Made by a program: the position numbers and the translations under genes | Notes under the pieces: model-generated | What the model was told of the DNA's origin: nothing | Databases searched by the model: none | The model's input: the letters and a program-made list of their open reading frames with translations, nothing else | Shown here: piece after piece, positions 1 through 64,000 of the stretch | Position numbering within the stretch: position 1 is the stretch's first letter | Layout of the letters: every line of letters begins with the position of its first letter | Source of the DNA: Halorubrum distributum JCM 10118 | GTDB taxonomy: Archaea > Halobacteriota > Halobacteria > Halobacteriales > Haloferacaceae | Length of the DNA: 64,000 nucleotides | NCBI RefSeq assembly: GCF_000337335.1 | Contig: NZ_AOJN01000049.1 | Span: 1 to 64,000, forward strand | Reading direction: 5' to 3'

Positions 1-15
1 GTGTATAAGAGACAG
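1..15 (+). other. Residual Tn5/Nextera mosaic-end adapter
   Basis: The first 15 bases, GTGTATAAGAGACAG, match exactly the last 15 bases of the 19-bp Tn5 mosaic end used in tagmentation libraries. The match stops at base 16, where haloarchaeal coding sequence begins. This is best read as untrimmed adapter at a contig end rather than genomic DNA. It supplies the false start and first five codons of the gene that follows. Confidence 0.9.
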
Positions 16-333
16 CTGTTGAGCAACGAAGAGCAGGTGCTCCGGCTGATCGAGGCGCAGGGCGGGCGGATGAAACAGAAGCAGGTGGCCGAGGAGCTGG
101 ACTGGACCGCCGCGAAGACGAGCCAGGTGGTGACTGGACTGCGCGACGAGGGCGACCTCGACGGCTTCCGACTGGGCCGCGAGAACGTCCTCTCGCTCCC
201 CGACTACGACCCCGAGGCAGATTCGGGTGGAGACGACGAGGACGAGAGCGACGACGGCGACGGGAGCGACGTCGACGAGGAGAGCGGCGGCAGGAACGGG
301 AGCGACGAGCGCGACGCTACCGACGGCTCCTGA
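16..333 (+). CDS. Winged-helix transcriptional regulator, C-terminal fragment
   Basis: This is the 3' end of a gene cut by the contig edge. The first 60 or so codons form a winged helix-turn-helix of MarR/DUF7343 type (LLSNEEQVLRLIEAQGG, then a KQKQVAEELDW recognition region and a wing ending in VLSLPD). A low-complexity acidic tail rich in Asp, Glu, Ser and Gly follows. In haloarchaea such domains usually sit at the C-terminus of membrane-anchored regulators whose N-terminal part would lie upstream; it is not visible here. The apparent start codon at base 1 is adapter sequence, so the true start is unknown. Confidence 0.75.
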   Translation: MLSNEEQVLRLIEAQGGRMKQKQVAEELDWTAAKTSQVVTGLRDEGDLDGFRLGRENVLSLPDYDPEADSGGDDEDESDDGDGSDVDEESGGRNGSDERDATDGS

Positions 334-375
334 CCGGACCGACGGCGGTCCGCACAGCGTTCCGCCCGACCGGGG

Positions 376-507
376 TCACAGGTCCCGCGAGCGGCCGATG
401 TGTAGCAGCTCACCCCCGCACTCGCACTCGCCGGGCGAGTCCGTCCGTCGACCGCATTCGAAACACTCGTACACTTCTTCGCTGTCGCACTCGTATTTTG
501 GTCGCAT
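376..507 (-). CDS. Small zinc-ribbon (rubrerythrin-like domain) protein
   Basis: A 43-residue peptide beginning MRPKYECDSEEVYECFECG. It carries four metal-type cysteines in two pairs, C-F-E-C and C-E-C, which fits a rubredoxin/rubrerythrin-like zinc ribbon. Haloarchaea encode many such tiny zinc-finger proteins, mostly of unknown role. An upstream in-frame start would add 35 residues of non-acidic sequence; the ATG at 507 is preferred because the conserved part begins there. It stands alone, antisense-adjacent to the regulator fragment. Confidence 0.75.
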   Translation of the reverse strand: MRPKYECDSEEVYECFECGRRTDSPGECECGGELLHIGRSRDL

Positions 508-648
508 ATCAACCGATACGCTCCCGTGATAGATAATCACACGCCTAATATTGTTTGGATAATATAAACCAGTTTGCACGAGCCGGTGACCGAACGATCG
601 GAATCCCGACATCGGCGGGCCTCGAACCGAGCGAGTTCCGGTGAACTC

Positions 649-1056
649 CTACGCCTCTGCGGCGAGCTCTTCGATCACCAGCTCGAAGTTGCGCGTGTTG
701 GCCTTCCAGACGACGTCGAAGAGGTCGCCGACGACCGGGACCGCCCCCACGAGCACGTCCAAAGAGATGTTCGCGATCATTCTGAGCTGTGTCGTGTCGG
801 AGACGCCGAGACGGGCCGCCTCGACCACGATATACAGCGAGACGCCGCCGCTGAGTACGTCTCCCGCACCCGGGAGGATGCCGAACAGCGGATCGATTCC
901 GATACGATACCCGACGACCGGAACGCGGACGCCCTCGTCGAGGACGTACGCGAGGATTAGGACGCGCTTGACCGCCGCTCGGTCGACTGACTCCGGGAGG
1001 CGCGCGATCCGCTCGTTGGCCTCGGTCAGAAACTCGCTCTCCTGTGCGCTCGGCAT
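649..1056 (-). CDS. DUF4112 domain membrane protein
   Basis: A 135-residue protein with the DUF4112 pattern: an amphipathic N-terminus, then VVGYRIGIDPLFGILPGAGD and a second VGAVPVVGDLFDVVWKAN block, each with the conserved P-x-x-G-D turn between hydrophobic segments. The family is widespread and membrane-associated, but its function is unknown. The ATG at 1056 (MPSAQESEF) is chosen over a longer open frame whose extra 75 residues have no coding character. No operon partner is apparent. Confidence 0.8.
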   Translation of the reverse strand: MPSAQESEFLTEANERIARLPESVDRAAVKRVLILAYVLDEGVRVPVVGYRIGIDPLFGILPGAGDVLSGGVSLYIVVEAARLGVSDTTQLRMIANISLDVLVGAVPVVGDLFDVVWKANTRNFELVIEELAAEA

Positions 1057-1221
1057 ACACCACGTACAGTTTCCCGCTGAATAACGCTGCTGTCGGAAAT
1101 TCACCCTACGAGCCACAGCAAGTGATCGTATGCCGCTTATCAGGGGGTTCACTGAGCGATCGAAAACGGACCCGGCAGCGCATGGCTGCGACCCTTCGAC
1201 TCCGCGTTGGTCCGTCAGAAG

Positions 1222-1286
1222 AGCCGGAGGGGGATTGTGAACAACGGCCGGACTCGCTCGCGCTCGTCCGGCCTCGTTCAAATCCC
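1222..1286 (-). repeat. Inverted repeat with tRNA-Thr 3'-end copy
   Basis: Located 38 bp beyond the 3' end of tRNA-Thr. On the minus strand it reads: antisense T-arm GGGATTTGAAC, stem GGCCGGAC, 12-nt loop, stem GTCCGGCC, then sense GTTCACAATCCC followed by a copy of the acceptor 3' strand CTCCGGC plus T. The two T-arm segments are complementary, so the whole can fold as one hairpin. The architecture matches the regions downstream of tRNA-Leu and tRNA-Gly in this window. Confidence 0.75.
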
Positions 1287-1323
1287 GCTTTGGCTTCCGC
1301 TGCTCACGTTGTCCACAGCAGGA

Positions 1324-1396
1324 AGCCGGAGGGGGGATTTGAACCCCCGACCTATTCCTTACGAAGGAATCGCTCTGCCAGCTGAGCTACTCCGGC
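1324..1396 (-). tRNA. tRNA-Thr(CGU)
   Basis: A 73-nt cloverleaf. The acceptor is GCCGGAG/CTCCGGC, the D-arm GCTC/GAGC, the anticodon stem ATTCC/GGAAT with loop TTCGTAA (anticodon CGU), and the T-arm GGGGG-TTCAAAT-CCCCC. The discriminator is U. CCA is not encoded. An AT-rich TATA-like stretch (CTTATTTTTC on the minus strand, about 1420-1430) lies at the expected promoter distance upstream. Confidence 0.95.
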
Positions 1397-1979
1397 ACGC
1401 ATGCTTCAATTCCCGGACGGAAAAATAAGGGTTCCGAAACGGGGACGGGGCGGCGATCCGCCGCGCCGAGCCGCGCGGTGAAATCGGCGAATTGTTCCGA
1501 CAATAACCGGACGGACGTCTCGAATATGCTCATTTTCTGTTTCGAGACGAGCAAGAAATCGGAACACAATACAAGTGTATAAGGAAAAAGACTAAATACG
1601 TGTTCGGACTTCAATCCGAGTGTGCTGACACCGCCCGCGCGCCGAGACGGCGGGGATCGAATCCCCCGGCGGTGCGTGCCCGGTCGAAGCCCGTACCGGG
1701 CGGCGATAGCCTCGCCGGTCGTCGCCCTCACGGCGACTCGGCGCGGCCGTCATCCCCAGCAGCGTCCCGTCGCGGCTACCGTGTGAACCGCGTCTCCGAC
1801 GCGCCAAGCGCAGAATCGCCTCTGGTCCGAGACTGCCGCCGCGACCGCTTGTCATGTGACGGGCCCCGGCCGCCCGCCCCCGACCCCCCTCGGGGCGGCG
1901 CGGCGTTCTCGCAGTTTCGACCGCTCCCCGCGAGCGACCGGACCGGTCGGCGCGCTCGGTCGGCGTCGGACGACCCGCG
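1397..1979. other. Non-coding region with an AT-rich patch
   Basis: No convincing gene. Bases about 1490-1600 are much richer in A+T than the surroundings and contain a 9-bp perfect inverted repeat (CGTCTCGAA at 1516-1524 and TTCGAGACG at 1541-1549, 16-nt loop). A short palindrome resembling a T-arm, GGGGATCGAATCCCC, occurs near 1651-1665 but has no tRNA around it. Open frames across 1600-1980 look like shadows of high GC. Confidence 0.5.
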
Positions 1980-2369
1980 CTACGAGAACAGCCGCCGCGC
2001 CCGGCGGATCGCGGCGGAGAGGTCGCCGTACCCTGCGCCGACGACTCCGGCGAGCCGCAGCTCCGCGGGCGCGAGGCCGAGCCGGTGCGAGAGCGGTCCC
2101 GGTCGCGCGTCGGCCCCCGCGACCGCGACCGTTCGGCCGCGGACCCTGACCTCGGCGGTGAGGCCCGCGCGCATCAGCTCGGCGAGGGCGCGGTTCGAGA
2201 CGGACTCGTCCGGCAGCCGCCGGGCGATACGGAGGGCGTCGCGGAGGCTCTCGACCTCGACGAACAGCCGGCGGTCGGTCGCGTGGACCGCCGCGTCGAC
2301 GCCGTCCACCGAGAGCGTCAGGTCGTCGGTCTCGACCGAGAGCCGCGGGCCCGACTCACTCAGACTCAC
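1980..2369 (-). CDS. Conserved-looking hypothetical protein, 129 aa
   Basis: I do not recognise a domain. The protein is a mixed alpha/beta-looking sequence with an N-terminal strand-rich part (LSVETDDLTLSVDGVDAAVHATDRR) and a C-terminal helical part. It overlaps the upstream gene (2356-2577) by 14 bp in the same direction, so the two are probably one transcription unit and may work together. Third-position GC and the absence of frame breaks support coding. Confidence 0.65.
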   Translation of the reverse strand: MSLSESGPRLSVETDDLTLSVDGVDAAVHATDRRLFVEVESLRDALRIARRLPDESVSNRALAELMRAGLTAEVRVRGRTVAVAGADARPGPLSHRLGLAPAELRLAGVVGAGYGDLSAAIRRARRLFS

Positions 2370-2577
2370 TCGTCGTGACCCGAACTCCGCCGTCGACGCG
2401 CCACTCGGCGTGCTCGACGTCGTCCCCCGTCCCGCTCGGCACCTCGACGGTCAGGTCGTCGAACTGGTAGTGAATCTCCGCGTTTCGGCCGGTCAGTCGG
2501 TCGTACAGTCCGATCGCTAAGTCCGGCCAGGTGGTCGTCTCGTCGATGCGCTCCTCTGGGTCTGCGGCGTCGCTCAT
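2356..2577 (-). CDS. Small acidic hypothetical protein, 73 aa
   Basis: A short acidic protein beginning MSDAADPEERIDETTTWPDL, followed by AIGLYDRLTGRNAEIHYQFD and a strand-rich C-terminus. This TTWPDLAIGLYD pattern is typical of haloarchaeal small proteins of unknown function; I cannot assign a role. It is the first gene of a two-gene unit with the 129-residue protein. AT-rich sequence just upstream (about 2583-2607) is a plausible promoter. Confidence 0.65.
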   Translation of the reverse strand: MSDAADPEERIDETTTWPDLAIGLYDRLTGRNAEIHYQFDDLTVEVPSGTGDDVEHAEWRVDGGVRVTTSESE

Positions 2578-2662
2578 ACGAACACATGTTAGAGAGTAAC
2601 ACTCATAAACGGACGCCCTGACGTGTCGTGCCAGTGTTCCGAGGCGGCGCGTCGCGACCGGG

Positions 2663-3658
2663 TCAGCCCTCGGCGCGCGTCAGGCGCACGTCGAGACAGA
2701 CGTTGTACTCGTGGGGGGCGTACGACCGGACGACGCGCTCGGCCTCGACCTCGACCGCGTAGTCGTCGCCCGCGGCGGCCTCGACCGCCCGGCGGCCCGG
2801 GCCGAACGGGTCGTCCTCGTGTTGGATGTCGTAGTAGTGAACCACGCAGTCGTCGCCCGCGAGCGTGACCGCGGTCTCCAGGAACTCCTCGGCGGAGTGC
2901 GGGAGGTTCATCACGAGGCGGTCGGCCGTGTCGGCGTACTCGTCGGCGATCTCGCGCACGTCGCCAGCGATCGCAGTCACCCTATCCGCGACGCCGTTGC
3001 GCTCGGCGTTCTCGCGGAGGTACTCGACCGCGCGCTCGTTGAGGTCGCACGCGACCACATCGGCGCCTCGGGAGGCCATGGGCACCGCGTACGGCCCCAC
3101 GCCGGCGAACATGTCGACCGCCGACTCCCCGGCTCCGACCTGTTCGACCACCCGGTTGCGCTCGGTCGCGAGCCGCGGGGAGAAGTACACCTCGGCGACG
3201 TCGAGCGCGAACTCGTGGCCGTACTCGCGGTGAACCGTCTCGGTGCCGTTCCCGGCCAACACGTCCCACCGGCGGACCCGGAGCTCGCCCTCGATCGGCG
3301 ACGCGCGGTTGAGGACGGTGTCGCAGGGGAGGTCGGCGGCCATCACGGCGTCGGCGATGTCGCGAGCGCGCTCGTCGTCGTCCTCGTCGACGATGACGAT
3401 GTCGCCGAGCCGCTCCAGGGAAGGCTCGTAGCCGAGGATCTCCGCGGGCGTCGTGGGTCGGTCACGGGCCGCCGCGTCGCGCTCGACGACCCGGTCCGCG
3501 AGGTCGGCGGGCACTCGGTCGCGCCCGGAGACGGGGATGTAGATCGTGTCGTCTTCGACCGCGATCTGATGGTCGCCGTCGAGGGCGTCGGCGCCGGCGA
3601 GCCGGCTCCGGACGCTTTCGCCGCGCTCGCGGTCGACGGCGACGCAGGGGACGCTCAT
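2663..3658 (-). CDS. trm5: tRNA (guanine(37)-N1)-methyltransferase Trm5
   Basis: A 331-residue class I SAM methyltransferase that would methylate N1 of G37 next to the anticodon, preventing frameshifting. Visible features are an N-terminal archaeal/eukaryotic Trm5 region with LGYEPSLERLGDIVIVDEDD, the SAM-binding motif VDMFAGVGPYAVPMASRGAD, a DLNERAVEYLREN acidic loop, and the catalytic NLPHSAEEFL motif. The ATG at 3658 (MSVPCVAVDRERG) fits family N-termini; an upstream in-frame start would add 24 atypical residues. Confidence 0.93.
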   Translation of the reverse strand: MSVPCVAVDRERGESVRSRLAGADALDGDHQIAVEDDTIYIPVSGRDRVPADLADRVVERDAAARDRPTTPAEILGYEPSLERLGDIVIVDEDDDERARDIADAVMAADLPCDTVLNRASPIEGELRVRRWDVLAGNGTETVHREYGHEFALDVAEVYFSPRLATERNRVVEQVGAGESAVDMFAGVGPYAVPMASRGADVVACDLNERAVEYLRENAERNGVADRVTAIAGDVREIADEYADTADRLVMNLPHSAEEFLETAVTLAGDDCVVHYYDIQHEDDPFGPGRRAVEAAAGDDYAVEVEAERVVRSYAPHEYNVCLDVRLTRAEG

Positions 3659-3722
3659 CGTCGGAGGGACGCGGGCGAGCGAATAAACGGTGACGCTTCG
3701 CGGGCGGCGTGAGCGCGAGAAC

Positions 3723-4985
3723 TCACTCACCGTCCGCGGTCGTGGCCGCGACCGCGTCGAGCAGCTCCGCGCCGCTCGCGTCCGGCGAGACCGGGACGAC
3801 TCGGTCCGCGGCCGCGGCCACCTCGGCGTTCGGGCCGTCCGCGACCCCGACCACCTCCGCCGGGCCGTCCGCGGTCGTGGGCCGGCCCTCGGCGGTTCCG
3901 ACCGCGAGCGTCGCGTCCGCGTCGGCCGCGAGCTCGCGGGCCGCCGCGAGCGTCGCCTCGGAGGGGGCCTCGAACGGCGGCGCCGTCACGGCGGTCGCGC
4001 CCGCGTCAGCGGCGGCGCCGGCGGCCGCGTCGCCCGGCGGGACCACGCCGACCGAGGGCTCGTGGCCCGCGGCGGCCAGTCGGGCGACGACGCGCGCGGT
4101 CGGCCGCCCCCTACCGATCACGTGGACGCGCCGACTCTCGACGTCGCTGTGCGGGAAGGCGGTCACCGCGGGCGCTCCGGTCGCCGGGTCGCGGCCGACG
4201 AACGCCTCCGCGTCGAAGGCGGCGCCGACGGTCGACGCGGACAGCACCGACTCCGGCGGGCCGGCGGCCCGGACCCCGCCGTTCGCGAGGACGACGACCT
4301 CGTCGCAGTACCGCGCCGCGGCGTCCAGGTCGTGGATCGCGGCGATCGCGCCCCGGTCGCCGTCGTCGACGAACGCGCGGACCAGCTCGAGCGTCTCGAC
4401 CGCGTGGTTCACGTCGAGGCTCGCGGTCGGCTCGTCGAGGAGGAGGAGCGGGGCCGCCTGCGCCAAGGCCCGCGCGAGCAGCACGCGCTGGCGCTCGCCG
4501 CCCGAGACCTCGGTGATCGACCGGTCGTCGAAGCGCGCGACGTCGGCCGCGGCCATCGCGGCGTCGACCGCGGCGTCGTCCTCGACGCCGTGGGCGTCGA
4601 AGCGGCCGAGGTGCGGCGTCCGCCCCATCTCGACGACGTGGCGCACGCGGAAGTCGAACGCGAGGTTCGTCGCCTGCGGCACGCTCGCGACGCGCCGCCC
4701 CACCTGCTTGGCCGACAGCGACGCGGCCGGGTCGCCGCCGATCTCGACGGTCCCCGCGTCCGGTTCGACGGCGCCGGTCACCGCGCGCAACACGGTGGTC
4801 TTCCCGGCGCCGTTGGGCCCGACGAGGCCGACCAGCGAGCCGGGCTCGACCCGGAGGTCGACGCCGGAGATGACGTCGAGGTCGCCGAAGGAGACGGCCA
4901 CGTCCGAGGCCGACAGCAGCGGCGCGTCGCCGAACGAGAGCGCCGTGTCGGGCAGCGACGAGGGGGGAGAGCGGTCGGCGCTCAC
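3723..4985 (-). CDS. btuD: Vitamin B12 ABC transporter ATP-binding protein BtuD, extended
   Basis: The ATPase subunit of a cobalamin importer, 420 residues. Walker A GPNGAGKT is at about 56-63, the signature VSGGERQ near 160, Walker B LLLLDEP near 180 and the switch His in IHDLD. The GTG start at 4985 overlaps the btuC stop by four bases (GTGA), implying translational coupling. The protein is about 150 residues longer than a minimal BtuD. From about residue 270 there is a glycine/alanine-rich Rossmann-like domain starting [20 protein letters not shown], of unknown function and possibly regulatory. Confidence 0.88.
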
Positions 4986-6148
4986 AGCTCCGTCACCTCC
5001 CGGGTCACGAGCAGGTAGACGAAGAAGGGCGCGCCGACCGCGGCGGTGATGATGCCGACCGGGTACTCCGCGGCCGCCGAGCGCGCGACGGTGTCGGCCG
5101 CGACGAGGAAGGTGCCGCCGGCGAGCGCCGCGGACGGGAGCAGCACCCGGTGGTCCGGCCCGACGACGAGCCGGAGCATGTGCGGGACGATGAGGCCGAC
5201 GAACCCGATCACGCCGGCGAACGCGACGCCGGCGGCCGTGACGAGCGCCGACGCCGCGAGCAGCACGCGCTTGGTGCGCTCCACCGCGATGCCCAGCCCG
5301 CGCGCCTCCTCCTCGCCGAGCAGGAGGACGTTGAGGTCGCGGGCGTACGCGAGCAGCACGGCGAAAAGCGGCGGCACGACGGCCGCGGTGACGGCGACCT
5401 CGCTCCACGCGGCGCCCGAGAGGTGGCCCATCAGCCACGCGACGATCTGCCGGAGCGACTCGCCGGCCTGAAGCTGGAGGTAGGAGACGACCGCGCCGAG
5501 GAACGTCTGGACGGCGACGCCCGCCAGGAGGAGGGTGGCGACCGGGGTCCGGCCGTTCCGCGTCGCGATCGCGTACACGCCGAAGGCGGCGACGAGCGCG
5601 CCGACGAACGCGAAGAGGCTCGTCCCCGCGCCGCGCGAGAGCGCGACCTCGACGGGACCGAGGAGCGGGAGGGCGATCGTCGTCGAGAGCGCGGCGGGGA
5701 AGACGATGAACGCGACCGCGCCGACCGCCGCGCCCGAGGAGACGCCGATGATCGACGGGTCCGCCATCGGGTTGCGGAAGAACCCCTGCATTACCGTGCC
5801 GGCAGACGCGAGCGCGAAGCCGACGAGCGCGGCGAGCAGGATCCGCGGGAGCCGCACGCCCACGACGATCTGCTGGTGGACGGAGTCGACGGGGAACGCG
5901 AACGGCGACGCGAACGCGAGGTCGACGCTCGGGATCGTGAGGGGACCCACGCCGGGTATCGGCAGCGGGCCGACGCCGCCCGCGCTCGTCTCGATCCCCG
6001 CCGGCACCGCGACCGCGTTCAGCACAGACTTCATCACGGTCTCCGGCGGGATTCGAACCGGTCCGATCGCGGCGCTGCCGACGACGACGACCGCGAGCAG
6101 CGCGGCTCCCGCCGCCGACCACGCCGCCGATCGCACCCAGGGTCGCAT
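4982..6148 (-). CDS. btuC: Vitamin B12 ABC transporter permease BtuC
   Basis: A 388-residue FecCD/BtuC-family permease with about ten membrane segments. Family motifs are visible: [40 protein letters not shown], and [20 protein letters not shown], which contacts the ATPase. It forms an operon with the overlapping btuD downstream and is divergent from btuF, so the three genes make a complete importer. The ATG at 6148 is followed at once by a basic residue and a membrane segment, as expected. Confidence 0.92.
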
Positions 6149-6210
6149 ACGTACTCCAACACAACTTGTAGTAGGTAAATACTTATTGGACGAGCCCGCC
6201 CCTCGATCCG
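6149..6210. promoter_or_regulatory. Divergent btuCD / btuF promoter region
   Basis: The 62-bp gap serves both directions. GTAAATACTTATT (about 6174-6186) is a TATA-like element about 27 bp upstream of the btuF ATG, giving a very short leader. A 9-bp inverted repeat ACAACTTGT (6161-6169) could be an operator. No cobalamin riboswitch is possible in so short a leader. Confidence 0.5.
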
Positions 6211-7440
6211 ATGCGAAACAGCTTCGCGATCGCGATGGCCGTGCTGGTGACGACCGCCCTGATCGGGGGCGTCGCCGGGACGGTCGCGGGCGCACAGCCG
6301 ACGATATCGACCGACGGACCGACGGCGGGCGCGCAGCCGGCGGTCGGCGCCGCGGGCGCGACGGGGACCGGCCCCGCACAGACGGACGGCGCCTGCGGGT
6401 TCCCGTTCAACGCGACCGACGCCACCGGCGAGACGGTGACGCTGGAGGAGCGGCCCGAGCGGATCACGACGATCAACCCGTCGGCCGCGCAGACGCTGTG
6501 GGAGCTCGGCGAGCAGGACCGCGTCGTCGGCGTGAGCCAGTTCGCCTTCTACCTCGACGGCGCCGAGGAGCGCGCGAACGTCTCCGCCGAGTTCGGCGCG
6601 AGCGTCGAGCGCGTCGTCGACACCGAGCCCGACCTCGTGCTGGCGCCGAACTCTTCGGCGGCCGACGTCGAGCCGCTCCGCGAGCAGGGGCTGACCGTCT
6701 ACCACTTCCCGGCGGCGACGGACGTCGAGGACATCGCCGAGAAGACGGAGACGATCGGTCGGCTCGTCGGCGCGTGCGACGCCGCCGCGGAGACCAACGA
6801 GGAGATGTACGACGCCGTCGACGCCGCCGAGGAGCGGACGGCCGACGTCGACCGCCCCGCCGCGCTGTACCCGCTCGGCGGCGGCTACGTCGCGGCGAAC
6901 AACACCTTCATCGACGCGATCATGAACATCGGCGGGGCCGACAACGTCGCGGCCGACTACGAGGGGTACCCGCAGCTCTCCGACGAAGTCATCCTCGAAT
7001 CGAACCCCGAGCTACTCTTAGTCACCGACTCCGAGGCCTCCATCCTCGAGCAGGAGCCGTACGCCAGCACGACCGCGGGCGCCGAGGACAGCTACGTGGT
7101 GATGAACGTGAACTACCTCAACCAGCCGGCGCCGCGCAGCGTGATCGAGTCCACGACGACGCTCTCGAACGCGGTGGTCGAACTCCAGGGCGAGGGCAGC
7201 GAGTCGACCGACGGCGCCGACGACGGTTCGTCGGACGGCGACTCCTCGGAGGATGGAGAGTCGTCGGCGGACGACACGTCTGACGGTTCCGACGACGGCT
7301 CGTCGACTGACGACGCGGACGGGAACGCGAGCGAAGGTGACGGAAGCGACGAGAACACGGGCGATTCGGCGCCCGGATTCGGCGTCGTCGCGGCCGCACT
7401 CGCGCTGCTCGCGACCGGGCTGCTCGCACGGCGCGACTGA
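6211..7440 (+). CDS. btuF: Cobalamin-binding protein BtuF with PGF-CTERM anchor
   Basis: A 409-residue secreted substrate-binding protein for the BtuCD importer. It has an N-terminal signal peptide ([20 protein letters not shown]), a class III/helical-backbone binding domain at about 70-330 ([39 protein letters not shown]), a Ser/Asp/Glu-rich linker, and a C-terminal PGF motif with a membrane segment and RRD tail. PGF-CTERM proteins are processed by archaeosortase A and lipid-anchored, so the binding protein is surface-tethered rather than a lipoprotein. Confidence 0.92.
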
Positions 7441-7480
7441 GTCGAACCCGCATCGGATTCGACCCCGGCCGGATCGGCGG

Positions 7481-7490
7481 TTTTCTTTTT
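7481..7490 (+). terminator. Oligo-T terminator after btuF
   Basis: TTTTCTTTTT lies 41 bases after the btuF stop and follows a GC-rich stretch. Archaeal transcription terminates at such T-runs. It overlaps the stop codon of the convergent gene at 7489. Confidence 0.6.
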
Positions 7491-8736
7491 AAATACCCTG
7501 GCCCATCAGGTGGCTGCGCAGGATGTCCGGGGTCTTCAGCCCGGCGTCGCTGTTGAGCAGCACGACGGTCTCGTCGCCGTCGAAGAAGTCGTCCTCAGCG
7601 AGCGCCCACGCGCCGGCGGGGGCCGCCCCACCCGCCGCGCCCATCTCGACGACCTCGTTCTGCGCCACGGCGACCGCGCTCGCGAGGATGTCGTCGTCGT
7701 CGACGCCGACCGCGGTCCCGCCGCTCTCGGTGACCGCCTCGACGGCCGCCGCGCCGCCCGCGGGGTCCGGGATCTCCAGCTCGCCGCAGATGGTGTCGGG
7801 CGTCCCCCACGGCTCCGGCTCGTCGAGGCCGCGCTCGACCGCGGCCGCGATGGGCGCGCAGCCCGACGCCTGCGCGGCGACGACCTTCGGCGCCCCGTCG
7901 ATCGCGCCGACCCGCTCCAGCTCCGAGAATCCCTTATAAACGCCGGCGACGACCTCGCCGGAGCCGGTCGGGACGACGACGACGTCCGGGGCGTCGCCGA
8001 GGTCGGCGACGAGCTCGAACGCGACGGTCTTCGCCCCTTCGTGGCGGTACGGCGTCGCGAACTCGCCGAGGTCGGAGTAGTCGGTCTCCAGCTGCTCGTC
8101 GACCGCCTCGGCCGCGTCCGGGAAGCGCCCGCCGACCACGCGCATCTCGCCGCCGTGGACGTTCGTCATCGACTTGTTCGAGAACGCGCAGCGCGAGGGA
8201 ACGAAGGAGTACGATCGCAGGTCCGCGCGGCCCGCGTACGCCGCCATCGACTGCCCGGCGTTGCCCGGGCTCGCGCAGACGAGCGGCTCGACGTCCGCGC
8301 CGTCGGCCGCGCGCTTCGAAACTGCGGTCACGGCGAGCGACAGGCCGCGGTCGAGGACGGTCCCCGTGGGGTTCCGCCCCTCGTCTTTGACGTACACCGA
8401 TTCCACGTCCAGCTCGTCGGCGAGCCGCTCGGTGGCCACGAGCGGCGTGGCGCCCTCGCCCGCGGTGAGCGCGTCATCGGCCGCGAAGGGGAGCAGCGCG
8501 TCGAACCGCCAGTGCCCCCTCGCGGTCGCGGGCGCGGTCCGGGCGTCGCCGCTCCCCCCGCGGGCCGCGGGGTCGAACAGGTCGTCCGGATCGACCGCGT
8601 CGTAGTCGTAGACCGGGTCGAGGCCGCGCGCCCGCTCTTCGTCGTCGATCGACGCCGCGTCGGCGGTCTCGTGGACGCGCCCCGACGCCCGACTTTTTAA
8701 ACCGCGAAACGCCGGCGTGGTCTCGAAATCAGCCAT
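7489..8736 (-). CDS. Threonine-synthase-like fold-type II protein lacking the PLP lysine
   Basis: A 415-residue protein with the threonine synthase/cysteate synthase fold: KDEGRNPTG phosphate-side motif, SPGNAGQSMAAYAGR substrate loop, PTGSGEVVAGVYKGF glycine loop and a C-terminal NSDAGLKTPDIL. In active threonine synthases the NPTG motif is followed by S-F-K-D-R-G, the Lys forming the PLP Schiff base. Here the codons read T-V-L-D-R-G, with Leu at the Lys position. It may be a pseudoenzyme, a regulator, or an enzyme using another lysine. The ATG at 8736 (MADFETTPAF) is preferred over a 40-residue extension. Confidence 0.8.
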   Translation of the reverse strand: MADFETTPAFRGLKSRASGRVHETADAASIDDEERARGLDPVYDYDAVDPDDLFDPAARGGSGDARTAPATARGHWRFDALLPFAADDALTAGEGATPLVATERLADELDVESVYVKDEGRNPTGTVLDRGLSLAVTAVSKRAADGADVEPLVCASPGNAGQSMAAYAGRADLRSYSFVPSRCAFSNKSMTNVHGGEMRVVGGRFPDAAEAVDEQLETDYSDLGEFATPYRHEGAKTVAFELVADLGDAPDVVVVPTGSGEVVAGVYKGFSELERVGAIDGAPKVVAAQASGCAPIAAAVERGLDEPEPWGTPDTICGELEIPDPAGGAAAVEAVTESGGTAVGVDDDDILASAVAVAQNEVVEMGAAGGAAPAGAWALAEDDFFDGDETVVLLNSDAGLKTPDILRSHLMGQGI

Positions 8737-8812
8737 ACCGAACGTTGCGGCGGCGGCGACTAATCGCTTCGCACTCGGAGACGGATCTCCGTTGACTGAC
8801 ACCCCGAACATG

Positions 8813-9174
8813 CGGTGGCGCGTGCCGACGAGCGCCCGACAGGGCGCGAGTCGCACGCGCGAGCGACGCGGTGAGTGAGGGGCGACCGCAGGGAGCCCCG
8901 AACGAGCCGCGAGGCTGGGGAGGCGTGAGGCCGCGGTGCTGTGCGGGGCGGGACTCGAAGGGGCAGCCGCGAGGCGGGCGCAGGCGACGCAAGCACCGGA
9001 ACGAGGAAGCGAACGCAGTGAGCGACCGAGTGAGGAGCGCAGCGAGCGTGCGCCCGCCTCGCGGCTGGGGCTTCGGTGGCGTTCGTGTCGGCCGTCGGTT
9101 TATAAGCGACTACGTACGGCCGAGCGGCTGGGGCTTTGCGGGCGTTCGCGTCGCTTCGCGATTTATAAACGCCT
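8813..9174 (+). repeat. Dispersed structured element, copy A
   Basis: The 5' edge is GGTGGCGCGTGCC. Hairpin 1 pairs GCGCGTGC with GCACGCGC. Hairpin 2 is longer here than in other copies. The conserved block GGGACTCGAAGGGGCAG precedes hairpin 3, whose arms are 19-bp perfect: CAGCCGCGAGGCGGGCGCA (8964-8982) and TGCGCCCGCCTCGCGGCTG (9049-9067). The tail has two units, each GGCTGGGGCTT...GTTC plus TTTATAA (9099-9105 and 9162-9168, 63 bp apart). It lies 77 bp from the start of the divergent threonine-synthase-like gene. No protein is credible here. Confidence 0.85.
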
Positions 9175-9227
9175 GAGTCCGACACCGCGACACAGTTGAA
9201 TCCGGACCGCTCACCGGCTCCGGAATT

Positions 9228-9788
9228 TCACCACTGCGAGGAGGGTGGCAGTCGGAAGAGCGCGATCAGCCGACCGAGCGCGTACACCGCGGCGTACAGG
9301 AACGCAGACGAGGGCGCCGCGACGAGGAGCGCGAGGTACGTCCCGAACGTGCCGGTCCCACCGATTGCTCGGAACCAGACCGTCCGGCTCACGGCTCGAA
9401 GCCGATCCCACCGAAACGTGAGGACCGTCAGCCCGCCGCCGAGAACCGCCCCGGCGACGACGGCGACGAGGACGGACGTCCCCGGAGACCGGAGCGAAGC
9501 GACGACGGCCGAGGGAGATTCGAACCCGCCCAAAACAACGGTGAGAAACGCGAAGACGAGCAGCGCCGCGCCGAGCTGGAAGAGGTCCGCGGCTCGCGCG
9601 TCGATGATACTCCTCGACGAGGCGGCATCCGGGTCGAACAACCGGTCTGACAGCCCGAATCCGGCCAGCCCGAACAGGGCGACCGGCGCGCCGAGCGCGG
9701 CGCTCGCGTCCGGACCGCTGACGGACAGCCAGACACCGAGCGGGACGAGAGCGAGGGACAGCCACCGGCCGAGTTCGACTCGATCCAC
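9228..9788 (-). CDS. Hypothetical membrane protein, 186 aa
   Basis: Unrecognised integral membrane protein. Four to five hydrophobic segments are apparent (LSLALVPLGVWLSVSG; APVALFGLAGFGLS; LFQLGAALLVFAFLTVVLGG; VLVAVVAGAVLGGGLTVL; YLALLVAAPSSAFLYAAVYA), separated by short charged loops. The GTG start at 9788 gives MDRVELGRW, with the first membrane segment following immediately. It is divergent from the FAD oxidoreductase at 9887. Confidence 0.65.
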   Translation of the reverse strand: MDRVELGRWLSLALVPLGVWLSVSGPDASAALGAPVALFGLAGFGLSDRLFDPDAASSRSIIDARAADLFQLGAALLVFAFLTVVLGGFESPSAVVASLRSPGTSVLVAVVAGAVLGGGLTVLTFRWDRLRAVSRTVWFRAIGGTGTFGTYLALLVAAPSSAFLYAAVYALGRLIALFRLPPSSQW

Positions 9789-9856
9789 GCGTGGAACTCG
9801 CGCGGTCCCGACAAAAGCGTGGTCACCGCGACGTCCGCGAGCCGATCCCGCAGCCG

Positions 9857-9864
9857 CTTATAAA
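9857..9864 (+). promoter_or_regulatory. TATA box of the FAD oxidoreductase gene
   Basis: CTTATAAA lies 23-30 bases before the ATG at 9887. That spacing would place the transcription start at or next to the start codon, so the mRNA is probably leaderless. Confidence 0.65.
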
Positions 9865-9886
9865 CCCGCGACCCGATACTCGACGT

Positions 9887-11209
9887 ATGAACGGAGACGC
9901 CACGGTCGTCGGCGGCGGACTGGCGGGGCTGGTCGCGGCGACGCACCTCGCCGAAGTGGGCGCGGACGTGACGCTGTACGAGCGACGGCCCGAGGTCGGC
10001 GGGCGCGTGCGGACGGAGACGGTCGACGGCTTCACCCTCGACCGCGGGTTCCAAGTCCTCTTCTCCAACTATCCCGCGGTCAAACGCGAACTCGGCGCCG
10101 GAGGTCTCGACGACCTCGACTTGCGCACGTTCGCCCCGGGCGCGACGATCTGTCGCCCCGGCTCGCGTTCGACGCTCGGGGACCCGCTCCGCGACCCGCT
10201 CTCGGCGATTCCCTCCCTCCTGAACGACGAGGTCTCCTTCTCCGACAAGCTCCGGACGCTCGCGCTCCGGTACGACCTCGCGAACCGCGACGAGGACGAG
10301 TTCTTCGCCGGGCCGGACGCGCCGATCCGCGAGTACCTCCGCGACTGGGGGTTCGCCGACGACTACGTCGAGAACTTCGTGGAGCCGTTCTACGGCGGGA
10401 TCACCCTCGACCGCACCCTCTCGACCTCCAAGCACGTCTTCGAGTACACGTTCCGCGCGATGGGCCGCGGGTCGATCGGCGTCCCCGCCGAGGGGATGGC
10501 CGCGCTCCCCGCCGCGCTCGCCGACCGCGCCCGCGAGGCGGGCGTCGAAATCGAGACGGGCGAGGACGTGGATGCGGTCCGGATCGCGGGGCAGGGCCGG
10601 ATCCCGTTCCGGTCCGGCGCGGCCGACGCCGACGGCGCCACCGTGGAACTCGCGGACGGCTCGACCCGCGAGACGGACGCCGTCGTCGTCGCGACCTCGC
10701 CGCCCGAGGCCCGGCGGCTCACCGGCGTCGAGTCGGTCCCCACGGAGGGCGTGCCGAACGTCACCGGCTGGTACGCGCTCCCGGCGGGCGAGTCGTTCGA
10801 GACCGGCGAGCGCATCCTGCTCAACGCGGCCGAGGAATCACCCAACGCCGTGGTCCCCATGTCGGAGGTCGCGCCCGAGTACGCGCCCGACGACCGCCCG
10901 CTGCTGGCCGCGACGTTCCTCGGCGAGGACTCGCTGGAGCGCGACGAGGAGGCCCTCCGCGGCGACGTGCGCGAGGCCCTCGACGCGTGGTTCCCCGAGC
11001 GCGACGTCTCCGGGCTGGAGACCCTCGACGTCCACCGGATCCGGTTCGCGCAGTTCGCGCAGCCGCCGGGCGTCCACGCCGACCTTCCGGACGTCGACGA
11101 CCCGGACGGACCGGTGACGCTCGCCGGCGACTACACCGAGTGGTCGTCGATCCAGGGCGCGCTGGAGAGCGGCCGGAAGGCGGCCGAGGCGGCGGCGGAG
11201 CACCTGTAA
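9887..11209 (+). CDS. FAD-dependent oxidoreductase (amine oxidase / phytoene desaturase-like)
   Basis: A 440-residue flavoprotein. The N-terminal dinucleotide-binding motif VVGGGLAGLVAATHLAEVGADVTLYERR is followed by the GGR motif (EVGGRVRTE). A central substrate domain and a C-terminal FAD-contact region (VTLAGDYTEWSSIQGALESG) complete the amine-oxidase/protoporphyrinogen-oxidase fold. The closest characterised relatives desaturate carotenoids or oxidise amines, but the substrate cannot be read from sequence. No carotenoid genes are adjacent. The ATG at 9887 fits the upstream TATA box. Confidence 0.85.
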   Translation: MNGDATVVGGGLAGLVAATHLAEVGADVTLYERRPEVGGRVRTETVDGFTLDRGFQVLFSNYPAVKRELGAGGLDDLDLRTFAPGATICRPGSRSTLGDPLRDPLSAIPSLLNDEVSFSDKLRTLALRYDLANRDEDEFFAGPDAPIREYLRDWGFADDYVENFVEPFYGGITLDRTLSTSKHVFEYTFRAMGRGSIGVPAEGMAALPAALADRAREAGVEIETGEDVDAVRIAGQGRIPFRSGAADADGATVELADGSTRETDAVVVATSPPEARRLTGVESVPTEGVPNVTGWYALPAGESFETGERILLNAAEESPNAVVPMSEVAPEYAPDDRPLLAATFLGEDSLERDEEALRGDVREALDAWFPERDVSGLETLDVHRIRFAQFAQPPGVHADLPDVDDPDGPVTLAGDYTEWSSIQGALESGRKAAEAAAEHL

Positions 11210-11239
11210 CCGCCCCGGCCGCACCGTGCCGTGCGCGTC

Positions 11240-11422
11240 TCACGGCAGCGCGCCGGACCGCCGTCCCCGGACGAGCCCGTACCCGACGAGCGCGGCGAGG
11301 ACGGCCACCCCCACCGTGATCTCCCTCGCGTACCGGAACCCGACCCCGAACAGGAGGAGGGCGTTCGTCGCCAGCAGGAGCAGGATCGCGTCGAGGCGGG
11401 TCCGGAGGGCGGCGTCGTTCAT
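11240..11422 (-). CDS. Small two-TM membrane protein, 60 aa
   Basis: A 60-residue protein, MNDAALRTRLDAILLLLATN onward, with two hydrophobic helices (AILLLLATNALLLFGVGF and ITVGVAVLAALVGYGLV) and a basic C-terminus (RGRRSG). Similar tiny membrane proteins are common and uncharacterised in haloarchaea. It is convergent with the FAD oxidoreductase, 30 bp away. Confidence 0.65.
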   Translation of the reverse strand: MNDAALRTRLDAILLLLATNALLLFGVGFRYAREITVGVAVLAALVGYGLVRGRRSGALP

Positions 11423-11496
11423 GCGGGCACACCTCCCGGCGGACCAATAGGCGTGCTGGTCCTCGGAGCGCGGGCGGCACCCCCTCGCGGTCGACG

Positions 11497-12708
11497 CTAC
11501 TCCTCCCGCAGGAACGCGTCCTCGCCGTGCTCCTCGACGGCCCCGAGCAGTTCGTCGCGCTGGCGGCGGACCTCGGGCGGGAGCTCGGCGTACGCGTGGT
11601 CGAACATGTCGCGCGGGTCGGCCTCTATCGACTCCGCGAAGTCGATCGCGTCGGCGACGACGTCGGCGGCCTCGTCGCGGATCGCCGCGACGCCCTCGTC
11701 GTCGATCCGCCCGGTCTCGCGGAGGAACGCCTCCATCCGGTCGAGCGGATCGAGCGCGCGCCACGGGTCCACGTCGTCGGGGTCGCGGTAGGCGGTCGGG
11801 TCGTCGGCGGTCGTGTGCGCGCCGAACCGGTACTCGACGAACTCGATGAGGACGGGGCGGGGGTCGTCGCTCTCCGCGTCGTCACCGGTGCCGCGAGCGC
11901 GCTCGGCCGCCTCCCGCGTGACCGCGTAGCTCGCGAGCGGGTCCATCCCGTCGACGCGGACGCCGTCGAACCCGTAGGCGGTCGCCTTCTGCGCGAACGT
12001 GTCGCTCGCGGTCTGTCGCTCTCCCGGGATCGAGATCGCCCACCCGTTGTTGTGACAGCAGAACAGCGTCGGCGTGTCGAACACGCCCGCGAAGTTCATC
12101 GCCTCGTGGAAGTCGCCCTCGCTGGTCGCGCCGTCGCCGAAGTGGCAGGCGACGACGCGGTCTTCCTCCTGATAATCGAACGCCCACGCGGCGCCGACCG
12201 CGTGCGGGAGGTGTGCCGCGATCCCGATGTTCAGCGGGAAGACGTTTCCGTCGGCGATCGCCTCGGTCCCGGACTCGTGGCCCATCCAGTACGGGAGGTA
12301 CTCGCCGAGGAGGTCGCGGACGACGACCGCCCCGTGCTCGCGGTACTGGTAGCTTATCAGGTCGTCGTCCGCGAGCGCGTGCGTCGAGCCGACCGCCGAC
12401 CCCTCCTGGCCCGCGCAGGGGGCGTACGTGCCGATCCGTCCCTGCCGCTGGAGGCTCACCGCGCGCTCGTCGAACCGGCGGGTGACCACCAGGTCGCGGT
12501 AGATCGCGCGGAACCGCTCGTCCGAGAGGTCCGGAACCGTCGCGTCGGACAGCGGGCTCCCGTCCGGCCCGAGCACCCGATAGACGTCCGCGTCGGCGAG
12601 CGGGTCGGCGGGGCCGCCGGCGGTGTCGGCGGGGCCGCCGGCGGTGTCGGCGGGGCCGCCGGCGGTGTCGGCGGTGTCCGCGGCGCCGTCGGCGCCGTTC
12701 TCGTCCAT
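11497..12708 (-). CDS. Thiamine-diphosphate-dependent 2-oxoacid dehydrogenase E1 alpha subunit
   Basis: A 403-residue E1-alpha of the pyruvate/branched-chain 2-oxoacid dehydrogenase type. The ThDP-binding motif begins GDGATSEGDFHEAMNFAGVF near residue 190 and ends in CCHNN. RIGTYAPCAGQEG and the GAHTTADDPTAYR phosphorylation-loop region are also present. The N-terminus has a low-complexity segment with three ADTAGGP heptads encoded by 21-bp tandem repeats (about 12602-12672). No E1-beta, E2 or E3 gene adjoins it, so its complex partners must be encoded elsewhere and the substrate cannot be inferred from context. Confidence 0.9.
   Translation of the reverse strand: MDENGADGAADTADTAGGPADTAGGPADTAGGPADPLADADVYRVLGPDGSPLSDATVPDLSDERFRAIYRDLVVTRRFDERAVSLQRQGRIGTYAPCAGQEGSAVGSTHALADDDLISYQYREHGAVVVRDLLGEYLPYWMGHESGTEAIADGNVFPLNIGIAAHLPHAVGAAWAFDYQEEDRVVACHFGDGATSEGDFHEAMNFAGVFDTPTLFCCHNNGWAISIPGERQTASDTFAQKATAYGFDGVRVDGMDPLASYAVTREAAERARGTGDDAESDDPRPVLIEFVEYRFGAHTTADDPTAYRDPDDVDPWRALDPLDRMEAFLRETGRIDDEGVAAIRDEAADVVADAIDFAESIEADPRDMFDHAYAELPPEVRRQRDELLGAVEEHGEDAFLREE
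12602..12672 (-). repeat. 21-bp tandem repeat inside E1 alpha
   Basis: About three near-perfect 21-bp copies of a GGCGGTGTCGGCGGGGCCGCC unit (20 bases of it are GGCGGTGTCGGCGGGGCCGC) on the plus strand, in frame, encoding repeated ADTAGGP heptads near the N-terminus of E1 alpha. The length is a multiple of three, so copy-number change would keep the frame. Confidence 0.85.
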
Positions 12709-12729
12709 GGGGTCCCGTGTGCGCGCCGG

Positions 12730-13212
12730 TCACAAGGAGTTAGCGGTCCCGGGGCCGTCGGATGCCCCTCGGCTCCGCCGGCGGACGTAGGTGATCGGGA
12801 GGCCGACGACGACGCCCGCGACGGAGACCGCGGCGAACACGAACCCGACGAGCAGCCGCACGGGATCGGCCGCGAGCATCTCCGGGCTCCAGACGGAGAC
12901 GAACCGAGCAGTCCAGAGGGTCCCCGTGACGAGCGCCGTGAGCAGTCCGAACGCGGCCCCCCGGAGGTACGTGACCGTCCCGCGGCGCTCGACGAGCGCC
13001 CACCAGACGAGAGCGCCGGCGAACAGCGCCGGGGCCGCGAGGATCGGCACGACGAGCGCGGTCGGGAGGCCGATCACCTCGCCGAAGAGGCCGAGCACGG
13101 TCGAGAGGGAGGCCGCGGTGAGCGCGGCGCAGGCGAACGCGTAGACGCCGGCGAAGAGCGACCAGCGTCGAGACGCGCGCGCACCGGCCGCGGACGAGGT
13201 CGAACTGTCCAT
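12730..13212 (-). CDS. Hypothetical membrane protein, 160 aa
   Basis: Unrecognised protein with four predicted membrane helices (FAGVYAFACAALTAASLSTV; LPTALVVPILAAPALFAGAL; LRGAAFGLLTALVTGTLW; LLVGFVFAAVSVAGVVVGLP) and a basic C-terminal tail (YVRRRSRG). It starts with the acidic/Ser-rich MDSSTSSAAG. It sits between E1 alpha and the alcohol dehydrogenase on the same strand, with 21 bp to E1 alpha downstream, so co-transcription with E1 alpha is possible. Confidence 0.65.
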   Translation of the reverse strand: MDSSTSSAAGARASRRWSLFAGVYAFACAALTAASLSTVLGLFGEVIGLPTALVVPILAAPALFAGALVWWALVERRGTVTYLRGAAFGLLTALVTGTLWTARFVSVWSPEMLAADPVRLLVGFVFAAVSVAGVVVGLPITYVRRRSRGASDGPGTANSL

Positions 13213-13275
13213 ACCACGACATCACTCACGCCGAGGAAAGCTCTTGCCGTAGGTGAAACGTCGGCTTGTCTCTTC

Positions 13276-14316
13276 TCAGGGCGTGATGACGGCGCGCCCG
13301 TCGATCTCGCGGTGTTCGAGCTTCTCGGCGACCGCGTTGATCTCGCCGAGGTCGTACCGGCTGGTGTGGAGGTCGACGTCGCCCTGCTCGACGAGCGCGA
13401 CGAGCTCCTGGAGCTCGGCGTACCGGCCGACGATGTTGCCGACGAAGGAGAACTCGCCGTTCACCAGCGCCTGCGACGGCTCGTGGACGTGGCCGCCGTA
13501 GCCGATGACGTGGTGGTCGCCGCCGGCGGCGGTGATCTCGGGGGCGTAGGAGGTCGTCACGTCCTCGCCGACGAAGTCGAGCACCTGCGCCGCGCCGGTG
13601 CCGTCCGTAATCGATTCGATCTCGGCCGCGACGTCGTCCTCGCTCGGATTGATCAGGTGGTCGGCGCCGTAGCCGTCGGCCAGATTCAGCGCCGAGTCCT
13701 TCAGGTCGACCGCGGTGACCCGGGCCGCGCTCATCGCGTCGAGACACTGGAGGCCGATGTGGCCGAGCCCGCCGACGCCGATGACGACCGCGTGGTCGCC
13801 GGGGTTTAGGTCGGCGACCGCCTTCTTCGCGGCGTGGTACGCGGTGATGCCGGCGTCGGCGTGGGGGGCGATGTCGATCGGCTCGACGCCCGACGGCAGC
13901 GGGATAACCGAGCGCTCGCTGGTGTGGAGGTACTCGGCGAAGCCGCCGTCGGTGGTGAGCCCGTTGAACGCGTCGTTCTCGCAGTACATCGTCTCGCCGA
14001 GCCGACAGGGGCGACACGTGCCGCAGGTCTGGACCGGGTGACAGATCACCGGGTCGCCCGGCGAAACCAGATCCACGTTGTCGCCGGTCTCGACGACGGT
14101 GCCGGCGTTCTCGTGGCCCAGGGTCAAGGGGAGCTCCTGCGGGACGTACTCGGCCCACATCCCCTCGATGATGTGGTTGTCCGTCTGGCACCACCCCGCC
14201 CCCTCGACCTCGACGATCACGTCGTCCGGCCCCGTCGCCGCCGGCCTGTCTACCTCGTCGATGGTAAGCCCCTCGCTCATGTCGTCGGTGTACTCGTGGA
14301 GTCTCGCGGCTTCCAT
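13276..14316 (-). CDS. Zinc-dependent alcohol dehydrogenase
   Basis: A 346-residue medium-chain dehydrogenase. Catalytic zinc ligands are C43 and H68-E69 (GWCQTDNH; TLGHEN), and the structural zinc cysteines are C98, C101, C104 and C112 (CGTCRPCRLGETMYC). The nucleotide-binding GVGGLGHIGLQCL motif and an acidic residue after the second strand (TAVDL) suggest NAD preference. It oxidises or reduces alcohols/aldehydes; the substrate is not determinable. The ATG at 14316 is preferred over a GTG 15 bases upstream. Confidence 0.9.
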   Translation of the reverse strand: MEAARLHEYTDDMSEGLTIDEVDRPAATGPDDVIVEVEGAGWCQTDNHIIEGMWAEYVPQELPLTLGHENAGTVVETGDNVDLVSPGDPVICHPVQTCGTCRPCRLGETMYCENDAFNGLTTDGGFAEYLHTSERSVIPLPSGVEPIDIAPHADAGITAYHAAKKAVADLNPGDHAVVIGVGGLGHIGLQCLDAMSAARVTAVDLKDSALNLADGYGADHLINPSEDDVAAEIESITDGTGAAQVLDFVGEDVTTSYAPEITAAGGDHHVIGYGGHVHEPSQALVNGEFSFVGNIVGRYAELQELVALVEQGDVDLHTSRYDLGEINAVAEKLEHREIDGRAVITP

Positions 14317-14420
14317 GCGTGAGAAACTCACGCGGAATTCACATAAACGTTCGTTGCGGACTCCGGCGTCGGGTCGCGGCCCCCGAGGGACCGCGAGTCG
14401 GTCCTCGGGGGAGGGAGAAG

Positions 14421-14468
14421 AGGAGAGAGAAGAGGAGAGAGAAGAGGAGAGAGAAGAGGAGAGAGAAG
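14421..14468 (+). repeat. 12-bp polypurine tandem repeat
   Basis: Four tandem copies of AGGAGAGAGAAG plus a partial fifth, forming an all-purine run on the plus strand. It lies in the intergenic space between the adh start and the phosphoesterase stop. Mirror-symmetric purine tracts of this kind can form triplex DNA, but no function is evident. Confidence 0.9.
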
Positions 14469-14481
14469 AGGAGGGAGCGCG

Positions 14482-15273
14482 TCACAGCAGCCGGTCGAAC
14501 GCGCCCAGCGGCGGGAACCGGAGCGGCTCCCCGCGATCTGCGTCGTACACGATCGGGGCGAGCGCGGCCGCGTCGCCGACGAGCGGGGAGTCGAGGCCGG
14601 CGCTCACGGCGTCATTGACCGCCACGCCCGGAGCGAGCCGGGTGAACGCGGGCAACACGAGGAGGTCGGCGCCGCGGTAGGTCCCCTCGCCGCGGAGGAC
14701 GCAGGGACGGCGGTCGCCCTCGATCTCGATCGTGGGGTGGACGTGGCCGATCACGTACCGGTCCGCCGCCGCAGACGGCGCCTCGTGGCCGTGGCAGACG
14801 ACGGTTCGGGACGTGTCGCTGACGCCGGCTTCGCGGTCCCCGGCGCCACCGAGAACCAACTCCTCGCGGACCGGGCCGTCCCACGCGTCCGCGAGCGCGG
14901 CGTCGTGGTTGCCCGCGACGAGTTCGAGGGCGGCGCCGCGTGCGTCGCAGGCGTCGCGGAGCGCGTCAAGCGCCTCGCGGGCCCTGTCGCTGACCCGGTC
15001 AAAGGTGTGGACGACGTCGCCGGCGACGACGACCGTCGCGGGGTCGAACCGGTCGAGCAGCGCGCCGATCCGGTCGACGAGGTCCGCGCGCTCGCCGAGC
15101 GGAAGCGAGACCGCGGAGGCCTCGCCGCGGCCGACGTGGAGGTCGGCGACGACGAGCGCGTCGGCCTCCGAGAGGTACACCGCGCGCTCCGCGAACGCGA
15201 CGTCTGAGAAGGGGGTTCCGGCTCCGGTCTCGGGCCCGACTCCGGCCCCGGCCTCGGCGTCTCGCCCCGTCAC
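14482..15273 (-). CDS. SbcD/Mre11-related metallophosphoesterase
   Basis: A 263-residue calcineurin-like phosphoesterase of the archaeal SbcD-related group. Metal-binding motifs appear in order: VADLHVGRGE, VAGDVVHTFD, VAGNHDAAL, VCHGHE and IGHVHPT. These would bind two divalent metals and hydrolyse phosphodiesters. The GTG start at 15273 overlaps the stop of the J-domain gene by four bases, so the pair is translationally coupled. Genes of this group often neighbour DNA-repair helicases, which is not the case here. Confidence 0.85.
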   Translation of the reverse strand: MTGRDAEAGAGVGPETGAGTPFSDVAFAERAVYLSEADALVVADLHVGRGEASAVSLPLGERADLVDRIGALLDRFDPATVVVAGDVVHTFDRVSDRAREALDALRDACDARGAALELVAGNHDAALADAWDGPVREELVLGGAGDREAGVSDTSRTVVCHGHEAPSAAADRYVIGHVHPTIEIEGDRRPCVLRGEGTYRGADLLVLPAFTRLAPGVAVNDAVSAGLDSPLVGDAAALAPIVYDADRGEPLRFPPLGAFDRLL

Positions 15274-16028
15274 CGCCCGTACCCGGTCGAGCGCTCGCGG
15301 CGGCGGTCCGCGTCGCGGTCGGCCGGACCGCCGTCGACGTGGTTGCGGGCGGTCGCGTACGCCTCGCGGACGCGCCGGAACGACTCCTCGTCGCCGCCCT
15401 GATCGGGGTGCGTCTCCTTGACGCGCTCGCGGTAGGCGCCCTTCACCGCGTCGAGGTCGGCGTCGCGGTCGAGGCCGAGCTCGTCGAAGGCGTCGCCGAC
15501 GGGATCGGCGCGGCCGGCGGGGCCGCCCGGCCGTGAGGGGCCGGTAGCGGAGCGGTCGGTTCCAAAGCGACCGCCGCCGAAACGGGCGGAGCGGCCGGCG
15601 TCCGGACCGGACTCGGCGGTCGCCCAGTCGGGCTCGTCGACGTCGAACGGGAGCCGACGGCCGAGCCCGCGCCCCGGCATCTCGTGTTCGCAGAGGACGG
15701 TGTAGACGCCCTCGCCCTCCAGCCGGAAGTAGTCGTGCGCGTCGAAGGTGATGGCGACGCCGCGCTCGGGGAGGTAGAAGGGGACCGACACGTCGTCGAA
15801 GGCGTGGTCTTCTGCGAACCGCTCGTCGGCCCCGGTCAGGTACGTCCGGATCTCGCGGCGGCGGCGCTCGTCGCCGGCGGCGCCGCGGCGGCCGGCCGAC
15901 GCGGCCGGAGCCGGCACGAACCGGTCCCCGAGGTAGAAGGCGAGCGCGACCACCCCGGTGGCGGCGATCCCGAGGCCGACACCCCAGAGGACCCACCGCG
16001 GCACCAACGTCGTGAGCTCGGCGAACAC
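15270..16028 (-). CDS. Membrane-anchored J-domain (DnaJ-like) protein
   Basis: A 252-residue protein with one N-terminal membrane helix (WVLWGVGLGIAATGVVALAF), a soluble middle region and a C-terminal J domain at about 180-232. The signature is DLDAVKGAYRERVKETHPDQGG with the essential H-P-D tripeptide. It would stimulate an Hsp70 (DnaK) ATPase near the membrane. The middle region contains LPERGVAITFDAHDYFRL, of unknown function. It is followed by, and overlaps, the phosphoesterase gene. Confidence 0.85.
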   Translation of the reverse strand: MFAELTTLVPRWVLWGVGLGIAATGVVALAFYLGDRFVPAPAASAGRRGAAGDERRRREIRTYLTGADERFAEDHAFDDVSVPFYLPERGVAITFDAHDYFRLEGEGVYTVLCEHEMPGRGLGRRLPFDVDEPDWATAESGPDAGRSARFGGGRFGTDRSATGPSRPGGPAGRADPVGDAFDELGLDRDADLDAVKGAYRERVKETHPDQGGDEESFRRVREAYATARNHVDGGPADRDADRRRERSTGYGR

Positions 16029-16134
16029 ACCCGTCGTAGCGGCTCCGCGGTAATCAACCTCCCGCCGGCGCGTCGGCTACGGGGTCACGGAGCGTGGGAC
16101 CGTCGGCAGAAACGTTCCGTTTCGGTCGGCCGGC

Positions 16135-16392
16135 TCAGATCATTCCCTTCGCTTCGAGCCCGTCGAGGATGTCGTCGACGAGCTCCTCGGCGGTGTCGTA
16201 GGGGAACTCCTGTTCGCTGCCGAGCTTCGCCGCCATCTCCATCGCGGTGAAGCTCACGTCGCCGGCCTCGAACTTCGTCGCCGGGCCGTCCGGCAGCGCG
16301 GGGACGAGGTCCATCTGGTTCTCGACGGGGAAGTCTGCGCCGCCGAACGCCTCTAAGAACTGTTCGCGGAGTTCCGCTTTCACGTCGCTCAT
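16135..16392 (-). CDS. MTH865 family protein
   Basis: An 85-residue helical protein matching the archaeal MTH865 family in length and layout: an N-terminal helix (VKAELREQFLEAFGGADFPV), a central KFEAGDVSFTAMEMAAKLG and a C-terminal TAEELVDDILDGLEAKGMI. The family has an EF-hand-like fold by structure of a relative, with no known function. The ATG at 16392 is chosen over an in-frame codon 27 bases upstream. It is monocistronic as far as can be seen. Confidence 0.8.
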   Translation of the reverse strand: MSDVKAELREQFLEAFGGADFPVENQMDLVPALPDGPATKFEAGDVSFTAMEMAAKLGSEQEFPYDTAEELVDDILDGLEAKGMI

Positions 16393-16592
16393 ACACTGTT
16401 CATCCCGCGACCCCCGCAAAAGGGTTGCGGAACAACAGTGAACTCATTTAGGGTTGTCAGGTTTCGTGACGGCGGCCGTCTGTCGCGACTGTTCCGCCGT
16501 GGCGGCCGGTGGGACGCTGTTCCGCCGCGGCGGCCGGTGCGGACGCGACCGCCACGGGGGCACGCGGCGCGGGCCGAGGCGGCGGGCGGTCG

Positions 16593-17078
16593 TTACTCGC
16601 CGGGCTCGACCGCCAACCGAAGCGTGAGGTCCGCACCGTCGGCCAGCGCGGCGACGAGGGCGCGGTCGAGGTCGGCCGCCGCGCCGTCGCCGTCGACGAG
16701 TATCGTGCGCTCGTCGTCCGTGTAGCCGCTCGTCCGGCCGACCATCGAGCGGTCGTCGAGCAGCGCGAGGCCGGGGTCGCCGCGGCCGGTGACCGTCTCC
16801 TCGAACGTCTCGTCGCCCGCCTCGACGACGAGCGTCGCCTCGATCGTCGCGTCCGCGTCCCGACACGCCTCGCGGAACTCGGTCGAGAAGTCTCGCGGGG
16901 TCCGGTCCGCCTCGACGCCGACGATACAGTCGCCGGCGGGGGTGAGCCAGTCGTCGGTCGTGAGTTCGAACGTGCTCGCGTGCTCGGCGGTGACGTTCTC
17001 GTGGCCGACCGCGCGGACGACCTCGACGTGGGGGTCGTCGACGGCGGTCCGCGGGGCGTCTGCGTCCTCGTCGCTCAT
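16593..17078 (-). CDS. DUF371 domain protein
   Basis: A 161-residue archaeal DUF371 protein. Diagnostic pieces are a VVRAVGHENVTAEHASTFELTTDDWLT start, GDCIVGVEADRTPRDF and a C-terminal VALADGADLTLRLAVEPGE. The fold is thought to be an all-beta or mixed nucleic-acid- or ligand-binding barrel, but no activity is established. The ATG at 17078 precedes the conserved region directly. There is no clear operon partner. Confidence 0.85.
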   Translation of the reverse strand: MSDEDADAPRTAVDDPHVEVVRAVGHENVTAEHASTFELTTDDWLTPAGDCIVGVEADRTPRDFSTEFREACRDADATIEATLVVEAGDETFEETVTGRGDPGLALLDDRSMVGRTSGYTDDERTILVDGDGAAADLDRALVAALADGADLTLRLAVEPGE

Positions 17079-17157
17079 TGTCGGCGGTCGGCGGCGACGC
17101 GACAAGTGGCCGTCGCTTCGGCGCCGGGAGGCGGTCCGCGGGCGACGGTTTCCGGCG

Positions 17158-17988
17158 TCAGACGTCCGCGCCCTCGGCGAGCGCGGGGACGAGGCGGGCG
17201 GGGTTCTTCGCGAGGACGCGGGCCATCAAGTCCTCGGAGACGTCGAGTGTGAGCACCTCCATCACGCCGACGTTCGGGTGAACGTCGGGCGCGCCGGAGC
17301 CGAAGAGGACGCGGTCGGGGTGTTCCAGCACGCCGCGTTCGAGCACCTCGCGGTACCGCACCGCGCTCGTGTCGACGTACAGCCGGTCGTACTCGTCGAG
17401 CAGGTCGAGCGTCTCGTTCATCAGGTCCGCGTCCAAGGGATACCCCCCGAAGCTCCCCAGCACGATCGGGAGGTCGTAGCCGAGCAGCTCCGTCTCGACG
17501 GCCTCGGGCGGGAACTCCCGGCCCGCGTGGACGAAGAGGGGGAGGTCGGCGTCCTCAAGCCGAGCCAGCACGTCCTCGTTCGGGAGGCCGTCGACGTGGG
17601 GCGCGAGCGTGAAGCCGTGGAAGCGGTCGTCGTAGGAGTACTGCTCGACGTCGTCCGGCCGGGTGTGGTGGTCGTCGCGCTCGGCGCGGAGGTTCCGGAC
17701 CGCCGACACGGGCCCCGTCCCCGAGTCGCGTGGGCCGTTGAGGCGGGCGAACGCGACGAACGGGCGGTCGATCGACAGCCGGGCGACCGCGTTGTTCGCG
17801 CGGAGGTAGCTCCGCCCGGCGGCGCGCTGGCCGGGGCTCGCGACCGCGCGGACGATGCCCGCCTGTAGCATCTCGCGTTCCAGCCGCTCCGGCGAGATGT
17901 CCCGCCCGTGGGTGGCGACCGACGACTCGTCGGGGTCGAGGGTCGCGCGGGTGTCGACGATCCGGAAGTCGTGTTCGAGCCCGAGCAT
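17158..17988 (-). CDS. Amidohydrolase-family (TIM-barrel) protein
   Basis: A 276-residue protein of the amidohydrolase-2 type. Evidence is barrel-strand motifs FRIVDTRATLDP, FHGFTLAPHVDG, LPLFVHAGREFPP, PIVLGSFGGYPLD, LYVDTSAVRY and VLFGSGAPDVHP, typical of metal-dependent decarboxylase/hydrolase barrels. The usual N-terminal H-x-H metal pair is replaced by D-T-R, so metal ligation would be partial, and the activity is uncertain. It is the only gene on this strand between DUF371 and the divergent acetyltransferase. Confidence 0.75.
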   Translation of the reverse strand: MLGLEHDFRIVDTRATLDPDESSVATHGRDISPERLEREMLQAGIVRAVASPGQRAAGRSYLRANNAVARLSIDRPFVAFARLNGPRDSGTGPVSAVRNLRAERDDHHTRPDDVEQYSYDDRFHGFTLAPHVDGLPNEDVLARLEDADLPLFVHAGREFPPEAVETELLGYDLPIVLGSFGGYPLDADLMNETLDLLDEYDRLYVDTSAVRYREVLERGVLEHPDRVLFGSGAPDVHPNVGVMEVLTLDVSEDLMARVLAKNPARLVPALAEGADV

Positions 17989-18133
17989 GGCCGCTCTCTA
18001 CCGACCCGTCTCGGGCGACCCGCATGTGCCTGTCGGTCGCACGGCGGGCGCTCGGCCCGCCTCGGCGCCCCGGACGCGACGCCGACGCACGCCGAACGAA
18101 GGCTGAAGTGGTCGCCCGCCGACACCGGGCGGC

Positions 18134-18601
18134 ATGGAACTCGTGGAGGCCGACGAGAGCGACCTCGACGCCCTCGTCGAGCGGTGGTACGACCTCGCGA
18201 CGGCGATGGAGCGGTACTCGGCGCTGAACGAGATCGCGTACGCCGACGTGGCGGAAGTCCCGGACGACGGGTTCCGCGCACACCTCGACGACCCGGACGT
18301 GACCGACTACCTCGTCGTCGTCGACGGCGAGACGATCGGGTTCGTCACCCTCGAAACGGGTGACCGACCCTCCCGAGAGCGTGGCCGGTACCTCGACGTG
18401 GTAAACCTCGAGATCGACCCGGACCACCGGAACGTGGGGAACGGCACGGCGGTCGTCGACCGGGTGACGGAGATGGCTCGCGAGGAGAACCGCGACTACG
18501 TCACCGTCTCCTGCGAGTGGGGCAACGACGGCGCGCGGCGGTTCTACCGGGACGCGGGGTTCGAGCCCAAACAGGTGACGTACGCGCGCTCGTTGGAGTG
18601 A
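18134..18601 (+). CDS. GNAT family N-acetyltransferase
   Basis: A 155-residue acetyltransferase. The acetyl-CoA pyrophosphate-binding region is motif A (NLEIDPDHRNVGNGTAVVDRV; the canonical R/Q-x-x-G-x-G/A reads R-N-V-G-N-G), followed by motif B ending in WGNDGARRFYRDAGFEPK. It transfers acetyl groups to an amine substrate that cannot be predicted. It begins MELVEADESDLDALV, which is normal for the family. It is transcribed alone, divergent from the amidohydrolase. Confidence 0.85.
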   Translation: MELVEADESDLDALVERWYDLATAMERYSALNEIAYADVAEVPDDGFRAHLDDPDVTDYLVVVDGETIGFVTLETGDRPSRERGRYLDVVNLEIDPDHRNVGNGTAVVDRVTEMAREENRDYVTVSCEWGNDGARRFYRDAGFEPKQVTYARSLE

Positions 18602-18680
18602 GCGGCGCCAGGGCTCGGACCGGGACGCGGCGGAGCCCGGAAGGACCCGGCAGGACCGAGAGCGCGTCGCTCCGCCCCGA

Positions 18681-19868
18681 TCAGGGGCCCGCCGTCGAAA
18701 CGATCTTCACCACGTCGCCCTCGGTGAGCTCGTGGTTCTCGCCGATCCGACGCGAGGCGCGCGCGTCGACCGCGTGGAGGTACCCCTCGCCGATGTCGGA
18801 GTGGACCGCGTACGCGAGGTCGTGGGGGGTCGCCCCCGAAGGCAGGAGGAACGCGTCCGGGAGGACGTTCCCCGTCCCGTCGGTCCACTTGCCGGCGTCC
18901 TGGACCGGGTAGGCGGTGATCCGGTCGAGCAGGTCGTAGACGGCCGCGTTCAGCGCGGTCTGGACCCCCGTGCCACCGTGGGTCGCCATCGACTCGCGGA
19001 GGGCGTCGAGGCCGGCGCGCTGGTCGTCGGAGACGTCGCCGACGACCTCGAACGACTCGTCGCCCGGGTCGTAGTCGACGACGCCCGCTTCCGCGGCGCG
19101 CCGGAGGGCGAGCTCGCCGTCGGCGGTCGCGGGGATCACGGGCTTGTCGGTCTCCTCGCGGATGCGGTCGACCGCGCCGTCGGGCGCCGCGTCGACCTTG
19201 TTCGCGACGACGACGATGGGCTTGGTGCGGCGGCGGACCGCCCGCGCGAGCGCCTCGCGGTCGTCGTCGTCCCACGCCTTCGGGTCGTCGGGGTACTCCA
19301 GGTCGCGGAGGACCGCGGTCACGTCGCGCTCGGTCGCGCCGAAGCCGGTGAGCATGTCCGACAGCGCGGCTTCGAGGTCGAAGTCCGGCGAGCGGGACTG
19401 CCGCTCGACGCCCTCCCAGTTGCGGTCGACGATGCCCGCGAGCCAGAGGTCCATCTCCTCTTCGACGAAGTCCACGTCGTCGAGGGGGTCGTGGCTCCCG
19501 ACCTCCACCGGCTCCCCCTCCGCGTTCGTCGCGCCCGAGGCGTCGACGACGTTCAACACGACGTCCGCGTTCGTCAGCTCGTCGAGGAACTGGTTGCCGA
19601 GGCCCTTGCCCTCGTGGGCGCCCGGCACGAGCCCGGCCACGTCGAGCAGTTCGACCGGGACGTAGCGCTTCCCGTCGCGGCAGTTCTCCGCCCCGCAGCG
19701 CTCCTCGCGGTCGAGGCAGGGGCACTCGGTGCGGACGTAGGTCACCCCGCGGTTCGGGTCGACCGTCGTGAACGGGTAGTTGGCGACGTCGACGTCGGCC
19801 ATCGTGGCGGCGGTGTAGAAGGTGGACTTGCCGGCGTTCGGCTTGCCCGCGAGCGCGACCGTGAGCAT
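18681..19868 (-). CDS. ychF: YchF/OLA1-type redox-regulated NTPase
   Basis: A 395-residue Obg-superfamily P-loop protein. G1 is GKPNAGKS at 8-15, followed by NYPFTTVDPN, the DVAGLVPGAHEGKGLGNQF G3 region, an ANKVD-type G4 and a C-terminal TGS domain (GDVVKIVSTAGP). The archaeal YchF insert with paired cysteines (ECPCLDREERCGAENC) is present. Family members bind ribosomes and often prefer ATP. The start is the ATG at 19868; the frame stays open for another 400 bp upstream only because it runs into repeat copy B. Confidence 0.9.
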   Translation of the reverse strand: MLTVALAGKPNAGKSTFYTAATMADVDVANYPFTTVDPNRGVTYVRTECPCLDREERCGAENCRDGKRYVPVELLDVAGLVPGAHEGKGLGNQFLDELTNADVVLNVVDASGATNAEGEPVEVGSHDPLDDVDFVEEEMDLWLAGIVDRNWEGVERQSRSPDFDLEAALSDMLTGFGATERDVTAVLRDLEYPDDPKAWDDDDREALARAVRRRTKPIVVVANKVDAAPDGAVDRIREETDKPVIPATADGELALRRAAEAGVVDYDPGDESFEVVGDVSDDQRAGLDALRESMATHGGTGVQTALNAAVYDLLDRITAYPVQDAGKWTDGTGNVLPDAFLLPSGATPHDLAYAVHSDIGEGYLHAVDARASRRIGENHELTEGDVVKIVSTAGP

Positions 19869-19958
19869 ACCCGAGGGTCGCGGCCCCGCGAAAAGCGCCT
19901 TTCGGTCGGGCGGGGGCAACAGGCGTGAGATCCGAGAAGACGAAGACTGAGGCTGTGC

Positions 19959-20245
19959 GGCGGCGCGCGCCTCCGAGTGGCCGCCGCCGGCGGCCACGAG
20001 GAGCGCGTGCGAGGGAGTCGCGGCCGTTTTTAAACGGCCGCGACGAGGCTGGGGAGGCGTGAGGTTGCGGTGCTGTGCGGGATGGGACTCAAAGGGGCAG
20101 CCGTGAGGACGAAGCACGCCGCAGTAAGCACCGCATCGAGGGAGTGAACGGCGTGAGCGACCGAGTGAGGAGCGCAACAAGGCGCGCGAGTCCTCACGGC
20201 TGGGGCTTTGGAGATGTTCGTCTCCGTTTGGGTCCTGTCGAGTTT
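19959..20245 (+). repeat. Dispersed structured element, copy B
   Basis: The second copy. Hairpin 1 arms are near GCGCGCGCC and GGAGCGCGTGC, enclosing GTGGCCGCC/GGCGGCCAC. Hairpin 2 is GTCGCGGCCGTTT/AAACGGCCGCGAC. The conserved blocks CGAGGCTGGGGAGGCGTGAG and GGGACTCAAAGGGGCAG are present. Hairpin 3 has CAGCCGTGAGGAC (20098-20110) and GTCCTCACGGCTG (20190-20202). The TATA-type tail is decayed (TTCTTTATCAG). The 5' edge lies 91 bp from the start of the divergent ychF. Confidence 0.82.
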
Positions 20246-20294
20246 TCTTTATCAGACAAGTTCTCACCTGAAACAGCCGGTCGATGAGAACTGC

Positions 20295-20486
20295 TTATAT
20301 TGTGGTCAGTTGGTCCCGTTTTGTGTAGACAATGAGGGCGATGTAACCAGCAAACACTGTGTGTGCGGCATACAGCGTCTCTCTTTCAATCATGCCGGAA
20401 TACCGTGTGACTGCTAAGATAAAGAATACGCCGTATAGGAGACAAGGGAGCGTAATGTATACTGTAATAGCCTTCTTCGGGGTCAT
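20295..20486 (-). CDS. Small AT-rich membrane protein, 63 aa
   Basis: A 63-residue protein, MTPKKAITVYITLPCLLYGV onward, with two hydrophobic segments (ITVYITLPCLLYGVFFILAV and TLYAAHTVFAGYIALIVY) and charged ends. Its codons are far lower in GC than neighbouring genes, as is the whole 20.24-20.74 kb stretch, which suggests acquisition by transfer or relaxed selection. I do not recognise a family. Coding is plausible rather than certain. Confidence 0.45.
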   Translation of the reverse strand: MTPKKAITVYITLPCLLYGVFFILAVTRYSGMIERETLYAAHTVFAGYIALIVYTKRDQLTTI

Positions 20487-20555
20487 GTTGCTTCATTTTC
20501 AACAACAGCATTAAAACCGTCAGATACGGGTGATTTCCACTTCGTCTGTATTGAC

Positions 20556-20604
20556 CGATTCGTGAGCGCCCTGTACTGAGCGATTCGTGAGCCCCAGTAC
20601 TGAT
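20556..20604 (+). repeat. Tandem 24/25-bp imperfect repeat
   Basis: Two adjacent units, each starting CGATTCGTGAGC and ending GTACTGA(G/T), lie in the low-GC gap (20487-20737) upstream of the 63-residue membrane gene. The remainder of this gap shows nothing recognisable. The repeat could be an operator pair or a decayed element. Confidence 0.7.
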
Positions 20605-20737
20605 CGGATACAGTTCAGAACGTATCCCCTACTGAGGATTTCAACGGATCCCTGCCTGTTGTCCGCTCGTCATCTGAGAACGATGAACGCGTCAGAAGAG
20701 GGAACAACCGCCCTACTGCTGTGATCAGCTCACAGAC

Positions 20738-21847
20738 CTATTTCCGCGCGACGATCCGGAGCACGTCCTCGTCGGCCAGCTCGTGGCCCTTCCCGACCTG
20801 CTGGTCGTCGTGCTTCGCGCTGTCGCCGGACACGCGAGCAAATTTAAACCGCTCGTCGAACTCGCCGCCGAGCTTCGAACAGGCGTCGCCGACGGTGTCG
20901 CCCTCGAAGAGGATGAGGGGCTCCTCGTAGTCCACCCCCCGACCGGGCTTGTCCATATAAATACGAATGACGCCCAGCTCCTCCCAGAGCCGCTCCTTGA
21001 GCCCGTCGAGGCCGAGCTCCTTCTCGGCGGAGATGAAGAGCACGTCGTCGGGGTTCAAATTCCGCTCGCGCAGCTCCTCTTTCACCGTCGGGAGGTAGCT
21101 CTTGTCGATGAGGTCCGCCTTGTTCACGGTGACCATCGAGGGGAGGTACTCGCGGTTGTCCATCACGGCGTCGACGAGCTCGTCGATGGTCAGATCGTGG
21201 GGGATGGTGACCTTCGCGTTGACGTAGCCGTACTCACGGAGGACCTGCTTGACCGTCTCCTCGTCGAGACTCACGTCGTCGCTCATCGTCACGCCGAGCC
21301 CGTCCTTGTGGGTCTTCCGGATGTTGATGTTCGGCGGCTCGGTGTCGAGGCGGATGTTCGTCGCGTACAGCTCCTCGCGGAGGCGGTCGTACTGCTCGAT
21401 TTCGAAGACGGAGAGCATGAACACGACGAGATCCGCCGTCCGGACCACGGAGAGCACCTCCTTCCCGCCCCCGCGACCGCCGGCGGCGCCCTCGATCAGC
21501 CCCGGCACGTCGAGGATCTGAATGTTCGCGCCGCGGTACTTCAGCATCCCGGGGTTGACGTCCAACGTCGTGAACTCGTAGGAGCCGACCTCGCTGTCGG
21601 CGTTGGTGAGGGCGTTGATGAGGGTGGACTTGCCGACGCTCGGGAACCCGACCAGCGCGACCGTGGCGTCGCCGTGCTTCTCGACCGCGTAGCCGTGGCC
21701 GCCGCCGGCGGAGGACTGGTTCTCCAGCTTCTCTTTCTTCTCCGCGAGCTTCGCCTTCAGACGCCCGATGTGTGCCTCGGTGGACTTGTTGTAGGGCGTC
21801 TCGGCGATCTCCTCGCGGAGGTCCTCGATCTCCTCCTCCAGTCCCAT
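20738..21847 (-). CDS. DRG-type Obg-family GTP-binding protein
   Basis: A 369-residue archaeal homologue of eukaryotic developmentally regulated GTP-binding proteins. It has an N-terminal helical region (GRLKAKLAEKKEKLENQ), G1 GFPSVGKS at 67-74, FTTLDVNPGMLKY, G3 DVPGLIEGAAGGRGGG, G4 NKAD and a C-terminal TGS domain (IRIYMDKPGRGVDYEEPLIL; GHELADEDVLRIV). Such proteins associate with ribosomes and act in translation. The ATG at 21847 matches family N-termini. Confidence 0.93.
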   Translation of the reverse strand: MGLEEEIEDLREEIAETPYNKSTEAHIGRLKAKLAEKKEKLENQSSAGGGHGYAVEKHGDATVALVGFPSVGKSTLINALTNADSEVGSYEFTTLDVNPGMLKYRGANIQILDVPGLIEGAAGGRGGGKEVLSVVRTADLVVFMLSVFEIEQYDRLREELYATNIRLDTEPPNINIRKTHKDGLGVTMSDDVSLDEETVKQVLREYGYVNAKVTIPHDLTIDELVDAVMDNREYLPSMVTVNKADLIDKSYLPTVKEELRERNLNPDDVLFISAEKELGLDGLKERLWEELGVIRIYMDKPGRGVDYEEPLILFEGDTVGDACSKLGGEFDERFKFARVSGDSAKHDDQQVGKGHELADEDVLRIVARK

Positions 21848-22026
21848 TACGATACCCTCGGCCGGTCGGCTCGTTAAAGGTGTTCCTTCGGTTCGCCGCC
21901 GCGCCGCCGCGGACCGAATCCCCCGACGACCGCCCGCGAACCGACGGATCGCCGCCGGGAGAGTGGTTGGAACGCCGATACTTCGACACGGTTATATCGG
22001 CGCCGAATAATTCCCACCCACGCCGA

Positions 22027-22227
22027 ATGCCAGACCCGTCGAGCCTCCGTGACAGCACGCAGATCGTCCTCCCGCGCCGCGCGCTCGACGGACACCGGGA
22101 GCACCTCGAAGCCCGCTTCACCGTCACCGTCGTCGAGAGCGACGAACAGTTCCGGATCATCGGCAGCCCGGTCGAGATCAAGGCCGCGAGCGACTACCTC
22201 ACCCGCAACGGCGTCGCCGTCGCGTAG
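22027..22227 (+). CDS. Small conserved haloarchaeal protein (VNG_1110C-like)
   Basis: A 66-residue protein, MPDPSSLRDSTQIVLPRRAL onward, ending in IIGSPVEIKAASDYLTRNGV. The pattern resembles a small haloarchaeal family annotated VNG_1110C-like, with no known function; I am reasonably but not fully sure of that match. The C-terminal half resembles a KH-like strand-helix (FRIIGSPVEIKAASDYL). A TATA-like GGTTATAT (about 21990) precedes it at leaderless-type spacing. Confidence 0.65.
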   Translation: MPDPSSLRDSTQIVLPRRALDGHREHLEARFTVTVVESDEQFRIIGSPVEIKAASDYLTRNGVAVA

Positions 22228-22281
22228 CCGCTCTCTCCTCGCCACCCTGCTGAACCACTCCGCCGTCCGTTCGGAGGGTTG

Positions 22282-22685
22282 ACGTCGCCGCTCGTCGAGC
22301 CCACGCGGCGATTGGCACCGTCGGTCGCTGCTCGCCGCTGGCGTCGCCGGAGTCGCCGGCCGCGCTGCCGCTCCGCCCGGCCGCGCCGCGGGCGGTCCCA
22401 CCGCTGACGGGGACGACGGAGACGGCGACGCTGACGACGAACCCGCGACGTTCGAAACGGGTGACCTCACCGTCGCCGCGTTCGGTCTCACCGACCGGTC
22501 GACGGCGTTCGCGGCGACGGGCGACGACCCGGGCACCGCGTTCGCGCGGCCCGACCTCGCCGCCCTCCGCTTCTCGATCCCCTTGCCGGCCCCACCTCCG
22601 GATCCCCTTGTCGGCCCCGCCTTCGGATCCCCTCGACGGCTGCTGGCGTCCAAACCCTATTGGGTCGCAGCCGTCAACGGCAACC
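22282..22685 (+). pseudogene. Possible decayed Tat-signal secreted protein
   Basis: In one frame the sequence reads R-R-S-L-L-A-A-G-V-A-G-V-A-G, a typical haloarchaeal twin-arginine signal, followed by an acidic linker (TADGDDGDGDADDE) and ATFETGDLTVAAFGLTDRST with strong third-position GC. There is no usable start codon between the preceding stop (about 22279) and the signal, and the frame runs on into the next gene without its own stop. This looks like a fragment truncated at both ends; a chance open frame is the alternative. Confidence 0.35.
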
Positions 22686-23708
22686 GTGACGAACACCAAC
22701 CGCGAGTGGCTTCTCGCCGAGCGGCCGACCGGCGAGCCCGATCAGGACAGCTTCGACCTGCGAGAGACGGACGTCCCCACCCCCGAACCCGGCGAACTGC
22801 TCGTCCGCACCCGATACCTCTCGGTCGACCCGTACATGCGCGGCCGGATGCGAGACGCGGAGTCGTACGCGGAACCGTGGGACGTCGGCGACGCGCTCAA
22901 GGGCGGCGTCGTCGGCGAGGTGGTCGAAAGCGAGAGCGACGCGTACGACGCGGGCGATCTCGTGACCGGCGAGGGGAAGTGGGCCGACTACGCGACCCTC
23001 GACGCCGACGACGTCGCGCCGGTCGACCCGAGCGTCGCAGACCCCGAGGCGTACCTCGGCGTCCTCGGCATGCCCGGGCGGACCGCCTACTTCGGGCTCC
23101 TCGAAGTCGGCGAGCCGAAGCCCGGCGACACGGTCGTCGTCTCCGGCGCGGCGGGCGCCGTCGGCTCCGTCGTCGGCCAGATCGCGAAGCGAAACGGCTG
23201 CCGCGTGGTGGGCTTCGCCGGCAGCGACGAGAAGACCGACTGGCTCACCGACGAGCTCGGCTTCGACGCGGCAATAAACTACAAGACCACCGACGACTAC
23301 CGCGCCGCGCTCGACGAGGCCGCGCCCGACGGCGTCGACGTGTACTTCGACAACGTCGGCGGCCCCATCACGGACGCCGTGTTCACGAAGCTGAACCTCG
23401 ACGCGCGGGTCGCGGTCTGCGGGCAGATCGCCCATTACAACGACGAGGAGGCCCCGATCGGACCGCGCAAGCTCCCGCAGCTGATCCCGGTACGAGCGAA
23501 GGTTCAGGGGCTGCTCATCGCCGACTTCGCGACCCGGTTCGGCGAGGCGAGCGAGCGCCTGGGGCAGTGGGTCGCGAGCGGCGACCTGAAACACCGCGAG
23601 ACGGTCGTGGAGGGGCTGGAGAACGCACCCGACGCCTTCCTCGGCCTGTTCTCCGGCGACAACATCGGCAAGCAGGTGGTGCGGGTGTCGGCGGCGGACG
23701 CGGCGTAA
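22686..23708 (+). CDS. NADP-dependent oxidoreductase (PTGR/zinc-less MDR)
   Basis: A 340-residue medium-chain reductase of the leukotriene-B4 dehydrogenase/prostaglandin reductase/curcumin reductase type. It has YLSVDPYMRGRMRD near the N-terminus, LGMPGRTAYFGLLEVGEPKPGDTV, the nucleotide-binding SGAAGAVGSVVGQIAK, FDNVGG, and CGQIAHYND. There are no zinc ligands. It would reduce activated double bonds with NADPH. Translation starts at GTG 22686; an upstream frame extension overlaps the decayed fragment and is not used. Confidence 0.9.
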   Translation: MTNTNREWLLAERPTGEPDQDSFDLRETDVPTPEPGELLVRTRYLSVDPYMRGRMRDAESYAEPWDVGDALKGGVVGEVVESESDAYDAGDLVTGEGKWADYATLDADDVAPVDPSVADPEAYLGVLGMPGRTAYFGLLEVGEPKPGDTVVVSGAAGAVGSVVGQIAKRNGCRVVGFAGSDEKTDWLTDELGFDAAINYKTTDDYRAALDEAAPDGVDVYFDNVGGPITDAVFTKLNLDARVAVCGQIAHYNDEEAPIGPRKLPQLIPVRAKVQGLLIADFATRFGEASERLGQWVASGDLKHRETVVEGLENAPDAFLGLFSGDNIGKQVVRVSAADAA

Positions 23709-23800
23709 CGGATCCGACTCAGGCACTCCACCTTCCCCGGCGGTGAGACGCACGTCGGTCGGAGCGCAACGCAGAAATCCCGATAGCGCGTAGCACGCCC

Positions 23801-24283
23801 ATGCTTTTCGCGACCCACCTCCTCATCGGCGCGCTCGTCGCGCGGAACCGCTTCCCGGTGCCGTGGGTCGTCGCGGGCGCGGCGCTTCCGGACCTCGTCG
23901 ACAAGCCGCTGGCGATGGTCGGGCTCGTCCCCACGTACCACTCCGTCGTCCACTCCGCGCTGTTCGCGGGCGTCCTCGGCGCCGGCTGGCTGGCGGCCCG
24001 TCGGTACGGCGCCGCGACGGCGATGACGGCCGCCGCAGCGGTCGGGGTCGGCTGGGCGACGCACCTCGTCGCGGACGCCGCCCACATCACCATCAACGGC
24101 CGACCGGAGAACACCGTGTTCCTCCTCTGGCCGCTCGTTCGGAGCTGGAACTCCATCGGCGCCGGTCCCGGGTCGTTCGCGCTCCAGTACCTCTGGACGC
24201 CGTCGTTCTACGTCGAGGTCGCGATCTGGCTGTTCGCCGGCGCGGTCCTGCTGCGCGACGGCCCGCCAGTGATTGGCGCGTGA
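23801..24283 (+). CDS. DUF457-type membrane-bound metal-dependent hydrolase-like protein
   Basis: A 160-residue membrane protein starting MLFATHLLIGALVARNRFPV. Features of the YdjM/DUF457 group are the N-terminal THLLIGAL, a PDLVDKPLAM segment, HSVVHSALFAG, and a later THLVADAAHI, giving conserved His and Asp residues near membrane faces. Four membrane helices are likely. Relatives are annotated as LexA-regulated inner-membrane hydrolases, but activity is not established. Confidence 0.75.
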   Translation: MLFATHLLIGALVARNRFPVPWVVAGAALPDLVDKPLAMVGLVPTYHSVVHSALFAGVLGAGWLAARRYGAATAMTAAAAVGVGWATHLVADAAHITINGRPENTVFLLWPLVRSWNSIGAGPGSFALQYLWTPSFYVEVAIWLFAGAVLLRDGPPVIGA

Positions 24284-24292
24284 CGCGTCCCC

Positions 24293-24346
24293 CTACTCGA
24301 CGTAGCCGAGCGCCCGCAGCTACTCGACGTAGCCGAGCGCCCGCAG
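24293..24346 (+). repeat. 27-bp perfect tandem duplication
   Basis: Two identical 27-bp copies, 24293-24319 and 24320-24346, directly abut. The second contains the last eight codons (LRALGYVE) and TAG stop of the sulfatase-like gene on the minus strand. The first repeats the same codons and stop downstream. Identity of the copies points to a recent event. Confidence 0.95.
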
Positions 24347-25606
24347 GTGGGACTCGTCGACACCGGAGAGGTACTGCTCGTCGCCGACGAGACCGCCCGC
24401 GTCGGCGGCCCGTTCGAGCAGCCCCTCGGGGACGCTCGCCGCCGTCGCGCCGTCGCCGTACGGCTCCCCGACGACAGTCTCCGCGGCCGGATCCCCGACC
24501 TCGTAGCGGGCGTGGACCACGTCGGTGCCGTCCGCCGTCCGCCGCCCGAACAGCTTCTCCCCGTCCGCCCGGCGGACCCCGCGGACGACTCCCGCGGCCG
24601 TGAGCGTCCCCGCGACCGTCTCGACGTACTCCCGGCCGAACGCCGTCGGCGGAGCGGCCGCTCCCGGCTCGGGTCGGAGCATGTCGGGCAGGTCGACGAG
24701 CGAGACCTGCTCGTCCACCGTCGACTCCGGCCAGTCGGGTCGCGAAACGACGAGCGGAACGTGGACGAGCGACTCCCACGAGGCCGGCGGCAGGTGGCCG
24801 AACACCCCCCGCTCGGGGTCGAGGCACTCCCCGTGGTCGGCCGTCACCGCGAGCACGTCTCGGTCGGGCCTGTACAGCCCCCGTTCCCGGAGCTCGCTCA
24901 CGAACTCGACGACCGATCCGCCGAGGTGGTCGCAGGCCCACCGGTACAGCCGCGCGACCGTCTCGGCCTCCGCCCGGTCCACGTCCGCGGCGTCCCCTAT
25001 CGTGAGGCTCCGACTCATCGCGGCCGCCCGGTCCGGGTCGAGCCCCGCGGCCGCCTCGCCGTCGTTCGGGACGTAGTAGGGACTGTGGGTGTCCATGTAA
25101 TGGAGCCAGCAGAACACCGGATCGGTCTCTCCGGACAGCGTCTCCAGCGCGCGCTCGTGGAGCCGCGCCGCCGGCCGGTAGTAGGGGGCAGCGAGCCCGA
25201 GGCGGCGCATCATCGGCCAGATGCGCCGGAAGTACGCCTGCTCGACGGGTCGGGTCACCCCGCGCGGCAGCAGGTCGTCCAACAGGTTACTCACCCCGCC
25301 GGCCTCCCCGACGGACCGCTCGGTCAGCGCGTCGGCGGCGATGGGGTTGTCGGTCAGCAGCCGCGTGCGGTAGCCGTCGGCCGAGAGCGACGACGGGAGC
25401 AGCGGGTCGTCGACCGTCCCCTCCTCGTCGATGAACCGCCCGGTCGCGAGGGCCGGGATCGAACTGGCCGTGTGCGAGGCCGGCGCGACGGCGTTCGAGA
25501 ACCGGGTCCCGCCCGTCCGTTCCGCGACCTCGTCGACGAGTTCGGTCGCGTGGTCCGCTCTGAGCGCGTCGGCGGACAGGAGAAAGATATTCGGACGGCG
25601 TGGCAT
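24320..25606 (-). CDS. Sulfatase-like hydrolase (alkaline phosphatase superfamily)
   Basis: A 428-residue member of the sulfatase/phosphoglycerol transferase fold. The N-terminal metal site reads NIFLLSADALRADH, followed by a nucleophile-region PASHTASSIPALATGRF, CWLHYMDTHSPY and a VTADHGECLD metal motif with a later GHLPP. The canonical C/S-x-P-x-R of true sulfatases is absent, so a phosphatase or transferase of surface glycans is also possible. The gene end carries a 27-bp tandem duplication. Confidence 0.8.
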   Translation of the reverse strand: MPRRPNIFLLSADALRADHATELVDEVAERTGGTRFSNAVAPASHTASSIPALATGRFIDEEGTVDDPLLPSSLSADGYRTRLLTDNPIAADALTERSVGEAGGVSNLLDDLLPRGVTRPVEQAYFRRIWPMMRRLGLAAPYYRPAARLHERALETLSGETDPVFCWLHYMDTHSPYYVPNDGEAAAGLDPDRAAAMSRSLTIGDAADVDRAEAETVARLYRWACDHLGGSVVEFVSELRERGLYRPDRDVLAVTADHGECLDPERGVFGHLPPASWESLVHVPLVVSRPDWPESTVDEQVSLVDLPDMLRPEPGAAAPPTAFGREYVETVAGTLTAAGVVRGVRRADGEKLFGRRTADGTDVVHARYEVGDPAAETVVGEPYGDGATAASVPEGLLERAADAGGLVGDEQYLSGVDESHLRALGYVE

Positions 25607-25652
25607 CTGGCCGCATTACGCCGTGACTGAGGTTATATCTGTTGTCCTCTCG

Positions 25653-25785
25653 GGGTTCGAATCCTCAGCACGTATTTGCGGCTCACGGATTGTTCGCCGC
25701 AAAATGCGCGGGACCGGATTTGAACCGAGGCGAGAAATGCTCGCTCACTCCGTTCGCTGCGCGTTTCTCGCTGGGCTCAAATCCG
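25653..25785 (-). repeat. tRNA-Leu 3'-end copy and inverted repeat
   Basis: Bases 25705-25727 repeat exactly the last 23 nt of tRNA-Leu (25826-25848), 121 bp away. This copy continues into CGAGAAA and pairs with TTTCTCG plus GGCTCAAATCCG at 25764-25785, giving a large hairpin. A further T-arm-like GGTTCGAATCC lies on the plus strand at about 25655-25665. Between the hairpin and the tRNA are GCTCGC-type short repeats only. Confidence 0.8.
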
Positions 25786-25825
25786 CTCCTGCTCCCTCGC
25801 TCAGTCGCTCCGCTCCTTCGCTCAG

Positions 25826-25910
25826 TGCGCGGGACCGGATTTGAACCGGCGGACCCCTACGGGATAGCGTCCTAAGCGCTACGCCTTTGGCCTGGCTCGG
25901 CAACCCGCGC
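25826..25910 (-). tRNA. tRNA-Leu(UAG)
   Basis: An 85-nt class II tRNA. The acceptor is GCGCGGG/CCCGCGC with discriminator A. The anticodon stem TAGCG/CGCTA has loop CTTAGGA (anticodon UAG). There is a long variable arm (TCCCGTAGGGGT region), and the T-arm is CCGGTTCAAATCCGG. CCA is not encoded. Confidence 0.95.
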
Positions 25911-25979
25911 GCGAGTTACCGTACCCGAGTGGTTCAAAAATAGTTGTCGCTAGCGACCCGCGACGCCCCGATCTCCCGC

Positions 25980-26552
25980 TCAGATGTCGGTGTCGAACGG
26001 CAGCAGATCGAGCACCGCCTCCTCGCCGACCCGATCGAGGAGCCACTCCGCGAACAGCACCGCGACGACCCCGAGCCCCATTCCGAAGAGGGTGTCAGAG
26101 AGGTAGTGCGTCCCGAGGTAGATCCGCGAGAAGGAGATCAGCCCGGCGAAGCCCGCGGCGACCGCGAAGGGGAGCTCATCGGAGTTGCGCGCGATCGTCG
26201 CGTACGCCGTCACGGCGGCCGCGTGTCCCGAGGGGAACGAGCTCGTCACGCCGGTGTCGCTCTCGGTGATACAGATCGGATTCGGCGGGAACGGTCGGTC
26301 GACGAGCGACATCAGCCCCCAGACGACGACGCCGAGCAGCGACAGCGCGACGACGCTTTTGACGAACTCCTCGCGCCAGCCGGCGAGGTAGAACAGCCCG
26401 ACGAACACGACTCCGGCCGTGACGGAGCCGAGCCCGGTCATCGAGGTCATCATCACGGTCAGAAGCGACGTGCGGATCGCGCTGACAAACTCGACGCCGA
26501 GCCGATCGATCCACTGGACGGCGTTTAGAACCTCACCGGCGAGCGCGTACAT
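25980..26552 (-). CDS. PAP2-family membrane phosphatase
   Basis: A 190-residue membrane protein with the three phosphatase motifs of the PAP2 superfamily: a degenerate first motif around LVDRPFPPNP, SSFPSGHAAAV, and SRIYLGTHYLSD carrying the catalytic His and Asp. Five to six membrane helices are predicted. It probably dephosphorylates lipid phosphates or polyprenyl diphosphates. The ATG at 26552 begins MYALAGEVLN. It is followed on the minus strand by tRNA-Leu. Confidence 0.88.
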   Translation of the reverse strand: MYALAGEVLNAVQWIDRLGVEFVSAIRTSLLTVMMTSMTGLGSVTAGVVFVGLFYLAGWREEFVKSVVALSLLGVVVWGLMSLVDRPFPPNPICITESDTGVTSSFPSGHAAAVTAYATIARNSDELPFAVAAGFAGLISFSRIYLGTHYLSDTLFGMGLGVVAVLFAEWLLDRVGEEAVLDLLPFDTDI

Positions 26553-26594
26553 GGATGACCGATCCTATCGACCCGAGAACCATAGAGGCCGCGC

Positions 26595-27296
26595 TCACCG
26601 ACAGAACTCGCAGTCGCAGTACGCGTCGCAAACGGGGTTGTCGCAGTCGGCGCCGCGCGCCGAGCAGTGCTCGCGACCGTGCCGAATCAACAACACGTGA
26701 AGCGGGTAGGTCAGCTCGTCGGGAACCTGTTCGTCGAGCGCCTCGTGAGCCCGCTCGTTCGAGGCCGACTCCGGGACGAGTCCGAACCGCTTCGAGACGC
26801 GCTCGACGTGGGTGTCGACCGCCATCGTGGGCTTCCCGAAGTGGAAGTTCAACACGACGCTGGCGGTCTTCGGGCCCACGCCCTTGATCTCGGTGAGCCA
26901 GTCTTTCGCCTCGTCGGTCGGCATCGCGTCGAGGAACGCCAGCGAGTACGCGCCGCCGGTCTCCTCCCGGATCGCGGTCAGCGCGCGCTGGATCCGGGCG
27001 GCCTTCTGATCGGTGAGTCCCGCCACGCGGATCGTCTCCTTCAGCTCCTCGTGGTCGGCGCTCTCGACGGCCGCGAAGTCGTCGTAGCGGTCGAACAGCG
27101 CCTCGGCGGCGCGGCTCGTGTTCTCGTCGGCGACGTTCTGCGAGAGGATGGTGGTCACCAGCTGGCGGACGCCCTCGCCCGGCTCGGCAGTCGGGTCCGC
27201 GCCGTGTTCGGCGACGCGGTCGACCGGCTCGTACAGCGCCACGAGGTCGTCGTGAAGCGCCCGGACCCGCGTCTCGTTCCACTGCTGTGTCGACAT
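26595..27296 (-). CDS. nth: Endonuclease III (DNA glycosylase/AP lyase)
   Basis: A 233-residue base-excision repair enzyme that removes oxidised pyrimidines and cleaves abasic sites. The helix-hairpin-helix ends in GVGPKTA with the catalytic Lys143, and the catalytic Asp161 is in VDTHVER. A cysteine-rich C-terminus (HCSARGADCDNPVC onward) fits the family's 4Fe-4S cluster, with one or two extra cysteines. The ATG at 27296 (MSTQQWNETRV) is near-abutting the divergent TFB-like gene's promoter. Confidence 0.92.
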   Translation of the reverse strand: MSTQQWNETRVRALHDDLVALYEPVDRVAEHGADPTAEPGEGVRQLVTTILSQNVADENTSRAAEALFDRYDDFAAVESADHEELKETIRVAGLTDQKAARIQRALTAIREETGGAYSLAFLDAMPTDEAKDWLTEIKGVGPKTASVVLNFHFGKPTMAVDTHVERVSKRFGLVPESASNERAHEALDEQVPDELTYPLHVLLIRHGREHCSARGADCDNPVCDAYCDCEFCR

Positions 27297-27391
27297 ACGC
27301 TCACTACGTGCGCGGGCGACTTCAGCGCGGCGGAGGCGCTCTCCTTCGGAGCGGCGAGGGCGGTCGACTCCGCGGCTGCGACCGCGGACCG

Positions 27392-27400
27392 TTTATATAT
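27392..27400 (+). promoter_or_regulatory. TATA box of the TFB-like gene
   Basis: TTTATATAT lies 22-30 bases before the GTG at 27422, so transcription should start at or beside the start codon. The mRNA is likely leaderless. Confidence 0.65.
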
Positions 27401-27421
27401 CTCGCTCGACTACCCCGGCGC

Positions 27422-27730
27422 GTGTACCGGGCGAGCGACCGAGTCGACAACGAGGCGTGGATCGAGCTGGTCGAGGAGGCGTGCGTCTCGCTCGACCTCG
27501 ACGAGGAGACGCGCTCGACCGCGGTCGACCTCTTCCTCTCCCGCGCGCCCGATGACGACCGCGGGAAGCGCGTCGCGGCCGCCGCCAGCCTCTACGCCGC
27601 CGGCCTGATCCGCGGCGAGGAGCGCTCGCAGTCCGCCGTCGCCGACGCGATGGACGTCTCGCGCCTCTCGGTCCAGAAGCGCTGGAAGCCCATCCTCGAA
27701 GACGCCGGCTTCTCGCCGCCCTCGTGGTGA
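27422..27730 (+). CDS. TFIIB-like single cyclin-box protein
   Basis: A 102-residue all-helical protein resembling one cyclin-like repeat of transcription factor B: a five-helix pattern with GKRVAAAASLYAAGLIRGEE and QSAVADAMDVSRLSVQKRWK, the latter matching the helix-turn-helix-like end of a TFB repeat. The N-terminal zinc ribbon, B-finger and second repeat of a full TFB are absent, so it cannot replace TFB and may modulate initiation. The leaderless GTG at 27422 agrees with the TATA position. Confidence 0.75.
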   Translation: MYRASDRVDNEAWIELVEEACVSLDLDEETRSTAVDLFLSRAPDDDRGKRVAAAASLYAAGLIRGEERSQSAVADAMDVSRLSVQKRWKPILEDAGFSPPSW

Positions 27731-27809
27731 ACCCCGAAGACGCGGAATACCCGCCTTCTCGAACCGTGTGCGTTCGATGTATTGCTCTGCGATAGATTTA
27801 TTATCCAAC

Positions 27810-27842
27810 GTAAAGCACCCTTTACTGTAAAGCGAGCTTTAC
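27810..27842 (+). promoter_or_regulatory. Paired GTAAAG-N4-CTTTAC operators
   Basis: Two perfect 16-bp palindromes, GTAAAGCACCCTTTAC (27810-27825) and GTAAAGCGAGCTTTAC (27827-27842), lie one base apart. A TATA-like TTTATTA sits at about 27797-27803, so the pair covers the predicted transcription start of the DUF2178/HTH operon. Binding there would repress. The HTH protein of the operon is the obvious candidate. Confidence 0.75.
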
Positions 27843-27872
27843 ACACAACCCGCGCTCGCTTTACCCTCCACC

Positions 27873-28289
27873 ATGAGCGAACACACGACCTCCGCGACGG
27901 CTCGGCCCTCCACCAGAAAGCGGTACAAGCGCATCGCCTACGGACTGCTCGGTGCCGGTATCCTCGCCTTGTGGATCGGCATCGCGGTCGACCGCTTCGT
28001 CCTCGGCGTCGCCCTCTACTGGGCCGGCGGCCTCGGCATGGGGCTCGTCCAGCGGTTCAGCCCCGTCGAACTGTACGACGAGCGCGACGGCACCATCAGC
28101 CGCAAGGCCAGCCAGACCACGATGAACGTCTTCGCCTACGTCTTCGTCCTCGGGACGCCCGGCGGACTCGCATTACAGGAGAGCGGCCTCGTCACGCTTC
28201 CGGGCGAGTTCTACGGCGCGACTTGGACCCTCTTCGGGGTCTTTGTCGTGTTCGGCGCGTCCCATCTCTACTACAAGCGGCGCACATGA
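27873..28289 (+). CDS. DUF2178-type membrane protein
   Basis: A 138-residue membrane protein with four helices in two pairs (IAYGLLGAGILALWIGIAV; LGVALYWAGGLGMGLVQRF; NVFAYVFVLGTPGGLAL; WTLFGVFVVFGASHLYY). The cytosolic loop VELYDERDGTISRKASQTTM is typical of DUF2178 proteins, which are usually paired with a small XRE-type regulator, as here. The stop codon overlaps the start of the regulator gene (ATGA). Function unknown; sensor or anti-regulator roles have been suggested only by context. Confidence 0.8.
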   Translation: MSEHTTSATARPSTRKRYKRIAYGLLGAGILALWIGIAVDRFVLGVALYWAGGLGMGLVQRFSPVELYDERDGTISRKASQTTMNVFAYVFVLGTPGGLALQESGLVTLPGEFYGATWTLFGVFVVFGASHLYYKRRT

Positions 28290-28480
28290 GAAACGATATC
28301 CCCGACAGGCGCGACGAGACCGACGAGAGCCAGGCCGACCTCGCCGCCGCGGTCGAGGTCACCCGCCAGACGATCAACGCGATCGAACGCGAGCGCTACG
28401 ACCCGTCGCTGGAGTTGGCGTTCGCGCTCGCGGATCACTTCGACTGCCGGATCGAGGACATGTTCGACCCGGACGAGTGA
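28286..28480 (+). CDS. Small XRE-family HTH regulator
   Basis: A 64-residue DNA-binding protein of the YozG/YgzD-like group, almost entirely one Cro/C1-type helix-turn-helix: QADLAAAVEVTRQTINAIER is the HTH, and ALADHFDCRIEDMFDPDE closes the fold. It starts within the stop of the DUF2178 gene, so the two are coupled. The twin GTAAAG-N4-CTTTAC palindromes upstream of the operon suggest autoregulation, with two dimers bound side by side. Confidence 0.88.
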   Translation: MRNDIPDRRDETDESQADLAAAVEVTRQTINAIERERYDPSLELAFALADHFDCRIEDMFDPDE

Positions 28481-29119
28481 TCACTTCGGCGTCGCGACGA
28501 CGCCGAGGTGGTCCTCGTGGAACCGGTCCAGTCGCCGCGTCTCCAGTATCTCGTACGCGTCTCGGAGCCGGTCGAGCGCGCCCTCGAACACCGCCTCCGG
28601 CGCCGCCGTCACGTCCTCGCTGCGCGCCTTGATCGCCAGCAGGAGCCGCCCGTCCTCGGTCAAAAACTCCGCGTTGCGCACGGCGACGTCCGCCTGTCCG
28701 CGCGTGGCAACGTCCTGAACGACCGCGTCCACGTCGGCCTCGACGACGTGCGCGTACGTGTCCGGCTTCCGCGCGTCCTTGAGCAGCGGGAACAGCCGGT
28801 CGCGCGGCTCGGCGGCGTCGAGCAGGTCACGCGCCGGCCGCGGCGCGAACTCGACCGCGTAGGTCGGGCCGGCGAAGTCCGCGACGTGGCTGACCGTCGT
28901 GCCGCTCGCGGCGCCCAGGTAGAGGACCGTCTCGCCGCCCGTCAGGCCCGTCTCCAACCCGAGTTCGAGCATCCCGCCCAGCTTCGACCGCTCGGGGTCC
29001 CACGCGCGCCAGCCGTCGGCGGTCGGCTCGCCGTACACCGGCTCGCCGCGGGTCGCCAGCCGCTCCTCGCCGTTGACCTCGCGGCGCTCGACGCCGTCGG
29101 GGAGCGCGGGGTCACTCAT
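28481..29119 (-). CDS. flpA: Fibrillarin-like rRNA/tRNA 2'-O-methyltransferase
   Basis: A 212-residue methyltransferase, the catalytic subunit of archaeal C/D box sRNPs that 2'-O-methylate rRNA and tRNA at guide-specified sites. Motifs: LYLGAASGTTVSHVADFAG for SAM binding, VEFAPRPARDLL, ADVDAVVQDVATRGQADV and LAIKARS with the catalytic Lys. Its start overlaps the nop5 stop by 8 bp, matching the conserved archaeal nop5-flpA operon. Confidence 0.94.
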   Translation of the reverse strand: MSDPALPDGVERREVNGEERLATRGEPVYGEPTADGWRAWDPERSKLGGMLELGLETGLTGGETVLYLGAASGTTVSHVADFAGPTYAVEFAPRPARDLLDAAEPRDRLFPLLKDARKPDTYAHVVEADVDAVVQDVATRGQADVAVRNAEFLTEDGRLLLAIKARSEDVTAAPEAVFEGALDRLRDAYEILETRRLDRFHEDHLGVVATPK

Positions 29120-30089
29120 CGTCGACCCCTCCGTCGCTCGCCGCTCCGCCGCTGTCGCCGCCCTCGCTTGGCCCGTCGTCCGCCCGCGCCCGGATCGTCG
29201 CCATCCGCTCGCGGAGGTCGTCGTGGAGCTGCGCCCGCCGCTCGCCGGCGTAGTGATCGGCGCGCGCCGCGAGCGTCAGCTTCCCGGCGAGCGCGCGCGC
29301 CGCGGAGCCGCGGTCCGCCGGCCGCGTCCCGCGGACGAACTCGTGGGTGTAGATGATCCCGTGCTTCGGCGAGGGCGCGCGCCCGGAGAGGTGCGCGAAC
29401 AGCGCGTCCTCGGCGCCGAGCACCTGAACCGTGCCGGACGGCTTCTTCGCGAGCGACTCCAGTCCGCCCGCGAGCGCGATCAGCCGCGCGGCGAGCTCCG
29501 GCCCGGCCATCTCGGTGAGGTTGGGCGCGACGGCGGGCGCGATCCGACCGATCGTCTCGGCGAGTTCGGCCCGCTCGTCGTCGAGCTCCGCGGCGCGCTG
29601 CGCGAGGGAGACCGCCCGCCGCTCGACCCCGTTCTCGGGCTCTCGGGCCGCGATCTCGCGCGCGCCGTCGACGCCGGAGCCGACGTCGTCGAAGAGGCTC
29701 CCCGCCCACTCGACGGCGCGCTCGGCGAGCTCGTTGGCGACGCGCTCGGCGTCGTCCATCGCCCGGACCGCGTGGATCAGCTGCGCGTCGTCGGCGCGCT
29801 CCCGCTCGCGGACCGCCTCGCGGGTCGCGCGCGTCGTCGCGGCCTTGAGTCGGTCGTAGTACTCGTCGGCGTCGTCCGCGAATCCTGACTCGACGGCGCG
29901 CGCGGGCCAGTCGGCGGGCGCCGCGGCGCTCCCGCCGCGCACCCCCGCCGCGGCCGCCGCGGTCGCGGCGTCGTCGCTCTCCGTCTCGCTATCGATATCG
30001 CCGGTCGCGTCCGCCGGCGGCGCCTCGAACCAGCCGCCCCCGCCGTCGGACGCAGCGCTCGCGTCCGGTCCGGCGTCGGTGTCGCTCAT
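29112..30089 (-). CDS. Nop5/Nop56-Nop58 C/D box sRNP core protein
   Basis: A 325-residue scaffold that joins fibrillarin and L7Ae on C/D box guide RNAs. The Nop domain is clear: AAELDDERAELAETIGRIAP..., AGPELAARLIALAGGLESLA, KKPSGTVQVLGAEDALFAHL and HGIIYTHEFVRGTRPADRGS. A haloarchaeal acidic, low-complexity N-terminal extension of about 40 residues precedes the coiled-coil. It is co-transcribed with the overlapping flpA downstream. Confidence 0.93.
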   Translation of the reverse strand: MSDTDAGPDASAASDGGGGWFEAPPADATGDIDSETESDDAATAAAAAGVRGGSAAAPADWPARAVESGFADDADEYYDRLKAATTRATREAVRERERADDAQLIHAVRAMDDAERVANELAERAVEWAGSLFDDVGSGVDGAREIAAREPENGVERRAVSLAQRAAELDDERAELAETIGRIAPAVAPNLTEMAGPELAARLIALAGGLESLAKKPSGTVQVLGAEDALFAHLSGRAPSPKHGIIYTHEFVRGTRPADRGSAARALAGKLTLAARADHYAGERRAQLHDDLRERMATIRARADDGPSEGGDSGGAASDGGVDDE

Positions 30090-30150
30090 TGCCGGCGGCT
30101 ACTCGCCCCGGCGGTATAGACGTTCCCGATGCGACCCGCGGCCGCGCCGC

Positions 30151-30399
30151 TCACGCCGCCGCGTCGGCCGCGTCGGCCTCGGCTTCGCCGTCCTCGTCGT
30201 CCTCGTCGGGGCGGAGCGCGCCGAAGACGCCCGCCGAATCGGAGCGGAAGTCCGCGAGCGTCGCCCCCGCGAGCGCGCCGAGCGCGCCCCCGCTGGATGC
30301 CGCCTGTCTGCTGATCAGTCCGCCGACAGCGGCGCCGACGGCCGCGCCGACCGCGGCGAGCGTCGCCCGTGAGAGTGCGCGTCGAATCCGTGATCCCAT
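30151..30399 (-). CDS. Small glycine-zipper-like protein, 82 aa
   Basis: An 82-residue protein. A basic start (MGSRIRRALSRATLA) precedes a Gly/Ala-rich hydrophobic stretch with regular glycines (AAVGAAVGAAVGGLISRQAA and GGALGALAGATLADF), resembling a glycine zipper. The tail is strongly acidic (DEDDEDGEAEADAAD). I do not recognise a family. It is upstream of nop5 on the same strand, 62 bp away. Confidence 0.55.
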   Translation of the reverse strand: MGSRIRRALSRATLAAVGAAVGAAVGGLISRQAASSGGALGALAGATLADFRSDSAGVFGALRPDEDDEDGEAEADAADAAA

Positions 30400-30554
30400 G
30401 CGCGGAACGTCTACGCCGATTTACAAAAGCCTGCCCACGGTCGGACTCCGGCATCGGTCCGCCCGTCGGACGAGGGGTCACCGACGTCGCGGTTCGCTTC
30501 CGCGACGGCCGAGCGCGCGCGAGCCGAGCTAAGGAGCTTACACGACCGTCTTTG

Positions 30555-30575
30555 GGGTAAAATTTATCAATCCAC
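30555..30575 (+). promoter_or_regulatory. Promoter of the potDBC operon
   Basis: An AT-rich GGTAAAATTTATCAATCC stretch with a TATA-like AAATTTATC core (about 30560-30568) ends some 25 bases before the potD ATG at 30594, giving a short or absent leader. Confidence 0.6.
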
Positions 30576-30593
30576 AATATATGTCATCGGGAT

Positions 30594-31793
30594 ATGGCGT
30601 CAGATCCTGACAATAGGTCTCATGTGACGAACAACCAATCGAACGCGACCCGCCGCGGCGTGAGCCGCCGTCAGTACATCGCCGGCGCGGGCGCCGCCGG
30701 CGTGGCGGCGTTCGCCGGGTGTAGCGGCGGCGACGGCGGTGACGGCAGCGACGGCGGTAGCATGGGCGGCGACGGGACGACCACGATCAACATCATCACG
30801 TGGGAGGAGTACGCCGAGATGCAAGAGAACATCGAGTCCACGCTCGACGGGGTGGAGCTGAACATCACGCCCTCGACGTCGTCGACGGAAATGTTCTCGC
30901 AGTGGAGCTCCGGGCAGGACGAACAGTACGACATCGCCGTCCCGAACAACAACCTCGTCCCGCGGTTCATGGACGCGGACCTCGTCGCGCCGGTGAACAA
31001 CGACGTGGTGAACAACTTCGGCTCCATGTACGACCGGTTCCAGTCGTTCGTCGACAACCAGTTCACGGAGAGCGGGAACGCGTACGGCGTGCCGATCCGC
31101 TTCGGCTGGTACGGGTACTCCTACGACTCCCGGAGCGTGCCGGACCACGAGCCGAGCTACGACATCCTGTTCGAGGACGACTACGTCGACGCGGACCTCG
31201 ACGGCGAGATCATCATGTACGACGAGGCGGCGAAGTCGATCCCCGCCGCGGCGCTGTACCTCGGCATGGACGACGCGATGTCCGGGGCGCGGATGACGTT
31301 CACGGAGGACCAGCTCTCCGAGATACAGGAGCTGCTCATCCAGCAGAAGCCGCGGCTTCAGGGGTACATCGCCCCCGACCCGACGTTCATCCAGGAGTTC
31401 CGTCAGGGTAACTTCCTCGTCGGCCACAGCGGGCGGAATGAGACGGTCCAGATGCGGAGCGAGGGGGACGACTGGGTCGAGTTCGTCGCTCCCAGAGAGG
31501 GCGCGCTGGCGTGGTACGAGACCGCGGTCGTCTCGGCCGCATCGGACAACAAGGAGACCGCTTGGGAGGTGATAAACGAGTTCATCACGCCGCAGAACGG
31601 AGCGGCGCTCGCCGAGGCCGGCTTCTCGCCCAGCACGAACCCCAACGTGGCCGACGAGCTGACTGAGGAACAGAACGAGCTATACGGGCGGATCGACCCG
31701 TCGCGGCTCGAAGGGATGTACTCGCTCAAGGACATCGCCTCGGACGTCGAGGAGGCGTACGTCTCCACGTGGGAAGAGGTCAAGGCAGCATAG
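30594..31793 (+). CDS. potD: Polyamine-type ABC transporter substrate-binding lipoprotein
   Basis: A 399-residue PotD/PotF-like solute-binding protein. The N-terminus has a twin-arginine motif (SRRQYIAGAGAAGVAAFAG) ending in a lipobox cysteine, so it is Tat-exported folded and lipid-anchored. The mature part starts with a Gly/Asp/Ser-rich linker and INIITWEEYAEMQENI, characteristic of spermidine/putrescine binders. GVPIRFGWYGYSYDSR is also family-like. It is the first gene of potDBC. The actual ligand (polyamine or another cation) is inferred. Confidence 0.88.
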   Translation: MASDPDNRSHVTNNQSNATRRGVSRRQYIAGAGAAGVAAFAGCSGGDGGDGSDGGSMGGDGTTTINIITWEEYAEMQENIESTLDGVELNITPSTSSTEMFSQWSSGQDEQYDIAVPNNNLVPRFMDADLVAPVNNDVVNNFGSMYDRFQSFVDNQFTESGNAYGVPIRFGWYGYSYDSRSVPDHEPSYDILFEDDYVDADLDGEIIMYDEAAKSIPAAALYLGMDDAMSGARMTFTEDQLSEIQELLIQQKPRLQGYIAPDPTFIQEFRQGNFLVGHSGRNETVQMRSEGDDWVEFVAPREGALAWYETAVVSAASDNKETAWEVINEFITPQNGAALAEAGFSPSTNPNVADELTEEQNELYGRIDPSRLEGMYSLKDIASDVEEAYVSTWEEVKAA

Positions 31794-32723
31794 ATGGCCG
31801 CAGACGAGCGGGACGAGAGCGCGCGGGCGAGAGTGGTGAGGCTGCTGAGCGGACCACGCAGTCGGATCGGCGTCACGGTCGGTCCCAGCGCGGCGTGGAT
31901 ACTCACCCTGCTCGTCGCGCCGCTGGCGTTCATGGTGGCCGTGAGCTTCTTCGAGGTCAGTTCGCTGACGTACCAGATAATCTACGAGCCGACGCTGAAC
32001 AACTACCGCTCCCTGTTCGACGGCGGCGGCGCGATCTGGAACACCCCGTTCGTCACGGCGCTGTGGCTCTCGTACGTCATCGCCACCGTGACGACGCTGT
32101 TGTGTCTCACGCTCGCGTTCCCGCTGGCGTACCTGCTGGCGCGGAGCGGCGGGCGGCTGTTCAAGCTCGTCATCTTCTTCGTCCTCCTGCCGTTCTTCAC
32201 GATGTACCTCGTCCGGGCGTACTCGTGGGTCCTGATGTTCGGTCCGGGCGGCGTGATCAACAGCACGCTCATGAGCTGGGGGCTGATCGACGCCCCGCTC
32301 GGGATCTTCAACTACGGCGTCCCGGCCATCGTCGTCGGGCTCACGCACGCGTACTTCCCGTACATGCTCCTGACGCTGTACGCGAGCCTCGACGGCCTCG
32401 ACTTCTCGATCATCGAGGCCGCCCGCGACCTCGGCGCGTCGCGGGTCGAGGTGCTCCGCGACCACGTGATCCCGCTAACGCTTCCGGGGATCATCGGCGG
32501 GAGCCTCTTCGTCTTCGTACCCAGCGTCGGCGCGTTCATCACGCCGACGTTCCTCGGGCAGGGCAAGGTCCAGATGATCGGCATGCTCATCGAGAGCCGG
32601 GTCGCCGGGACCTACTCGATCGGGTACGCGAGCGCGGCGTCGATGTTCGTGCTCGTCTCGATCGTGGGCGCGATGATCCTCGCGTTCCGGTACGTGAGCA
32701 TCGAGGAACTGGGGGGTGCCTGA
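31794..32723 (+). CDS. potB: Polyamine-type ABC transporter permease PotB
   Basis: A 309-residue permease with six membrane segments. The ATPase-contact loop reads EAARDLGASRVEVLRDHVIPLTLPGIIGG, the EAA motif of this family. It begins with ATG immediately after the potD stop (TAG/ATG abut at 31793/31794) and is followed one base later by potC, so the three are one operon. It forms the translocation pore with PotC. Confidence 0.9.
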   Translation: MAADERDESARARVVRLLSGPRSRIGVTVGPSAAWILTLLVAPLAFMVAVSFFEVSSLTYQIIYEPTLNNYRSLFDGGGAIWNTPFVTALWLSYVIATVTTLLCLTLAFPLAYLLARSGGRLFKLVIFFVLLPFFTMYLVRAYSWVLMFGPGGVINSTLMSWGLIDAPLGIFNYGVPAIVVGLTHAYFPYMLLTLYASLDGLDFSIIEAARDLGASRVEVLRDHVIPLTLPGIIGGSLFVFVPSVGAFITPTFLGQGKVQMIGMLIESRVAGTYSIGYASAASMFVLVSIVGAMILAFRYVSIEELGGA

Positions 32724-32724
32724 G

Positions 32725-33609
32725 ATGGCGACCGAGACGTCGGAGTCGACCGAGACGACTGGATCGACTGAGCGGCTGGTCGGGCATCAGACCGTCGAAC
32801 GGCTCCTCGGCACCTCGCTGTACGTCGTCTCCGGGCTGTTGCTCCTCTTTTTGTGGGTGCCGCTCGCGATCATCATCTTCCTCGCGTTCGCGGAGAACGC
32901 CGTGACGATCTTCCCGTTCGAGGGACTCACGCTCGACAACTTCCGGCTGGCACTCCGCAGCGACTCGATGCGATCCTCGCTCGTCGGGAGTTTCACCATC
33001 GCGACGGTCGCGGCGTCTATCGCGACGATTCTCGGCGTGCTGGCCAGCTTCGCGCTGACCCGCTACCGGTTCCGCCTCCGGGAGGTGTACCGGACCTTCG
33101 GGATCATCCCCATGGTGATCCCGGGCATCATCCTCGGGGTGGCCCTGCGGATCTACTTCCAGAACCTCCTCGGCATTCTCCCGGGGTTCGCCACCGTGGT
33201 GCTGGCCCACTCGCTGTACGGGCTCCCGTTCGTGCTCCTCATCGTCTCGGCCCGGCTGTACACCTACGACGAGTCGCTGGAGGAGGCGGCCCGAGACCTC
33301 GGCGCGGACCCGCTGACCGTGTTCCGCGACGTGACGCTCCCCGTGATCGCCCCGGCCGTCGGAGCGGGGTTCCTGTTCGCGTGGATCCGGTCGTTCGAGG
33401 ACTACATCCGCGCGCTGTTCCTCACCGGTCCCAACACCGACGTGCTGACGATCTGGATGTTCAGCCGGATCCGACAGCTCGACGCGCCGGAGCTCAACGC
33501 GGTCTCCGCGATCATCGTGTTCGGGATCGCGATCGCGCTGGCGGTCGCGATGAACGTCGGCAACGTGACCGGCTACGTCGCCGGGACGGTCACCGAAGAG
33601 GAGGAGTGA
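32725..33609 (+). CDS. potC: Polyamine-type ABC transporter permease PotC
   Basis: The second permease, 294 residues and six membrane segments, with the EAA-type loop EEAARDLGADPLTVFRDVTLPVIAPAVGAG. The ATG at 32725 follows the potB stop by one base and has a GGGGGG-containing purine run 8-15 bases upstream as a possible ribosome site; a GTG at 32716 is the alternative. A Ser/Thr/Glu-rich N-terminal tail precedes the first helix. Confidence 0.9.
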   Translation: MATETSESTETTGSTERLVGHQTVERLLGTSLYVVSGLLLLFLWVPLAIIIFLAFAENAVTIFPFEGLTLDNFRLALRSDSMRSSLVGSFTIATVAASIATILGVLASFALTRYRFRLREVYRTFGIIPMVIPGIILGVALRIYFQNLLGILPGFATVVLAHSLYGLPFVLLIVSARLYTYDESLEEAARDLGADPLTVFRDVTLPVIAPAVGAGFLFAWIRSFEDYIRALFLTGPNTDVLTIWMFSRIRQLDAPELNAVSAIIVFGIAIALAVAMNVGNVTGYVAGTVTEEEE

Positions 33610-33696
33610 GGCCCCAAGCGGGCGGCCCCGCTTTCCGGTTACTTTCGCCGCCCCGACCGTGACCGCGGAAACGGTCCGACGGAGGGCGACGACCGA

Positions 33697-34749
33697 TCAG
33701 AACACCGTCGGGGCGCCGTCGACCACGTCGAGTGCGACGTCGTCGCCGGTGTCGACCGCCGACTCGCGCCCCTGGATGACCACCTGGAGCTCGTCCACGT
33801 CCCCGTGGGGTTCGACGAGGTAGTTCGTCTGGTCGCCCTGGAAGTACCGCTCGACGACGGTGCCGCGCAGGACGCCGTCCCCGTCCGCGATGGTGAAGTC
33901 CTCCGGTCGGATCGAGACGGTGACCTCGCCGGTTCGGTCCGGCGCCGGCACGGTAAACCCACCTTCGCCGCCGACCTCCGCGACGGTCGTTCCGTTCCGC
34001 TCGACGGTCCGCGCGTCGATGAGGTTCGTGTCGCCGATGAAGTCCGCGACGAACTCGGACGCGGGCTCGCGGTAGATCTCCTCCGGCGGACCGATCTGCT
34101 CGATGTGGCCGTCGTTCATCACGGCGATCCGGTCGCTGAGCGTCATCGCGACCTCCTGGTCGTGGGTCACGTAGAAGAAGCCCCCCTGCGTCTGCTTGTG
34201 GATCCGGCGCAGTTCGACCTGCATCTGCTTCCGGAGCTTCCGGTCGAGGCTGGAGAGCGGCTCGTCGAGCAGCAGCACCGCCGGCTCGTTGACCAGCGCT
34301 CGCGCGAGGGCGACGCGCTGCTGTTGGCCGCCGGAGAGCTCCGTCGGGTTCCGGTCCTCGAACCCGTCGAGGTCGACGAGTTCGAGGTACTCGGAGACGC
34401 GCTCCGACCGCTCGTCGGCGTCGACGCCCGACTTCGCGAGCCCGTACCCGACGTTCTCGCCGACGCTCATGTGCGGGAAAAGCGAGAGCTGCTGGAACAC
34501 GAGGTTCGTCTCCCGGGCCTCCGGGGGAACCGATCCCATCGATTGGCCGTCTATCCGGACCTCTCCCTCGGTCGGGTGTTCGAAGCCACAGATCATCCGG
34601 AGCGTCGTCGTCTTGCCGCAGCCGGAGGGACCGACGAGCGTGAAGAACTCGCCCTCTCGAACGGAGAAGTCGACGCCGCCGACCGCGGTGAGGTCGCCGA
34701 ACCGCTTCGTCACCTCGTCGAGTTCGACTAATGTGTTCCCCGTTGCCAT
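33697..34749 (-). CDS. potA: Polyamine-type ABC transporter ATP-binding protein PotA
   Basis: A 350-residue ATPase. It has Walker A GPSGCGKTT, Q-loop NLVFQQLSLFPHMSV, signature LSGGQQQRVALARALVNEP, Walker B VLLLDEPLSSLD and the switch His in YVTHDQEVAM. A C-terminal TOBE domain (VTVSIRPEDFTIADGDGVL) fits PotA/MalK-type regulation. It is convergent with potDBC rather than in the operon, 88 bp away, so its expression is uncoupled from the other subunits. A strong purine ribosome site (GGAGGAG) precedes the ATG. Confidence 0.92.
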   Translation of the reverse strand: MATGNTLVELDEVTKRFGDLTAVGGVDFSVREGEFFTLVGPSGCGKTTTLRMICGFEHPTEGEVRIDGQSMGSVPPEARETNLVFQQLSLFPHMSVGENVGYGLAKSGVDADERSERVSEYLELVDLDGFEDRNPTELSGGQQQRVALARALVNEPAVLLLDEPLSSLDRKLRKQMQVELRRIHKQTQGGFFYVTHDQEVAMTLSDRIAVMNDGHIEQIGPPEEIYREPASEFVADFIGDTNLIDARTVERNGTTVAEVGGEGGFTVPAPDRTGEVTVSIRPEDFTIADGDGVLRGTVVERYFQGDQTNYLVEPHGDVDELQVVIQGRESAVDTGDDVALDVVDGAPTVF

Positions 34750-34837
34750 GTGCCACTCCTCCTGACACCAGCACTATCAATCTATCGCCGGACGGGACCG
34801 CGGATGGGGTGGGTGCTCCCCGGGCAGCAGAACGGCG

Positions 34838-35620
34838 TCACTGAAGCCGCTTCGTCGTCTCCACGAGGGGATGTCGCGCGTAGTCGACGATCTCGATGTC
34901 AGCGACGACGCGGAGCCCCTCCTTCTCTGCGGTCTTCGCCATCCCCAGATCGACAGGGGTCCGCGGGACGATCACGTAGGCGTCCATCGTCTCGATGCCG
35001 GCCTCGCGCGCGGCCATCGCTCGGTGGTGGCCGTCGGCCAGGTAGAGGGTGCCGCCGTTGTCGATGACGACGAGGGGTTCGGCGAGCCCGTGTTCGAGCT
35101 CGTACTGTCGGCCCTCCAGCTCGTCGGCGTACACGCGGGCCTGCGTCGGCGTCAGGTCCGCGATCGCCACCTCGCGGCGCTCCTCGTCGAGCTCGACGCC
35201 GTGGATCTGCGAGAGGGTTCGCATCAGCTTCCCGACCTTGCCGGGCGTCGCGCGCTCGATCTGCGAGCGGACCACGTCGGTGTTCGAGATGATCCCGACG
35301 AGGTTGTCGGCGTCGTCGACGACCGGGAGCCGCTGGATGCCGGAGCGTAAGATCACGCGGGCGGCGTCGGTCACCTTCATGTCCGGGTGCGCGACGATCA
35401 GGTTCTCGGTCATCACCGTGAACAGGGGGGCGTCGTCGTCCGCGAGCAGCAGGTCCCCGGCCGAGACGAACCCCTCGACGGTGCGGCCCTGGGTGACGGG
35501 GAACCCGTTGTGCCCGTCGCTGTCGGCCATGCGGCGCGCGACGGTCGCTACCGTCTCGTCCGGACTGACCGTCTCCACCTCGCGGGTCATGTACTCCCCG
35601 ACCGTCGGTTTCCCGCTCAT
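34838..35620 (-). CDS. CBS-pair protein with ParB-like domain
   Basis: A 260-residue protein. Two CBS motifs occupy about residues 8-125 (VGEYMTREVETVSPDETVAT; MTENLIVAHPDMKVTDAARV) and would bind adenosine nucleotides. The C-terminal half resembles the ParB/Sulfiredoxin fold, with YLADGHHRAMAAREAGIE at the nucleotide-binding position. Haloarchaeal and methanogen proteins of this type are annotated as transcription or nuclease regulators without proof. It starts at ATG 35620 (MSGKPTVGEY). Confidence 0.85.
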   Translation of the reverse strand: MSGKPTVGEYMTREVETVSPDETVATVARRMADSDGHNGFPVTQGRTVEGFVSAGDLLLADDDAPLFTVMTENLIVAHPDMKVTDAARVILRSGIQRLPVVDDADNLVGIISNTDVVRSQIERATPGKVGKLMRTLSQIHGVELDEERREVAIADLTPTQARVYADELEGRQYELEHGLAEPLVVIDNGGTLYLADGHHRAMAAREAGIETMDAYVIVPRTPVDLGMAKTAEKEGLRVVADIEIVDYARHPLVETTKRLQ

Positions 35621-35766
35621 CGTCAGTCGTAGAGGCTCCCGGGATAAAAAGAGGGCGGGGCGACGGAGGCCCGCCCCGGCGGCCCGGCGCGGCCGCCCGC
35701 CGGAGCGCCACGGGAGGCGACTCCCGCCACAGGTCCACCGCGGGCGCCCGTCGGTCGAGGGCGGCG

Positions 35767-36132
35767 TTACCCCGCGGGCGGCCCCCAAGTCACCGACTCG
35801 TCGGGCTCGCCGTTCGGGCGCTCGACCCGAGTCCTGAGCCCCCCGCGCTCGTCGACGGCGATCGAGACACGGCTCACGTTCCGCTCGTAGCGCCGGTACC
35901 GTCCCTTTTCGGCGTCTATCGAGACGTGTTCCGTCACCAGGTCCAACTCGTTGAGCACGTCCAAGCGCCGGTACACCGTCGACATCGGGATACCGGACTC
36001 CTCGACCACTTCGGCGACCGAGGTCGGCTCGTCGAGCGCGGTCAGGATCGTCCGGTTCGTCTCCTCGCTCAGGGCGTCGAGGAGCCGCTGAACGAACTGC
36101 GACTCGTCGCGTTTCGGGCCGGCGTCACTCAT
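35767..36132 (-). CDS. ArsR-like winged-helix regulator
   Basis: A 121-residue DNA-binding protein. The winged helix spans about residues 15-80: ALSEETNRTILTALDEPTSV, AEVVEESGIPMSTVYRRLDV (recognition helix) and a wing EHVSIDAEKGRYRRYERN. The Pro-containing C-terminal tail is variable. Haloarchaeal relatives regulate by homodimer binding; metal-sensing cysteines are absent. A TTGTC-N4-GACAA dyad lies 130 bp upstream at 36261-36274. Confidence 0.85.
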   Translation of the reverse strand: MSDAGPKRDESQFVQRLLDALSEETNRTILTALDEPTSVAEVVEESGIPMSTVYRRLDVLNELDLVTEHVSIDAEKGRYRRYERNVSRVSIAVDERGGLRTRVERPNGEPDESVTWGPPAG

Positions 36133-36260
36133 CGCGAACGACCGGTGACGCGGGCTCGTTTCTCCGGGCTCCGTCCCCGTCTCCTGTGCGCTCCGCCTTC
36201 GACTCGACGTGAGGATCGCTCATCATCGGGGATTACACGCACAGCGGCTAGTGTGTCCGT

Positions 36261-36274
36261 TTGTCGCAGGACAA
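36261..36274. promoter_or_regulatory. TTGkC-N4-GACAA dyad, site 1
   Basis: TTGTCGCAGGACAA is a perfect TTGTC-N4-GACAA inverted repeat upstream of the ArsR-like gene and just past the rhodanese stop. It shares GCAGGACAA with site 4 near cydA. Confidence 0.55.
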
Positions 36275-36298
36275 CTCCGCCGCCACCGCTCCGGGCGG

Positions 36299-37234
36299 CT
36301 AACTGTCGCCGTCCGGCTCGCCGACTTCGATCGGGACGCCGATCATGTTCCCCCACTCGGTCCAGGAGCCGTCGTAGTGTCGCACGTGTTCGTATCCGAG
36401 CAGCTCCTCGAGGACGAACCACGTGACCGACGACCGCTCCCCGATCCGACAGTAGACGATCACGTCGTCGTCGGGGGTGACCCCTCGAGACTCGTACACG
36501 TCCGCGAGCTCCTTGCGCGACTTGAACAGGCCGTCGGGGCGGACGTTCTCGGCCCAGAACACGTTCGTCGCTCCCGGGATGTGTCCGCCCCGCATCGCTC
36601 CCTCGTCGCTGCCGGGCGGCTTCGTGACGTCGCCGCGGAACTCCTCGGGCAGGCGCACGTCGACGAGCTTCGCGTCGGTCCCGATCGCCGCCCGCACGTC
36701 CGTGCGCCCGGCCCGCACCTCCGGTCTGGCCGGCGCGTCGGGGGCGTCGCCGTACGTCACGTCGGGCGGCGCGACCGGCTGCGTCGTGGTCGGGTAGCCG
36801 TGTTCCGTCCAGTACTCGCGCCCGCCGTCCATGATCCTGACGTCCGGATGGCCGTAGTGGGCGAGCTGCCAGTACAGGTGCGCCGCGAACCAGTTCCGGT
36901 TGTCGCCGTAGATGACGACGGTCGTCTCCTCGGTGATCCCGCGCGATTCGAGGAAGGCGGTCATCTCCGTCGGGGAGAGGATGTCGTGTGCCTCCGCCGA
37001 CCGGAGGTCGGTCCGCCAGTCGACGCCGACGGCGCCGGGCGCGTGCCCCTCCTCGTAGAACGAGGCGTTGACGTCGACCTCGAGCAGCCGCAGGTCGGTC
37101 GCGACGGAGCTGAACTCGTCGAGCCGGGCGTTCACCCAGTCGGCGCTAACGAGCACGTCCGTCGGGTAGCGGCCGCCCGTCGACGCGGCTGTCGGGTCTC
37201 GCTGATCGTCGTCCGTGGGGGGTTCGGCGGTCAT
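36299..37234 (-). CDS. Two-domain rhodanese (thiosulfate sulfurtransferase)
   Basis: A 311-residue sulfurtransferase. The N-terminal inactive rhodanese repeat (VDVNASFYEEGHAPGAVGVD; VVIYGDNRNWFAAHLYWQL) is followed by the active repeat with LVDVRLPEEFRGD, GHIPGATNVFW and the active-site loop CRIGERS, whose nucleophilic cysteine is about C262. It transfers sulfane sulfur from thiosulfate or related donors. Its start overlaps the HTH-10 regulator's stop by four bases (ATGA), so the regulator and enzyme are one operon. Confidence 0.92.
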   Translation of the reverse strand: MTAEPPTDDDQRDPTAASTGGRYPTDVLVSADWVNARLDEFSSVATDLRLLEVDVNASFYEEGHAPGAVGVDWRTDLRSAEAHDILSPTEMTAFLESRGITEETTVVIYGDNRNWFAAHLYWQLAHYGHPDVRIMDGGREYWTEHGYPTTTQPVAPPDVTYGDAPDAPARPEVRAGRTDVRAAIGTDAKLVDVRLPEEFRGDVTKPPGSDEGAMRGGHIPGATNVFWAENVRPDGLFKSRKELADVYESRGVTPDDDVIVYCRIGERSSVTWFVLEELLGYEHVRHYDGSWTEWGNMIGVPIEVGEPDGDS

Positions 37235-37950
37235 GCTTGTTGGTCCGCGAATCGTTTCGCTAACTCAGCGGTCGCGCGTCGCAGCCGGTAGGACACCGTC
37301 GAGCGGGGCTCTCCGAGCTCCGCCGCGAGCTCGTCGAGCGTCACGCCCCGCGGCGTCTCGAAGTAGCCGCGCTCGACCGCGAGCAGCAGGGTCTCGCGCT
37401 GCTCGGCGGGGACGTCCGGTCGGGAGAGCAGCTCGCTCTCCCAGTGGTCGACCTCGGTCAGGTGCTCGAACGAGAACGACAGCCCGTCGCCGAGCTTCGC
37501 GGCCAGCGTGTCGTACAACAGCCCGATCTTCGAGTCGTCCTGGACCAACACGCGCCACCGGACCGTATCGCCGGACCGCGTCTGCTCGAAGAGGACGCCT
37601 CCGTCGACGTACTTCGCCGCGATCAGCGGCACGGACTCGCAGTAGTCCACGTCGGAGACGTACGTGTACGTCACTCGCCGCCGCTGCTCGTGGGTCAACA
37701 GGCTCGTCGTGCGGTTCGAGCGACACTCTCGAGCGCTGATCGACTCGCAGTCGACGGACTCGTCCAGGAGCAGCTCGTCGACGGCGTCGAGGTCGGCCGC
37801 GTCGCCGGTCACCGATTCGAGCTTCCACAGCTCCGTGGGATCGAGACACGAGTAGGTCGCCTCCGACTGGAGGGACTCGCGGTCGATGAACAGGTCGACG
37901 TACTCGTCGGCGCCGGGTTCGTAGGTTATGGTGAACGTGAAGTCGTACAT
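37231..37950 (-). CDS. HTH-10 (bacterio-opsin activator-like) regulator
   Basis: A 239-residue member of the haloarchaeal Bat/DmsR-like group. The C-terminal HTH-10 domain reads ERGYFETPRGVTLDELAAEL, GEPRSTVSYRLRRATAELAK. The N-terminal domain (MYDFTFTITYEPGADEYVDL) contains several cysteines (about C35, C68, C76), consistent with redox or sulfur sensing, which is inference. It precedes and overlaps the rhodanese gene. A TTGGC-N4-GACAA dyad lies about 95 bp upstream. Confidence 0.88.
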   Translation of the reverse strand: MYDFTFTITYEPGADEYVDLFIDRESLQSEATYSCLDPTELWKLESVTGDAADLDAVDELLLDESVDCESISARECRSNRTTSLLTHEQRRRVTYTYVSDVDYCESVPLIAAKYVDGGVLFEQTRSGDTVRWRVLVQDDSKIGLLYDTLAAKLGDGLSFSFEHLTEVDHWESELLSRPDVPAEQRETLLLAVERGYFETPRGVTLDELAAELGEPRSTVSYRLRRATAELAKRFADQQA

Positions 37951-38045
37951 CTGACGGGGAGCTCGTTCTGTCGTGCGATTTCGGTTCGCCGCGTCCGCCT
38001 CACGGGCGACCGAACCGTCGCGGTCGGCCGCGCTCCGGCGGGAAG

Positions 38046-38059
38046 TTGGCCCTCGACAA
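38046..38059. promoter_or_regulatory. TTGkC-N4-GACAA dyad, site 2
   Basis: TTGGCCCTCGACAA, flanked by G and C so that GTTG...CAAC extends the symmetry. It lies between the divergent HTH-10/rhodanese operon (start 37950) and the small membrane gene at 38099. Confidence 0.55.
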
Positions 38060-38098
38060 CACGCCTGATACGGGCCCGACGCACTTACGTTATCTCGT

Positions 38099-38338
38099 AT
38101 GGTACATCCACGTTCGAATCGGGGAACGCCGGCCGCGCTCCGGAGCCGCCTCCTGATCCCGGCCCTCGTCGCGCTCGTCGGCGGGATCGGCGGGTTTGCC
38201 TTCGGACTTGCCCGCGACGACGCCGTCACCGCGCTGGGCGCGCTGCTGTTCCTCCCGAGCGCCGCGCTGCTGTTCGGCATCGTCGCCAAGCGCCACGGTA
38301 TCGGACCGTTCGGACCGTCGAACCGCCGAGGGGACTGA
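38099..38338 (+). CDS. Small two-TM membrane protein, 79 aa
   Basis: A 79-residue protein with a basic N-terminus (MVHPRSNRGTPAALRSRLL) and two helices (IPALVALVGGIGGFAFGLA; VTALGALLFLPSAALLFGIV), ending in a charged tail. Not recognised. A TATA-like CTTACGTTATCTC (about 38083-38095) is close upstream. It is divergent from the HTH-10 operon and shares the dyad at 38046. Confidence 0.6.
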   Translation: MVHPRSNRGTPAALRSRLLIPALVALVGGIGGFAFGLARDDAVTALGALLFLPSAALLFGIVAKRHGIGPFGPSNRRGD

Positions 38339-38393
38339 CGGTCGTTCGCCCCCGCGCGGCACCGCGAGCGGGCCCGCTGGCGAGGCGCTCGGC

Positions 38394-38639
38394 TCACGTC
38401 GCCTCCCGAACGCGAGCGGTGACGAGCCGGTCGACGTTGTACATGAACACGGCGACCGCGGCGAGGACCGTCGCGAAGTAGACGACGAGCTGCGGCGGCC
38501 CCGACGCGGCGCCGCCTGCGACGGCCCCGCCGAACCCGACGAGGGTGAGCTCCGCCCACGTGATGAACACGCGCGAGAGCAGCAGCGTTCCGACCGGCGA
38601 CCGCCGACTCGGCGCGTTCGCCGCTGGGTCGTCGCTCAT
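38394..38639 (-). CDS. Small membrane protein downstream of cydB, 81 aa
   Basis: An 81-residue protein with two helices (VFITWAELTLVGFGGAVAGG and LVVYFATVLAAVAVFMYNVD). It begins one base after the cydB stop region (cydB ends at 38641) and so is the third gene of the cydAB operon. Bacterial cytochrome bd has small accessory subunits (CydX, CydH); a similar role is possible by position only, since the sequence does not match those families. Confidence 0.65.
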   Translation of the reverse strand: MSDDPAANAPSRRSPVGTLLLSRVFITWAELTLVGFGGAVAGGAASGPPQLVVYFATVLAAVAVFMYNVDRLVTARVREAT

Positions 38640-38640
38640 C

Positions 38641-39645
38641 TCAGTACGCCTCCTCGGCCGATATCGGGCCGCTGAACGCCGAGTACAGGACGGCGAAGTA
38701 CGTGGCGATCAGCGGCAACAGCAGCGCCGCGCCGATCGACATGAGGTTTAGCGGTAACGTCGAGACGACGGCGTCACTCACCGTCGCCCCGGTCGCCGGG
38801 TCGATGCGCGGGTACATGAGGACCGCGACGACCGCGGTCAGCCCGTACGTCAGTCCCGCGGCCGCCGCGAGCGCGGCGACGTTCGCCCCGCGTCGAAGCG
38901 CGACGGCGTAGCCGACGCCGAGCGCGACGGAGGCGGCGACCAGCGCGAGCACCGGGAGCGACAGGAGCGCGTCGACGCCGGCCGGGAGTCGGGTCGCCAG
39001 GACGCCGAGGGTCGCGACGACGGCGAGGAGGTACGCCGCGACCGCCCCGACTCCGATCTGAGTCACCGTTTCGGGAAGCGCGTCCCGGGCTTTCAGCCGG
39101 AGGAACGCGGCGCCGGAAACGACGGTCAGCGCCGTGACTGTGACGCCCGTAACGACGCCGACGAGCGTGAGCGACCGGGGAGTCCCGACGAGCCAGTTGC
39201 CCGCGAACGCGCCGAGGAGGAACGGCGCGAGGACGCTGCCGGCGACGAACGACCGCCCCCACCACCGCTGCCAGCGCTCGTCGCGGCGCTGTTCGTACAT
39301 CTCCGGCGCCAGTCCCCGGAGGATGAGGGCGCCGAGGATGCCGAACATCAGCAGGTAGTGTCTGCTGAACAGCCCCGCGTACACCGACGGGAAGGCGGCG
39401 AACAGCGCGCCGCCGAAGACGACGAGCCACACCTCGTTCCCGTCCCAGAACGGCCCGATAGCCGACAGCACCGCCTCGCGCGCCGCGTCTTCGCGAAGCG
39501 TCGCGAAGATCGCGCCGGCGCCGAAGTCGAAGCCGTCGAGGAACAGGAACGTTCCGAGGATCGCGAACACCAGCGCGAACCACAGCTCCGGGAGCGGCAG
39601 GCCGAACACCGGCCCCGCCGCGAGCGCGTCGACGGCGCTAGTCAT
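38641..39645 (-). CDS. cydB: Cytochrome bd oxidase subunit II
   Basis: A 334-residue integral membrane subunit of the quinol-oxidising cytochrome bd complex. It shows the family's N-terminal region (LWFALVFAILGTFLFLDGFDFGAG), FWDGNEVWLVVFGGALFAAFP with the heme-proximal FWDGNE..W motif, and eight to nine membrane helices. Its start overlaps cydA's stop by 8 bp. With CydA it reduces oxygen to water at low oxygen tension. Confidence 0.93.
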   Translation of the reverse strand: MTSAVDALAAGPVFGLPLPELWFALVFAILGTFLFLDGFDFGAGAIFATLREDAAREAVLSAIGPFWDGNEVWLVVFGGALFAAFPSVYAGLFSRHYLLMFGILGALILRGLAPEMYEQRRDERWQRWWGRSFVAGSVLAPFLLGAFAGNWLVGTPRSLTLVGVVTGVTVTALTVVSGAAFLRLKARDALPETVTQIGVGAVAAYLLAVVATLGVLATRLPAGVDALLSLPVLALVAASVALGVGYAVALRRGANVAALAAAAGLTYGLTAVVAVLMYPRIDPATGATVSDAVVSTLPLNLMSIGAALLLPLIATYFAVLYSAFSGPISAEEAY

Positions 39646-41062
39646 CGCCGGGCACCTCCGCGGGCCCGGTGTCGCGCTCGGCGCGGGGACGCGGTCCGGG
39701 CACGCTCGGGGGCCCCTCCCGGATCACCCGCGCGACGACGTACGTGTACAGCGCGAGGATGCCGGCGTAGACGCCGACGAACCCGGCGAGCGTGACCATC
39801 GCTTCCGTCCCGGTGAGGCCGGGAGAGACCCCCTCGCTCGTCTTCAACACGCCCTGGATCACCCAGGGCTGACGACCGACCTCCGTGACGACCCACCCGA
39901 GCTCGACCGCGGCGATCCCGAGCAGGCCGGACGCCATCAGCGCCTTGTGGAGCAGCCCGTCCTCGAACAGCTCGCCCGTGTACCACCGGTAGCCGCCCCA
40001 GAACGCGAGCAGGATGAACCAAAAGCCCATCCCGACCATCGCGCGGAACGACCAGAACACGACGGCGACCGGCGGCGCCTCCGTGTCGAACGTGTTCAGT
40101 CCGCGGATCTCCGCGGTCGCGTCGCCTCCGCTGGCGAGCCACGACGCCCCGCCCGGGATGCCGATGCCGAACAGCTCCTTCGCGCGGGGGTCGGTGAACT
40201 GGCTCAGGTCAGTTGGAATCGCGAAGATGTACTCCGGGACGTACGCCTCGGTGTCCCAGACCGCTTCCATGGCGGCGAACTTCTGCGGTTGCGTCTCGTA
40301 GACGTGCCGCGCGTACAGGTCGCCTTGGAGCACCTGTAGCGGGGCCGTGATGAGCAGCGCGACCAGCGCGATCTTGAGCGTCTTCTGCCAGAAGGCGATG
40401 TTCTCCGTCTGGTGTCCCCAGACGTGGTGTCGGTAGACGTAGTACGCGGAGACGCCGGCCATGAACAGCGCCACCGACTCGACGGCGGCGTTTTGCATGT
40501 GGACGTACATGTACCCGAACCGCGGGGTCAGGTACGCCGCGACCGGGTCGACGAGGTGGACCACCTCCTGTCCGTCCTCGGCGACGAGCTCGTAGCCGCG
40601 CGGCATCTGCATCCACGAGTTCGCGATGAGGATCCAGACGGCGGACAGCCACGTCCCGACGCCGACGGCGAGGCTTGAGACCATGTAGAGCCGGTCGGAG
40701 ACGCGCTCGCGACCGAACACGAAGATGCCGAGGAACGTCGCCTCCAGCATGAACGCCATCATCCCCTCGACGGCGAGCGGGCCGCCGAACAGCTCGCCGG
40801 CGGTCGTCGAGAACGCCGCGAAGTTGGTTCCGAACTCGAACTCGAGCACGATGCCGGTGACCGTCCCGACGACGAACGAGATAGCGAAGATCTTGGTCCA
40901 GAACCGACGCAACTGCTCGTACACCGGATCGCCGCCCCGGATGTCCTTCCACGTGAAGTAGATCAGGAACGGAGCCAGTCCCATGCTCATCACCGGGAAG
41001 ATGATGTGAACGATCGTCGTCAGGGCGAACTGGAATCGGCTTGCGAGTACTGGGTCGATCAT
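39638..41062 (-). CDS. cydA: Cytochrome bd oxidase subunit I
   Basis: A 474-residue heme-binding subunit. His19 in TTIVHIIFPVMSMG corresponds to the distal-heme ligand of characterised CydA; FGTNFAAFS, GRE-type loops and the GRQPW motif (TEVGRQPWVIQG) are all present. The quinol-binding Q loop is of the short type. The ATG at 41062 (MIDPVLASRFQF) is the normal family start. It heads the operon cydA-cydB-small protein. Two TTGGC-N4-GACAA-type dyads lie 97 and 167 bp upstream. Confidence 0.94.
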   Translation of the reverse strand: MIDPVLASRFQFALTTIVHIIFPVMSMGLAPFLIYFTWKDIRGGDPVYEQLRRFWTKIFAISFVVGTVTGIVLEFEFGTNFAAFSTTAGELFGGPLAVEGMMAFMLEATFLGIFVFGRERVSDRLYMVSSLAVGVGTWLSAVWILIANSWMQMPRGYELVAEDGQEVVHLVDPVAAYLTPRFGYMYVHMQNAAVESVALFMAGVSAYYVYRHHVWGHQTENIAFWQKTLKIALVALLITAPLQVLQGDLYARHVYETQPQKFAAMEAVWDTEAYVPEYIFAIPTDLSQFTDPRAKELFGIGIPGGASWLASGGDATAEIRGLNTFDTEAPPVAVVFWSFRAMVGMGFWFILLAFWGGYRWYTGELFEDGLLHKALMASGLLGIAAVELGWVVTEVGRQPWVIQGVLKTSEGVSPGLTGTEAMVTLAGFVGVYAGILALYTYVVARVIREGPPSVPGPRPRAERDTGPAEVPGDD

Positions 41063-41158
41063 ATTGTGGTGTGTGGCTGCCTCGGAGGGTCGCTCCGCCG
41101 TGCGCCGCGGTCGATCGCCTCGTTTGTCGCTGCGTACTCCTCGTCCATAACCCCGGAG

Positions 41159-41172
41159 TTGGCACAGGACAA
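41159..41172. promoter_or_regulatory. TTGkC-N4-GACAA dyad, site 3
   Basis: TTGGCACAGGACAA lies in the 217-bp gap between cydA and the divergent small gene. It shares ACAGGACAA/GCAGGACAA with sites 1 and 4. Confidence 0.55.
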
Positions 41173-41228
41173 GCGCCGGTCGGACCCCCCGTTTCCCGGC
41201 GTCGAGCCCTCGACGAGGCGCCCCGCGG

Positions 41229-41242
41229 TTGTCCTGCGCCAA
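41229..41242. promoter_or_regulatory. TTGkC-N4-GACAA dyad, site 4
   Basis: TTGTCCTGCGCCAA, whose reverse complement is TTGGCGCAGGACAA. Flanking G and C extend it to GTTG...CAAC. It is 70 bp from site 3 in the same gap, so two dimers could bind one cydA promoter region. Confidence 0.55.
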
Positions 41243-41279
41243 CCCGCCTCTTTGGGTGGCGAAGCGGTTACGGTCGCCC

Positions 41280-41459
41280 ATGGAGACACGGCACGCCGTG
41301 CTGGCGCTCGTCGCGCTCGTCACCACGATAATGGCCGTCAGAGCGGTTGTCGCCGGCCTCGACGGTGACTTCGGGACGGTCGGTCGGCAGGTCGGCGTCG
41401 GGGGGATCGTCCTCGCGTTCGGCGTGGCGCTGTACCGGAACTGGGAGTCGGTCGGGTGA
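41280..41459 (+). CDS. Small membrane protein, 59 aa
   Basis: A 59-residue protein, METRHAVLALVALVTTIMAV onward, with two hydrophobic segments and a short charged loop (GLDGDFGTVGRQ). Not recognised. It is divergent from cydAB and shares the intergenic region with its two dyads. It ends where a 21-bp direct repeat begins. Confidence 0.6.
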   Translation: METRHAVLALVALVTTIMAVRAVVAGLDGDFGTVGRQVGVGGIVLAFGVALYRNWESVG

Positions 41460-41499
41460 TGCGGGGAGGCGGTCGGCTGACGCGGGGAGGCGGTCGGCT
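41458..41499 (+). repeat. 21-bp tandem repeat
   Basis: Two copies of a 21-bp unit (TGAtGCGGGGAGGCGGTCGG type, one base different between them) directly after the stop of the small membrane gene, with a partial third copy. The first unit begins at that gene's TGA. Confidence 0.85.
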
Positions 41500-41617
41500 G
41501 ACGCGGGGGGCCGTCCGCGTCGGGATATGCCGCGCGCCGGTCCCGGCGTCCGCTCGCCGTTCGCCGGCTCGGCGCCCCGTCCGTCGCGATGTCCGTCGGG
41601 CGTCGTCGCGGCGGCCG

Positions 41618-41836
41618 TCAGGACTCCTCCGCGGACTCGTCACGACCGTCTCCGTCGTCGCGCCGCTTCCCGCCGCGCAGCCGTTCGGCGACCCCGTGCC
41701 GAAGGCGATGGAAGGGCCGCGAACAGGCGCCGCACTCGGCACAGGAGACGTCCGAACAGGACACGGCGGCGCCACACCGCGGACACGAGAGCCCGTTCGC
41801 CGGGTCGAACTCGTACTCGCAGCGCGGACAGTTCAC
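41618..41836 (-). CDS. Zinc-ribbon protein coupled to feoB
   Basis: A 72-residue protein with four C-x-x-C-like pairs (CPRCEYEF; CPRCGAAV; CSDVSCAECGAC), enough for two zinc ribbons or a metal cluster, and a basic then acidic C-terminus. The GTG start at 41836 overlaps the feoB stop by four bases, so it is the third gene of feoAB. FeoC-type accessory proteins occupy this position in bacteria; an iron-related role is inferred from position only. Confidence 0.75.
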   Translation of the reverse strand: MNCPRCEYEFDPANGLSCPRCGAAVSCSDVSCAECGACSRPFHRLRHGVAERLRGGKRRDDGDGRDESAEES

Positions 41837-43734
41837 GCGATCACCTCCAGCGCGGCCGCGACGGCCCCGCCGACGGTGAACGCCGTGACCCAGGAGCCGA
41901 CCCACACGAGGAGCGCGCTCCGCGCGTCGCGCTCCCTGAGAATCATCGCCATCGTGAGGATACAGGGGACGAACAGCGTGACGACGATCAGTCCGACGAA
42001 CGTCTGGGACGCCGACAGCGCCATGTCCGTCATCCCGGCGGCGGCGAAGTCGCGCCGGATCAGCCCCAAGACGAGAACCCGCCCGAACGACGGCGGTAGG
42101 CCGAGCGCCGCGGTCAGCGGTCGGACCCCCTTGACGATCGCGTCCAGCGCCCCGACGTAATCCAGCGTCGACACCGCCGCCGCAGTGGCCCCGAACAGGG
42201 GGACCGCCTCTCTGAGGAACGCGGCGCTCCGGTTCGCCGTCTTCCGTGCGACGTTGCCCGGGCGGGGGACGCGCAGTCGCGGCAGCTGCTCGATCAGCGG
42301 CTCCGCTCGGCCGGGGAGCGTCCGGTCGAGGAAGACGCCGGCGACCCCGAGGACCCCGAGCAGCACCGCCAGATAACCGACCCACCAGGCGAGTCCGAGC
42401 CCGGCGAGCAGCCCCGTGATGACGCCGATCTGCGCCGAGCAGGGTATCGCAAGCCCCAGCAGCGCCGTCGCGATGAGTCGCTCCCGACGCGACCCCACCA
42501 TTCGGGTCGAGATGACCGCCATCGTCACGCAGCCCACGCCGACGACGAGCGGAACGACCGCGCGGCCGTTGAGGCCGATCCGGCTGAGTCCCCTGTCGGT
42601 CAAGACGGCCAGTCGCGGCAGGACGCCCGCGTCCTCGAGCGTCCCGATCGCGAGGTAGAACGCGACCACCAGCGGGAGCAGGACGCCGAGAACGTACTGG
42701 ACGGTGATCGTTAGCAGTCCGAGGTTGCCGTTGACGAGCAGGAACTCGACGGGCGCGGCCCACTCGCCCCCCGGGAGCAGGTCCGCGACGACCGCCTCGA
42801 CCGCGGGGTTGTAATACCGGTCGAAGAGCACGCCCTCCGCGTAGCCGACGACCCGCTGCGCGACGACCACGCCCATGACGTAGAAGACCGCCGCGAGGAG
42901 TCCGATCGCGATCGGCACTCCCGTCATCGGCCGCATCAGCAGGTCGCCGAGCCGCTGCTCGGCGGCCCGCCCGGGGCCGGCCTCCCGTTCGACCGCTTCG
43001 ACGATGGACCGAACCCGACTCCGGCGCTCGCGGTACACCGCTTCCCGCGCTCCGGCGTCCGCGAGCGGCGCGTCTCCCCCGTCGGCCACGAGGCCACGGG
43101 CGGCCACGCGTCGAGCCGTGGGTTCGTCGCCCTCGACGAGGAGGGTCTTCTCCGCCCGGCTTGCCTCGACCGCGTCGGGGAGCGCGTCGTAGTACGAGTC
43201 GACGGGCGTCGACGCGGGGGCGGACGCCTCCGGGAGGCGGTCCCTGAGTTCGTCGACGCCGGATCCGGTGACGGCGACGGTCGGCACGACCGGGACGCCG
43301 AGGGCCGCCTCCAAGGCGTCGACGTCCACGTCGACACCGTCGGCCTCGAGTTCGTCCATCATGTTCAACGCCACGACCGTCGGAACGCCCATGTCCAGCA
43401 GCTGTAGGGTCACGAACAGGTCCCGGTCGAGCTTCGTGGCGTCGACGACGTTGACGACCGCGTCCGCCTCGAGGACGGCCTCCTTGGTGACTCGCTCCTC
43501 CTCGGAGAACGACGAGATCCCGTGGACCCCGGGAGTGTCGGTCAGGCGGGTCGAACCGACGGTCGCCGCGGTCGTCTCGACCGTTGTTCCGGGGTAGTTC
43601 GAGACGTCGGCGTACTCGGCCGTGAGCCTGCCGAAGAGCACGCTCTTGCCCGCGTTCGGGGCGCCCACGAGCGCCACGAGCGCCTCGCCGTCGCCGGTCC
43701 CGAGCCCGCCGGCCGCCTCGCCGTTCGCCGTCAT
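41833..43734 (-). CDS. feoB: Ferrous iron transporter FeoB
   Basis: A 633-residue Fe(II) importer. The N-terminal G domain has G1 GAPNAGKS at 24-31, a G2 Thr in YPGTTVE, G3 DTPGVHGI and G4 NMMDE. The membrane part has two gate-like regions (NGRAVVPLVVGVGCVTMAVI; SRRERLIATALLGLAIPCSAQ), containing the conserved Cys-bearing G-C and P-C-S-A-Q motifs of FeoB. It is translated from a start overlapping the feoA stop. Confidence 0.94.
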   Translation of the reverse strand: MTANGEAAGGLGTGDGEALVALVGAPNAGKSVLFGRLTAEYADVSNYPGTTVETTAATVGSTRLTDTPGVHGISSFSEEERVTKEAVLEADAVVNVVDATKLDRDLFVTLQLLDMGVPTVVALNMMDELEADGVDVDVDALEAALGVPVVPTVAVTGSGVDELRDRLPEASAPASTPVDSYYDALPDAVEASRAEKTLLVEGDEPTARRVAARGLVADGGDAPLADAGAREAVYRERRSRVRSIVEAVEREAGPGRAAEQRLGDLLMRPMTGVPIAIGLLAAVFYVMGVVVAQRVVGYAEGVLFDRYYNPAVEAVVADLLPGGEWAAPVEFLLVNGNLGLLTITVQYVLGVLLPLVVAFYLAIGTLEDAGVLPRLAVLTDRGLSRIGLNGRAVVPLVVGVGCVTMAVISTRMVGSRRERLIATALLGLAIPCSAQIGVITGLLAGLGLAWWVGYLAVLLGVLGVAGVFLDRTLPGRAEPLIEQLPRLRVPRPGNVARKTANRSAAFLREAVPLFGATAAAVSTLDYVGALDAIVKGVRPLTAALGLPPSFGRVLVLGLIRRDFAAAGMTDMALSASQTFVGLIVVTLFVPCILTMAMILRERDARSALLVWVGSWVTAFTVGGAVAAALEVIA

Positions 43735-43973
43735 CGGCGTTCGCCGTCGCGTCCCGCTCGCTCGACGGTGATGTCCCGAGCGAGCGACCGTCCCAGCGCC
43801 ACCTCCGTCCCGCGACGCCGCACGACGACCGGCCCGTTACGGATCCGCCGGCGACACTCGACGCGGCCGTCGAGGAGGCCGAGCCGCAGCAACCGAGCGC
43901 GCGACTCGTCGTCCGGCACGTCGACCAGTTCGATCCACTCGTCCGGCGGAACGTCGACCAGCGCGGCCGTCAT
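43731..43973 (-). CDS. feoA: FeoA domain protein
   Basis: An 80-residue SH3-like FeoA protein: LLRLGLLDGRVECRRRIRNG PVVVRRRG and the closing ALGRSLARDITVER are the family pattern. FeoA assists FeoB. The gene overlaps feoB by four bases (ATGA). Its start codon lies against a 16-bp palindrome of DtxR/SirR type, and a TATA-like TTTATAA on the minus strand (about 44027-44034) is 55 bp upstream. Confidence 0.88.
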   Translation of the reverse strand: MTAALVDVPPDEWIELVDVPDDESRARLLRLGLLDGRVECRRRIRNGPVVVRRRGTEVALGRSLARDITVERAGRDGERR

Positions 43974-43988
43974 TTAGGTGTACCTAAA
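43973..43988. promoter_or_regulatory. Iron-regulator (DtxR/Idr-type) operator at feoA
   Basis: TTTAGGTGTACCTAAA is a perfect 16-bp palindrome beginning at the feoA start codon. Its TTAGG...CCTAA arms match the kind of site bound by DtxR-family iron repressors (SirR/Idr in haloarchaea). Occupancy would sit downstream of the TATA box and block transcription when iron is plentiful. Confidence 0.75.
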
Positions 43989-44250
43989 ACCACGCCCGTA
44001 ATGGGCGGCACGCCGAATTATGTGGCGTTATAAAAGCGCACCGCGTTTCGAACCGCCCCGAAGCGGGCCGTGAGTTCGGCTCCTCGTCGTCGCCGCTCCG
44101 AGCGACGGCGCCCTCGGTGATCTCATCGCCGCCGAGCCGATCGGGGGCATCGGAGACGCCCGGGATCCCCGGCTCCGCGACCCGCTCGCGGCGCGGCGGC
44201 TCGCGGGGCGGAGCGAGAGCGGAGAATCGGAGGGGGAAGCGCCGAACCGC

Positions 44251-46530
44251 CTACTGCGGGCTGGGGTTCGACGGCCCGGAGACGTTGCCGTCCTTCAGCG
44301 TCGACCCCGTGATCGACTTCAGCCGGGAGACGAGCGAGTCCTTCTCGGTTTCGCCCTCCAGGGCGATGTCGAGGACCTCGCTGATGTGCGAGACGGGGAT
44401 GACCTCGATCATCTCCTCGTACTCGTCTTCGATCATCACGTCCTGCTCGTTGGCCGCGGGGATGATCACACGGTCGCAGCCGGCCTTCGCGGCCGCCTCG
44501 ATCTTGTGGGTGACCCCGCCGACGGGGAGCACGTCGCCGCGGACCGACAGCGAGCCGGTCATCGCGAGGCTCTGGTCGACGCCGACGTTCTCCAAGGCGG
44601 AGATGACGGCGGTCGCGACCGTGATGGACGCGCTATCCCCGTCGACGCCCTGCTGGCCCGTCTGGATGAACTGGATGTGGATGTCCTTCTCGGAGATGTT
44701 CTCGTCGGAGAACTTCTTGATGATCGCCGAGACGTTCTGGACCGACTCCTCGGCCATCTCCTTCAGCTGGCCGGTGGCGATCACCTGCCCGCCGCTCTGG
44801 GTCGGCGTCACCTCGGCCATCACCGGGAGCATGATCCCCGAGTCCTCGCCCATCACGGCGAGACCGTTGACGCGGCCGACGACGTAGCCGTCGGAGACCT
44901 GGAGCTCGTAGTCCTTCCGGCGCTCGATGTAGTCGTCCGCGAGCTGCTGTTCGATGGACCGCGAGCGCCCCTTCGCCTGGAGCACGTGGTCGCGGGTCGT
45001 CATCTCGGCGTCCTCGCCCCGGGCGATGTCGCCCGCGACGCGGACCATCCCGCCGAGGTTCCGCATCTTCAGCGTGAGGTGGCCCTTCCGGCCGGAGCGC
45101 CGCTTGGCCTCGAGGATGATCTCCTCGACGGCCTCGGCGGAGAACTCCGGCAGGCGGCCGTCCTTCGCGACCTCCTGGGCGATGAACCGCACGTACTTGC
45201 GGCGCATCTCCGGGGTGTCCTCGATGGTGTCCTCCATGTACACCTCGTAGCCGTACCCCTTGATGCGGCTGCGCAGCGCCGGGTGCATGTTCTCCATCGC
45301 GTCGAGGTTCCCGGCCGCGATCATGACGAAGTCCGTCGGGACGGGCTCGGTCTGGACCATCGCGCCCGAGGAGCGCTCGGACTGGCCCGTGATCGAGAAC
45401 TCGCCCTCCTGGATCGCCGTCATGAGGTGCTGCTGGCTGCGAATGTCGAGCGTGTTGATCTCGTCGATGAACAGCACGCCCTTGTTCGCCTTGTGGATGG
45501 CGCCCGCCTCGACGCGGTCGTGGCTGGGCGTCTCCATCCCGCCGGACTGGAACGGGTCGTGCCGGACGTCGCCGAGCAGCGCGCCGGCGTGCGCGCCGGT
45601 CGCGTCGCGGAACGGCGCGGTCTTCGTGTCGCCGTTGTTCACCAGCAGGTTCGGGATCATGGCGTCCGACCCGCGGTTGAGGTAGCGGAAGACGAGGTAC
45701 ACCACGCCGGCCGCGATGATGCCGACGAGGATCTGGCCGACGATGATGAGCGCGTAGCCCAGCACAACGGCGATGATGATCCACATCAGCAGCGACCGCA
45801 TCTGGTTGCGCTTGCGCGCCTCCTCGCGGTGCGCCTCGACGATCTGGTCGCCCTTGCCGGCCGGCACCGTCCGCACCTTCGGCTTGTTGCCGTCGTCGGG
45901 GTTGTGATACACCAGGACGTCCTGGAGCTCCTCTTTGGGGAGGAGCTCGGACATCGCCTTCGCGAGCATCGACTTCCCGGTCCCGGGCGAGCCGATCATC
46001 ATCACGTGGCGGCGCTGCTTCGCCGCCTTGATGATCACGTCGCGGGCGTGCTCCTGCCCGATGACCTGGTCGACGAGCCGGTCGGGGATCTCGATCTCGG
46101 CCGTCGTGTCGATCTTGAGCCCGCCGAGGAGGTCGTCCTCGTCCGGGTCCTCCTCGATCTCGGCGCCCTCGACCTCGACGGTGCTGCCGAGCTCGTCGAT
46201 GTCGCCGTCGTCGGCCGGCTCGGCGGCGTCGCCGTTCCGGCCGCCGTCGGGACCCTCCCCGACGACGTCGGTCCCGTCGAACCCGTCGTCGTCGACGACG
46301 ACCCCGTCGTCCCAGGGGTCGTCCTCGCCGTCGGGGTCCGCGGTCGACTCCCCGTCGGAGTCCGGGACCTCCTCGACGCCGGGCTCGTTCGCCGGACCGT
46401 CGTCGGGCTCGGGGTCGCCTCGCTCGGCGTCCTCGCCGTTCCCCGCCGGACTCGAGTCGTCGACGCCGCCGTGGGGCGGTTCGTCGGGGTCGTCGGCCGT
46501 CGGGTCGTTCGTGTCCTTCTCGTTGCTCAT
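44251..46530 (-). CDS. lonB: Membrane-anchored ATP-dependent protease LonB
   Basis: A 759-residue archaeal Lon. A Ser/Asp/Glu-rich N-terminal extension (about 1-130) is followed by the AAA+ domain with Walker A GSPGTGKS (180-187), interrupted by two membrane helices at about 246-283, then Walker B FIDEINTLD. The protease domain has the Ser-Lys dyad, S633 in GDSAS and K676 in VGGVTHK. It degrades membrane and soluble proteins; the Haloferax enzyme controls carotenoid synthesis and is essential. The start is the ATG at 46530, with AGTATATCAG upstream as TATA. Confidence 0.94.
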   Translation of the reverse strand: MSNEKDTNDPTADDPDEPPHGGVDDSSPAGNGEDAERGDPEPDDGPANEPGVEEVPDSDGESTADPDGEDDPWDDGVVVDDDGFDGTDVVGEGPDGGRNGDAAEPADDGDIDELGSTVEVEGAEIEEDPDEDDLLGGLKIDTTAEIEIPDRLVDQVIGQEHARDVIIKAAKQRRHVMMIGSPGTGKSMLAKAMSELLPKEELQDVLVYHNPDDGNKPKVRTVPAGKGDQIVEAHREEARKRNQMRSLLMWIIIAVVLGYALIIVGQILVGIIAAGVVYLVFRYLNRGSDAMIPNLLVNNGDTKTAPFRDATGAHAGALLGDVRHDPFQSGGMETPSHDRVEAGAIHKANKGVLFIDEINTLDIRSQQHLMTAIQEGEFSITGQSERSSGAMVQTEPVPTDFVMIAAGNLDAMENMHPALRSRIKGYGYEVYMEDTIEDTPEMRRKYVRFIAQEVAKDGRLPEFSAEAVEEIILEAKRRSGRKGHLTLKMRNLGGMVRVAGDIARGEDAEMTTRDHVLQAKGRSRSIEQQLADDYIERRKDYELQVSDGYVVGRVNGLAVMGEDSGIMLPVMAEVTPTQSGGQVIATGQLKEMAEESVQNVSAIIKKFSDENISEKDIHIQFIQTGQQGVDGDSASITVATAVISALENVGVDQSLAMTGSLSVRGDVLPVGGVTHKIEAAAKAGCDRVIIPAANEQDVMIEDEYEEMIEVIPVSHISEVLDIALEGETEKDSLVSRLKSITGSTLKDGNVSGPSNPSPQ

Positions 46531-46669
46531 AGAATCGGGTGTCGCTATCCAAAAGGACGGGTCGGCTACTGATATACTTTCTCCCCCCGGAGGCACCGGC
46601 TGGGGGGCAGCAAACACCGTTTTGAAGGCTTATATCCCCCGATTTCGACGTGCGACCGTTCCCACGGGG

Positions 46670-46677
46670 TTTATAAA
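46670..46677 (+). promoter_or_regulatory. TATA box of nadM
   Basis: TTTATAAA, 24-31 bases before the ATG at 46701, fits a leaderless transcript. It overlaps the in-frame upstream ATG at 46677, which therefore cannot be the translation start. Confidence 0.7.
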
Positions 46678-46700
46678 TGACGCCGACGGTACGTAGATTC

Positions 46701-47231
46701 ATGCGGGGGTTTTACATCGGCCGGTATCAGCCGTTTCACGACGGCCACCGGCACATGGTGGAAGAGATCGCGGCGGAGGTCGACGAGCTCGTCTTGGGGA
46801 TCGGCTCCGCCGGCGACTCCCACACCACGCGGAACCCCTTCACGGCCGGCGAGCGCGTGATGATGGTGACCAAGGCGGTCGAGAAGCTGGACGCCACCAC
46901 CTACGTCGTCCCCATCGAGGACCTCGACCGGAACTCCGTCTGGGTGAGCCACGTCCAGAGCATGACCCCGCGGTTCGACGTCGCGTACTCGAACAACCCG
47001 CTCGTGGTCCGCCTCTTCGAGGAGGCCGGGGTCGAGGTGCGCCAGTCGCCGATGTTCCGCCGCGACGTGCTGGAGGGCACCGAGCTCCGGGAGCGGATGA
47101 TCCGCGGCCGCGACTGGGAGGACCTCGTCCCAGACGCCGTCGTCGACGTGATCCGCGAGGTCGACGGCGTCGAGCGCATCCGCCGGATCGCCGAGACCGA
47201 CACGTTAGGCGACGAGCCCTCGGATCAGTAG
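46701..47231 (+). CDS. nadM: Nicotinamide-nucleotide adenylyltransferase
   Basis: A 176-residue archaeal NMN adenylyltransferase that makes NAD+ from NMN and ATP. The nucleotidyltransferase motif is GRYQPFHDGHRHMVEEI (HxGH variant H-D-G-H), with DSHTTRNPFTAGER and the late ISxTxIR-like GTELRERMIRGRDW. The ATG at 46701 is selected because the TATA box ends 23 bases before it and the family starts MRGFYIGRYQPFH. It is divergent from lonB. Confidence 0.93.
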   Translation: MRGFYIGRYQPFHDGHRHMVEEIAAEVDELVLGIGSAGDSHTTRNPFTAGERVMMVTKAVEKLDATTYVVPIEDLDRNSVWVSHVQSMTPRFDVAYSNNPLVVRLFEEAGVEVRQSPMFRRDVLEGTELRERMIRGRDWEDLVPDAVVDVIREVDGVERIRRIAETDTLGDEPSDQ

Positions 47232-47269
47232 GTCGCTCACCGCGTTTCGGACGCGTCGATGCGACCCGG

Positions 47270-47667
47270 CGGCTGTTTATATATCGTTGCCCGGGCGGTG
47301 ACTGCCTCAAACGCGCAAGCCGCTTGCTTATAAATGGCCGCTCCTGAGTCAACGGCGAACACCGCCGAAGCCCCAGCCGCTCGCTTATAAATGAACGACT
47401 GTCGATCGGCGGAGAACACCGCCAAAGCCCCAGTCGCGAGGATGCCGTACGCTCGCTGTGGTCCTCGGTCGCTCGCTCCGCTCGCTCCCTGCGGTCCTTG
47501 CGTCGCCTACGGCGTCCTCGCGACTGCCCCTTTGAGTCCACCCGACCGCACAGCGCCTCACGCCTCCCCAGCCTCGTCGCTCACGCCCTACGGGCGTTCG
47601 CGACTCCCTCGCGCGTGCTGACTCGCGGCCTCCGCTTCGCTCCGGCCGCTCGCAGGCACGCGCCACC
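47270..47667 (-). repeat. Dispersed structured element, copy C
   Basis: On the minus strand it starts GGTGGCGCGTGCC at 47667. Hairpin 1 is GCGCGTGC/GCACGCGC around GCGGCC.../GGCCGC. The conserved CGAGGCTGGGGAGGCGTGAG block and a variant GGACTCAAAGGGGCAG follow. Hairpin 3 arms are CAGTCGCGAGGACGCCGTA and TACGGCATCCTCGCGACTG (plus-strand 47508-47526 and 47431-47449, one mismatch). Three tail units carry TATA-like boxes at 47386-47392, 47328-47334 and 47276-47284. The 5' edge lies 67 bp from the start of the divergent SAM hydrolase gene. Confidence 0.85.
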
Positions 47668-47733
47668 GCGGTTGTCGAGTGAGCGGCGCGGCCGCCCGTT
47701 CCTTTTAAATCTGCGCCGACCGCGGGTTCTGAC

Positions 47734-48609
47734 ATGATCACGCTCACCTCGGACTTCGGCTCGCCGTACCCCGCCGCGATGAAGGGAGTGATCCGCCGGC
47801 ACACGGACGCCGAGATGATCGACGTCGCGCACGACCTCCCGCGCGGGGACCCCCGCGCGGCGGCTTTCTGGCTCCGGTTCGTTCTCCCCGAGTTCCCGCC
47901 GGCGGTCCACTGCGCCGTCGTCGACCCCGGCGTCGGCACCGACCGCGACGCCCTGGTCGTCCGCGCCGGCGCGCACGTCATCGTCGCGCCCGACAACGGC
48001 CTCGCGATGCCGCCGGCCCGGGCGCTGGCGGCCGACGAGTCGGACGTCGAGGCCTGGACCGTCGCGGTCGACGACCCCGCGAGCGAGACGTTCCACGGCC
48101 GCGACGTGTTCGCCCCGACCGCGGCCCGGATCCGGGCGGCGCTCGACGAGGTCTCGGGGGCGCCGAACGGCGCTCCCGACGCCGACGCGGTCGCCGAGAC
48201 GCTCGCGGCGATGGAGGACCTGACGCCCGCGAGCGACCCGGTCGACATCAGCTTCCCGGAGCCGACGGTCGAGCGCGCCGAGGGGAGCGAGGAGGGCGGA
48301 GACGGCGAGGAGGGCGGAGACGGCGAGGTGATCGCCGTCGACGGCGAGGTGCTCGCGATCGACCGGTTCGGCAACGTGATCACCAACGTCCCCGGCGAAC
48401 TGGTCCGCGGCCGCGACTGGGTCCGCGTCGACGGCGACCTCACGCCGGTCGCGGAGACGTTCGGCGCCGTCGACCCCGGCGAGCGCCTCGTCACCGTCGG
48501 GAGCCACGGCTACGCGGAGTGCGACGTCAACGACGGCCGCGGCGACGGCGCGTTCGACCTCCGGCCCGGGGACTCGGTGCGGTTCGTGCCGGACAGCGTC
48601 AGCCTCTGA
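47734..48609 (+). CDS. SAM hydrolase / hydroxide adenosyltransferase family protein
   Basis: A 291-residue DUF62 family enzyme that hydrolyses S-adenosylmethionine to adenosine and methionine. It starts MITLTSDFGSPYPAAMKGVI, with the conserved N-terminal D-F-G, then HDLPRGDPRAAAFWL, VVDPGVGTDRDALVV, APDNGLAMP, and the C-terminal barrel IDRFGNVITNVPG. A low-complexity EEGGDGEEGGDGEV insert lies between the domains. TTTTAAAT at 47703-47710 is a plausible TATA box; it is also in the gap shared with element copy C. Confidence 0.9.
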   Translation: MITLTSDFGSPYPAAMKGVIRRHTDAEMIDVAHDLPRGDPRAAAFWLRFVLPEFPPAVHCAVVDPGVGTDRDALVVRAGAHVIVAPDNGLAMPPARALAADESDVEAWTVAVDDPASETFHGRDVFAPTAARIRAALDEVSGAPNGAPDADAVAETLAAMEDLTPASDPVDISFPEPTVERAEGSEEGGDGEEGGDGEVIAVDGEVLAIDRFGNVITNVPGELVRGRDWVRVDGDLTPVAETFGAVDPGERLVTVGSHGYAECDVNDGRGDGAFDLRPGDSVRFVPDSVSL

Positions 48610-48630
48610 CTCGCGGAAAAACCGTCGCGC

Positions 48631-49110
48631 CTACAGCTCGACGCCCGAGGGGATCAGGCTCTCGCTGCGGAGGAGGTTCCCCTCGTGGTCGTACACGAGG
48701 AAGGTGTCCTTGTCATAGGCGACCAGCCGCTCGCCGTCGACGTCGATCTCGACGCGGTACCGGGCGTCGCCGTCGTCGGTCGCGTCGCGCGCGGCATGGA
48801 TGAACGGGAGGACGTCCGTCGCCGTCTCGTTGAGTTCGAGGACGAAGTCGCCGGTGTACCGGTTGGTGACGCCGACGACGCCCTCCGGGTCGTCCGCCTC
48901 GCCGAGCGGCTCGCGGAGCCGGAAGGCGACGTCGATCTGGTCGGCCGCGAGCAGGTCGCCGTCGTCGGCGCCGTCGCTCTCGCCCCCGGAGAGCCGCTCG
49001 CGGAGCAGCTCCTCCGGCCCGTGGAAGTCGATCCGCACCAGCGGTGGGGACCGGGAGTCGGCGCCGTCCCCGACGCCCTCGACGGTCAGATCGAAGTAGT
49101 CACGCCGCAT
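48631..49110 (-). CDS. DUF5793-like haloarchaeal protein
   Basis: A 159-residue protein that matches the haloarchaeal DUF5793 pattern: MRRDYFDLTVEGVG start, PLVRIDFHGPEELLRERL, DVAFRLREPL, VTNRYTGDFVLELNETATDV and a C-terminal LVAYDKDTFLVYDHEGNLLR. The sequence is beta-rich and acidic. The function is unknown. It is convergent with the SAM hydrolase gene, 21 bp away. Confidence 0.75.
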   Translation of the reverse strand: MRRDYFDLTVEGVGDGADSRSPPLVRIDFHGPEELLRERLSGGESDGADDGDLLAADQIDVAFRLREPLGEADDPEGVVGVTNRYTGDFVLELNETATDVLPFIHAARDATDDGDARYRVEIDVDGERLVAYDKDTFLVYDHEGNLLRSESLIPSGVEL

Positions 49111-49304
49111 TTCCTATCGAACGCTTTGCGGTCCGGCCGTATCAACGTAACGGGCGGATCGGGGCCGCGGAGCCGACAGCGCCGCGTCGACGGTGCCCCC
49201 GGTCGTCCGCACTGTGTCGGCACCGCCCTGGAGCGTCCCCGGCCTCGCTCGTGATAATCGTCGGGGGTAGTTTAACTTCCCCCCGCCACTACGTCCTCGT
49301 ATCC

Positions 49305-51038
49305 ATGGCGAGTGACGCCGGCGGGAGCGACCTCGGCGACCGGATCGAGGACCTCCAGCGGCGCCTCTCGCGTACGTGGGAGCTGCTCCAGGGATCGACG
49401 CTCGACGTCCGCCCGTTCAGCCCGGGCGAGGACGGCCCGCTCGCGTCGTTCGTCGTTCCCGAGGACGAGCGCGAGGTCGACCGGTACTGGGTGAACGCCC
49501 CGTACGCGTACGTCGTGATCACCTACGACGAGGTCGAGAGCGAGCACCGGTACTACGCGGTCGAGCCCGAGCTCGACGCGTTCGAGCGAGGCCTCCTCGA
49601 CCGCATCGTCGACGACATCCGCGACCCGCTCCTCTATCGCGAGGGGACTGGGAAGACGGACGAGGAGACGCTCAAAACGGAGCTGGTGACGCTGCTCGAG
49701 GGGTACGGCGTCGAGGCCGGGATGGACACGTTCCACGCGCTCGCGTACTACCTCTACCGCGACTTCCGCGGCTACGGGAAGGTCGACCCCCTCCTGAACG
49801 ACCGCCACATCGAGGACGTCTCCTGTGACGGCTACGACCTCCCGATCTTCGTCTACCACGACCAGTACACGGACATCGAGACGAACGTCTCGTTCGGCCA
49901 GGAGGCGCTCGACAGCTACGTGATCCGGCTCGCCCAGCAGTCCGGCCGCCACGTCTCCGTCGGCGACCCCATCGTCGAGACGACGCTCCCCGACGGGTCG
50001 CGCGCGGAGCTGGCGCTCGGCGAGGAGGTGACCCCGCGCGGCTCGGCGTTCACCATCCGCCAGTACGCGGAGGACCCGTTCACCCCGGTCGACCTCGTGG
50101 AGTACGGCACCTTCTCCGTCGAGCAGATGGCGTACTTCTGGCTCTGTATCGAACACAACAAGAGCCTCATCTTCGCTGGCGGCACCGCCTCCGGGAAGAC
50201 CACCTCGATGAACGCGGTGTCGATGTTCGTCCCGCCGCGCGCGAAGGTGCTCACCATCGAGGACACCCGCGAGCTCTCCTTGTACCACGACAACTGGCTC
50301 TCCGCGGTCACCCGCGAGCGCCGGTACGAGGGGACGGACATCGACATGTACGACCTGCTGCGCTCGGCGCTGCGCCACCGCCCCGAGTACATCATCGTGG
50401 GCGAGGTGCGCGGCGAGGAGGCGATCACCCTGTTCCAGGCGATGAACACCGGCCACACCACCTTCTCGACGATGCACGCGGACTCGATCGAGACGGTGAT
50501 CAACCGGCTGGAGAACGAGCCGATCAACGTCCCCCGCGCGATGGTGCAGTCGCTCGACATGCTCTCGGTCCAGACGCTCACGCGCTCGGACGACGAGCGG
50601 GTCCGCCGCGCGAAGACGATCGGCGAGATCGGCGGCATCGACCAGCGCACCGGCGAGCTCGACTACTCCTCCGCGTTCGAGTGGGTGCCAGACACCGACA
50701 GCTTCAGGCGTAACGACTCCTCGCTTTTGGAGGAGATCGCCGACGAGCGCGGCTGGTCCCGGTCCGAGCTGCTCCGCGAGGTCCGGCGCCGCGAGCGCTT
50801 CATCGAACTGCTCTCCGCGCTCGGCATCGACGACTACCGCACGTTCACCGCCCTCGTCAACGAGTACTACGCGGACGCCGACCGCGTGATGGAGAAGCTC
50901 GACGACCGCGCCGCCGCGGCCGACGGCGTCGATCCCGACGACCTCGCGGACGAGACCGACGCGGTCGCGGCGGGCGACGGGGCCGACCGCGGTCCCGGGG
51001 CCGCCGACGGCGTCGACCCAGACGCCGCGGACCGATGA
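49305..51038 (+). CDS. Type IV pilus-like secretion ATPase
   Basis: A 577-residue PilB/FlaI-superfamily ATPase. Walker A GGTASGKTT at about 292-300, the Asp box TIEDTRELSLYHDNW, Walker B IIVGEVRGEEA near 363-373 and the His box GHTTFSTMHADS are all intact. N-terminal and C-terminal haloarchaeal extensions flank the core. It powers assembly of pilin-like filaments. The stop overlaps the next start (ATGA), coupling it to its membrane partner. The TTTAACTT at about 49270 may be its TATA. Confidence 0.92.
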   Translation: MASDAGGSDLGDRIEDLQRRLSRTWELLQGSTLDVRPFSPGEDGPLASFVVPEDEREVDRYWVNAPYAYVVITYDEVESEHRYYAVEPELDAFERGLLDRIVDDIRDPLLYREGTGKTDEETLKTELVTLLEGYGVEAGMDTFHALAYYLYRDFRGYGKVDPLLNDRHIEDVSCDGYDLPIFVYHDQYTDIETNVSFGQEALDSYVIRLAQQSGRHVSVGDPIVETTLPDGSRAELALGEEVTPRGSAFTIRQYAEDPFTPVDLVEYGTFSVEQMAYFWLCIEHNKSLIFAGGTASGKTTSMNAVSMFVPPRAKVLTIEDTRELSLYHDNWLSAVTRERRYEGTDIDMYDLLRSALRHRPEYIIVGEVRGEEAITLFQAMNTGHTTFSTMHADSIETVINRLENEPINVPRAMVQSLDMLSVQTLTRSDDERVRRAKTIGEIGGIDQRTGELDYSSAFEWVPDTDSFRRNDSSLLEEIADERGWSRSELLREVRRRERFIELLSALGIDDYRTFTALVNEYYADADRVMEKLDDRAAAADGVDPDDLADETDAVAAGDGADRGPGAADGVDPDAADR

Positions 51039-53227
51039 TCGAGTACCTCCCGCTCGCCGTCGCGGTCGCGGCCTGCCTCGCGCTCGCGCTGCCGTTCGTC
51101 GACGACCGCGCGGACCTGTTCGTCACCCGCGTCGCGCTGTCGGCGTTCGGCGACTACGTCGGCGAGGACGAGGCGCGGCGGCAGGCCCAGCGCGACCGGA
51201 TGCGCGCGGCGCACGTCGCCGGCACCACCCACCGCGTGTACGCCTCCCGGACGCTGCTGTACGCCGCTGTCCTCGGCGTCGCCGGCAGCGTGATCGGCGT
51301 GTACGCGGCCGGGGGATTGCTCGCCGCGCTCGACGTCGGCGAGGCGGCGATCCGCGAGGCGCTCCCGGCCTCCGTCGAGTTCGTCGCCGTCGTCGCGCGG
51401 CTCGCCGACCTCGGGCTCGGCAGGCTGTTCGTCCTGCTCGCGGTCGTCTCCGCGACCGTCGGCTCCGGGCTCGCGCTCGGCGCGTACGTGGCTCGCTGGC
51501 GGCTGCTCGATCAGCGGGCCTACGCCCGCGCGGCCGAGATCGACGCCACCCTGCCGCGGACGGTCGCGTTCATGTACGCGCTCTCGCGCTCCGGGATGGC
51601 GTTCCCGCGCGTGATGGACACGCTCGCGGAGAACGAGGCGGTGTACGGCGAGGCCGCCACGGAGCTTTCCGTCGCGGTCCGCGACATGAACGCCTTCGGC
51701 ACCGACGCGCTCACCGCGCTCCAGCGGATCTCGCGGCGGACGCCCAGCGAAGACCTGGCGGATTTCTCGGAGAACCTCGCCTCCGTCCTGAGCACCGGGC
51801 AGTCGGTGTCGACGTTCCTCAACGACCAGTACGAGCGCTACCAGGCGGAGGCGGAGGCGAAACAGGAGCAGTACCTCGAGCTGCTCTCGACGTTCGCCGA
51901 GGCGTACGTGACCGCGCTCGTCGCCGGCCCGCTCTTCTTCATCACCATCCTCGTCGTCATCGGCCTCGTCTTACAGGACACCCTCCCGCTCCTCCGCGTC
52001 GTCGTCTACCTCGGCGTGCCGCTCGCCACCTTCGGCTTCGTCGTCTACGTCGACAGCGTGACGCAGGGCGTCGGCGGCACCGAGACCGTCGCGGCGTCGT
52101 CGCTCGATGACCCGGACACCACCTCGGTCACCGGCGTGCGCCACGCGACGGACGAGCCCGGCGACCGGGGCGGCTCCCCGCGGTTCGACGGCGGCGCGGC
52201 GACCGGCCGCGAGGCAGACAGGAGATCCGCAGACCGGAGCAGCGCGGACCGCTGGGCGGAGAGCCGCGAGCGGCTCCGCGTCTACGACCGCCTCCGCTGG
52301 GTGCGGCGGCTGGTCGCGTCGCCGGCCGAGACGGTGCTGGCCTCGCCGCGGACGGTCCTCCTCGTCGCGGTCCCGGTCGCGGTCGCCGGGCTGCTCGTCT
52401 TCGCGTTCCCGATCACGCTCGGGACGCCCGTGGAGATGGTCGGCCAGGTCGACGGGCCGATCGTCGCCGCGACGGCGTTCGTCCTCGCGGCGTACGCGGT
52501 CGCCTACGAGTTCGGCAAGCGTCGGGTCCGCCGCATCGAGTCCGCGGTGCCCGACTTCCTCGACCGGCTCGCCAGCGTCAACGAGGCGGGCACCGCCGTG
52601 GTCGGCAGCGTCCGTCGCGTCGCCGACTCGAACCTGGAGGCGCTGACCGAGGACCTCCGCCGGACCCGCCGCGACATCGACTGGGGAGCGGACGTCTCGA
52701 CGGCGCTACGCCGGCTGGAGCGCCGCGTCCGGTCGCCGATGACCTCCCGCGCGGTCGCGCTCGTCACCAACGCGATCCGGGCGAGCGGCGACGTCGGGCC
52801 GGTCCTCCGGATCGCCGCGGACGAGTCCCGGGCGACGTGGTCGCTCCGGCGCGAGCGCCGGCAGGTGATGTTGACCTACCTCATCGTCATCTACATCTCC
52901 TTCCTCGTCTTCCTCGGGATCATCGCGGCGCTGTCGGTGTCGTTCATCCCCGCCATCGAGGCGGCCGGCGTCCCGGGGACGGGCGGGAGCCTCCCGGACG
53001 CGGGGACCGGCGTGCCCGACGGGCCGGGGGGGATCGCGGACGGGATCGGCGACATCGAGGTCGACGCCTACGAGCAACTGTTCTTCCACGCCGCGTCGAT
53101 CCAGGCGGTCTGCTCCGGCCTCGTCGCCGGACAGCTCGGAGAGGGGTCGGTGCGCGACGGCGTGAAACACGTCGTGGTGCTGCTCGCGCTCACGCTCGTC
53201 GCGTTCGTCGCGATCGGCGTGGTGTGA
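51035..53227 (+). CDS. Two-domain type II/IV secretion membrane platform protein
   Basis: A 730-residue PilC/TadC-like polytopic protein. Two T2SSF domains are apparent, one with RTVAFMYALSRSGMAFPRVM at about 168-187 and one with AVPDFLDRLASVNEAGTAVV at about 503-522, each followed by helical pairs. This duplication in one chain is typical of haloarchaeal PilC. It anchors the overlapping ATPase. No prepilin (class III signal) gene is visible nearby, so the filament subunits must lie elsewhere or beyond recognition. Confidence 0.9.
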   Translation: MIEYLPLAVAVAACLALALPFVDDRADLFVTRVALSAFGDYVGEDEARRQAQRDRMRAAHVAGTTHRVYASRTLLYAAVLGVAGSVIGVYAAGGLLAALDVGEAAIREALPASVEFVAVVARLADLGLGRLFVLLAVVSATVGSGLALGAYVARWRLLDQRAYARAAEIDATLPRTVAFMYALSRSGMAFPRVMDTLAENEAVYGEAATELSVAVRDMNAFGTDALTALQRISRRTPSEDLADFSENLASVLSTGQSVSTFLNDQYERYQAEAEAKQEQYLELLSTFAEAYVTALVAGPLFFITILVVIGLVLQDTLPLLRVVVYLGVPLATFGFVVYVDSVTQGVGGTETVAASSLDDPDTTSVTGVRHATDEPGDRGGSPRFDGGAATGREADRRSADRSSADRWAESRERLRVYDRLRWVRRLVASPAETVLASPRTVLLVAVPVAVAGLLVFAFPITLGTPVEMVGQVDGPIVAATAFVLAAYAVAYEFGKRRVRRIESAVPDFLDRLASVNEAGTAVVGSVRRVADSNLEALTEDLRRTRRDIDWGADVSTALRRLERRVRSPMTSRAVALVTNAIRASGDVGPVLRIAADESRATWSLRRERRQVMLTYLIVIYISFLVFLGIIAALSVSFIPAIEAAGVPGTGGSLPDAGTGVPDGPGGIADGIGDIEVDAYEQLFFHAASIQAVCSGLVAGQLGEGSVRDGVKHVVVLLALTLVAFVAIGVV

Positions 53228-53268
53228 CGGTCCGGTCGGCATTTATCCGCCGGGGCCGAGGCTCCGAT

Positions 53269-53919
53269 ATGGACCCGCAGTCGACCGGCGATCCGCAGTC
53301 GACGTACGACCGCATCGCGGCGCACTTCTCGAAGACGCGGGAGTACGCGTGGCCCGAGGTCGAGTCGTTCCTGGAGGGGCGGTCGGGGGCCGTCGCGCTC
53401 GACGTCGGCTGCGGGAACGGCCGGCACACGGAGGCGCTCGCGGCGCGCGCCGAGGTCGCGGTCGGCGTCGACCTCAGCCGCGGCCTGCTCGACGAGGCGG
53501 TCGCGCGCGCTCGCGACCGGGGATTCGCGGACGCGGCGGCGTTCGTCCACGGGGACGCGGGCGCGCTCCCGGTCCGCGACGACGCGGTCGACCTCGCGGT
53601 CTACGTCGCCACGCTCCACCACCTCTCGCCCCGGGCGACCCGCGTCGAGAGCCTGAACGAACTGGCGCGCGTCCTCGCGCCCGACGGGGTCGCGCTCGTC
53701 AGCGCGTGGAGCACGGCGCACGACCGGTTCGACCGCGACGAGGGGTTCGACACGACCGTCGACTGGACGCTGCCGGGCGGCGAGACGGTCCCCCGGTACT
53801 ATCACATCTACTCGCCCGCGGAGTTCGAGGCGGACCTCGCGGAAAGCGACCTCGAGCCGCGAGACGTGACGGTCTCGAGCGGGAACTGCTACGCGGAAGT
53901 GACGCCTCGAACCCGCTGA
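53269..53919 (+). CDS. Trm9/ALKBH8-like SAM methyltransferase
   Basis: A 216-residue class I methyltransferase. The N-terminal YDRIAAHFSKTREYAWPEVE is the hallmark of the Trm9/ALKBH8 methyltransferase domain, which in eukaryotes completes 5-carboxymethyluridine modification at tRNA wobble position 34. Motif I is VALDVGCGNGRHTEAL (43-58), then GDAGALPV and VATLHHLS. The tRNA role in archaea is inferred from this resemblance only. It is 41 bp after the secretion genes, possibly in the same unit. Confidence 0.82.
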   Translation: MDPQSTGDPQSTYDRIAAHFSKTREYAWPEVESFLEGRSGAVALDVGCGNGRHTEALAARAEVAVGVDLSRGLLDEAVARARDRGFADAAAFVHGDAGALPVRDDAVDLAVYVATLHHLSPRATRVESLNELARVLAPDGVALVSAWSTAHDRFDRDEGFDTTVDWTLPGGETVPRYYHIYSPAEFEADLAESDLEPRDVTVSSGNCYAEVTPRTR

Positions 53920-53979
53920 TTATCACTACCGATACCGTTGGGGGTGAATTAAAGAGCCCCTGTCGAGCGCGTGATAGTA

Positions 53980-56418
53980 ATGGCCGACACCTTCCTCGAA
54001 CGGGTCCTGCGTCGGGTGACCCCCGGCGCGCTGGCTCGGAGCTACCTCGCGAAGTTCCTCGTCGCCCTCGTCGTCGTCGTCCTCGCGATCGGCGCCGTCG
54101 GGGCGGTCACGTACGCGGAGACGACCGATCAGCTCGAATCGAACGCGCAGGGCGACTACACGGCCGTCGCGGAGCTGAGCGCGACGGAGCTCGACGGCTG
54201 GGCGACCGACCGGCGCACGCTGCTCACCGACGTGGCCGACAACCACGCGTTCTCGCAGGACCCCGCCCGCGTGGAGAGCTACCTCGCCTCTCACCTCTCG
54301 CGGACCTCCGAGGCGGTCACCGCCTTCCACTTCGTCGACCGCGACGAGGGCACCGTGATGGCCACCACCGACCAAGCGGGCGGCGAGGCGGTCACCTCTC
54401 AGGCGTGGTTCGACGACGACCTGCTGTTCGCGGACGACGTGTTCACGAGTCCCACCTACACGGTCGACGGCGAGCGTCGGATCGCGTACGTCGCGTCGAC
54501 CCCCCTGCGCGAGTACCTCGTGATGGAGATCTCGCTCGGCCCCGTCACCGAGGACTTCCGTCAGCCGACAGACGGCGCCTTCACGACCATCGTCCAGCCC
54601 GACGGCCGGATCGCGGCGAGCAACGCCGACTACATCTCCGGGATCCGCTACGACGGCGACGTCCGGTCGGCGATGCTCGACGACACGCGGTCGGTCGGGT
54701 TCCTCCCCTCGGCCACGTTCAGCTTCGCCGACGGCGGCGAGTACCTCGTCGCGTACGCGCCCCTGGAGAGCGAGGAGTGGTACGTCGCGGTCCACGTCCC
54801 GCTCTCGGAGGCGTACGCCCTCTCGGGGATGATCGGGCGGAACCTCCTCCTCATCGTCGGCGTCGCGATCGTCGGGCTGGGCCTGCTCGGCGCGACGCTC
54901 GGCCGCGGCACCGTCGCCGAGCTGAACCAGCTCCGGGCACGGGCGTCGGCGCTGGCGGACGGCGACCTCGACGTCGACTTCGACACCGAGCGGCGCGACG
55001 AGTTCGGCGACCTCTCCGCGGCGTTCGCCACCATGCGCGACTCGCTGCGCGAGCAGATCCAGTCGGCGGAGACGCAGCGGGAGCGCGCCGAGGCGGCGAA
55101 GGCGGAGAGCGAGGCGTTCGCCGAGCGGCTGGAGTCGCGGGCGAGCGAGTTCGGCGAGACGATGGCGGTCTGCGCCGACGGCGACCTCACGGCGCGGCTC
55201 CGCGCCGACCCCGACGACCCCGAGGCGCTCCGCTCGATCGCCGCGGAGTTCAACGACGCGATGGACGAGCTGGAGGCGGCGATCGCGGCGGTCGACGCGT
55301 TCGCGGTCGAGGTGGCCGACCGGAGCGACGCGGTCACCGACGGCACGGACGAGGCCGCAGCCGCGGGCCGCGAGACGAGCGACGCGGTCGACGAGATCTC
55401 CGCCGGCGCGGAGCGGCAGAGCCGCCAGCTGGCCGAGGTCGCCGGCGAGATGGAGGACATGTCGGCGACCGTCGAGGAGGTCGCCGCCTCCGCGGACGAG
55501 GTCGCGACCACCTCCCGGCAGGCCGACGCCCTCACCGAGGAGGGCCGCGAGGCGGCCGCCGACGCCGTCGACGAGCTCCACGGGATCGAGGCGCGCTCCG
55601 AGTCCGCCGCGGAGACGATCGAGCGGCTCGAGGCCGAGATGGCGGAGGTCGACGCGATCGTCGAGACGATCTCGGAGATCGCCGACCAGACGAACCTGCT
55701 CGCGCTTAACGCCTCGATCGAGGCGGCCCGCGCCGGGGAGGCCGGCTCCGGCTTCGCGGTCGTCGCCGAGGAGGTGAAGTCGCTCGCCGAGGAGACGCAG
55801 GAGTCCGCCGCCGAGGTGGAGGCCTTGATCGAGAGCCTCCGCGAGCGCACCGACGAGAGCGTCGACGAGATGGCCGCGATCCGCGACGGGGTCGACGACG
55901 GCGTCGATGTCGTCGAGGACGCCGAGGACGCGCTCGCCGAGGTCGCCGACCGAGTGAGCGAGGCCGACGACGGCGTTCAGGAGATCTCCGGCGCGATGGA
56001 CGCGCAGGCGGCGTCGGTCAACGAGGTGACCGGCGCGGTCGACGACCTCGCCGGCGTGAGCCAGCAGACGACCGCCGAGGCGACGACCGTCGCCTCCGCC
56101 GCCGAGGAGCAGGCCGCCACGCTCGGCGAGGTCTCCGAGCAGGCGCACGACCTCCACGAGCGCGCCCGCGACCTCCGTGAGATGACGGAGGAGTTCGAGG
56201 TCGACGCCGACGCCGAGGCCGGGGACGACGCTGTCGGGGGCGCGGACGGCGACTCGGTCGGCGAACCTGCCGCCGGCGGATCGGTCGAGACGGACGAGAC
56301 GGCGTTCGCGTTCGGCGCGGACGAGGAGCCGTCGGACGCCGCCCCCGCCAGCACCGACGGCGGCACCGCTCACGGAACCGGAGAGTCAGGCGAGCCGCAC
56401 GCCGACGACTCGGCGTAG
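53980..56418 (+). CDS. Methyl-accepting transducer (chemoreceptor)
   Basis: An 812-residue halobacterial transducer. It has TM1 at about 25-45, an extracellular dCache-like domain (about 50-275), TM2 near 285-305, HAMP domains ([20 protein letters not shown] and a second at about 390-420), and a long signalling coiled coil with the conserved tip ([20 protein letters not shown]) near 565-590, which contacts CheA/CheW. The tail is acidic. A GTG nine bases upstream is the alternative start. No other chemotaxis genes adjoin it. Confidence 0.92.
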
Positions 56419-56519
56419 CCGGAGACGGCTCTCAGCGAACGTCGGAACGAAGGAAAGTGGTCGTCGTCGCCCGCGGCGACGAGCACTACCGGTGGCGTCG
56501 CGGCCGGGTGCCTCGCTTC

Positions 56520-56804
56520 TCAGTCAGCCATCGTCTCGTGGCTGACGCCCCGGTCCTCGGGGAGCGGCGCCACGAACCGGTAGGCCGCGTACAGCCCGAG
56601 CACCACGAGGCCGGCCAGCACGAAGCCGGTCCGGATCTCCGGGCTGATCAGCGGCATCGCGGTCACCTCGCCCGCCTCGTTCGTTATCGGGGCCGGGGCG
56701 AACGGTTTGCCGGTGAACGTCTCGACTAGTCCGAGGACCACGATGCCGAACAGCATCAGTCCCGCGCTCAACGCCCGTGCCGCCTTGTCAATGGTGTCTG
56801 TCAT
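56520..56804 (-). CDS. Small membrane protein paired with DoxX, 94 aa
   Basis: A 94-residue protein with two helices (ALSAGLMLFGIVVLGLVETF and TGFVLAGLVVLGLYAAYRFV) and an outward loop (TGKPFAPAPITNEAGEVTAM). It follows the DoxX-like gene by 13 bp on the same strand, so the two form an operon. It may be a companion subunit; I know no characterised family. Confidence 0.7.
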   Translation of the reverse strand: MTDTIDKAARALSAGLMLFGIVVLGLVETFTGKPFAPAPITNEAGEVTAMPLISPEIRTGFVLAGLVVLGLYAAYRFVAPLPEDRGVSHETMAD

Positions 56805-56817
56805 AGTGAATCACCTT

Positions 56818-57342
56818 TTAACCGAGCAGGTACCGCAGCTTGGGGTTCTGCTTGACGAGCGCCGTCTGTTCGAGGAGCGCGTCGAGCCCGTAGTACCGAC
56901 CGGCCGCGAGCACGATCACGGTCATGAACAGGAACAGGCCCATCAGGTCGCTGTTGACGACGCCGTGACCGAAGCCGGCGTTCCCGACCCAGAACAGGAC
57001 CATGAAGATGACCCCGCCGAACGCGGCCAACCGGGTGAACGCCCCCGCGATCAGCGCGAGGCCGATGAGCGTCTCGAACAGCGGCACGCCGGGCTCGATG
57101 AGCCACGCGAGGTTGTTCCCCATCCAGACGGGGATGCCGCCCAGCGCGGTGCCGGTCATGCCCTTCATGTACGACGGCCCGTAGGTGAACGCGAACCCGT
57201 TCTCGATGATCTTGGTGACCCCGGCGTGGAAGAACCACCACCCGGTGACGACGCGCAGGAACGCGATCCAGTAGGTCGCCCAGGGGCCTTCCAGCGCGAA
57301 CTCGGTCTCGCCGACCAGCGGATTGCTTGTTTGGTATGACAT
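56818..57342 (-). CDS. DoxX-family membrane protein
   Basis: A 174-residue DoxX-like protein with four membrane helices: YWIAFLRVVTGWWFFHAGVT, VPLFETLIGLALIAGAFTRL, GGVIFMVLFWVGNAGFGHGV and LMGLFLFMTVIVLAAGRYYG. DoxX proteins act in thiosulfate:quinone oxidoreductases or in redox-associated membrane complexes; here no DoxD/DoxA fusion is seen. The ATG at 57342 has a GAGGTGAG purine run upstream; a GTG nine bases earlier is the alternative. Confidence 0.88.
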   Translation of the reverse strand: MSYQTSNPLVGETEFALEGPWATYWIAFLRVVTGWWFFHAGVTKIIENGFAFTYGPSYMKGMTGTALGGIPVWMGNNLAWLIEPGVPLFETLIGLALIAGAFTRLAAFGGVIFMVLFWVGNAGFGHGVVNSDLMGLFLFMTVIVLAAGRYYGLDALLEQTALVKQNPKLRYLLG

Positions 57343-57397
57343 CGGTCTCACCTCACGGGTGTAGGTTGGGTGGGTAGACAGATATGTACCGAACAGT

Positions 57398-57425
57398 GTT
57401 CTAACCGGCTGAAAAGCGTTCTAAC
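57398..57425 (-). promoter_or_regulatory. Direct repeat upstream of the DoxX operon
   Basis: GTTCTAAC occurs at 57398-57405 and 57418-57425, 20 bp apart (two helical turns), each followed by an NCGNCT-like sequence. It lies 55-85 bp upstream of the DoxX start. The spacing suits a regulator binding one face of DNA. The site is speculative. Confidence 0.4.
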
Positions 57426-57569
57426 GCGCTGGGAGACGCCCGCAGTATCGTGGCCCTTTAAGTGAGATATGCTCACCGGGCGGCTCGTGCCCGCTGATCT
57501 CCTGCCCGAACACGGAACGCTTATGAAAGCCGTTGTGCCTACGTGTAGGTGCGTCATCGACCGACGCGA

Positions 57570-57640
57570 GCGCCGGTGGTCTAGTGGTAGGACCTGAGCC
57601 TTCCAAGCTCATGGCCCGGGTTCAAATCCCGGCCGGCGCA
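57570..57640 (+). tRNA. tRNA-Gly(UCC)
   Basis: A 71-nt cloverleaf. The acceptor is GCGCCGG/CCGGCGC with discriminator A, the D-arm GTCT/GGAC, the anticodon stem TGAGC/GCTCA with loop CTTCCAA (anticodon UCC), and the T-arm CCGGG-TTCAAAT-CCCGG. CCA is not encoded. AACGCTTATGAAAG upstream (about 57517-57530) is a possible promoter. Confidence 0.95.
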
Positions 57641-57858
57641 CTTCTCGAACGAAGTGAGAGAAATCGCCGAGAGGGATTTGAACCCTATCAGTCGCGCGCA
57701 GCGAGCGGTGCGAGGTGCGAGCGAAGCGAGCACCTCGATAAGCGAGCGAGCACGTCTGATTCCGGTTCAAATCCCGGGCGGCGCACTCACTTCGTTCGTG
57801 CGCCGCCCGGACTCCCGCTCGCTCGCTGCGCTCGCTCACGGGAGTCCCGGCCGGCGCA
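57641..57858 (+). repeat. Inverted repeats with tRNA-Gly 3'-end copies
   Basis: Directly after the tRNA come: an antisense T-arm GGGATTTGAACC with CTATCAG (57673-57691); a nested GAGGTGC/GCACCTC hairpin; the complementary CTGAT-CCGGTTCAAATCCC arm (57756-57775); and a sense 3'-end copy finishing GGCGGCGCA at 57785. Two more perfect hairpins follow, GGGCGGCGCA/TGCGCCGCCC (57776-57808) and GGACTCCCG/CGGGAGTCC (57809-57847), then a last CGGCCGGCGCA. This fills the space to the next gene. Confidence 0.8.
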
Positions 57859-57876
57859 TCCTGCCGCACAGATTCT

Positions 57877-58953
57877 TCAGTCGTCGTCCGCAGCCGGGGC
57901 GTCCGCGTTCTCGGCCTCGGCAGACTCGCGCGGCCCGCCCGCGTGCCCCTCGTGGGCGACGGCGGTCGCCATGAGGTGCGGCGGGATGGCAGGCACCTCG
58001 TCGGCCTCGACGGGGCCGTTCGCCTCGATGTCCTCGGGGGAGCGCGGGAACTCGCGGAGGCTCTTGTGGATCGCGATGCCAGCCTTCGCGCCCTGTCCCA
58101 TCGCGACCGGGACCTGGTTGTGGCCCGGCGTCACGTCGCCGACGGCGAAGACCCCGTCGACGCTCGTCCGACCGTGGTCGTCGACGTCGACCTCGCCGCC
58201 GTCGGTGAGGTCACAGCCGAGGCCCTCCGCGAGCGAGGTGTTGTAGTCGGAGCCGTACATCGGGAAGCCGCCGCGGTACTCGCGGCGGGTGCCGTCCTCG
58301 AACTCCATCGCCTCCAGCCACCCGGAGTCGGGGTCGTTCTCGACGCCCGTAACGTCCTCGTGGACGACGTCGACGGGGTGCGCCTCCAGCTGGGCGGCCG
58401 TCTCCTCGCTCCACGTGGGCTCCGCGCCGCGGGTGAGCAGGTCCACCTCGTCGGTCATGTTCAGCATGATCATCGCGACGTGGGCGGCGGCCTCGCCGTG
58501 TCCCATCACGTACACCGGCTCGTCGACGAACATGTACGCGTCACAGTGGAGACACCAGTGGAGTCCCTTGGCGTTCCGCGGGAGCGGCGGGTCCGGGCGC
58601 TCGTCGGAGAAGCCGGTCGCGAGAACGACGTGGTCGGCGACGATCTCGGCGTCGTTCGTCGAGAGCCGGAACCGGCCGTCGTCGGTCTCGACCGCGTCGG
58701 TGACGAAGTCCCGGACGAAGGTGCCGCCGTACGACTGAACTTGTTCCCGGCCGGTCGCGAGCAGCTCGTTGCCGGACACCTCCTCGGTGACGCCGATCAC
58801 GTTGTGCGTGTCCGCCATCATCGCCGCGCGCCCGCCGCCGCGGTCGATAAGCACCGTCTCGTGGCCCAGTCGAGCCCCGTACAGGGCGGTCGTCAGCCCG
58901 GCCGGCCCGCCGCCGACCACCGCGATCTCGTACTCGTCGTCGGACGAACTCAT
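57877..58953 (-). CDS. Thioredoxin-reductase-like NAD(P)/FAD oxidoreductase
   Basis: A 358-residue flavoprotein. The N-terminal FAD motif VVGGGPAGLTTALYGARLGH, a central C-x-x-C (HWCLHCDAYMF, equivalent to the redox-active CATC of thioredoxin reductase), a second nucleotide motif region and a C-terminal GVFAVGDVTPGHNQVPVAMG complete the fold. The cysteine pair implies disulfide reduction. The C-terminus has a longer acidic tail than usual. The partner thioredoxin is not in this window. Confidence 0.88.
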   Translation of the reverse strand: MSSSDDEYEIAVVGGGPAGLTTALYGARLGHETVLIDRGGGRAAMMADTHNVIGVTEEVSGNELLATGREQVQSYGGTFVRDFVTDAVETDDGRFRLSTNDAEIVADHVVLATGFSDERPDPPLPRNAKGLHWCLHCDAYMFVDEPVYVMGHGEAAAHVAMIMLNMTDEVDLLTRGAEPTWSEETAAQLEAHPVDVVHEDVTGVENDPDSGWLEAMEFEDGTRREYRGGFPMYGSDYNTSLAEGLGCDLTDGGEVDVDDHGRTSVDGVFAVGDVTPGHNQVPVAMGQGAKAGIAIHKSLREFPRSPEDIEANGPVEADEVPAIPPHLMATAVAHEGHAGGPRESAEAENADAPAADDD

Positions 58954-59086
58954 TATCCGTGTTACGAGGTGCGCCGGTTTAAATGGCGCCGTGCTGTGCG
59001 CGGCCGGCGACCAGCCACACCGTCGGGGTACGACCCGCCTACCTCCGACCGGCGGGCGTCGCCGCGATCCGACCGCATGCCCGGAG

Positions 59087-59093
59087 ATTTATG
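59087..59093 (+). promoter_or_regulatory. TATA-like box of the DUF5658-like gene
   Basis: ATTTATG, about 26-32 bases before the GTG at 59119. This favours the GTG over the ATG at 59077, which lies upstream of the box. Confidence 0.5.
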
Positions 59094-59118
59094 CGTCCGT
59101 ACCGCGTTCGCCCGGTCA

Positions 59119-59436
59119 GTGCCTTCCCGTCTCGCCCTCGCCGTCGGCCTCCTGCTCGTCGGCATCGCCGCCGACGTGGGAACGACGTACGTCGCCCTCA
59201 CCGGGAGCGAGTACGTCGAGGGGTCGCCCGTCGGTCGCCTGTTCATCTCGCGGTTCGGGCTCCTCGGCGGGATGCTCCTCACGAAGGTCGTCGGCATGGC
59301 CGTCATCGGAGTCCCGGTCGCGCTCGCCGGCGGCACGCGGCGGTTCGTCGCGACCCTGATGTGCGCCGGGGTCGGCGCCCTCTCGCTGGCGGTCGCCGCG
59401 CGGAACCTCCTGTTCGTCGCCGGCCTGTGGCCCTGA
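59119..59436 (+). CDS. DUF5658-like small membrane protein
   Basis: A 105-residue protein with three membrane helices (LALAVGLLLVGIAADVGTTY; GMLLTKVVGMAVIGVPVALA; ATLMCAGVGALSLAVAARNL). The AADVGTTYVALTG-SEYVEGSPVG stretch resembles haloarchaeal DUF5658 proteins, with the conserved D-x-x-T-T in the first helix. The GTG at 59119 is chosen from the TATA position; an ATG at 59077 would add 14 residues. Function unknown. Confidence 0.7.
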   Translation: MPSRLALAVGLLLVGIAADVGTTYVALTGSEYVEGSPVGRLFISRFGLLGGMLLTKVVGMAVIGVPVALAGGTRRFVATLMCAGVGALSLAVAARNLLFVAGLWP

Positions 59437-59536
59437 CGGCCGCGTCGTCGTCGCCCGCAGTCCGCGGGTCGCCCTGAGCGGCGGCCTCGGCCGCCGCGAC
59501 CCCAGCCGTTTTGCGTCGCCGGCGACAGGCGAACGT

Positions 59537-61753
59537 ATGTCACGCCAGTCCGCTCCGGCCCCGTCCCCGCCGGAGACCAAGCGGGAGGTCGTCACGGAGA
59601 CGCTCCACGGGATCGACGTCGACGACCCGTACCGGTGGCTCGAAGGCGACGACGAGGCGGTCCGCGAGTGGGTCGACGCGCAGAACGCCCACGTCGACGA
59701 GGCGCTCGACGACGACCTGCGCGACCGGCTCCGCCCGCGCTTCGAGGACCTCGTCGAGGTGGCCGACTACGGCCCGATCGCCGTCCGCGAGGGGCGGTAC
59801 TTCGCGACGGTCCGCGAGCCGGGCGCCGACCACGCCCGCCTCGTCGTCCGCGACGCCCCGGACGGCGCGGACCGCGTCCTCGTCGACCCGAACGCGTGGG
59901 CGGCGAATCGCGACGACGACCGCCCGCCCAGGTCGATGGCGTGGTACGTCCCCTCGCACGACGGCGAGCGCGTCGCGGTCGGCGTCACCGAGGGCGGCGA
60001 CGAGAACTACGACGTGCGGGTGCTGTCGGTTCCCGACCCGAGCGAGGGGCACTCGGGCTCCGAGGCGGGCGAGTCCGACTCCGACGCGGCCGAGGGCTAC
60101 GGCCTCGGCGTCGAGGAGGTCGCGGTCCTCCCCGAGCGCGGTCGGGTCAACGCCGGGAGCCTCGCGTGGGAGGCGGACGGCGAGGGGTTCGTCTACGTCG
60201 CCACCGGCGGCGCGGCCGACGGCGCGCAGATGGACAAGGAGATCCGTCGGTTCCGGCTCGCTGACGGGACCGACGAGGAGGAAGTTCTGTTGGAACACGA
60301 CGATCAGCACGTCTGGCCGCGGGTGACGGTCGACCCGGACTCCGGCCTGCTCGCGGTCGCCTTCTCCGAGATGGTGGGCGGCACCGAGTGGTACGTCCAC
60401 GTCGACGGCGAGCTCCGACCGGTCCTGACCGACACCGACGCCGAAACGTCGGTCCAGTTCCACGGCGGGACGGCGTTCGTCTCGACCGACCACGGGGCGC
60501 CCCGGCGGCGGCTGCTCGCCTGCTCCGTCGACCGCTTCCGCGAGGGCGACCTCTCGTTCGAGGAGTGCCGCGAGGTGCTCCCCGGCGGGGAGGGGATCAT
60601 CCAGTCCGTGGTGCCGACCCCGGAGCGCCTCCTCGTCCACCGTCAGCGGGACGCCCACTCCCGGCTCTCGGTCCACGACCGCGACGGGACGCACCTGCGC
60701 GACGTGTCGCTACCGTCGTACTGCTCCGTCACGTGGGTCTCCGGGAACCGCGACGCGCCCGAGGCGTTCTTCGGCCTCACCGGGTTCGACCGCCCGCCGG
60801 CGGTCCGCGGGCTCGACCTCGACGACGGATCGGGAGTCGGAGGGGACGAGTCGGACGGCGCGCCGGAACTCGCGTCGACGGAGCTCGATTCGACGGAGAT
60901 CGACTCCGTCGACCTCCCGGTCCCAGACGACCTCGTCGTCGAACAGCGGTTCGTCGACTCGACGGACGGCGCCGAGGTCCCGGTCTTCGTCTGCTACCGC
61001 GAGGACGTGGAGGTCGACGGGGCGCGCCCGACGCTTTTGTACGGCTACGGCGGATTCCGGAACAGCGTCACGCCCTCGTTCGGGCGGTTCCGCCTCCCAT
61101 TCCTCGCGGACGGCGGCGCGTTCGCCGCGGTGTGCGCCCGCGGCGGGTACGAGTACGGCGAGCCGTGGCACGAGGCCGGGATGCTGGCCGACAAGCAGCA
61201 CACGTTCGACGACTTCGTCGCGGCCGGGGAGGCGCTCTGCGGGTCGGGGCTCACCGACGCGGACCACCTCGCGGTCGCCGGCGGGTCGAACGGCGGGCTC
61301 TCGGTCGGTGCGGTCGTCACGCAGCGCCCGGACCTGTGGGCGGCCGCGCAGTGCGCGGTCCCCCTCTTGGACATGCTCCGGTTCCACCGCTTCCTGCTCG
61401 GCGAGTCGTGGACGACGGAGTACGGCCACCCGGAGGAGCCGGAGGCGTTCGAGTACCTCCGCGAATACTCGCCGTACCACAACGTCGACCCCGAGGCGAC
61501 GCACCCGCCCGTCTACTTCACCACGGCCGCGAGCGACACGCGCGTCCATCCCTCGCACGCCCGGAAGATGACCGCGCGGCTCCAGAACGAGGCCGCTGGC
61601 GGTCCGTTCCTGTTGCGGACCAAAGGCGAGACCGGTCACGGCGTGGGCAAGCCCACGTCGATGATCGTCGACGAGCAGACGGACTCGTGGGCGTTCCTCT
61701 ACGAGCAGTTGGGTGTAGAAGTCGGCGGCGACGCCGACCGCGACGGCGCCTGA
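59537..61753 (+). CDS. Prolyl oligopeptidase family serine peptidase (S9)
   Basis: A 738-residue S9A-type peptidase. The N-terminal DDPYRWLEGDD leads into a seven-bladed propeller domain, followed by an alpha/beta-hydrolase domain with YGYGGFRNSVTPSF, the nucleophile motif GGSNGG near residue 581-586, the acid in SDTRVHP (about 666) and the catalytic His in GHGVGKPTS (about 700). It cleaves short peptides after proline. There is no signal peptide, so it is cytoplasmic. It is transcribed alone. Confidence 0.93.
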   Translation: MSRQSAPAPSPPETKREVVTETLHGIDVDDPYRWLEGDDEAVREWVDAQNAHVDEALDDDLRDRLRPRFEDLVEVADYGPIAVREGRYFATVREPGADHARLVVRDAPDGADRVLVDPNAWAANRDDDRPPRSMAWYVPSHDGERVAVGVTEGGDENYDVRVLSVPDPSEGHSGSEAGESDSDAAEGYGLGVEEVAVLPERGRVNAGSLAWEADGEGFVYVATGGAADGAQMDKEIRRFRLADGTDEEEVLLEHDDQHVWPRVTVDPDSGLLAVAFSEMVGGTEWYVHVDGELRPVLTDTDAETSVQFHGGTAFVSTDHGAPRRRLLACSVDRFREGDLSFEECREVLPGGEGIIQSVVPTPERLLVHRQRDAHSRLSVHDRDGTHLRDVSLPSYCSVTWVSGNRDAPEAFFGLTGFDRPPAVRGLDLDDGSGVGGDESDGAPELASTELDSTEIDSVDLPVPDDLVVEQRFVDSTDGAEVPVFVCYREDVEVDGARPTLLYGYGGFRNSVTPSFGRFRLPFLADGGAFAAVCARGGYEYGEPWHEAGMLADKQHTFDDFVAAGEALCGSGLTDADHLAVAGGSNGGLSVGAVVTQRPDLWAAAQCAVPLLDMLRFHRFLLGESWTTEYGHPEEPEAFEYLREYSPYHNVDPEATHPPVYFTTAASDTRVHPSHARKMTARLQNEAAGGPFLLRTKGETGHGVGKPTSMIVDEQTDSWAFLYEQLGVEVGGDADRDGA

Positions 61754-61754
61754 T

Positions 61755-62435
61755 CTACTTGCCTTCGTAGAGTCGCTCCGCGGTCGTCTCGGGGAGATCG
61801 GCGTCGCGGACGGCCTCCGCGACGCGGTCGACGTCGTACTTCACGCGATACGTCTCGACCGCGTCGGTCCCGTCGGCCGTGGTGTCGAGGACGGCGTAGC
61901 CCGCCCGCGGGTCGCCGTCGCGCGGCTGGCCGACGCTGCCCGGATTGAGCACGAACCCGCCGGCCACGGCGCGGCAGCCTTGGACGTGGGTGTGGCCGAG
62001 GACGATGCCGTCGTACTCGCCCATGTGGCGGTCGAGGTTGGGGAACTCCTCCGGGTAGACGTAGGCGTCCTCGCGCTCGGCCGCGGGGTGCGAGTGGACG
62101 AGCAGGTACCGGTCACCCCCGAACGTCTCCGCTCGCGGGAGGGCGCCGATCCACTCGCGCTGCTCGTCGGAGAGGGACGCCTTCGCGTGTTCGAGACCGG
62201 CCTCGGCCATCCGGTTGGCGGCGTAGCGCTCCGGGGTCTCGACGGTGCGGTCGTGGTTCCCCCTGACCGTCGCGGCCGCGACGTCGCGAACGCGCTCGAC
62301 GCACTCGGCGGGCCAGGGGTTGTAGCCGACCACGTCGCCGGCGCAGTAGATCCGGTCGACAGCGGGCATGTCGTCGAGCACGGTCTCCAGCGCGGGGAGG
62401 TTCGCGTGAACGTCCGAGATGAGGCCGACCTTCAT
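61755..62435 (-). CDS. YfcE/MJ0936-type metallophosphodiesterase
   Basis: A 226-residue calcineurin-like phosphoesterase: MKVGLISDVHANLPALETVL (D-x-H), YCAGDVVGYNPWP (G-D), VRGNHDRTV (G-N-H-D), LVHSHP, and VLGHTHVQGCRAV (G-H-T-H). Proteins of this class hydrolyse phosphodiesters or protein phosphates with Mn. The substrate is unknown. The gene converges with the S9 peptidase one base away. Its start is 105 bp from element copy D. Confidence 0.88.
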   Translation of the reverse strand: MKVGLISDVHANLPALETVLDDMPAVDRIYCAGDVVGYNPWPAECVERVRDVAAATVRGNHDRTVETPERYAANRMAEAGLEHAKASLSDEQREWIGALPRAETFGGDRYLLVHSHPAAEREDAYVYPEEFPNLDRHMGEYDGIVLGHTHVQGCRAVAGGFVLNPGSVGQPRDGDPRAGYAVLDTTADGTDAVETYRVKYDVDRVAEAVRDADLPETTAERLYEGK

Positions 62436-62539
62436 CGAGTGTTCGTTCGATCGGCGGGAGGGAATAGATTGTGGCGAGAGGGTTCGTCGGACGGGTGACA
62501 GGGTCGTAGGGTTTCGAGAGGAGTTTAAATAGGGTACGC

Positions 62540-62905
62540 GGTGGCGCGTGCCTGCGAGCGGCCGCTAGGCCGCGAGGAGCACGCGCGAGGGAGTCGGTCG
62601 CCGAGCGAAGCGACGGCGACCGACGAGGCTGGGGAGGTGAGAGGTGCGGTGCGGTGCCGTGCGGGGTGGGACTCGAAGGGGCAGTCGCGAGGCCGCAGTA
62701 GGCGACGTAAGCACCGCAGCGAGCGAAGCGAGCGAGGAGCGCAACGAGCGTACTGCGGCCTCGCGACTGGGGCTTCGGTGGTGTTCTCTGTCGAGACGCA
62801 GTCAGTCGTTTATAAGCGACCGACCAGGGCATCGGTGGTACTCACGGCCGATTCGCAATCAGACGTTTATAAGTGAGCGCCTGGGATTCGGTGGTTTCCA
62901 CCGAC
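62540..62905 (+). repeat. Dispersed structured element, copy D
   Basis: The best-preserved copy. The 5' edge is GGTGGCGCGTGCC. Hairpin 1 is GCGCGTGC (62544-62551)/GCACGCGC (62579-62586). Hairpin 2 is GTCGGTCGCC (62593-62602)/GGCGACCGAC (62615-62624). CGAGGCTGGGGAGG and GGGACTCGAAGGGGCAG follow. Hairpin 3 is 19-bp perfect, CAGTCGCGAGGCCGCAGTA (62682-62700)/TACTGCGGCCTCGCGACTG (62751-62769). Tail units have TTTATAA at 62809-62815 and 62866-62872 and a partial third unit. TTTAAATA lies just upstream. It is divergent from the phosphodiesterase gene. Confidence 0.87.
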
Positions 62906-62910
62906 GATCC

Positions 62911-63450
62911 TTACGCCTTGACCTTCTCGCGGAAGCGCTCGCGGACCTTCTCCACCTTCGGCTGCGCGTGCATCGTACAGTAGGCGTCGGCTGGGTTCTT
63001 CTCGAAGTAGTCCTGGTGTTTCTCCTCGGCGCGGTAGAACGTCTCCAGCGGCTCGACCTCGGTGACGACCTCGTCGTCGTAGCCGCCCTCCTCGTCGAGC
63101 GCCTCGACGTACCCCTCGGCGACGTCGCGTTGCTCGTCGTCGTGGTAGAGTACGATCGACCGGTACTGGCTGCCGACGTCCGGGCCCTGTCGGTTCAGCT
63201 GGGTCGGGTCGTGGACGGTGAAGAAGATCTCCAGGATGTCCTCATACGAGAGGGCGTCGGGGTCGTACTCGACCTGAACGACCTCCGCGTGACCGGTGGT
63301 GCCGGTACACACCTCGCGGTAGGTGGGGTCGTCGGCGTGGCCGCCGGCGTAGCCGGAGGTGACGCTCTCGACGCCGTCGAGCTCCTTGAACGCCGCCTCG
63401 ACGCACCAGAAACAGCCGCCGCCGACCGTCGCGGTCTCGGTGTTCGTCAT
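62911..63450 (-). CDS. msrA: Peptide methionine sulfoxide reductase A
   Basis: A 179-residue repair enzyme that reduces methionine-S-sulfoxide. The catalytic GGGCFWCVEAAF has its nucleophile at C13, with GYAGGHADDPTYREVCTGTT and VGSQYRSIVLYHDDEQ following. One further cysteine lies near the C-terminus (DAYCTMHAQPK), a possible resolving residue. The gene is bracketed by inverted copies D and E of the structured element; the tail TATA of copy E (63521-63530) is suitably placed to be its promoter. Confidence 0.94.
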   Translation of the reverse strand: MTNTETATVGGGCFWCVEAAFKELDGVESVTSGYAGGHADDPTYREVCTGTTGHAEVVQVEYDPDALSYEDILEIFFTVHDPTQLNRQGPDVGSQYRSIVLYHDDEQRDVAEGYVEALDEEGGYDDEVVTEVEPLETFYRAEEKHQDYFEKNPADAYCTMHAQPKVEKVRERFREKVKA

Positions 63451-63514
63451 AGAGACGTGTAGGCCCCGCAGACGTATTAATCACGCGTGGCGCGAGACGT
63501 GAGGGTGGACTGGT

Positions 63515-63880
63515 TCGGTTATTTATAAATAATCGATGCCGGATCGACGACGGAGACCTCCAAAGCCCCAGTCGGCGAGGCGGGCGCACGCTCGCTGCGC
63601 TCCTCGGTCGCTCGTTACACTCGCTCCCTGCGGTGCTTACGTCGTCATCAGAACGCGGAGCGTTCTGATTGGCTCACGAGAGCTTTGCTCTCGTGAACGC
63701 CTGCGCCCGCCTCGCCGACTGCCCCTTTGAGTCCCGCCCCGCACAGCACCGCAACCGCGCCTCACACCTCCCCAGCCTCGCGGCTCACGGCTCGCGGCTT
63801 CGCCGCTCGCGTTCGCCGCGTCCCTCACGCGGTGCTGACTCGCGGCCGCCAAGGGCGGCCGCTCGCAGGCACGCGCCACC
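63515..63880 (-). repeat. Dispersed structured element, copy E
   Basis: On the minus strand it starts GGTGGCGCGTGCC at 63880, with TTTATAG about 15 bases upstream. Hairpin 1 has GCGGCCGCC/GGCGGCCGC. Hairpin 3 is 20-bp perfect: plus-strand 63570-63589 pairs with 63702-63721. Its loop carries two extra perfect hairpins not in other copies, ATCAGAACGC/GCGTTCTGAT and TCACGAGAGC/GCTCTCGTGA. A single tail unit has ATTTATAAAT at 63521-63530. The 5' edge is about 116 bp from the probable gene start at 63996. Confidence 0.85.
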
Positions 63881-63995
63881 GCGGATCCATCTATAAACGA
63901 TCGTCCGCCCGTTTGCGCCCTGTTCCCGAACGCGTTCGCCCGGCAACCCTGCGGTCGAACGGTAGACCTTTGCCGTCGCCCGCTCCAGTTCGGGT

Positions 63996-64000
63996 ATGGT
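63996..64000 (+). CDS. Probable start of a gene cut by the window end
   Basis: ATGGT closes the window. The preceding 100 bases contain no gene, and an ATG here would be divergent from element copy E, as at the other four copies. Product unknown. Confidence 0.25.

Follow-up and report, generated by a model that had tools for sequence, protein, structure and literature searches.

Three tRNA genes lie in the 64,000-nucleotide stretch of the Halorubrum distributum genome analysed here (contig C49:1-64000 of a haloarchaeal genome of 3.3 Mb, hereafter the window), and each is followed by a repeat that contains a copy of the gene's own 3' end. The question raised by this locus is what these repeats are and how they came to stand behind tRNA genes. 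Placement with ARAGORN and Rfam identified tRNA-Thr, tRNA-Leu and tRNA-Gly (Table 1). A preliminary description of this DNA had put the tRNA genes at 1222-1286, 25705-25785 and 57673-57858; these intervals are the downstream units, and the genes themselves lie beside them. The same ordered architecture that it reported 3' of all three genes is present at each (3/3). In the tRNA sense, the units comprise a spacer hairpin (S), an antisense T-loop arm (r), a GC-rich core hairpin (C) and a sense copy (t) of tRNA positions 52-73.

Table 1. Features of the three tRNA loci (positions are those of the window)
Feature	Position	Strand	Basis or remark
tRNA-Thr(CGT)	1324..1396	minus	ARAGORN, Rfam
Thr unit, spacer S	1287..1323	minus
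Thr unit, antisense arm	1273..1286	minus	GGGATTTGAAC + 3 nt
Thr unit, core hairpin	1246..1275	minus	GAGGCCGGAC..GTCCGGCC
Thr unit, decayed sense copy	1222..1245	minus	18/22
tRNA-Leu(TAG)	25826..25910	minus	ARAGORN, Rfam; positions 52-73 = 25826-25847
Leu unit, spacer S with hairpin	25785..25825	minus	sequence
Leu unit, antisense T-loop arm r	25776..25784	minus	GGATTTGAG
Leu unit, core hairpin	25727..25775	minus	tip GA-AC-GGA-GT-GA
Leu unit, perfect 22-nt copy of tRNA positions 52-73	25705..25726	minus
Older second Leu unit, remnant	25639..25704	minus	S hairpin 25665-25704, G57-type arm
tRNA-Gly(TCC)	57570..57640	plus	ARAGORN, Rfam; positions 52-73 = 57619-57640
Gly unit A, spacer S hairpin	57641..57672	plus
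Gly unit A, antisense arm	57673..57685	plus	GGGATTTGAACCC
Gly unit A, core hairpin	57686..57763	plus	TATCAGTCGCGCGC...ACGTCTGATTCC; tip holds secondary palindrome 57708-57741
Gly unit A, sense copy	57764..57785	plus	21/22
Gly unit B	57798..57858	plus	antisense acceptor 57798-57817, tip 57818-57838, sense copy 57839-57858

The Thr unit has decayed, and the Gly locus is a tandem pair with unit A first and unit B second. The palindrome in the core tip of Gly unit A, GTGCGAGGTGCGAGCGAAGCGAGCACCTCGATAA, has near-identical counterparts in core tips at other tRNAs and in other genomes (L030, L436, L437). It looks like a hairpin inserted secondarily, much as SMR-A elements enter palindromes.

Genome-wide, a downstream copy of positions 52-73 scoring at least 18/22 was found at 16 of the 42 testable tRNAs; one of these hits only reflects two tRNA-Asp genes in tandem, which leaves about 15 genuine cases. 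Ten copies are perfect (22/22). The upstream control regions gave a single match, again at the tandem tRNA-Asp pair. A mirror-image and shorter form, here called type B as distinct from the type A units described above, occurs at no fewer than four further tRNAs (Arg-CCG, Arg-CCT, Arg-GCG and Ala-GGC). The architecture had been supposed to follow every tRNA gene; this is true of the three in the window but not of the genome, where these type A and type B carriers stand beside remaining tRNAs without it.

A survey of haloarchaeal genomes for such downstream copies, proposed in the preliminary description, revealed the arm-gap-copy pattern in 270 of 292 Halobacteria genomes, representing 71 of 77 genera, against 0 matches in the reversed control; named carriers include Halorubrum, Haloarcula, Natrinema, Halobacterium and Haloferax prahovense. 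A stricter three-part pattern was positive in 18 of 21 genomes of the order of H. distributum and in none of 109 other Halobacteriota genomes. Since reversed controls contained 0 matches across ~390 genomes and the copies end sharply at position 52 and at the discriminator, chance is excluded. The haloarchaeal matches lie 3' of a tRNA gene on the same strand, the sole exceptions being at contig ends, and their distance from the tRNA is mostly 32-80 nt, with second units at ~140-220 nt. The t-S-r-C-t layout was also found at two tRNA-Ser loci of Woesearchaeota (L159, L204), which suggests spread or convergence beyond Halobacteria. Among the loci inspected, a dense group of atypical tRNA genes (L475, G008:C1:313800-317200) may be a provirus tRNA array, and probable scaffolding artefacts were seen as a Nextera adapter beside N in L017 (~1607-1635) and as N-joined short duplications in L025 and L052.

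The anatomy of type A was determined on 234 units at 177 tRNAs, a set with a few contaminating tandem tRNA pairs that can only weaken the signal. The units are gene-free and mostly 95-170 bp long (in round figures ~100-150 bases), with a fixed order t-S-r-C. Identity of the copy to the tRNA is 0.91-1.0 over positions 52-73 and falls to background level outside on both sides, with sharp borders at position 52 and at the discriminator (73). The 5' strand of the T-stem is lost: pairs 49-51 are paired at 0.35-0.59 in the copies versus 0.98-1.0 in tRNAs, so that no T-arm can form in the copy. Arm r is complementary to positions 54-62 (0.84-0.91), the acceptor part leaving only traces, and of 166 concordant units 164 have it paired with R57 of the copy. 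The corresponding boxes read GTTCRAATCC and GGATTYGAA. Within the arms, three positions of the inner stem have changed in a compensatory manner (z 5.0 to 6.9 over column shuffles, 28 class-I cores), and spacer S is itself a stem (z 19 versus shuffled units). In type B, the copy comprises positions 60-73 and the antisense arm is the acceptor complement. The same core classes recur across many tRNAs. A known RNA family was rejected as an identification, as in Rfam only tRNA itself passes at the units. Another repeat family, TATTTATAAA with a conserved stretch CACCTCCAAAGCCCCAGCCGCGAGG (or the reverse complement), lies 3' of many tRNA arrays and interrupts some units (L002, L015, L016, L021, L027, L032, L041, L044).

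Comparison with congeners revealed both empty and filled sites. At tRNA-Lys(TTT), the site is empty in congener G016, where the tRNA is followed by CTGTCACCGCC; in the H. distributum genome a 128-bp unit ending in the copy is followed by CTGT-ACCGCC, and in G008 a different 116-bp unit is followed by CTGTACCGCC, the flank being common to all three. Further tRNAs with junctions that are likewise exact to the base came from an automated search: Gly(TCC), Gly(GCC), Leu(TAG), Leu(CAA), Ser(TGA), Arg(GCG) and Phe. In the window, Gly unit A (57641-57785) amounts to 145 bp of inserted DNA that G006, G013 and G014 lack, the type B unit lying directly 3' of the tRNA in these, and the Leu unit has no counterpart in G009 and G012; in two congeners the flank with the older Leu remnant directly adjoins the tRNA. 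Each time, it is the tRNA-adjacent unit that is extra. A direct duplication of the tRNA 3' end borders the inserts, and the tRNA is left intact. Among congeners, units differ or are missing at the same tRNA, and their order is mixed between species. Judged from these comparisons, the units are exact insertions at the tRNA 3' end. Two readings offered in the preliminary description are supported: an integrase att site as regards the direct copy, in view of the exact 22-nt or 14-nt duplications and the precise empty sites, and a mobile repeat specific to tRNA ends. Its remark that a hairpin is untypical of att sites was correct, and it is the hairpin at an att-like site that gives the finding its interest.

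Known integrase att sites of haloarchaea have the same lengths as the copies: 22 nt, as in type A, for a tRNA duplication in Haloquadratum (PMC3119063), and 14 nt, as in type B, for SNJ2 (PMC8371274). This equality favours integrase-dependent, non-autonomous mini-elements. The units are accordingly interpreted, with slightly better than even confidence, as non-autonomous miniature integrative elements whose att sites, of 22 and 14 nt, are tRNA 3' ends; a folded hairpin probably serves them as the site of attachment. A type A element would consist of t'-S-r-C, that is, its own copy of a tRNA 3' end (t'), the spacer hairpin, an arm complementary to t' and the core hairpin. Comparison between genomes shows that units are added exactly at the tRNA, beside the gene, which yields tRNA-S-r-C-t-old flank, and that repeated additions build arrays. 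The crossover probably takes place at the 5' edge of the copy, at positions 52-57, whereby the tRNA gene would receive a new 3' end from the incoming t' and its former end would be displaced outward as the distal copy. The active form may be single-stranded DNA in which r folds onto t'; the resulting double-stranded att site would be closed by a DNA mini-hairpin of great stability, in a fold like those of integron attC or CTX-type phage attachment sites. Joining could be performed in trans by a tyrosine recombinase of the host, a plasmid or a virus. Several points speak against this interpretation: neither a recombinase nor an autonomous parent was found, a double-stranded circle of ~100 bp is stiff, so that the route hinges on the putative single-stranded form, and the interpretation does not account for arms fitted to many different tRNAs on one and the same core.

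The point of exchange can be approached through tRNA genes whose tRNA-side end and distal copy differ at R57. In 22 units the arm agrees with the tRNA-side end and in 8 with the distal copy (sign test p ~0.016); at position 52, by contrast, the distal copy is the one it fits, in 6 of the 7 cases that could be decided. Such a pattern is expected if the element t'-S-r-C enters by exchange between positions 52 and 57. At tRNA-Leu of G016 the successive ends carry G, A and G, and the first two arms carry G and A, each fitting the preceding end and not the following one. Against this, the distal copy of the Leu unit in the window has A57, though the old end was probably G57. The R57 evidence thus supports rather than proves exchange between 52 and 57; the bias is moderate, and later mutation of distal copies could yield part of it.

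The hairpin tips carry a strand signature. In 211 type A units, the tip motif GA-RC-N3..7-GY-GA was found 346 times on the tRNA-sense strand versus 20 times on the other, while in type B the strand opposite the tRNA is favoured by 12 to 0. Three-base tip loops are GNA in 143 of 195 cases, and four-base loops are seldom GNRA, the tetraloop that RNA would prefer. In DNA, GNA and GNNA loops closed by G-C pairs are described as extraordinarily stable mini-hairpins (PMC4686876). Such GNA-type DNA mini-hairpins at the tips, on one strand (sense in type A, opposite in type B), argue for single-stranded DNA over pre-tRNA. The strand polarity of the GNA tips suggests selection. On the other side, the folding energy of single-stranded DNA, by nearest-neighbour rules, is about equal on both strands. 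The reversal of the tip strand in type B cannot easily be accounted for as a feature of the tRNA transcript. Two other interpretations were rejected: a K-turn, as the motif lacks the three-base bulge, and an analogy to retroviral primer-binding sites, as no TGG precedes the arm. In Bifidobacterium contigs (L346 1103-1163, L374, L174, L177), a near-perfect palindrome of the tRNA-Met 3' end was observed, in L346 ~60 bp upstream of a tyrosine-integrase-like gene; it might be a bacterial counterpart to hairpin att sites.

No integrase gene is present inside the units, which are too small for one, and no large cargo was seen between the copies among the units examined. Pattern scans of IMG/VR for a virus-borne parent mostly hit tRNA-Ser(CGA) genes of bacteria and recovered no free copies from haloviruses; the sole haloarchaeal match adjoins a host tRNA-Glu. 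A tyrosine integrase of 336 aa (L415 7575-8585, contig C66) ends beside a tRNA-Ala 3'-end att copy, and its element sits between the tRNA gene and the unit array of that gene. This integrase belongs to a separate conventional element, and tblastn searches with it found no autonomous form of type A.

Alternatively, the copies could be scars of conventional double-stranded integrase att sites, the inverted arm having arisen later by replication template switching that perfects quasi-palindromes, with no role of the hairpin in insertion. Direct copies are typical att duplications (PMC8371274), a conventional integrase element lies between tRNA-Ala and the unit array of that gene in this genome, and palindrome correction would account for the covariation of arm and copy. 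Nevertheless, this is unlikely: random deletion scars would not be such uniform cassettes in the fixed t-S-r-C order, the same core classes would not be expected at many tRNAs, template switching in a resident hairpin would fit r to the distal copy, whereas r fits the tRNA-side end by 22 to 8, and the strand-polar tips suggest selection. Still less probable is the shuffling of ready-made arrays between strains by homologous crossovers in the conserved tRNA gene and the 22-bp copies, with little or no present site-specific integration. Conserved tRNA genes are natural anchors for such exchange, and unit orders are mixed between species, but precise additions of single units beside the tRNA with the remaining flank kept argue against it, and the origin of the units is left without account.

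In a further alternative, an RNA-level element, the tRNA transcript would continue into a trailer with an antisense arm and a tRNA-like 3' end that steer tRNA folding or processing by RNase Z in the manner of a t-element; a tRNA-like element cut by RNase Z was among the readings first offered. Units 3' of tRNAs on the same strand, covarying stems and type A tips on the transcribed strand would all be consistent with it. It is nonetheless quite improbable and disfavoured by the loss of the T-stem 5' strand and hence of the T-arm, by tetraloops that are mostly not GNRA, by the type B tip on the non-transcribed strand, and by congeners with different units or none at the same tRNA. No more probable is single-strand transposition of the HUH type (IS200/IS605 or PATE-like), with hairpin recognition and short guide pairing to the tRNA T-loop: the tips do look single-strand-like, and palindromic non-autonomous elements (PATE, SMR) are abundant in Haloquadratum, yet PATEs and IS605-type elements are reported without target duplication (PMC3119063), whereas the units come with a duplication of 22 or 14 bp of tRNA sequence and are confined to tRNA ends.

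As miniature integrative elements, the units share features with several known systems. They resemble integron cassette arrays without an integrase (CALIN, with attC sites) and CTX-type att sites in forming arrays of short imperfect hairpins, with a conserved box at the exchange point, strand polarity and growth beside a fixed primary site; they differ in targeting a tRNA end instead of attI or dif and in lacking cargo. In attC one specific strand folds and is the substrate, to which the strand-polar tips of the units may correspond. The attC boxes R' (GTTRRRY) and R'' (RYYYAAC) were not found, the box of the units being the T-loop sequence GTTCRAATCC with C as its fourth base. The rtT repeats of the E. 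coli tyrT operon are tandem repeats each with a tRNA 3' end, at one tRNA locus and with no inverted arm; the units share the tandem tRNA 3'-end copies and differ by their many tRNA loci and the inverted arm. RNase Z t-elements before 5S rRNA in Haloferax also include a tRNA 3'-end sequence, whereas the units have no T-arm, do not precede 5S rRNA and occur as DNA insertions. With SNJ2 and the prophage insertion at Haloquadratum tRNA-Ala they have in common an exact tRNA 3'-end repeat, an intact tRNA and tandem accretion, and differ by the lack of genes, the size of ~100-150 bp, the inverted arm matched to the tRNA and the hairpin architecture. Finally, the PATEs, MITEs and SMR-A/B of Haloquadratum are likewise short, gene-less palindromic mobile repeats, and the palindrome in unit tips recalls the entry of SMR-A into palindromes, but in the available part of their description (PMC3119063) they are not placed at tRNA ends, they are not reported to duplicate tRNA sequence, and they lack neighbour-matched arms. 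The inverted arms that the units carry equal host tRNA sequence, and no parent was found among viral contigs.

The open literature searched contains no description of tRNA-end hairpin units; subscription papers were outside its scope, so absence is unproven. In their behaviour the units resemble miniature integrating elements of a kind not described before. A broader proposal, possible but tentative, is that Haloarchaea, with some Woesearchaeota, harbour class-wide gene-less minielements that would move as folded single strands, re-tailor their arms for each tRNA and repeatedly replace tRNA 3' ends, as an integron-like cassette system without cargo in which the T-loop serves as the box.

Short tRNA-end copies should not automatically be taken as ends of genomic islands. 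If the interpretation as miniature integrative elements is true, the 3' ends of many haloarchaeal tRNA genes would have been rewritten by tiny mobile hairpins, a hairpin-folded recombination site would be common in Archaea, outside integrons, and archaeal tyrosine recombinases would have a natural single-stranded substrate. The odd repeats behind haloarchaeal tRNAs would thereby be accounted for, and the attraction of mobile DNA to tRNA genes would become directly testable.
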